From the IMG/VR virus record IMGVR_UViG_3300030012_000977, positions 1-23,062 of that record: DNA of 23,062 bases; one strand, written 5' to 3'. This DNA comes from a virus. Under the pieces are notes generated by a model. That model was not told where the DNA came from. It worked only from the letters and a program-made list of their open reading frames with translations, and searched no databases. Below, one piece after another: positions 1-23,062 of this stretch; the stretch's first letter is position 1, and each line of letters starts with the position of its first letter. The position numbers were made by a program, and so were the translations under genes.

Positions 1-2
1 AT

Positions 3-1937
3 GATGGTACAACAGTAACTATAGGTACTAACGGTAATTTAACAGTACAAGGTGATACAATACTTGGTGACGATGCTGCGGCTGACACTGTTACATTAAA
101 CGGGCCAACTACTTTTGTTTCAACAGGTATCTTTAATGTTGGTATAGGATTAGGTGGTGCTACATATGGTTCTGCTGGTCAAGTATTAACTTCAGGTGGA
201 GGTTCAGGAGTGGCAAACACATGGACAACACCTACAACAGGTGTGGTTGAAAGTATAACAGGTTCAACTGGTATTACTGTAGCTGGTACAGCTGCTATTC
301 CTACAGTAGCTATAACATATACTGGAGCAAGTAATGCTATATTAGCGACAAGTGCTGAAACACCAGTAGCTGCAGACACTATATGGTTTAGTGATGCAAC
401 TGATAGTAATATTAAAAAGTCTGTTATCTCTAATTTACCTTTAGATAACTATACAAGCTGGACTTTAGCTGGTGATTCAGGGTCTAGTCAAGCTATAACT
501 TCTGGGAACACTGCTACAATAGCAGGAGGAACTGGTATTACTACTGCGGCTAGCGCAACAGACACATTAACAGTAAATATAGATACGGTAGGAACAGATA
601 ATGCTATAGAAATATTAACAGCTGGTGTTGCTGCAACTGGAGATTTTATGTGGTTTAGTGATATAGATGATTCAAATACACTTAAAAAATCTACATTAGC
701 TAATTTACCTTTTGTGCCCGCAGTATCAGGTACTCAGTATACTTTACCAATGTTTGCAACAACGTCTACATTAGATGATTCTATTATATCACAAAATGCA
801 GGTGCTACACAAGCTACTGTTAGCGGTATATTAACTGTTAATAGTTATGTACAAATCGGGGGAATTACTAAAATACTAAGTGCTGATACCGGAAGTATAT
901 TTATTTCTAGTAGAACTGCAGCCCCAGGATCTGATGATGTAAAAAATACAGCTTTAGGTATTGATGCTTTAAATAGTTTAGCTAATACCTCTGGAGCATT
1001 AGGAAATGAGAATGTTGCAGTAGGTTACAAAGCTTTAGAAGACGCAACTACAGGATATTATAATACAGTTATAGGGAGTCAAGCGGGTCTGCAGTTCACT
1101 ACTGCACATTCAAATGTAGCTATAGGTTATAAATGTTTAGATGCTATGACAATTAATAGCGGTAATGTTGCTGTAGGTGATAATGCTTTAGGTGAATTAA
1201 ACAGTGCTGATGCAAATGATTCTGATGGTAACGTTGCTATTGGTTCTAATGCTGCTGGAAATAGAGTAACCGGAGCGTTTAATATTCATATTGGAACATC
1301 TGCAGCTTATCAAAAAACGTCAGGAGATGGTTGTATATATATAGGATATAATACTTCTTCAGGCGTAGGTACTCCAGATAAAGAAATTGTTATTGGGGAT
1401 CAGGCTCCTGGAAATGGATCAAATACAATAACTCTAGGTGCTACTTCTTCCACTGTATTTTACGGTGGTCAAAACGGAATTAATATAGGTAGTGCTGTAA
1501 AACCATGGGGTGATTTATATGTAGATAATGGATTTTTTGATGGTAATGTAACTGTTGATGGTAATATAATACACAGTGGTGGAAAATCTGGTGTATTTAA
1601 CGGTGAAGTAAACTATACTGGAACCACAGCAGCTCCTTTATTTACACTAAAAAGAACTACAACTGGTCAATTAATATTTGATGTATATTTAACATCTGGT
1701 ACAGCTGGTGGAACTATTGAAAAATACGTAGTTGCTCACAAGTCCAATACAGATCCAGTTTACAACAAGGTAATTGGTTTAGATGGAACCCCTGACTTTA
1801 CAGTTGCTTTTACAAATGCTACTACAACAGATACTGGAGATTCAGTATTATGTACTATTACGCCAACAGCTACACAAACAATAAGTTATACAGTTCAAGT
1901 TGGACATGATAATGTAAATACTGTGGCAATATCATAA
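3..1937 (+). CDS. Phage tail fibre / adhesin with YadA-head-like repeats (5' partial)
   Basis: The frame is open from the first complete codon at base 3, so the gene begins upstream of the window. The in-frame GTG at 210 lies inside a common fibre motif (GSAGQVLTSGG...W) and is not the real start. The visible 644 residues are rich in Gly, Thr, Ala and Ser, as in beta-structured trimeric fibres. An internal duplication appears as WFSDATDSNIKKSVISNLP and WFSDIDDSNTLKKSTLANLP. Bases about 943-1412 encode roughly eight or nine repeats of the N-(T/V)-A-(I/V/L)-G-x-x-A type, like the left-handed roll of YadA-family adhesin heads. The last ~110 residues look like a separate beta-sandwich tip. Unlike the next three genes it has no S74 chaperone domain. 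It probably binds the host surface. The fibre assignment is firm, but the receptor is unknown. Confidence 0.85.
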   Translation, partial: DGTTVTIGTNGNLTVQGDTILGDDAAADTVTLNGPTTFVSTGIFNVGIGLGGATYGSAGQVLTSGGGSGVANTWTTPTTGVVESITGSTGITVAGTAAIPTVAITYTGASNAILATSAETPVAADTIWFSDATDSNIKKSVISNLPLDNYTSWTLAGDSGSSQAITSGNTATIAGGTGITTAASATDTLTVNIDTVGTDNAIEILTAGVAATGDFMWFSDIDDSNTLKKSTLANLPFVPAVSGTQYTLPMFATTSTLDDSIISQNAGATQATVSGILTVNSYVQIGGITKILSADTGSIFISSRTAAPGSDDVKNTALGIDALNSLANTSGALGNENVAVGYKALEDATTGYYNTVIGSQAGLQFTTAHSNVAIGYKCLDAMTINSGNVAVGDNALGELNSADANDSDGNVAIGSNAAGNRVTGAFNIHIGTSAAYQKTSGDGCIYIGYNTSSGVGTPDKEIVIGDQAPGNGSNTITLGATSSTVFYGGQNGINIGSAVKPWGDLYVDNGFFDGNVTVDGNIIHSGGKSGVFNGEVNYTGTTAAPLFTLKRTTTGQLIFDVYLTSGTAGGTIEKYVVAHKSNTDPVYNKVIGLDGTPDFTVAFTNATTTDTGDSVLCTITPTATQTISYTVQVGHDNVNTVAIS

Positions 1938-1943
1938 TAATAA

Positions 1944-1970
1944 AATATGGCTAATTTATCCAATATAAAT
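1944..1970 (+). repeat. 27-base direct repeat, copy 1, at a fibre gene start
   Basis: The bases around the start codon of the second fibre gene (AAT-ATG through the codons for MANLSNIN) are identical to those at 4987-5013. Identity stops right after this block, so the two genes share only the leader triplet and the first eight codons. Confidence 0.9.
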
Positions 1971-4900
1971 AATTTTTTCGTTGTAGAACAAACAACAGGA
2001 TATGTTGGTATAGGAAATACAGATCCTGGTTTTCCACTTGAAGTAAAATTTGCTAGTGCTGAATTAGCTTTAAATGCAACAGGTGGTTCTATTTATAGAG
2101 TTAGAAGCACAGCTAGTGATGAATTTATTATTACTAGAAACGGTGTAGATGATTTCTTAACTCTATCAAGTGGTGGTGATGCAACTTTTAGAGGCAGTAT
2201 AACAACTGGTAATGGAACACCTAATACGGGTTCTCTAACGGTTTCAGGAGGTTTAACAGTTAATTGGTCAGGAAGTGGTGGAACAACTGCTTGGGGTAAT
2301 TTTAGTAATATAACTACTGCTAGTGCTAATACAGATGCTTCAGTACTTAAAATTAATCAAAAAAATACTGGAGGTACAAATCAAACTTTAGAAATAGGGG
2401 TTGTTGCGGATGGAAATGCTTGGTTTGGATCTAGAAATGTCACGATAACAGGTATAACTTTAGGTTTAGCTAGTGGTAATGCAACTTTTTCTGGTAATGT
2501 AACAGTACAAAGCGGTAATAAACTTATTTTAAATAGACCAAATAATGCTATTGACTGCGAATTATCTACTGATTCATCAGGTACTTTAATACTAAATAGT
2601 AGAAATGGCGAAGGGTTTAAGTTTCAAAACGCTGGAACAAATTTTGTAACAGGTGATAGTTCTAATAATGTAACTTTTGCAGGAAATGTAAAAATAGGAA
2701 CTTCAACAACTGGAACACCTGCTGTAAATGCAGATGATTTAGTTATTGATAAAGGTGCAAGTGAATCAGGAATAACTTTAATGTCAACTGCTGCTGGTTC
2801 TATAAGATTTGGAGATGCTGCAAATACTTCAATAGGTTTTATAGAATATAATCATAATTCAAATTATATGCGATTCGGCACTGATGCTTCAGAAAGAATG
2901 CGTATAAGTTCAGGAGGTACTGTTAAAGCTGATGCCTTTGCTCCTTTAGATAGTGCAACAAGTTTAATTGATTTTTCAACAGATAATGTAATTAAGTTAT
3001 TTACAAATTCAACAGAAAGACTGCGTATTACAAGCACAGGGCAAGTACAAGTAGGTTATTATAATACAGCAAGAGGTGGTGTTAATACTACTTTTATGAC
3101 TGGTAAATCTGGAACAACATACCTTGAATTAAATGGAGGTGATGTTAATGGTGAAGGAGGAATATTGTTTGCTGATGGTTCTGGTGGAAATTATGGTTTA
3201 CTTAATTATTCTCACGTTAGCGATATAATGCAATTTTATACTGCTTCTGCAGAAAGAATGCGTATAAAATCTTCAGGTTCAATATATCCTGTTAATTCTA
3301 TTCAAGGAACTTATTTTGGTCAAGATGCAGGAAATCCTGCAAATGTAACAGGAGTAGGAAATACAAGTATTGGATATGCAACAGGACAATTATTAACATC
3401 AGGGTATCAAAATGTTTCAGTAGGTAGGTCAGCAAATGAAAAACTTACAACAGGTTACAATAATGTTAGCGTGGGAACAAATGCAGGTTATAATAATGTT
3501 GATGGATTACAAAATACTTATATAGGAACTGCAGCAGGTTATACTTCGCCTGGTCAAAATTACAATACTTTTGTAGGGTATGAAGCCGGACACCTTAACG
3601 AAGCTAATGAAAATACAGCAGTAGGTAGATTAGCATTAACTGCTAATACTACAGGAGGATATAATACTGCAATAGGTACGCAAGCGTTAACTAATAACAC
3701 TACTCAAGAGAAATTAACAGCATTAGGATACAGGTCAGGATACTACTGGACAGGTGGAAATGAGAATACATTTATTGGCTATCACGCGGGTTTTGGCTCA
3801 GCAGCAGGGTCAACAGGTGGAGAAAATACTTTAGTAGGATCTTTAGCAGGTGCAAATACTTCAGCAATTACTGGAAATGGAAATACATCTTTAGGTAGAT
3901 ACACTTTATTTTCTTTAACAGATGGCGAATTCAACACAGCATTAGGTCATCAAGCAGGTGGAACTATAAGTACAGGAGATTCAAATACTCTTGTTGGTAA
4001 AAATGCAGGAGATAGTATTGGTGGAGGAAGTCGTAATAGTATGTTAGGGCAAAGTGCAGGTCAAGCAATAACAAGTGGTTCAGATAATATAGGGATAGGT
4101 CATGAAGCGTTATATAATGTTACAACAGGTGGCTCAGGAACAATAGCTATTGGAGCAATTTCTTTATATAGTTTTACAGGAAGTAGGACAATTGCAATAG
4201 GATATGGAGCAGGTAGACTTTTAGCAAGCGCTATTGATAATGTATTTATAGGACAACAAGCAGGAGAATTAAGAACAGGTGGTATTGATAATACAGCAGT
4301 TGGTGCTTTTTCTCAATATGGTGGCACAAGTGGAAGTAATCCAAGTGGGTGCTGTAATAGTTCATTTGGTAGAGCAACTTTATATAGTATCACAGTGGGA
4401 GTTCAAAATACTGCAATAGGTAGACAAGCAGGTTATCATATTACAAATGGTTATAATAATACTTTAGTAGGTCATAATACTGCTTTAGCTATGGTAGGTG
4501 GCTATGATAATACTTGTATTGGGTCAGCAGCAGGAGATATTCTAACATCAGGATACAACAACACTTGTATAGGTTATAATTCAGACACACCGTCAAACTC
4601 ATCTACAAATACAGTTGTTTTAGGAAATACTGCTATTAGTTCTTTACAATGTCAAGTTCAAACTATTTCTGCTTTATCAGATGAAAGAGATAAAACAAAT
4701 ATTAAAGATTCTAATTATGGGTTGAATTTAATAGATTCTTTAAGACCTGTAACTTTTGAATGGAATCAAAGAGATGGTAATAAAACAGGTAAAAAAGATT
4801 TAGGGTTTATTGCTCAAGATTTACAAAAAGTAAATGATGAACATTTAGATTTGATTAATGATGAAAACCCTGAAAAATTATTAGCATCTTATGGTAGATT

Positions 4901-4988
4901 AATACCTGTATTAGTTAAGTCAATACAAGAATTAAAAGAAGACAACGATAGTTTAAAAGCTAGAATAGAAACGTTAGAAAATAAATAA
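1947..4988 (+). CDS. Tail fibre with ~two dozen YadA-head repeats and C-terminal peptidase S74 chaperone
   Basis: The protein has 1013 residues. It starts at ATG 1947 with an AT-rich leader, 9 bases after the previous stop. The N-terminus MANLSNIN is shared with the next two fibres and may dock them to the virion. Residues ~20-450 are beta-rich modules with repeated ERMRI/ERLRI-x-S-x-G motifs. Residues ~454-898 hold about two dozen repeats of ~20-25 residues with an N-T-x-x-G-x-x-A-G core, typical of YadA-like trimeric heads. The C-terminal ~105 residues form a peptidase S74 (endosialidase-type) intramolecular chaperone: LSDERDKTNI with candidate dyad S911/K916, GFIAQDLQ, then a helical tail of the IQELK type. 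In this family the domain drives trimerisation and cuts itself off. Receptor binding is inferred. Confidence 0.9.
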   Translation: MANLSNINNFFVVEQTTGYVGIGNTDPGFPLEVKFASAELALNATGGSIYRVRSTASDEFIITRNGVDDFLTLSSGGDATFRGSITTGNGTPNTGSLTVSGGLTVNWSGSGGTTAWGNFSNITTASANTDASVLKINQKNTGGTNQTLEIGVVADGNAWFGSRNVTITGITLGLASGNATFSGNVTVQSGNKLILNRPNNAIDCELSTDSSGTLILNSRNGEGFKFQNAGTNFVTGDSSNNVTFAGNVKIGTSTTGTPAVNADDLVIDKGASESGITLMSTAAGSIRFGDAANTSIGFIEYNHNSNYMRFGTDASERMRISSGGTVKADAFAPLDSATSLIDFSTDNVIKLFTNSTERLRITSTGQVQVGYYNTARGGVNTTFMTGKSGTTYLELNGGDVNGEGGILFADGSGGNYGLLNYSHVSDIMQFYTASAERMRIKSSGSIYPVNSIQGTYFGQDAGNPANVTGVGNTSIGYATGQLLTSGYQNVSVGRSANEKLTTGYNNVSVGTNAGYNNVDGLQNTYIGTAAGYTSPGQNYNTFVGYEAGHLNEANENTAVGRLALTANTTGGYNTAIGTQALTNNTTQEKLTALGYRSGYYWTGGNENTFIGYHAGFGSAAGSTGGENTLVGSLAGANTSAITGNGNTSLGRYTLFSLTDGEFNTALGHQAGGTISTGDSNTLVGKNAGDSIGGGSRNSMLGQSAGQAITSGSDNIGIGHEALYNVTTGGSGTIAIGAISLYSFTGSRTIAIGYGAGRLLASAIDNVFIGQQAGELRTGGIDNTAVGAFSQYGGTSGSNPSGCCNSSFGRATLYSITVGVQNTAIGRQAGYHITNGYNNTLVGHNTALAMVGGYDNTCIGSAAGDILTSGYNNTCIGYNSDTPSNSSTNTVVLGNTAISSLQCQVQTISALSDERDKTNIKDSNYGLNLIDSLRPVTFEWNQRDGNKTGKKDLGFIAQDLQKVNDEHLDLINDENPEKLLASYGRLIPVLVKSIQELKEDNDSLKARIETLENK
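3252..3272 (+). repeat. 21-base repeat shared between fibre genes, copy 1
   Basis: This encodes the ERMRIKS motif of the second fibre gene. It is identical over 21 bases to 8617-8637 in the fourth fibre gene. A 17-base version starts at 2891. Confidence 0.75.
3310..4640 (+). repeat. Array of YadA-head-like coding repeats
   Basis: Successive units read NTSIGYATG, NVSVGTNAG, NTYIGTAAG, NTFVGYEAG, NTAVGRLAL and so on to NTCIGYNSD, about two dozen units of ~60-75 bases. The conserved core is N-T-x-(I/V/L)-G-x-x-A-(G/L), separated by a T-G-x-x-N turn. The protein pattern is clear; the DNA copies are diverged. A smaller array of the same type lies at about 943-1412 in the preceding gene. Confidence 0.85.
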
Positions 4989-5013
4989 TATGGCTAATTT
5001 ATCCAATATAAAT
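4987..5013 (+). repeat. 27-base direct repeat, copy 2, at a fibre gene start
   Basis: This is identical to 1944-1970 and spans the start codon of the third fibre gene. The fourth fibre gene, at 7456, has a diverged version that still encodes MAKLSNIND. Confidence 0.9.
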
Positions 5014-7455
5014 GATAAACTCGTTTTAACAATAGACGGAGCTGCATTAATCAATCAAGGTACTGTTGATTATGGAACTGCTAAACTACAAGTTTCTGGA
5101 AATGGGTCAACAGGTACCATTACCTGGAGAAATGATGGTGGTAGAAAAACTGGTTATTTATATAGTGATTCAGCTGGTGTAGCAATTTATTCCACAGCTC
5201 TTGCTAACGCTGGTATTTATCTAGCAGATAATGTACAAATAGATTTTAGAGTTAACGGTTCACAACGAATGATTATAGACAGTTCTGGAAATGTAGGAAT
5301 AGGAGTTACTCCAAATGCTAATTGGAATACCTTAACATCCTTACAAATTAAAAATGCTGCTTTATCTGGTTTTAGTAATTCTATGTACTTAACTCAGAAT
5401 GTTTATTATGATGGTGCGTGGAAATATATTGCAAATGATTTTGCATCAAAAATACAGGCAGATGATGGAATTACTATTTCAGTAGCAGGAAGTGGTAGTG
5501 CTAACACTGCTATATCTTTTGTAAATGCTTTAACAATAAGCAATTCAGGAAACTCAACTTTTGCAGGAATTGTAGGTATGGGTAGTACGGGTATTTATGC
5601 CGGTGTTAATGCTCAATTAAATTTACCAGGTAGAGGTATAGCTATTAAAAATGATAAAAATGGTAGCGATAACAACTGGAGTTATATATATAATACAGGA
5701 ACATCAAGTCAAGCAAATTTGGATTTTGTAACTGGAATAGGAACAGCTTTAACATTAAATCACGATAAGTCAGCAACTTTTGCAGGAGGAGTAAATATAA
5801 CAGGAGCAAACAATACAACATCAACCTTAACTTTAACGAATACAGCAGCAACTCCAGATAATTCGTGGTCTTTAGTACCTCAATATAATTCACAGGATTT
5901 ACAATTACTTGAAGATGCAAGTACGAGAGTTACTTTTAAAGGTGGTGGAAAAGTTATTGTGGGTACTGATTCAAGTAATGCTTTAGAAGTATTTTCTTCA
6001 GGGGATACAGAAATAGGATTTTCTTATGCTTCACACGGAAATGTTTATGCTAAAATAATTGGAGATGTAACTCAAGCAAGTCCTTTAGGCGGAGAGTTAG
6101 CGTTTCAAACTGCAACAGGAGGCAGTTTATCAGAAAGCATGCGTATAGACAGTTCTGGTCGAGTAGGAATTGGAATGACACCATCTGACTATGCAGGATA
6201 CCCTCTTCAATTATATGGGGGTTCACAAACATTTATGACTTTTGGTAATGATACAACAGGCACAGGAGCTTTAAATGGTTTGATTATTGGGTGTGATTCT
6301 ACAGGTGCAGATATATACCAAAGAGAAGCACAACCGTTGCGTTTTAGCACAAGCAACGCACAAAGAATGGTTATATCCAGTTTAGGGGTTGTATCAATTG
6401 GAACAACGTCTCCTATAACTGACCCTTTTATATTAACAAATCAATTTCAACAATTACAAGTAGGAAGAAGTGGGCTTATGGGGAGTTATACCACAAGTTC
6501 TGGGGAAACTATGTTTTCTAACAATATTTATGTGGGTTCTACACATAACACTTTTCAAGCTATAGATACAGCAGCAAATGGAACAGCAATGTTTTTATAT
6601 AATGATTATATATCTTTTAAAATTGGAACTACTGCAGGTAATGGCACGGTTGGTGTAGCAGAAAAACTGAGGATAACCTCTACTGGGTTTTTAAATTTAT
6701 ATGATGGTGCTGTTACATTAAATAAATCTGATGGAACTTATATAATATTTGATTACAATGGTTCTACAAAAGGATATATAGGTTCTGCAAGGCAAATTAT
6801 AACTGGAGAAACTTCAGCTAACATGTCTGTAGCTTCAACAGGAGATTGGGTATTCGGAGCTGGAGCATCTTTAGCTGAAAGAATGAGGATAACATCAACA
6901 GGAAACGTTGATATAGGTACTAATCCAAGAACAGCGAAGTTTAAGGTTGCAACAAATAATGTTGATTATGTAGCTAGTTTAGTTTCACTTAGAGCTGCAG
7001 GTGTTGATTGTTATGGTTTTGAGGTTAAATATCAAAACGCTACACCTAATGGCACAGGAAATCATTTTGCTTTTTTCCACGATTCAACTGGAGAAAAATG
7101 TTCATTTCCATCAAACGGGGGTATTAGAAATTTCCAAACTAATGATGTCAATATTTCCGACAGAAGAACAAAAGAAGATATAAAAGATGCACCAAATAGT
7201 TTAGATATTATTTCTCAATTAAAAGTTAGAAATTATAAATTAAAAAACAGGTCAGATGAAAGAGTTAATACTGGTCTTATTGCTCAAGAAGTTGAAGAAG
7301 TTTGTAAAGAATTAGTAAATAATTCCGGGTTACAAGCTAAAAATAAAGAAGATAGTAGTGATATGAAAGGTATCTATAACACTGATTTAATGTTTATGAT
7401 GTTGAAATCAATACAAGAACTGAAAGCAGAAATTGAATTATTGAAAAACAAATAG
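4990..7455 (+). CDS. Tail fibre with peptidase S74 intramolecular chaperone
   Basis: The protein has 821 residues and starts one base after the previous stop, so translation is probably coupled. It begins with the shared MANLSNIND peptide. The body is a long run of beta modules of the (S/A)-(E/Q)-(R/K)-(M/L)-x-I-x-S-x-G-x-V-x-I-G type, at least six copies, and has no YadA-head repeats. The C-terminal ~100 residues are a peptidase S74 domain: ISDRRTKEDI with candidate dyad S723/K728, then TGLIAQEVEEV, and a final helix KSIQELKAEIELLKNK. Self-cleavage after trimerisation is expected from the family. The distinct body suggests a receptor or position different from its neighbours. Antisense open frames within it are compositional shadows. 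Confidence 0.9.
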   Translation: MANLSNINDKLVLTIDGAALINQGTVDYGTAKLQVSGNGSTGTITWRNDGGRKTGYLYSDSAGVAIYSTALANAGIYLADNVQIDFRVNGSQRMIIDSSGNVGIGVTPNANWNTLTSLQIKNAALSGFSNSMYLTQNVYYDGAWKYIANDFASKIQADDGITISVAGSGSANTAISFVNALTISNSGNSTFAGIVGMGSTGIYAGVNAQLNLPGRGIAIKNDKNGSDNNWSYIYNTGTSSQANLDFVTGIGTALTLNHDKSATFAGGVNITGANNTTSTLTLTNTAATPDNSWSLVPQYNSQDLQLLEDASTRVTFKGGGKVIVGTDSSNALEVFSSGDTEIGFSYASHGNVYAKIIGDVTQASPLGGELAFQTATGGSLSESMRIDSSGRVGIGMTPSDYAGYPLQLYGGSQTFMTFGNDTTGTGALNGLIIGCDSTGADIYQREAQPLRFSTSNAQRMVISSLGVVSIGTTSPITDPFILTNQFQQLQVGRSGLMGSYTTSSGETMFSNNIYVGSTHNTFQAIDTAANGTAMFLYNDYISFKIGTTAGNGTVGVAEKLRITSTGFLNLYDGAVTLNKSDGTYIIFDYNGSTKGYIGSARQIITGETSANMSVASTGDWVFGAGASLAERMRITSTGNVDIGTNPRTAKFKVATNNVDYVASLVSLRAAGVDCYGFEVKYQNATPNGTGNHFAFFHDSTGEKCSFPSNGGIRNFQTNDVNISDRRTKEDIKDAPNSLDIISQLKVRNYKLKNRSDERVNTGLIAQEVEEVCKELVNNSGLQAKNKEDSSDMKGIYNTDLMFMMLKSIQELKAEIELLKNK

Positions 7456-10401
7456 ATGGCAAAGTTATCTAATATTAATGATTTATTTGCGGTTGAAAGT
7501 ACTGGTGCTATAAAATTTAATGATCAACCAGGAAATTCAGGCCAGATATTAAAATCAAATGGTAATACCTCGCCAACTTGGGTTGATCAAAGCACTATTG
7601 TGGGTGATTATGTTCCTATAGCTGGTAATGTTACTATAGAGGGTCCTATATCTACAGACACTGGAATAGCTCTTACTGTGGGAGGTGTTTTAACAGGTAC
7701 AACTGCAACTTTTACAGGTATTGTAACAACAGATAAAATATTTGTTGCTAAAGGTCAAAATATAGCACATACGGCGAGTTCTATTAAAGTTTCACAAGAA
7801 AGTACAATTAAAAGTCAAATTAGATGTTATGGTGCAGATGCAAGTACAGCGGGAACTCTTGAACTTGTTCTTAGCGCTTCTGATGGAGCTCCTAGTTATA
7901 CAGCGTTAGCTTTTGATAATACTGCAAATGCAACTTTTGCAGGTAAAATAGTTGGTCAAGATGATGACTCAGTACAATTAGAATTAAAAAGAACATCTTC
8001 AGGAACTGATGGTAATACAACAATAAAATTTGTGCAACCTTTAGGTGATGGATATTTTGGAGTTAATTTAAATGGTGATTTATCTTTTGGTACAGCAGCA
8101 AATTTAATTACAAATAATAAATTCAAAGTAACAAGGTCAGGAAACGCAACTTTTGCAGGTATTATAGGTGTAAATGGTTCTACAACTGCTAATGTTCCTA
8201 TAACAGCAACAACAAGTTCTGGTTATGAAGATGTTGCGTATTTTAAATCAGCAGGAACTAATATTAATTCAAGAATAAGTTTGTTCCCCACAGGAACAGG
8301 TAATGGTGCTATAAATTCCGCATCCAATAGTTTACTTTTACAAACTTCTGGTACAACTGCTTTAACATTAGATTCATCACAAAACGCAACTTTTGGAGGT
8401 ACTTTAACACTCTCAAATAGTGGTGTTCCAACTTTAAAACTAAATTGTACAGACACATCTTTAGCTGTTCAAACTTTAGGTTCTATTGAATTTAATCAAA
8501 ATGACCCAAGCAGTCCTGGAGCAGGTGTAGTTGCTAGAATTAATTCGGTCAATGAAAGCACTTTTACAGGTGAAGGAGCGTTAACATTCCAAACAGGCAG
8601 TTCTTCAACAATAACTGAAAGAATGCGTATAAAATCTGATGGTGTAATTACTTTTTCTAAAACCGCTAATACTACAACCCCTGTTGCAAGTATAAATCAT
8701 GCAAGTAATGATTTTGTATATTTTAGCGGTGGTGCAGGGGGTGGTTCTTTTGGAGATGATTCACATTCTACTCGTATGATAGCTTTTGATAGTGATTATT
8801 TGAGGTTTGATACTGCTGGTTCAGAAAAAATGCGTATTGATAGTTCAGGACGGGTTGGTATTGGAGGACCTCCGACATCTACAGTAAGATTAAGCACAAG
8901 AGGTTTAACTAATACAAATGCTGACTTTTCTTTTGAAGCTGCTAATAGTAGTGGAAATAGTTTGTTTCTAGTAAGGAGCGATGGAAATGTAGGAATCGGG
9001 ACGACTTCGCCTGATGAAATGCTTACTGTCAAAGGTGGTAATATTAGATTAGAATCAACAAGTGCTGGTAATAATGGAATTTTGAGGATTTATGATTCTA
9101 ACACAACTGAAAGTGGACAAATTTATGGTTCTGCAGGTGATTTAAAAATTTATAGCCCTGCTGATGTTTTATTTAATCAAGCCGGGAAAGTAGGTATCGG
9201 AATAATTGCACCTGGAGCGATTTTAGATATTGCTAGAAACGCAACAAAAACAAATACAGGTACTTCAGAGATTATGTATATAGGAACTTCTAATGAAGCA
9301 AGTAATTATGCTACATTACAAGTGTATACTGTAGGTGCAGCTGCTGCCGCGGATAGACAATGGAACTTCCAAACAATAGAACAAGGTGTTGCAAACGCAG
9401 GAAATATTTCTTTTCAACCTTCTGGAGGAAAAGTAGGAATAGGAATAACTTCGCCTTATACAAAATTACAAGTTGCGGGAGATATTAGTTTAAATATAAG
9501 ATCCTCTGCTTCGGAAAATTACATAGGAAGATTAGGTGGGGCAACAACATGGACGTATGGAAATAGAATTGGATTTGGGTTTGATGCAGCTGGAGATGGT
9601 TATATGGGCTTTTATATATTAGATTCTGGAGTAGGAGATGCAACACCTTTATTTTTAGCTGGTAACAACGGAGGACGAGTAGGAATCGGAGAAACAGCAC
9701 CTGCCGCTAAACTAGATGTTAAAGTTGCTTCAAATGAACATTTTTTAGTTAGTGATTCTTTATCTACTGTAGCATTAAAAGCTACTAATGATGCCGCCGC
9801 TGCTTACGTTCCAATGTCAATTAATGGTTCAACTTTAGCTATAAATGCTGATTCTGGTGGGACTTTTCTAGTGGGTAGCACATCATTAGGTTTATCAAAT
9901 AATGGATTTCACCTTTATAACCCAAATACATCTACTACTTATGCTGAATTTGTTAGGACATCAACTACAGACGCTTCAGCAAATATTTATATATCAAGAG
10001 CTAATGATGCAAATGCTTTATTATTTTACAGAAACGATGTTTCTGCAACAGTAGGAAGTGTATCTGTAACAACATCTGCAACATCTTACAACACTTCATC
10101 TGACTACAGATTAAAAGAAAATGTAGTAGAAATGACTGGAGCTTTAGATAGAGTAAGTCAATTAAAACCTAGTAGATTTAATTTTATAGCAGATGCAGAT
10201 AAAACAGTAGATGGGTTCTTAGCACACGAAGTACAAGAAATAGTGCCTGAAGCTATTACAGGAGAAAAAGATGCAGTAGATAAAGATGGAAATCCTGAAT
10301 ATCAAGGAATAGACCAATCAAAATTAGTACCATTATTAGTAGGTGCAATACAAGAACTAAAAGCAGAAATAGAAACTTTAAAAACACAAATAAATAAATA
10401 A
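7456..10401 (+). CDS. Tail fibre with peptidase S74 intramolecular chaperone
   Basis: The protein has 981 residues. Its ATG directly follows the TAG of the previous gene. The N-terminus MAKLSNINDLFAVESTG matches the shared leader peptide of the two upstream fibres. A G-x-x-G-Q-I-L-K-S-x-G...W module near residue 30 is also seen (as GQVLTSGG) in the first gene. The body contains ERMRIKS, EKMRIDSSGRVGIG and four further G-x-V-G-I-G-x-x-x-P repeats, typical of phage fibre shafts. The C-terminal ~100 residues are a peptidase S74 chaperone with SSDYRLKENV (candidate dyad S882/K887), VDGFLAHEVQEIVP and a terminal helix AIQELKAEIETLKTQINK. Its role is probably host recognition. Confidence 0.9.
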   Translation: MAKLSNINDLFAVESTGAIKFNDQPGNSGQILKSNGNTSPTWVDQSTIVGDYVPIAGNVTIEGPISTDTGIALTVGGVLTGTTATFTGIVTTDKIFVAKGQNIAHTASSIKVSQESTIKSQIRCYGADASTAGTLELVLSASDGAPSYTALAFDNTANATFAGKIVGQDDDSVQLELKRTSSGTDGNTTIKFVQPLGDGYFGVNLNGDLSFGTAANLITNNKFKVTRSGNATFAGIIGVNGSTTANVPITATTSSGYEDVAYFKSAGTNINSRISLFPTGTGNGAINSASNSLLLQTSGTTALTLDSSQNATFGGTLTLSNSGVPTLKLNCTDTSLAVQTLGSIEFNQNDPSSPGAGVVARINSVNESTFTGEGALTFQTGSSSTITERMRIKSDGVITFSKTANTTTPVASINHASNDFVYFSGGAGGGSFGDDSHSTRMIAFDSDYLRFDTAGSEKMRIDSSGRVGIGGPPTSTVRLSTRGLTNTNADFSFEAANSSGNSLFLVRSDGNVGIGTTSPDEMLTVKGGNIRLESTSAGNNGILRIYDSNTTESGQIYGSAGDLKIYSPADVLFNQAGKVGIGIIAPGAILDIARNATKTNTGTSEIMYIGTSNEASNYATLQVYTVGAAAAADRQWNFQTIEQGVANAGNISFQPSGGKVGIGITSPYTKLQVAGDISLNIRSSASENYIGRLGGATTWTYGNRIGFGFDAAGDGYMGFYILDSGVGDATPLFLAGNNGGRVGIGETAPAAKLDVKVASNEHFLVSDSLSTVALKATNDAAAAYVPMSINGSTLAINADSGGTFLVGSTSLGLSNNGFHLYNPNTSTTYAEFVRTSTTDASANIYISRANDANALLFYRNDVSATVGSVSVTTSATSYNTSSDYRLKENVVEMTGALDRVSQLKPSRFNFIADADKTVDGFLAHEVQEIVPEAITGEKDAVDKDGNPEYQGIDQSKLVPLLVGAIQELKAEIETLKTQINK
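8617..8637 (+). repeat. 21-base repeat shared between fibre genes, copy 2
   Basis: This is identical to 3252-3272 and encodes the ERMRIKS motif in the fourth fibre gene. Such microhomologies between paralogous fibres could seed recombination. Confidence 0.75.
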
Positions 10402-10403
10402 TT

Positions 10404-10763
10404 ATGGCAATAACTTATAAATGGACAATTAACCAAATGAATGCACATATCCAGGCCGAAGGTAAGGATAACGTGATATATACAGTGCATTGGACTTACT
10501 CAGGTTCAGAAGAATCTGAAGGAAAAACTTATTATGCATCACAAATAGGTGCTCAGGGCTTTACTTATACAGCTGGAGAACCTTTTGTTCCTTATGCAGA
10601 CACTGAAGCTTTTGAAAATATAGTAATAGGATGGCTTGAAGACGTTTTAGATGTAGCTTCAATGGCTAAGTCTATAGAAGATAGTATTAAATTACAAATT
10701 ACACCTGTAAACGAAGATTTATACTTTACATGGCAAAACCCAACACCTCCACCAGCAGAATAG
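10404..10763 (+). CDS. Small conserved phage protein following the fibre array
   Basis: The protein has 119 residues and starts at ATG 10404, two bases after the last fibre stop, in an AATAATT leader. It begins MAITYKWTINQM and continues VIYTVHWTYSG, GAQGFTYTAGEPFVPYADT and FENIVIGWLEDVL, ending in a Pro-rich tail (NPTPPPAE). From memory this resembles a short family common beside tail fibre genes in marine phages (DUF7936-like), but I could not check it. There is no signal peptide or membrane segment. Its position makes it part of the fibre operon, perhaps a small tail component or fibre-associated factor. The function is unknown. Confidence 0.75.
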   Translation: MAITYKWTINQMNAHIQAEGKDNVIYTVHWTYSGSEESEGKTYYASQIGAQGFTYTAGEPFVPYADTEAFENIVIGWLEDVLDVASMAKSIEDSIKLQITPVNEDLYFTWQNPTPPPAE

Positions 10764-10866
10764 TGTAAGTTTTTAAAAAAACAAGTGATACTATAATTAA
10801 ACCTATATTGCTTAGCGAGGTAATATAAACCAAAAAATAATGTTTAACCCTTAAAACCAAAAAACG
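10764..10866 (+). promoter_or_regulatory. Non-coding gap between fibre and chaperonin units, possible promoter region
   Basis: At 103 bases this is the longest non-coding gap in the window. It holds a TATAAT hexamer at 10792-10797 without a convincing -35 partner, a hairpin at 10803-10826, and a short TTTAA-CCC-TTAAA inverted repeat at 10842-10854. I found no Bacteroidota-type TAnnTTTG -7 box with a properly spaced TTG. Transcription start here is plausible but unproven. Confidence 0.3.
10803..10826 (+). other. Intergenic hairpin with 10-bp stem and AGCG loop
   Basis: The arms TATATTGCTT and AGGTAATATA pair over ten positions (two G-U wobbles as RNA) around an AGCG tetraloop. No U-tract follows, so it is not a classical intrinsic terminator. 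It could be an RNA-processing or regulatory structure ahead of the chaperonin genes, or chance in AT-rich DNA. Confidence 0.4.
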
Positions 10867-11166
10867 ATGACTTATTTTTATTCGTTGTCCACAAGTATGG
10901 GACAACCTCAACAACCGCAGATTACCGAAGAAACTATTAATATCTGGAAACATTTATCCGAGAAAAAACATTGGAGAATAGTACAGTTACCTAATGGTTA
11001 TTTTCAAACCGAACACCGTGACCCACAAGAAGAAGACAAGTGGTACGATGTAACAAGACGTGAAACTATAAAAGCTGCAGAAGCTGCTATTGATGGTAGT
11101 GTAGAACACTATCAAAAGAAAGTGGATTTTTTAAAAGGTCCTAAAGTAGTTAAAACGTTTAAATAA
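10867..11166 (+). CDS. Hypothetical protein upstream of the chaperonin genes
   Basis: The protein has 99 residues. The first ATG (10867) follows an A-rich leader. A second in-frame ATG at 10897 (MGQPQQPQITEE) would remove ten residues of weakly conserved look and is a real alternative start. The body is charged and soluble: WKHLSEKKHWRIVQLPNGYF, then DKWYDVTRRETIKAAEAAID and VEHYQKKVDF. There are no membrane segments, Cys pairs or catalytic motif. The central W-x-x-V-T-R-R-E-T-x-x-A-A-E-A-A-I-D stretch looks like a helix after a small beta sheet. I do not recognise the family. It sits 27 bases before the GroEL-like gene and is probably co-transcribed with it. Confidence 0.65.
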   Translation: MTYFYSLSTSMGQPQQPQITEETINIWKHLSEKKHWRIVQLPNGYFQTEHRDPQEEDKWYDVTRRETIKAAEAAIDGSVEHYQKKVDFLKGPKVVKTFK

Positions 11167-11193
11167 TATCAATAAATCAAATCAAATTAAATT

Positions 11194-12756
11194 ATGTCAA
11201 ATGCAATTGTTAAGAATTTAAGCTTCGGCTTAAATGCTAAAGATAATGTATTTGCTGGTATTACAAAACTTACACAAGCCGTTAGCTCCACATTAGGGGC
11301 TAGTGGTAAGTGTGTTATGTTAGAAGATGGTGCCGGCCAACCTATTATCACAAAAGATGGTGTAACTGTAGCAGAAGCTATTACACTATTAGACCCAGTA
11401 GAAAACATGGGTGCAACACTTTTAAAGCAAGCTGCTAAAAAAACTGTAACAGAAGCTGGTGATGGAACTACTACAGCAACAGTACTTGCTCATGCTATTT
11501 TAGAAGAAGCTTATGATTTAAACTCTGAATCAACAAGAGATATAAAAGAAGGTATAGAAATAGCAACAGAAAAAGTTGTAAAATATTTAGAAAATATATC
11601 AATACCTGTAACGGGTGATATGATAGATCAAGTAGCTACAATATCTACAAATAATGATCCTAAGCTAGGGAAAATAATAGCTGATGCTTTTAGAGCTGTA
11701 GATCAAACTGGTGTTGTAATGTTAGAAGTTTCTGATTTACCAGAAACAAAATTTGAAATTATTGATGGAGTTCAATATAATAGAGGTTTAAAAAATATTC
11801 ATTTTGTAACTAATCAAGATACAAAAACTGCTGAACTTGATAAACCTTTAGTATTAATAGTAGAATCACAAGTAGAAAACGTTAGGAAAATACAAAATGT
11901 TTTAGAATATGCTATTAAAAACAAAAGAGCTTTATTAATTATTGCTGATGTAGATACTCAAGTAATGTCTGCTCTTGCAATGAACAAAATAAAAGGTAAT
12001 ATTAAAGTTAATGTTATCGATGCTCCTATTTATGGAGTAAATAAAAAAGAGACACTCGAAGATTTAGCTCTTTTAACAGGTGCTACTGTTATAAACGAGG
12101 ATTTAGGTGACGATATTGATTTAATTCAACCTGAGCAACTAGGCGAGTGTATAAAAAGTATTAGTAGTGAACATGAGACAATTTTACATACTCATGAAGC
12201 AAACGAAGAAGTTAATAGTTTAATTAAAGAAATTAAAGCAAAACTTAAAACAGCTAAACACGGTACAATAGTAGTTAATAATGAAAAAAGATTAGCTAGA
12301 TTATCAGGTAAAGTTGCTGTTGTAAAAGTTGGGGCTAATTCAGAGGTTGAATTAAAAGAAAAAAGAGATAGAATTGAAGATGCTATTTGTGCTACTAAAG
12401 CTGCAATTAAAGAAGGTATAGTACCAGGTGGTGGTATAGCTTTATTAAACGCTGCTCAAAATATTAAACTTGATAATAAATATGAAAATATTTTATTAGA
12501 AGCTGTTAAATCACCTTTTAACACTATTTTACGTAATGCTGGTATTGAAAATTATGATATGCAAGGATTACACGAAACAGGTGAGGGTGTTAACGTTGTT
12601 ACAGGAAATATGGTAAATATGATTGAGTCAGGGATTATTGATCCTTTACTTGTCACAAAAAGTGCATTAAAAAATGCAGCTTCTGTAGCTACTACTATTT
12701 TATCAACCGATTGTGTAATCAATAATTTAAGAGTTAATGAAGGCAATAGGGAATAA
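11194..12756 (+). CDS. groL: Phage GroEL-like chaperonin (group I, 60 kDa)
   Basis: The protein has 520 residues, against 548 in E. coli GroEL. By my hand alignment the ATPase residues are kept: ITKDG (D55, equivalent to D52), GDGTTTATV (D90, equivalent to D87), EDAICATKAA (D396, equivalent to D398) and VPGGGIALL at 410-418. The equatorial, intermediate and apical order is intact. The apical groove is altered: positions matching Y199, Y203 and L234 are L, H and Q, while F204 and L237 are kept, and the V263/V264 equivalents are A and M. The C-terminus stops soon after STDCVINNL, so the GGM tail is missing. The leader is AAATT-ATG without Shine-Dalgarno. It overlaps the GroES-like gene by 20 bases. 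It probably folds phage structural proteins in the cytoplasm, possibly the large fibres; the substrate is inferred. Confidence 0.92.
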   Translation: MSNAIVKNLSFGLNAKDNVFAGITKLTQAVSSTLGASGKCVMLEDGAGQPIITKDGVTVAEAITLLDPVENMGATLLKQAAKKTVTEAGDGTTTATVLAHAILEEAYDLNSESTRDIKEGIEIATEKVVKYLENISIPVTGDMIDQVATISTNNDPKLGKIIADAFRAVDQTGVVMLEVSDLPETKFEIIDGVQYNRGLKNIHFVTNQDTKTAELDKPLVLIVESQVENVRKIQNVLEYAIKNKRALLIIADVDTQVMSALAMNKIKGNIKVNVIDAPIYGVNKKETLEDLALLTGATVINEDLGDDIDLIQPEQLGECIKSISSEHETILHTHEANEEVNSLIKEIKAKLKTAKHGTIVVNNEKRLARLSGKVAVVKVGANSEVELKEKRDRIEDAICATKAAIKEGIVPGGGIALLNAAQNIKLDNKYENILLEAVKSPFNTILRNAGIENYDMQGLHETGEGVNVVTGNMVNMIESGIIDPLLVTKSALKNAASVATTILSTDCVINNLRVNEGNRE

Positions 12757-12997
12757 TTTAATAGTAGATATGACTAAAATAGGAGTATCTGAAACAAAAG
12801 GTGGGTTATTTTTAGGTGAAAAACAACGTGAAGATATTAGGTATGCAGAAGGTACCGTTTTATCTGCTGGTAGTAATGTTGTTGGTATAAAAGAAAAAGA
12901 TGTTATCTATTTTGATAAAAATAATACCCACCAAATAGAAATTAAAAAAGATATTTATCAAGTTGTGAACATGGCACATGTGGTAGTTGTGTTATGA
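12737..12997 (+). CDS. groS: Phage GroES-like co-chaperonin
   Basis: The protein has 86 residues, against 97 in E. coli GroES. The first strand is IGNNLIVDM. It is followed by a mobile loop, VSETKGGLFLGEKQ, whose G-G-L-F-L matches the G-G-I-V-L / G-G-I-M-L GroEL-binding tripeptide of GroES/Hsp10. Next come AEGTVLSAG (GEVLAVG equivalent), a short KEKDVIYFDKN turn (VGDIVIFN equivalent), and a last strand ending HVVVVL. The roof beta-hairpin region is shortened to a few residues. The start codon lies inside the GroEL-like gene (20-base overlap, different frame), so the two are translationally linked. It should cap the phage GroEL ring or redirect the host ring, as T4 gp31 does. Function is inferred from the family. 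Confidence 0.85.
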   Translation: MKAIGNNLIVDMTKIGVSETKGGLFLGEKQREDIRYAEGTVLSAGSNVVGIKEKDVIYFDKNNTHQIEIKKDIYQVVNMAHVVVVL

Positions 12998-13437
12998 GAT
13001 TAGATGCGTCTGATATTAAAAATCTTAATCTTTTAAAACATTACAGGATCATTAGAAAATGGGCTTGTAAAAATAACAATTTAAATGACGCTGATTTAGA
13101 ATTACTTATTTATTTCGATTGTATGGATCTTTTTACTAAAGAAGATTTTAAAATCGGTACTTATTCTTATAGTTGGGACAATAGACGCTGGAACAGGTTG
13201 TTAAAAGAAGGTTGGATAATCGTATGGCGAAAGCATAATCGTACAACCCAAAAATATAACATATATAAAGTTTCTTTCAAGTGTAAACAACTAATAAGTA
13301 GAATGTACCGAATTATGTTAGGTAAAGAAGATATACCGACTTCAATAGCTAGAAATAAAATAATGAAAGGTAAAAGCTACATGGATAGAGTAATGATTAC
13401 ATCCATTAATAACGTTAATAAAGATAAAAACAGATAA
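12994..13437 (+). CDS. Putative winged-helix protein coupled to groES
   Basis: The protein has 147 residues. It starts in the ATGA overlap with the GroES-like stop. Residues 1-50 are helical with a polar RIIRKWACKNNNLNDADLEL segment. Residues ~50-100 read FTKEDF...SYSWDNRRWNRLLKEGWI, then IVWRKHNRTTQKYNIYKVS, which suits a recognition helix followed by a beta wing (MarR-like layout). The C-terminal third is basic (KQLISRMYRIML, KIMKGKSYMDRVM). I recall similar proteins of this size in marine flavophages, without a known role. DNA or RNA binding and a regulatory role are inferred. There is no membrane segment or enzyme motif. Confidence 0.7.
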   Translation: MRLDASDIKNLNLLKHYRIIRKWACKNNNLNDADLELLIYFDCMDLFTKEDFKIGTYSYSWDNRRWNRLLKEGWIIVWRKHNRTTQKYNIYKVSFKCKQLISRMYRIMLGKEDIPTSIARNKIMKGKSYMDRVMITSINNVNKDKNR

Positions 13438-13439
13438 TC

Positions 13440-13547
13440 ATGGCAAAAAAAGAAAAAGAAGTTAAAAAAGAAGTTGCAAAAAAAGACTCTTCTTATAACA
13501 AAATTATTCAAAAGAAAATAGCTAAATTACAAGCTAAGCTTAAGTAA
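13440..13547 (+). CDS. Very small Lys-rich protein
   Basis: This is a 35-residue frame: MAKKEKEVKKEVAKKDSSYN, then a helix KIIQKKIAKLQAKLK. It starts two bases after the previous stop, and its TAA overlaps the next ATG by one base (TAATG), which supports real translation. It is almost entirely charged (Lys/Glu N-terminal half, amphipathic C-terminal half). It could be nucleic-acid binding or a capsid-internal peptide. No family recognised. Confidence 0.55.
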   Translation: MAKKEKEVKKEVAKKDSSYNKIIQKKIAKLQAKLK

Positions 13548-13798
13548 TGAAAGATATTAATAAACAAATAGAAGAATCTTTTGAAATAAAAAATAACTTT
13601 ATTCCACCAAAAGATCAAGAATCTATGAGTATGAAATTTGACACCAACAGTATAGATAGATCTGGAAAACCTATAATGGATCCTATGAGTTTAAACAACT
13701 CTAAAGATTTATTTGAACCTATTGTATCTAACCCTGCAGTTAAAACGGCTGGTGAATTTCCACCCTTAGGAACTCCAGATGATACTTTAATAACATAA
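13547..13798 (+). CDS. Hypothetical small protein
   Basis: The protein has 83 residues. Its ATG overlaps the preceding TAA by one base. The sequence is hydrophilic and probably extended: IEESFEIKNNFIPPKDQE, KFDTNSIDRSGKPIMDPMS, then PAVKTAGEFPPLGTPDD. It is rich in Pro, Asp and Ser with few hydrophobics, has no Cys and no membrane segment. It belongs to a run of tiny genes before the endolysin candidate. The low-complexity, flexible composition would suit a minor virion protein or a linker. No family recognised. An antisense frame covering the same bases has hydrophobic character only because of the Lys/Glu/Asn-rich sense strand. Confidence 0.6.
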   Translation: MKDINKQIEESFEIKNNFIPPKDQESMSMKFDTNSIDRSGKPIMDPMSLNNSKDLFEPIVSNPAVKTAGEFPPLGTPDDTLIT

Positions 13799-13803
13799 AT
13801 ATT

Positions 13804-13974
13804 ATGACTAAAAATCCAAAACAACAAGGCGCTAACGCAATATGGGATGGTCCTTTATCAGAAGAAGGTAGAGCAACTAAACCAGGGAACTCAAGATATG
13901 GAAAAGATTGTATGCAAGTGTTAAAAGCTGACACTCCATATAAAGCTGGTCCCATAAGTTCATTAGCAAAGTAA
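13804..13974 (+). CDS. Very small Gly/Lys-containing protein
   Basis: The protein has 56 residues (ATG 13804, TAA 13972-13974), with leader AATATT-ATG, five bases after the previous stop. It starts MTKNPKQQGANAIWDGPLSE and ends TPYKAGPISSLAK. It is polar and Gly/Pro-rich and contains one Cys (GKDCMQV). In style it resembles the 91-residue protein at 15230 (NNPLGPAKK, AKK/GK/GP motifs), so the two may belong to one class of small phage proteins. The function is unknown. Confidence 0.55.
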   Translation: MTKNPKQQGANAIWDGPLSEEGRATKPGNSRYGKDCMQVLKADTPYKAGPISSLAK

Positions 13975-13986
13975 AAACTCACTAAA

Positions 13987-14451
13987 ATGAGTGATAGAAT
14001 AAGTGAACACATCTCGCTTAAAGAAGGTATTAAATCTCACACAGCTACTCGGTTAGGTATTAATAATATTCCCAGAGAAATAGATTTAATTAACATGAAA
14101 ACTATTGCAGAAAAAGTTTTTGAACCACTAAGGAAATGGGTGGGTGGTCCAATAGCTATTAATAGTTTCTATCGCTCACCCGAATTAAATTCTGCCATTG
14201 GCGGAAGTACGACCTCTCAACATTGTATTGGTTGTGCACTTGACCTAGACGATAACTATGGTTATAAGACTAATGCAGAGATGTATGAGTATATAAAAAA
14301 TAATTTAGATTTTGATCAAATGATTTGGGAATTCGGTGATGAAACAAATCCCGCTTGGGTTCACGTAAGTTATGTATCAGAAGATGTTAATAGAAGAAGA
14401 TGTTTACAAGCTTATAAAGAAAATGGTAAAACAAAATACAAAGTAATATAA
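13987..14451 (+). CDS. M15-type D-Ala-D-Ala peptidase, probable endolysin
   Basis: The protein has 154 residues. It carries the peptidase M15 zinc signature: SFYRSPELNSAIGG, then SQHCIGCALDLD (H79 and D86, the S-x-H-x-x-G-x-A-x-D motif), QMIWEFGD (E115, likely catalytic) and WVHVSY (H126). This is a single-domain enzyme without signal peptide, membrane segment or wall-binding repeats, so it should need the holin to reach peptidoglycan. The start ATG has an A-rich leader (CTAAA). It is separated from the holin-like gene by ~2.4 kb of small genes. The family cleaves peptide stems of peptidoglycan, and host lysis is the likely use. A virion-associated role is possible. Confidence 0.88.
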   Translation: MSDRISEHISLKEGIKSHTATRLGINNIPREIDLINMKTIAEKVFEPLRKWVGGPIAINSFYRSPELNSAIGGSTTSQHCIGCALDLDDNYGYKTNAEMYEYIKNNLDFDQMIWEFGDETNPAWVHVSYVSEDVNRRRCLQAYKENGKTKYKVI

Positions 14452-14454
14452 AAT

Positions 14455-14467
14455 AAAAAAAAAAAAA
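14455..14467 (+). other. A13 homopolymer running into a start codon
   Basis: Thirteen consecutive A residues end at the A of the ATG at 14467, leaving a 15-base gap after the M15 stop that is almost pure A. Such a tract can act as an A-rich translation enhancer in hosts that lack Shine-Dalgarno pairing, and is also a slippage-prone site. Confidence 0.7.
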
Positions 14468-15225
14468 TGATTAGAAATTATTACACCGAAGCATACAAAG
14501 GAGGAGTTATTCCTGTTGTTAGCAATACACAATTAGTAGATGGTACTGTTAAAGTTGCTTATTCTACTACATCAAGCGATAATGTTGCTATGACAACTAG
14601 CACAGCACTAGTATTAGTAACCGCTAATTTTGATATAAAAGTTGGTATGATTGTATCTGGAACAGGTGTTCCTGCAATTACCGAGAGTGGTTATCCAGTT
14701 AGTATATTAAGGTCTAGTGGAGATGGTAAAAACTTTACATTAAGTGCTCCAGTATCTGTTGGTTTAAACGCAGCGTTAACATACTCTGTATTAAATCAGT
14801 CTAGCTGGAAAGAATACAACCTGTTTATTGGTGAATCACCATTACAACAAAATAACTTTGGAAGTATAACAAGCGCAACAGCTAATGCTGCTTCTGCTGC
14901 TCAAAAAACTGTAACTTGGAAAGTAAGCAATCCATATGTTAAAGCTGGTATGACAGCTTATGATGATGGTGTTTCACTTGGCTTAGTTGACAGTATTAAT
15001 AATTCTACTTCTTTAGAATTAGTAACAAACGTACCAGGAGGTGGTATAGCAGATGCTTCTGTATTGACTTTTTCATATACAGCTCTTCCTTCTGTTACAG
15101 TAACAACAATAGATAACAAACAACTAACCTTTACTAATCCCGCTCAAGGATTTGTACTACCAGTTTCAGTAGTACAAGTAAATGCTGTAGCTGGTGGAAT
15201 TGGTAGCTTACTTGCATTAGATTAA
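14467..15225 (+). CDS. Putative virion structural protein
   Basis: The protein has 252 residues and starts right after the A13 tract. The opening is NYYTEAYKGGVIPVVSN. The body consists of alternating beta strands rich in Val, Thr, Ser and Ala, with two similar halves: ...KVGMIVSGTGVPAI...SILRSSGDGKNFTLSAPV and ...KAGMTAYDDGVSLGLVDSINNSTSLELVTNV, which suggests a duplicated immunoglobulin-like or beta-sandwich domain. A third strand set follows (TVTTIDNKQLTFTNPAQGFVLPVSVVQV). Codons here are richer in C/G than in neighbouring genes, as expected for an abundant protein. There is no catalytic motif and no Cys. A head decoration or tail-surface protein is the best guess; the family is not recognised. 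Confidence 0.7.
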   Translation: MIRNYYTEAYKGGVIPVVSNTQLVDGTVKVAYSTTSSDNVAMTTSTALVLVTANFDIKVGMIVSGTGVPAITESGYPVSILRSSGDGKNFTLSAPVSVGLNAALTYSVLNQSSWKEYNLFIGESPLQQNNFGSITSATANAASAAQKTVTWKVSNPYVKAGMTAYDDGVSLGLVDSINNSTSLELVTNVPGGGIADASVLTFSYTALPSVTVTTIDNKQLTFTNPAQGFVLPVSVVQVNAVAGGIGSLLALD

Positions 15226-15229
15226 TATT

Positions 15230-15505
15230 ATGGCATACAATCAAGCAAACAATCCATTAGGTCCAGCTAAAAAAGTAGGATCTACAAAAAACGACGAAAA
15301 ACCAGGTGGTAGTAACGCTGGTAAATATGACTCATCTGAAGGACCATTTTGTGGACCAGCAGGTGGAGCTCCTAAAGGAACATATCCTGTAGGTAGTGAA
15401 AAAAGAGGAAAATCAGCTATTAAACTAGCACATAATGCTCCAAATCCAATGGGTATTAAAAGTTGTGTTTATAAAAAATGGCCAAACTTAAAACCAAAAA
15501 AATAG
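15230..15505 (+). CDS. Small Gly/Lys-rich phage protein
   Basis: The protein has 91 residues, with leader AATATT-ATG four bases after the previous stop. The N-terminal half is disordered (NNPLGPAKKVGSTKNDEKPG). The C-terminal half has FCGPAGGAPKGTYPVGSEKR, then SAIKLAHNAPNPMGIKSCVY and KKWPNLK. From memory this C-terminal pattern (YPV...R..SA....NAP...I..CV..K.P) resembles a short motif seen in many phage proteins, where KYPI, an Ala-rich helix and V-x-x-K-Y-P recur (DUF6582-like). The two Cys flank the motif. The basic, soluble nature suits a virion or DNA-contacting protein. Function unknown. Confidence 0.65.
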   Translation: MAYNQANNPLGPAKKVGSTKNDEKPGGSNAGKYDSSEGPFCGPAGGAPKGTYPVGSEKRGKSAIKLAHNAPNPMGIKSCVYKKWPNLKPKK

Positions 15506-15723
15506 AAAAAATGGATACAAAAATTACAATGCGTAACGTGAAGTCTGCTATTAAAGACGATAAAGCGCACATCGATTATTTAAAAAGAGATGTTTTAGAT
15601 GATCAAAAAAAAGGAGGTAAATATAAAGACATTAACCAAACAGCTGACGAAAAACACATCTCTAAATTAGCTGGCGATATAAGACATGATGAAACATTTT
15701 TGTCTAAACACATGAAACACTAA
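15478..15723 (+). CDS. Small helical basic protein (start uncertain)
   Basis: The longest frame starts at ATG 15478 (81 residues) and overlaps the previous gene by 28 bases. An ATG at 15511, five bases after that gene's stop and preceded by AAAAA, gives 70 residues (MDTKITMRNVKS...) and is the likelier start. The protein is mostly charged helix: SAIKDDKAHIDYLKRDVLDD, then KHISKLAGDIRHDETFLSKH. This heptad-like hydrophobic spacing could form a helical hairpin. There is no membrane segment or Cys. It sits in the run of tiny genes between endolysin and holin. Function unknown. Confidence 0.6.
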   Translation: MAKLKTKKIEKMDTKITMRNVKSAIKDDKAHIDYLKRDVLDDQKKGGKYKDINQTADEKHISKLAGDIRHDETFLSKHMKH

Positions 15724-15725
15724 TT

Positions 15726-15956
15726 ATGGCAATACCACACAAAGGACACGGGCGCAATATAAAATATGGCGGAAATAACGCGGCAAACTCTAGAGAAATA
15801 GATATGATGCCAAGAAACTACAAGATAATGGGAGATGTAAACAAAGACATTGCTCCAACTAAGATTGTATCAGGAAGCGGATCAAAAGAAGGAGTTGCTA
15901 AAATGATGGATCAAAAATATGGTGGTCCAACCATGCACTATCATAAGAAAAAATAA
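15726..15956 (+). CDS. Small basic His/Gly-rich protein
   Basis: The protein has 76 residues, with leader TAATT-ATG two bases after the previous stop. It starts MAIPHKGHGRNIKYGGNNAA and ends KYGGPTMHYHKKK. It is rich in Lys, Gly, His and Asn, basic, and probably largely unstructured apart from a short helix near GVAKMMDQK. Together with the genes at 13440, 13804, 15230 and 15478 it forms a group of tiny basic proteins, a composition known for head-internal or DNA-associated phage proteins. No family recognised. Confidence 0.6.
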   Translation: MAIPHKGHGRNIKYGGNNAANSREIDMMPRNYKIMGDVNKDIAPTKIVSGSGSKEGVAKMMDQKYGGPTMHYHKKK

Positions 15957-16022
15957 ACCCAATAACACCATTACGATTATACCAATTAACAATTAATTAT
16001 TAACAAAACAAAAACAATTATT
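15957..16022 (+). promoter_or_regulatory. AT-rich non-coding leader before the 115-residue virion-like gene
   Basis: This 66-base gap has almost no G and repeated AATTAA/TTAACAA blocks. No clear -35/-10 or TAnnTTTG box is visible. It is one of only three gaps longer than 50 bases, so a promoter or translation-enhancing leader for the following gene is possible. Confidence 0.25.
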
Positions 16023-16370
16023 ATGGCAGGTTATTTAGAAATACCGATCACAGGTGGATCAGCTGCAACATCAAATACAAATAAGTTTGTAATCGATAAA
16101 AGCGACATTGTATTAATTCACCAAGGAACTGTTGGAGCTCCACAAACAAATCCAACAACAAAATCAGCAATCATCATGCAGGATGGTGTTGAATTACAAC
16201 TTACTCACACTGCTGCTGCAACTGGTTATTCAGTATTAGATGCTCTTTTAGATGCATACTCTGCTGCTCCAGGTAACGGTGTATCAAAAGTAGGTGGCGT
16301 TCCAGCTACAGTTAGTGCTACTGGACAAGCTCTTACTTTTGTAGTATTTAGCCAAGTTGCTATTTCATAA
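16023..16370 (+). CDS. Putative small virion protein (decoration-like)
   Basis: The protein has 115 residues, with leader AATTATT-ATG. It is beta-rich and Ala/Thr/Val/Gly-rich: YLEIPITGGSAATSNTNKFV, then SDIVLIHQGTVG, KSAIIMQDGVELQLTHTAAA, a single helix YSVLDALLDAYSAAP and a final strand QALTFVVFSQVAIS. There are no charged clusters, Cys, signal peptide or membrane segment. C-ending and G-ending codons are more frequent than in flanking genes. Its own 66-base leader and this codon use suggest strong expression, consistent with an abundant capsid-surface protein. This is an inference from composition; the family is not recognised. Confidence 0.65.
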   Translation: MAGYLEIPITGGSAATSNTNKFVIDKSDIVLIHQGTVGAPQTNPTTKSAIIMQDGVELQLTHTAAATGYSVLDALLDAYSAAPGNGVSKVGGVPATVSATGQALTFVVFSQVAIS

Positions 16371-16522
16371 TGAAATCTAGAGGCTTAGGAGACGATATTG
16401 AAAAATTCACCAAAGCAACTGGAATCAAAAAAATCGTTGACACAGTTTCACAGGGTTTAAACATACCCTGTGGCTGTGAGCAGCGTAAAACAGCATTGAA
16501 TAAAATGTTTCCAAAAAAATGA
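16370..16522 (+). CDS. 50-residue protein with a CGC cysteine motif
   Basis: The ATG at 16370 overlaps the previous TAA (TAATG), and the TGA overlaps the next ATG (ATGA), so the frame is fixed on both sides. The protein reads MKSRGLGDDIEKFTKATGIK, then KIVDTVSQGLNIP, C34-G-C36-EQRK and LNKMFPKK. From memory I associate the pattern GLGD-x-I-x-x-x-T-K-A-T-G-I ... C-G-C-x-x-R-K with tiny proteins in marine phage genomes. The C-x-C pair could bind metal, perhaps as a dimer. Function unknown. Confidence 0.6.
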   Translation: MKSRGLGDDIEKFTKATGIKKIVDTVSQGLNIPCGCEQRKTALNKMFPKK

Positions 16523-16827
16523 GTTTTAAATTAGTTCCACCTTATAAAAAAAATCCAACTCCAATAGTCAATATGCCTATGGAAGAAAATGTAATGGGTA
16601 GAGCTGATAAAAGAGGGAATATTTTATTAAACAAAGATTTGAAAGATCCAATACAAATTCAAGATACTATTGATCATGAAAATGTACATATAGATCAAAT
16701 GAAAAACGGAGACCTTGATTATGATGATGAAAACGTATATTGGAAAGGTAAAAAATATCCAAGAAAAGAATTTAACGAGAGTAATGAAAACTTACCGTGG
16801 GAAAAACCCGCATACGCAAACGAATAA
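16519..16827 (+). CDS. Small HExxH (gluzincin-like) protein
   Basis: The protein has 102 residues and starts in an ATGA overlap. It carries D-T-I-D-H53-E54-N-V-H57-I-D-Q-M, a canonical HExxH zinc site within a helix. It is followed by a beta segment, DYDDENVYWKGKKYPRKEF, and LPWEKPAYANE, in which E95 is a good candidate for the third zinc ligand. The N-terminus has LVPPYKKNPTP, and the short segment GRADKRGNILLNKDLKDP leads into the active helix. This is the minimal layout of a metallopeptidase (HExxH...E), with no signal peptide. It could process a virion protein or the cell wall, or be a catalytically retired structural protein. Placed between a CGC mini-protein and the holin-like gene. Confidence 0.65.
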   Translation: MSFKLVPPYKKNPTPIVNMPMEENVMGRADKRGNILLNKDLKDPIQIQDTIDHENVHIDQMKNGDLDYDDENVYWKGKKYPRKEFNESNENLPWEKPAYANE

Positions 16828-16829
16828 TT

Positions 16830-17291
16830 ATGTCAAAACCTAAGAAAAAATTTGCAGAAACTACTGTAGGTAAACTTTTATTTGGTGCAGCTTCATTAGT
16901 TAATCCTGCTCTAGGCAACGTGCTAAGTGGTGTAACTTCACCCTCTGAAGCTATAGCAGCTATTGGTAAATCTGACGTAAGTAGTGAAGATAAAATAAAA
17001 TTACAACAACTTATATTTGATCAACAAAATAAAGAAATGGAAAGTATCACCTCTAGATGGCAAGCAGATAGCTTATCAGATTCTTGGCTTTCTAAAAATG
17101 TACGCCCTCTAGTTTTAGTGTGGTGTATTATTATATTCTCATTAGCTGGTATATTAGATAGTGTAGAATCAATACCATTCCATATAGGTGAAACATGGAA
17201 TGATACTTTTGAAAAAGTAATGATGTCCGTTGTTTTAGCCTATTTTGGCGGACGCACGACTGAAAAAGCTACAAGTTTATTTAAAAAATAA
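16830..17291 (+). CDS. Three-TM holin-like protein (GTA_holin_3TM type)
   Basis: The protein has 153 residues from ATG 16830, which sits in an AATAATT leader two bases after the previous stop. A GTG at 16797 would add 11 basic residues inside the preceding gene and is rejected. Residues ~13-34 (VGKLLFGAASLVNPALGNVL) are hydrophobic. A charged helix follows (EDKIKLQQLIFDQQNKEMES...RWQADS). The W-x-x-x-N-V-R-P-L-V-L-V-W segment leads into a membrane helix at ~92-110, and a second at ~127-141 ends YFGGRTTEKA. The R-P-x-x-x-x-W and GGR-x-x-E-K pattern is typical of the gene-transfer-agent holin family. It should permeabilise the inner membrane for the M15 endolysin. Confidence 0.85.
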   Translation: MSKPKKKFAETTVGKLLFGAASLVNPALGNVLSGVTSPSEAIAAIGKSDVSSEDKIKLQQLIFDQQNKEMESITSRWQADSLSDSWLSKNVRPLVLVWCIIIFSLAGILDSVESIPFHIGETWNDTFEKVMMSVVLAYFGGRTTEKATSLFKK

Positions 17292-17347
17292 ATAAAACCT
17301 GTAACTATATTAATATAAAATAAATAACTAAATTAAATTCAATTAAA
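17292..17347 (+). promoter_or_regulatory. Non-coding gap after the holin, with a 12-base AT palindrome
   Basis: This is a 56-base AT-only-like spacer. TATATTAATATA at 17306-17317 is a perfect palindrome and includes -10-like hexamers. No -35 partner or Bacteroidota-type box is recognisable. It may separate the lysis region from the packaging region, or be chance. Confidence 0.25.
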
Positions 17348-17605
17348 ATGAGTGAAGCAAAACAAATGATTACCGAAGACCAACTGAAAAAAATTCAGGA
17401 CTTTCAAAAAGAGTTAAATAAACTTTTAAATGAAGTTGGATTTTTAGAGGCCCAAAAAACCGCAATATTAGCGAAGTTTCATGAAGTTAACAAAGAAACT
17501 GAGGACTTTAAAAAAGAATTAGAGAAAGAGTACGGATCTATCAATATTAATTTAGAAGATGGTTCTTTTACTCCAATCGAAAAAGAAGAAGAAGATAAGA
17601 AATAA
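17348..17605 (+). CDS. Small coiled-coil protein
   Basis: The protein has 85 residues, with leader AATTAAA-ATG. Residues ~8-63 form a nearly continuous heptad helix: EDQLKKIQDFQKELNKLLNE, FLEAQKTAILAKF, then KETEDFKKELEKEYG. A short strand ININLEDGSF and an acidic/basic tail EKEEEDKK follow. It lacks a signal peptide or lipobox, so it is not an obvious spanin despite lying after the holin. I recall proteins of this layout in T4-like and other marine phages without an assigned role. A small scaffold or coiled-coil virion factor is possible. Confidence 0.65.
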   Translation: MSEAKQMITEDQLKKIQDFQKELNKLLNEVGFLEAQKTAILAKFHEVNKETEDFKKELEKEYGSININLEDGSFTPIEKEEEDKK

Positions 17606-17832
17606 TGTCATCTGTAATTAGAAAGATAAGTATTGGTTCTGACTACAAAACCGATGCAATGCACTATTCGATAGGGCAGTCGGTATATGGTGGTCATACA
17701 ATATCACATATACTTTCTGATTCTAAAGACAATTCTTATAATATTTTTATCAAAAAAAATGACGAGGTATTGCCGTGGAAGAAATTTAATTCTAACATGG
17801 CAATATCCGTTGAGTATGATTTAGAATACTAA
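17605..17832 (+). CDS. Small conserved-looking phage protein
   Basis: The protein has 75 residues, and its ATG shares a base with the previous TAA. It is a compact beta protein: AMHYSIGQSVYGGHTISHIL, then DSYNIFIKK-type strands and EVLPWKKFNSNMAISVEYDL. The A-M-H-Y-x-I-G-Q-x-V-x-G-G-H-x-I pattern looks conserved and, from memory, occurs in other marine phages as an unassigned protein. No catalytic residues or membrane segment are visible. It is coupled to the tandem GroES-like gene by TAATG. Function unknown. Confidence 0.65.
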   Translation: MSSVIRKISIGSDYKTDAMHYSIGQSVYGGHTISHILSDSKDNSYNIFIKKNDEVLPWKKFNSNMAISVEYDLEY

Positions 17833-18437
17833 TGAAAAGTTTATTTGATTTTATTGTTAAACCTTATGGTGAACGATATAATAATAAAGTTAAAGTAGGT
17901 GACAAAAGCCTTATAATAAACACTCAGATAGAAACCTTTAAATCAGTTAACAATATAGCTAAAGTTATACAAGTTCCTTTAGCTTATAAAACTCCAATAA
18001 AAAAAGGTGATTTAATTATGATTCATCATAATGTTTTTAGAAGATGGTATAATATAAGGGGTGATGAAAAAAATAGTAAATCATATTTTAAAGATGGTTT
18101 ATATTTTGTAAATAAAGATCAAATTTATCTTTATAAAAGAAACAACAAATGGATGTCTTTTAATGATAGATGTTTTGTAGCACCACTTAGAGATAATGTT
18201 GAAATACACAACTGGTTAGAACAAGGTCTTATTGGAGTATTAAAATATGGTAATAGTGCGTTAGAAGCGCTAGAAATAACCGAGGGAGACGTTATTGGCT
18301 ATAAACCCTTTGGTGAATTTGAGTTTATCGTAGATGGTAAACGTCTTTATTGTATGAAATCTAATGATATTGTAATAAAATATGAACGTCAAGGAAACGA
18401 AGTTGAGTATAATCCAAGCTGGGCACAAAGCAGTTGA
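17832..18437 (+). CDS. Protein with two GroES-like barrel halves
   Basis: The protein has 201 residues and starts in a TAATG overlap. The second half (~133-185) follows the GroES core: LIGVLKYGN (GEVLAVGNG equivalent), LEITEGDVIGYK (VKVGDIVIFN), EFEFIVDGKRLYCMKSNDIV (KIDNEEVLIMSESDIL). The first half (~24-120) repeats the order: NIAKVIQVPL, IKKGDLIMIHH, then KDGLYFVNKDQIYLYKRNNK and CFVAPL. Neither half has an obvious G-G-hydrophobic mobile loop, so direct GroEL capping is doubtful. The C-terminus NPSWAQSS is polar. It could be a virion or assembly factor using the GroES fold, or a co-chaperonin variant working with the window's GroEL-like protein. The fold is inferred by eye. The last 56 bases overlap the next gene. 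Confidence 0.7.
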   Translation: MKSLFDFIVKPYGERYNNKVKVGDKSLIINTQIETFKSVNNIAKVIQVPLAYKTPIKKGDLIMIHHNVFRRWYNIRGDEKNSKSYFKDGLYFVNKDQIYLYKRNNKWMSFNDRCFVAPLRDNVEIHNWLEQGLIGVLKYGNSALEALEITEGDVIGYKPFGEFEFIVDGKRLYCMKSNDIVIKYERQGNEVEYNPSWAQSS

Positions 18438-18654
18438 AGAGCTTATTAAGGTAGCAAAAGAAAAAATTGTTGATTCAGAAGATGATGTTTCAGCAGATAG
18501 ATTAAAAAATGCTGCAGCAACTAAAAAGTTAGCTATATTTGATGCTTTTGAAATATTAAATCGTATTGAAGAAGAAAATAATATTTTAGACAATAAACAA
18601 GTTGAAAAAAAAGAAAAAACTTTCAGTGGGTTTGCAGAAAGAAGATCTAAGTAA
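18382..18654 (+). CDS. Candidate small terminase subunit
   Basis: The protein has 90 residues and is almost all helix: KLSIIQAGHKAVEELIKVAK, then EDDVSADRLKNAAATKKLAI, FDAFEILNRIEEENNIL and a basic GFAERRSK tail. Its place directly before the large terminase (shared base in TAATG), its size and its helical oligomeriser look suggest TerS. A DNA-binding HTH cannot be pointed out with certainty. The ATG at 18382 makes an unusually long 56-base overlap with the previous gene; a TTG at 18403 is an alternative. The hydrophobic-looking minus-strand frame across this gene is a shadow. The functional call rests mainly on position. Confidence 0.5.
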   Translation: MNVKETKLSIIQAGHKAVEELIKVAKEKIVDSEDDVSADRLKNAAATKKLAIFDAFEILNRIEEENNILDNKQVEKKEKTFSGFAERRSK

Positions 18655-20876
18655 TGTATAAGCAAACTTTATATAAGATAGTTGAACCTATTAAACCCCA
18701 TGTTATTAAAAGATTAAATAAATCTAAAAAATGGGAATATGGTTATAACAAAGAATATGATATTATTGTTATATCTAAAACTGGTCAAATAGGTGAAATA
18801 TACGAAATACAAAATTTACAAATAGCATTACCTTTAGCAGATAGTATATATAAACGATCTAATAAAAAATTAGAACAATATTGGGAGGTTTTTAAACCTA
18901 AGAAAGAATTAAAACAAATTAAAACAATATTTGATTGGAAAGCTTACCCGGTTCAATTTAAAGAAAAATTATACGATTATATAGATGAAGAATTTAAAAG
19001 AAGAGACGAAGGTTTCTGGTTCTATAATAAAGGTATTCCTACCTATCTTACTGGTACTCACTACATGTATTTGCAATGGTCAAAGATTGATGTTGGGCAA
19101 GCAGAATTTAGGGAAGCAAACAGATTATTCTTTATATTCTGGGAAGCTTGCAAAGCAGATACAAGATGCTATGGAATGTGTTATCTTAAGAACAGACGTT
19201 CAGGATTCTCTTTTATGGCATCGGGCGAAACTGTTAACATGGCCACAATATCAAGCGATGCTAGATTCGGCGTCTTATCAAAATCTGGGGCTGATGCTAA
19301 AAAAATGTTTACCGATAAAATCGTCCCAATCTCAGTTAACTATCCGTTCTTCTTCAAACCGATCCAAGATGGTATGGATAGACCAAAAACGGAGCTCGCG
19401 TATAGAGTACCAGCGTCAAGATTTACTAGAAAAAAACTTGACACTAATGAACAGATTGAAGAAATCGTTGGACTCGATACAACTATTGATTGGAAAAACA
19501 CGGGAGATAACTCCTACGACGGAGAAAAACTCGCGTTACTTGTACATGATGAGGCGGGTAAATGGGAAAAACCGGAAAACATCCTCAACAACTGGAGAGT
19601 CACAAAAACAACGTTAAGATTAGGTAGTAGAATTATAGGTAAGTGTATGATGGGTTCAACGAGCAACGCTCTTGACAAAGGTGGTAGAAATTACAAAAAA
19701 ATATATTATGACTCAGATGTTACTAAAAGAAACCGCAATGGACAGACTAGCTCAGGATTATATTCTTTGTTCATACCTATGGAATGGAACTACGAAGGAT
19801 ACATTGATTCTTATGGACACCCTGTCTTTGACACTCCGGAACAAGAAACTAAAGGAATCGATGGTCAAAAGATTGAGATCGGCGTCATACAACACTGGGA
19901 GAATGAAGTAGAAGGGCTTAAGGATGATCCTGATGCACTTAATGAATTATATAGACAATTTCCACGTACTGAAAAACATGCTTTCAGAGATGAAACGAAA
20001 CGATCTTTGTTTAATCTAACTAAGATTTATGAACAAATAGATTATAACGAAGGTTTAAAATATTCTGGAGTTATTACACAGGGTAGTTTTCATTGGAAAG
20101 AAGGTATACAAGATACACAAGTAATGTTTGTGCCTAGTAAACAAGGTAGATTTTTAGTATCTTGGGTTCCAAAAGAAGATCAACAAAATAGAGTTTTAAT
20201 AAAAAACGGGGCTAAATATCCTGCAAATGAGCATATGGGTGCTTTTGGATGTGACTCATATGATATATCTGGAACAGTAGATGGTAGAGGATCGAAAGGT
20301 TCTTTACACGGTTTAACCAAATTTACAATGGATGATTGTCCACCAAATTTATTTTTTTTAGAATATATATCTAGGCCACAAACAGCCGAGATATTTTTTG
20401 AAGATGTTTTAATGGCTTGTCATTTTTATGGAATGCCATTACTTGCTGAAAATAATAAACCTAGATTATTGTATTATTTTAAAAGAAGAGGTTATAGAGG
20501 TTTTTCTATGAACCGACCTGATAAAACTTTATATAAATTATCAGTTACTGAAAAAGAAATAGGTGGTATACCTAATTCAAGTGAAGATATAAAACAAGCT
20601 CACGCTGCAGCTATAGAAGCTTATATTGAAATGTTTGTAGGTTACAACAATGAACAATATGGTACAATGTATTTCCAAAAAACATTAGAAGATTGGGCTG
20701 CGTTTGATATAAACAATAGAACTAAACATGATGCTTCAATAAGTTCTGGTTTAGCTATTATGGCTTGTAATAAAAATAAATATAGACCTGTCGCTGAAAC
20801 TATAAAACAAGTTGTTAATTTAAACTTTTCTAAATATGACAACAAGGGTGATAAATCAAAAATAATTAATAGATGA
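18654..20876 (+). CDS. terL: Large terminase subunit (packaging ATPase/nuclease)
   Basis: The protein has 740 residues. The N-terminal ATPase has a deviant Walker A, KNRRSGFS at 180-187, and Walker B LALLVHDE at 293-300 (D299, E300) followed by AGKW. GSTSN at 334-338 is the coupling motif. A nuclease domain follows with FGCDSYD (D534, D537) and a C-terminal KHDASISSG Asp, the usual metal ligands of the RNase H-like fold. An N-terminal ~90-residue extension precedes the core. The ATG overlaps the previous stop, and the TGA overlaps the portal ATG. It pumps phage DNA into the prohead and cuts the concatemer. Bases ~19000-20000 use many more C-ending codons than the two ends of the gene. Confidence 0.93.
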   Translation: MYKQTLYKIVEPIKPHVIKRLNKSKKWEYGYNKEYDIIVISKTGQIGEIYEIQNLQIALPLADSIYKRSNKKLEQYWEVFKPKKELKQIKTIFDWKAYPVQFKEKLYDYIDEEFKRRDEGFWFYNKGIPTYLTGTHYMYLQWSKIDVGQAEFREANRLFFIFWEACKADTRCYGMCYLKNRRSGFSFMASGETVNMATISSDARFGVLSKSGADAKKMFTDKIVPISVNYPFFFKPIQDGMDRPKTELAYRVPASRFTRKKLDTNEQIEEIVGLDTTIDWKNTGDNSYDGEKLALLVHDEAGKWEKPENILNNWRVTKTTLRLGSRIIGKCMMGSTSNALDKGGRNYKKIYYDSDVTKRNRNGQTSSGLYSLFIPMEWNYEGYIDSYGHPVFDTPEQETKGIDGQKIEIGVIQHWENEVEGLKDDPDALNELYRQFPRTEKHAFRDETKRSLFNLTKIYEQIDYNEGLKYSGVITQGSFHWKEGIQDTQVMFVPSKQGRFLVSWVPKEDQQNRVLIKNGAKYPANEHMGAFGCDSYDISGTVDGRGSKGSLHGLTKFTMDDCPPNLFFLEYISRPQTAEIFFEDVLMACHFYGMPLLAENNKPRLLYYFKRRGYRGFSMNRPDKTLYKLSVTEKEIGGIPNSSEDIKQAHAAAIEAYIEMFVGYNNEQYGTMYFQKTLEDWAAFDINNRTKHDASISSGLAIMACNKNKYRPVAETIKQVVNLNFSKYDNKGDKSKIINR

Positions 20877-23062
20877 AATTAAACACTGGTATTAATAGTG
20901 CGTTTCCAAGTCAGATGGTATCTGAGGAGGAAAAGAAAAGTTTAGAATATGGATTATTAGTGGGGCAAGCTATTGAATACGAATGGTTTAGAGGAGGTAG
21001 AGTAAATGGTAGCAGGTGGAACACGGGTTATCAAAATTTTCACAATCTAAGATTATATGCTAGAGGAGAACAAAGTGTACAAAAATATAAAGATGAATTA
21101 TCTATTAATGGTGATTTATCTTATTTAAATTTAGACTGGAAACCAGTTCCTATTATACCTAAGTTTGTAGATATAGTGGTAAATGGTATATCTTCTAAAG
21201 AATATGATATAAAAGCTTTTTCTCAAGATCCTTTTTCTTTACAACAAAGAACACAATATGCCACTAACATAGTTGAAGATATGTATGGTCAAGATCTTAT
21301 AGCTCAAGCCAAGGAAACAACAGGTGAAGATTTTTCTAGATCAAATATTCCATCAAATCAATTACCTAGAAATAAAGAAGAATTAGAACTTCATATGCAG
21401 CTTTCTTATAAACAAAGTATTGAAATAGCTGAAGAAGAAGTTATTAATAATATTTTATCTAACAATAAATATAATTTAACTAAAAAAAGAATTATTGAAG
21501 ACATTGCAACAATAGGTATTGGTGCAGCTAAAACTACATTTAATAAATCTAACGGCGTTGTAGTAGATTATGTTGATCCTGCTAATTTAGTTTATTCATA
21601 TACTAATGATCCTAATTTTGAAGATATATATTATGTAGGTGAAATAAAATCTATGACTTTAGCTGAAATTAAAAAAAGGTTTCCATATCTTACAGATGAA
21701 GAATTAGAGAAAATGGTGAGATACCCTGGTAGAGATGGTTATATTGCAAACCCTAATTATGATAATGATTTAGTACAAATATTATTTTTTGAATATAAAA
21801 CATTTATTGATCAAGTTTTTAAAATTAAAAAAACTGATACAGGGTTGGAAAAAACATTAGAAAAACCGGATACTTTTAATCCACCTGAAAGTGATAATTT
21901 TAATAGAGTTTCAAGATCAATTGAAGTATTGTTTAGTGGTGCTAAAGTAATGGGTGTTCCACAAATGTTAGAATGGAAGTTAGCAGAAAACATGACTAGA
22001 CCTGTTTCTGATACAACTAAAGTTAAGATGAATTATACCATATGTGCACCTAGTCTATATCAAGGTCGTATAGAATCATTAGTTAGTAGATGTACAAGCT
22101 TTGCTGATATAATACAGTTAACATCATTAAAATTACAGCAAGTAATACAACGTATGGTTCCAGACGGTGTTTTTGTAGATGTTGATGGGCTTGCTGAAGT
22201 TGATTTAGGTAATGGAACCAATTATAATCCACAAGAAGCTTTAAACATGTATTTCCAAACTGGTAGTATAGTTGGTAGATCTTTAACTCAAGATGGTGAT
22301 CCTAACAGAGGTAAAGTACCTATTCAAGAATTACAAAGTAGTGCTGGTAATGCAAAAATTTCAGCTTTAATAAATACGTATCAGTATTATTTACAGATGA
22401 TAAGAGATGTAACCGGTCTTAATGAAGCACGTGATGGTAGTTTACCAGATAAAGATGCTCTAGTTGGATTGCAAAAAATGGCAGCTAATGCTTCAAATAT
22501 TGCAACTAAACATATACTAGATTCTAGTTTATATTTAACATTAAGAATATGTGAAAATATTTCTCTTAGGGTTGCGGATGCTTTAGAATTTCCACTAACA
22601 GCCAACTCATTAAAAGAAAGCATATCTGTTTTTAATACTGAAACACTTAAAGAAATAGATAAATTAAATTTACATGATTTTGGTATTTATATGGAATTAG
22701 AGCCGGACGATGAGGAAAAAGCACAATTAGAACAAAATATACAAATAGCTTTACAAAATCAAGGTATTGATTTAGAAGATGCTATAGATATTAGACAAAT
22801 AAAAAATTTAAAGTTAGCAAATCAAATGCTAAAACTTAAAAGAAAACAAAAACAAAAAGAAGATCAAGCTAATCAAAAAGCGATGATAGCTGCTCAAAGT
22901 GAGGCTAATGCAAAAGCGGCTGAGTCTGCAGCTATGAACGAAGTTCAAAAACAAGAGGCCTTAGCTAATACTGAAATACAAATAGAACAAGCAAAATCTC
23001 AGTTTGAAATACAAAGAATGGAACAAGAAGCATTAATTAAAAAGCAATTAATGGCTGAAGAG
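20873..23062 (+). CDS. Portal protein (3' partial)
   Basis: The frame is open for 730 codons from ATG 20873 (ATGA overlap with terL) to the window end. The N-terminal part has EYEWFRGGRVNGSRWNTGYQ and WKPVPIIPKFVDIVVNGISS, typical of the start of large portal proteins. The middle contains IEDIATIGIGAAKTTF and VDYVDPANLVYSYT (clip/stem region). KISALINTYQYYLQMIRDVT and GLNEARDGS follow, the classic portal stem and tunnel helices before a G-L-Q region. Residues ~614-730 are a long charged, Gln/Lys/Ala-rich coiled coil that continues past the edge. It forms the dodecameric ring through which TerL packages DNA. The position after terL fits. The missing C-terminus lies outside the window. Confidence 0.88.
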   Translation, partial: MKLNTGINSAFPSQMVSEEEKKSLEYGLLVGQAIEYEWFRGGRVNGSRWNTGYQNFHNLRLYARGEQSVQKYKDELSINGDLSYLNLDWKPVPIIPKFVDIVVNGISSKEYDIKAFSQDPFSLQQRTQYATNIVEDMYGQDLIAQAKETTGEDFSRSNIPSNQLPRNKEELELHMQLSYKQSIEIAEEEVINNILSNNKYNLTKKRIIEDIATIGIGAAKTTFNKSNGVVVDYVDPANLVYSYTNDPNFEDIYYVGEIKSMTLAEIKKRFPYLTDEELEKMVRYPGRDGYIANPNYDNDLVQILFFEYKTFIDQVFKIKKTDTGLEKTLEKPDTFNPPESDNFNRVSRSIEVLFSGAKVMGVPQMLEWKLAENMTRPVSDTTKVKMNYTICAPSLYQGRIESLVSRCTSFADIIQLTSLKLQQVIQRMVPDGVFVDVDGLAEVDLGNGTNYNPQEALNMYFQTGSIVGRSLTQDGDPNRGKVPIQELQSSAGNAKISALINTYQYYLQMIRDVTGLNEARDGSLPDKDALVGLQKMAANASNIATKHILDSSLYLTLRICENISLRVADALEFPLTANSLKESISVFNTETLKEIDKLNLHDFGIYMELEPDDEEKAQLEQNIQIALQNQGIDLEDAIDIRQIKNLKLANQMLKLKRKQKQKEDQANQKAMIAAQSEANAKAAESAAMNEVQKQEALANTEIQIEQAKSQFEIQRMEQEALIKKQLMAEE

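What the first reader, a model, noticed from the sequence alone, without database searches (positions are those of the whole stretch)
11194..12997. A complete phage GroEL-GroES pair in reversed, overlapping order
The window encodes both a full-length group I chaperonin with all ATPase motifs and a co-chaperonin with a genuine mobile loop. Bacterial operons usually run groES then groEL. Here groEL comes first, and groES starts inside its last 20 bases. Known phage precedents are partial: T4 gp31 is a co-chaperonin alone, and the phage EL chaperonin acts without a co-chaperonin. A self-contained pair next to a bank of large trimeric fibres suggests a phage-owned folding machine for its structural proteins.
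Basis: partly seen in the sequence, partly recalled or inferred. Interest (0 to 1): 0.75.

Follow-up and report, generated by a model that had tools for sequence, protein, structure and literature searches.

The report
Phage chaperonin with two lid proteins

Summary
groEL (11194-12756, 520 aa) and groES (12737-12997, 86 aa) overlap by 20 nt in the order groEL-groES. ATP-site residues are intact, the pair is under purifying selection, and the arrangement recurs in all 80 closest IMG/VR loci. The GroEL forms a phage clade outside Flavobacteriaceae GroELs, whose 30 sampled genomes all read groES first. So it is an old phage-owned system, not a recent host pick-up.

It is not unprecedented. Elemovirus, ctfjg026 and Maribacter phage Panino have the same order. 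Marine Bacteroidetes phage GroELs were reported in 2017 (PMC5332604), and gene order linked to viral GroEL phylogeny was, as I recall, published by Marine et al. 2017.

Profile, structure-model and relative-sequence evidence make it a tandem double-GroES protein, closest in fold to chloroplast Cpn20. It accompanies terL in every locus examined, and persists with a short GroES in one 73-kb relative in which no GroEL was found.

Best reading: a phage chaperonin with a roofless gp31-like lid plus a Cpn20-like lid, probably for virion proteins. Clients and lid composition are inferred.

The parts
11194..12756 (+). groEL, group I chaperonin, 520 aa; full three-domain length; all ATP-site residues kept; no C-terminal GGM tail
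12737..12997 (+). groES (Cpn10), 86 aa; mobile loop present; roof hairpin shortened by 9 residues, as in roofless T4 gp31; start lies 20 nt inside groEL
12737..12756 (+). 20-nt groEL/groES overlap (17 or 20 nt in 78 of 79 related loci), probably translational coupling
12994..13437 (+). ORF147 (phrog_17028, unknown function), ATGA overlap with the groES stop; kept in related loci; median dN/dS 0.066
17832..18437 (+). second co-chaperonin-like protein, 201 aa, tandem GroES domains (Cpn20-like); phrog_13932 'co-chaperonin GroES'
18654..20876 (+). terminase large subunit (phrog_6681); the Cpn20-like gene lies just upstream of it in every terL-bearing related locus
20873..23062 (+). portal protein, runs off the window end (phrog_6547)
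1947..10401 (+). three large tail fibre/spike ORFs (1947-4988, 4990-7455, 7456-10401), each with a C-terminal Peptidase_S74 domain; possible clients, not shown

Best explanation
The window encodes a phage-owned group I chaperonin system of three proteins. (1) A GroEL that, by its conserved ATP site, should hydrolyse ATP and cycle like bacterial GroEL (inferred). (2) A short GroES lid translated by coupling from the end of groEL; its roof hairpin is shortened, so the cage would be open at the top as with T4 gp31. (3) A tandem double-GroES protein of the Cpn20 architecture, encoded with the terminase and portal genes. During infection the lids cap the phage GroEL, and possibly host GroEL, to fold phage proteins that host GroEL-GroES handles poorly, most likely large virion proteins made late (capsid, portal or fibres). 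Shown: gene identity, order, conservation, phage ancestry, intact ATP residues, co-chaperonin folds by model. Inferred: ring formation, lid binding, late expression, clients, and that protein 3 is a working lid.
For: Families and residues. Fold models: short GroES against solved Cpn10s Z up to 11.8, gp31 Z 9.8 at rmsd 1.4 over 64 residues; long protein against Cpn20 (7ekq_R) Z 10.3 over 158 residues spanning 1-185, Foldseek E 2.7e-5 (chain name). Pfam Cpn10 above cut-off in the second domain of relatives (28.0 bits in Calle_1, 24.1 bits in L266). Synteny in 80 loci. Purifying selection on all three genes. Distances of groEL, groES and the long protein remain correlated after terL distance is removed: 0.49, 0.44 and 0.37. 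Same trio in Elemovirus, ctfjg026, Panino and Callevirus. Record G078 keeps both lids, the short one inside an operon with large structural-looking ORFs, while no GroEL was found in it. gp31 lacks roof loops and enables folding of the capsid protein gp23 (PMC6318259).
Against: No expression, assembly or client data. Inter-ring residues are poorly conserved and the GGM tail is absent, so a single ring is possible. Apical lid/substrate-binding positions differ from E. coli (Y199L, Y203H, L234Q, V263A, V264M). The window's long protein scores below Pfam's Cpn10 cut-off (16.3 against 21.1 bits); its N-terminal domain is supported by the structure model only; model pLDDT is a moderate 75; its second domain lacks a canonical mobile-loop motif. 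The distance correlations do not exclude shared inheritance or joint transfer.
Confidence: 0.65

Rival explanations
1. Only the short GroES is a lid. The 201-aa protein kept a GroES fold but was repurposed, for example as a packaging or head-assembly factor tied to terL and portal.
For: Sits just upstream of terL in all terL-bearing loci; about 5 kb from groEL; second-domain mobile loop degenerate in this clade; retained in a record without detectable GroEL.
Against: PHROG groups it as a co-chaperonin; best solved-fold match is a genuine tandem co-chaperonin; relatives keep a canonical loop in domain 2 (MIGSIIVP in L266); in phi40:1, whose record flags virion proteins by MS/MS, the homologue gp089 is not flagged; its distances track groEL beyond terL.
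Confidence: 0.25
2. The co-chaperonins mainly redirect host GroEL, gp31-like; the phage GroEL is an auxiliary that some lineages lose.
For: A 72.8-kb Callevirus relative (G078) has both lids and no GroEL by three searches.
Against: 23 of 26 long-protein records do carry GroEL, the other two without it being 30-34 kb fragments; groES is fused by overlap to groEL in 78 of 79 loci; strongest residual distance correlation is groEL with groES.
Confidence: 0.2
3. A recent host operon captured and inverted by the phage.
For: Host-type group I proteins; likely host group also has groESL.
Against: Tree places the family with phage GroELs, outside 30 Flavobacteriaceae hosts; about 40% identity or less to any GroEL in cultured phage records and no bacterial genome contig of close kin apart from phage-like contigs; host order is groES first in 30 of 30.
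Confidence: 0.02

Closest known systems
Elemovirus (Flavobacterium phages vB_FspP_elemo) and ctfjg026 (MW202828) groEL-groES
   Same: Same reversed order with groES at the groEL 3' end, plus a 180-187 aa GroES-like gene upstream of the terminase
   Different: About 38% GroEL identity to Elemovirus; elemo groEL-groES lies on the opposite strand to its neighbours and its GroEL has GDSTTCT instead of GDGTTTA
Virioplankton GroELs of marine Bacteroidetes phages (group 2, Nishimura et al. 2017, PMC5332604; Marine et al. 2017, PMC5649160)
   Same: GroEL in 36 environmental genomes related to Cellulophaga phi38:1; from memory, Marine et al. report that GroEL/GroES gene order follows GroEL phylogeny
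   Different: No double-length co-chaperonin discussed in what I could read; Marine et al. is not held, only its citation was seen
T4 gp31
   Same: Roof loop missing, mobile loop slightly longer than GroES; Cpn10 fold Z 9.8 (PMC6318259)
   Different: gp31 works alone on host GroEL; here groEL and groES are an overlapping pair
Chloroplast/apicoplast Cpn20 with Cpn10
   Same: One single-domain and one tandem-domain co-chaperonin serving a group I chaperonin; best fold match of the long protein is Chlamydomonas Cpn20 (7ekq_R)
   Different: No sequence kinship beyond the Cpn10 domain; second domain lacks a canonical mobile loop in this clade; phage, not plastid
EL, OBP and AR9 phage chaperonins
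   Same: Phage-encoded GroEL relatives
   Different: Giant-phage chaperonins reported to act without co-chaperonin (PMC9598537); AR9 is a very long branch in the tree

Membership tests
Group I chaperonin (GroEL/Cpn60) | Cpn60 homology over the full length | tested here: met
   Pfam 208.5 bits over 26-510; PDB GroELs E down to 2e-111
Group I chaperonin (GroEL/Cpn60) | ATP-binding and hydrolysis residues (D52, D87, T89-T91, D398, G414-416, D495) | tested here: met
   Invariant in the window and the 80 family rows aligned
Group I chaperonin (GroEL/Cpn60) | Separate GroES-type co-chaperonin encoded with it | tested here: met
Group I chaperonin (GroEL/Cpn60) | Heptameric double ring, ATPase, lid-dependent refolding | not testable with these tools
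   Needs biochemistry; inter-ring positions are variable
GroES/Cpn10 (short ORF) | Cpn10 sequence and fold | tested here: met
   31.8 bits against 21.1; Z 11.8 to 1p3h, 82 residues
GroES/Cpn10 (short ORF) | Mobile loop with hydrophobic GG-x-x-L type motif | tested here: met
   GGLFL aligned with GGIVL; loop low in pLDDT; G23, L24, L26 invariant
GroES/Cpn10 (short ORF) | Roof hairpin (typical, not universal; absent in gp31) | tested here: not met
   9-residue deletion in alignment
Cpn20 tandem co-chaperonin (long ORF) | Two Cpn10-fold domains in tandem | tested here: met
   AF2 model against 7ekq_R Z 10.3, 158 residues; N domain Z 8.0 (4pj1), C domain Z 5.7 (1hx5); C domain passes Pfam Cpn10 in Calle_1 and L266. 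N domain not confirmed by sequence; moderate pLDDT
Cpn20 tandem co-chaperonin (long ORF) | Canonical mobile loops in both domains | tested here: not met
   Canonical in domain 2 of L266 only; degenerate in the window clade. Hence filed as Cpn20-like architecture, not as a Cpn20 family member
Cpn20 tandem co-chaperonin (long ORF) | Hetero-oligomer with Cpn10 or functional capping of Cpn60 | not testable with these tools
   Needs native MS or cryo-EM
T4 gp31 | Roofless Cpn10 fold | tested here: met
T4 gp31 | Acts with host GroEL to fold the major capsid protein | not testable with these tools
   No host or client data

The most novel reading that the evidence does not exclude
The short and long proteins co-assemble into one mixed lid of seven GroES domains (for example three tandem proteins plus one single), a phage counterpart of the chloroplast Cpn10/Cpn20 lid, giving an asymmetric cage tuned to large virion proteins and able to cap phage or host GroEL.
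Probability: 0.15. Interest if true: 0.75.

Novelty: new variant of a known kind. Interest (0 to 1): 0.45.

Why it matters
The groEL-groES pair shows that phage-owned folding machines with a lid are common in marine Bacteroidetes phages and that their reversed order is an old lineage trait. The added tandem lid, found here beside terL in every related locus examined, would be the first Cpn20-type architecture outside plastids that I am aware of (no mention found in the searched library), and offers a small, cultured system (Elemovirus, Callevirus) in which to ask why a chaperonin needs two kinds of lid and which virion proteins need their own folding cage.

Tried and rejected
Host capture: rejected by the GroEL tree. 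Chance overlap or spurious ORF for groES: rejected by conservation of length, start and overlap in 79 loci. First residue table was off by one in numbering and was redone. Sequence-only searches of the long protein against the PDB gave only weak BamB-type matches, which the fold comparison does not support; not pursued. A Bacteroidetes-type -7 promoter motif (TANNTTTG) is not enriched in the window (33 sites, 37.9 expected), so no promoter was assigned. Long protein in 395 Bacteroidota genomes: no match, with no positive control inside that set; the same profile did ring in 19 of 20 phage records. Panino's long protein found no IMG/VR kin. Papers on phage tandem GroES: none found.

Full report
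What is there. The window is a 23,062-base IMG/VR virus record. groEL at 11194-12756 and groES at 12737-12997 are real and overlap by 20 nt. groEL matches Cpn60_TCP1 and the phage GroEL PHROG over its whole length and its best PDB matches are bacterial GroELs. In an alignment with E. coli GroEL every ATP-site residue tested is kept except small changes outside the catalytic set (P33A, A480V), and those kept are invariant in the family except N479 (N or D). The C-terminal GGM tail is missing. Apical lid/substrate-binding positions are changed in a family-wide way (Y199L, Y203H, L234Q, V263A, V264M; F204 and L237 kept), which suggests a lid and client set of its own (inference).

The short GroES. 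It passes the Cpn10 cut-off, and its AF2 model (pLDDT 87) matches solved Cpn10s at Z up to 11.8 and gp31 at Z 9.8. The mobile loop carries GGLFL. The roof hairpin is shortened by 9 residues, the feature that PMC6318259 names for gp31 as leaving a wider opening.

Conservation. All 80 best IMG/VR relatives have groES directly after groEL. Where both ORFs could be delimited (79 loci) the overlap is 17 nt in 64, 20 nt in 14 and 4 nt in 1; groES is 86 aa in all; the next ORF (phrog_17028) overlaps by 4 nt in 75. Median dN/dS is 0.18 for groEL, 0.16 for groES, 0.21 for the long protein, 0.08 for terL. These are expressed-protein signatures under purifying selection.

Ancestry. An IQ-TREE tree of 59 GroELs puts 13 window-family members in one clade (100/100), joined with Elemovirus and Panino GroELs (95/99), separate from 30 Flavobacteriaceae GroELs (100/98); long branches make the deeper joins unsure. 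All 30 hosts have groES first. A 98%-identical GroEL lies on a contig binned in a Flavobacteriaceae MAG, a weak pointer to the host.

ORF 17832-18437 (201 aa) matches phrog_13932 'co-chaperonin GroES' at 2e-25. Its AF2 model (pLDDT 75) has as best solved match chain R of 7ekq, named Cpn20 co-chaperonin subunit in the PDB: Z 10.3, 158 residues, spanning 1-185. Separate domains match Cpn10s (N domain Z 8.0, C domain Z 5.7). The second domain passes Pfam Cpn10 in Calle_1 (28.0 bits) and in L266 (24.1 bits), where a canonical loop (MIGSIIVP) survives; the window copy reaches only 16.3 bits. The N domain is supported by the model, not by sequence profiles. So it is best called a Cpn20-like tandem co-chaperonin with a degenerate second loop.

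Distribution of the trio. Every related terL-bearing locus has the long gene upstream of terL, and 19 of 20 GroEL records ring with its profile. Conversely 23 of 26 long-gene records carry GroEL; two of the three without are 30-34 kb fragments, the third is a 72.8-kb Callevirus relative, the length of Calle_1, with no GroEL by three searches but with an 88-aa Cpn10 (GGLIIIP loop) set among large structural-looking ORFs. Whether that record is complete is not known. Elemovirus, ctfjg026, Panino and Callevirus each have GroEL, a short Cpn10 and the long protein. 'Chaperonin cpn10' is listed as a core protein of Pervagoviridae in PMC8776804. Bacteroidota genomes sampled lack the long protein (0 of 395).

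Mechanism. Best supported: a phage GroEL whose lid is made in step with it by translational coupling, plus a tandem lid made with the late packaging genes, together providing a cage for virion proteins. The distances of the three proteins stay correlated after terL distance is removed (0.49, 0.44, 0.37; permutation p 0.001), as expected of interacting parts, though joint inheritance could do the same. In green algae and plants Cpn10 and Cpn20 form hetero-oligomers of seven GroES domains (PMC5780408); a mixed phage lid is the most novel reading and is untested. In phi40:1, where virion proteins are flagged by MS/MS in the record, the long homologue gp089 is not flagged, which argues weakly against a structural role.

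Known or new. The pair and its order are known: Elemovirus and ctfjg026 records, GroELs in marine Bacteroidetes phages (PMC5332604), and, from my own knowledge of its abstract, Marine et al. 2017 (PMC5649160, cited; not held), which reported that large/small subunit gene order is linked to viral GroEL phylogeny. The tandem lid is annotated piecemeal in databases as GroES or cpn10, but I found no paper describing its double-domain nature. Hence 'new variant of a known kind', interest 0.45.

Noticed in passing
   Followed up: yes
window 12994-13437: ORF147 (phrog_17028, no known function) is translationally coupled to groES and has the lowest dN/dS measured (0.066); homologues occur away from groEL in Panino and Calle_1.
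   Followed up: partly
L296:3416-3682 (record G078): A 72.8-kb Callevirus relative has a short Cpn10 among large structural-looking ORFs and the long GroES-like gene but no detectable GroEL.
   Followed up: partly
L204:129-395, minus strand (Maribacter phage Panino PANI_CDS0109): Annotated hypothetical, but a Cpn10 at 36 bits, 44-aa ORF away from groEL: reversed order again.
   Followed up: yes
records G061, G068 (L100, L231) and G102 (L076): GroEL match split in two pieces (one with an in-frame TAA) in G061 and G068, and a stop inside the long-protein match in G102; real decay or assembly error.
   Followed up: no
L254 (Vibrio phage Va1): A phage groEL without neighbouring groES sits between tail sheath and tail tube genes.
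   Followed up: no
L263 (CAKLQH020000021, 'Acinetobacter phage MD-2021a'): The groES-groEL here is flanked by bacterial genes (dgkA, lipid kinase); the 'phage' record looks like bacterial DNA.
   Followed up: no
L168, L170, L171: Close phage-type groEL contigs are binned in MAGs named Aliivibrio, Woesearchaeota and Desulfobacteraceae; probably mis-binned phage contigs.
   Followed up: no
L083 (Elemovirus GroEL): The phosphate-binding motif reads GDSTTCT instead of GDGTTTA; ATPase may be altered in that genus.
   Followed up: no
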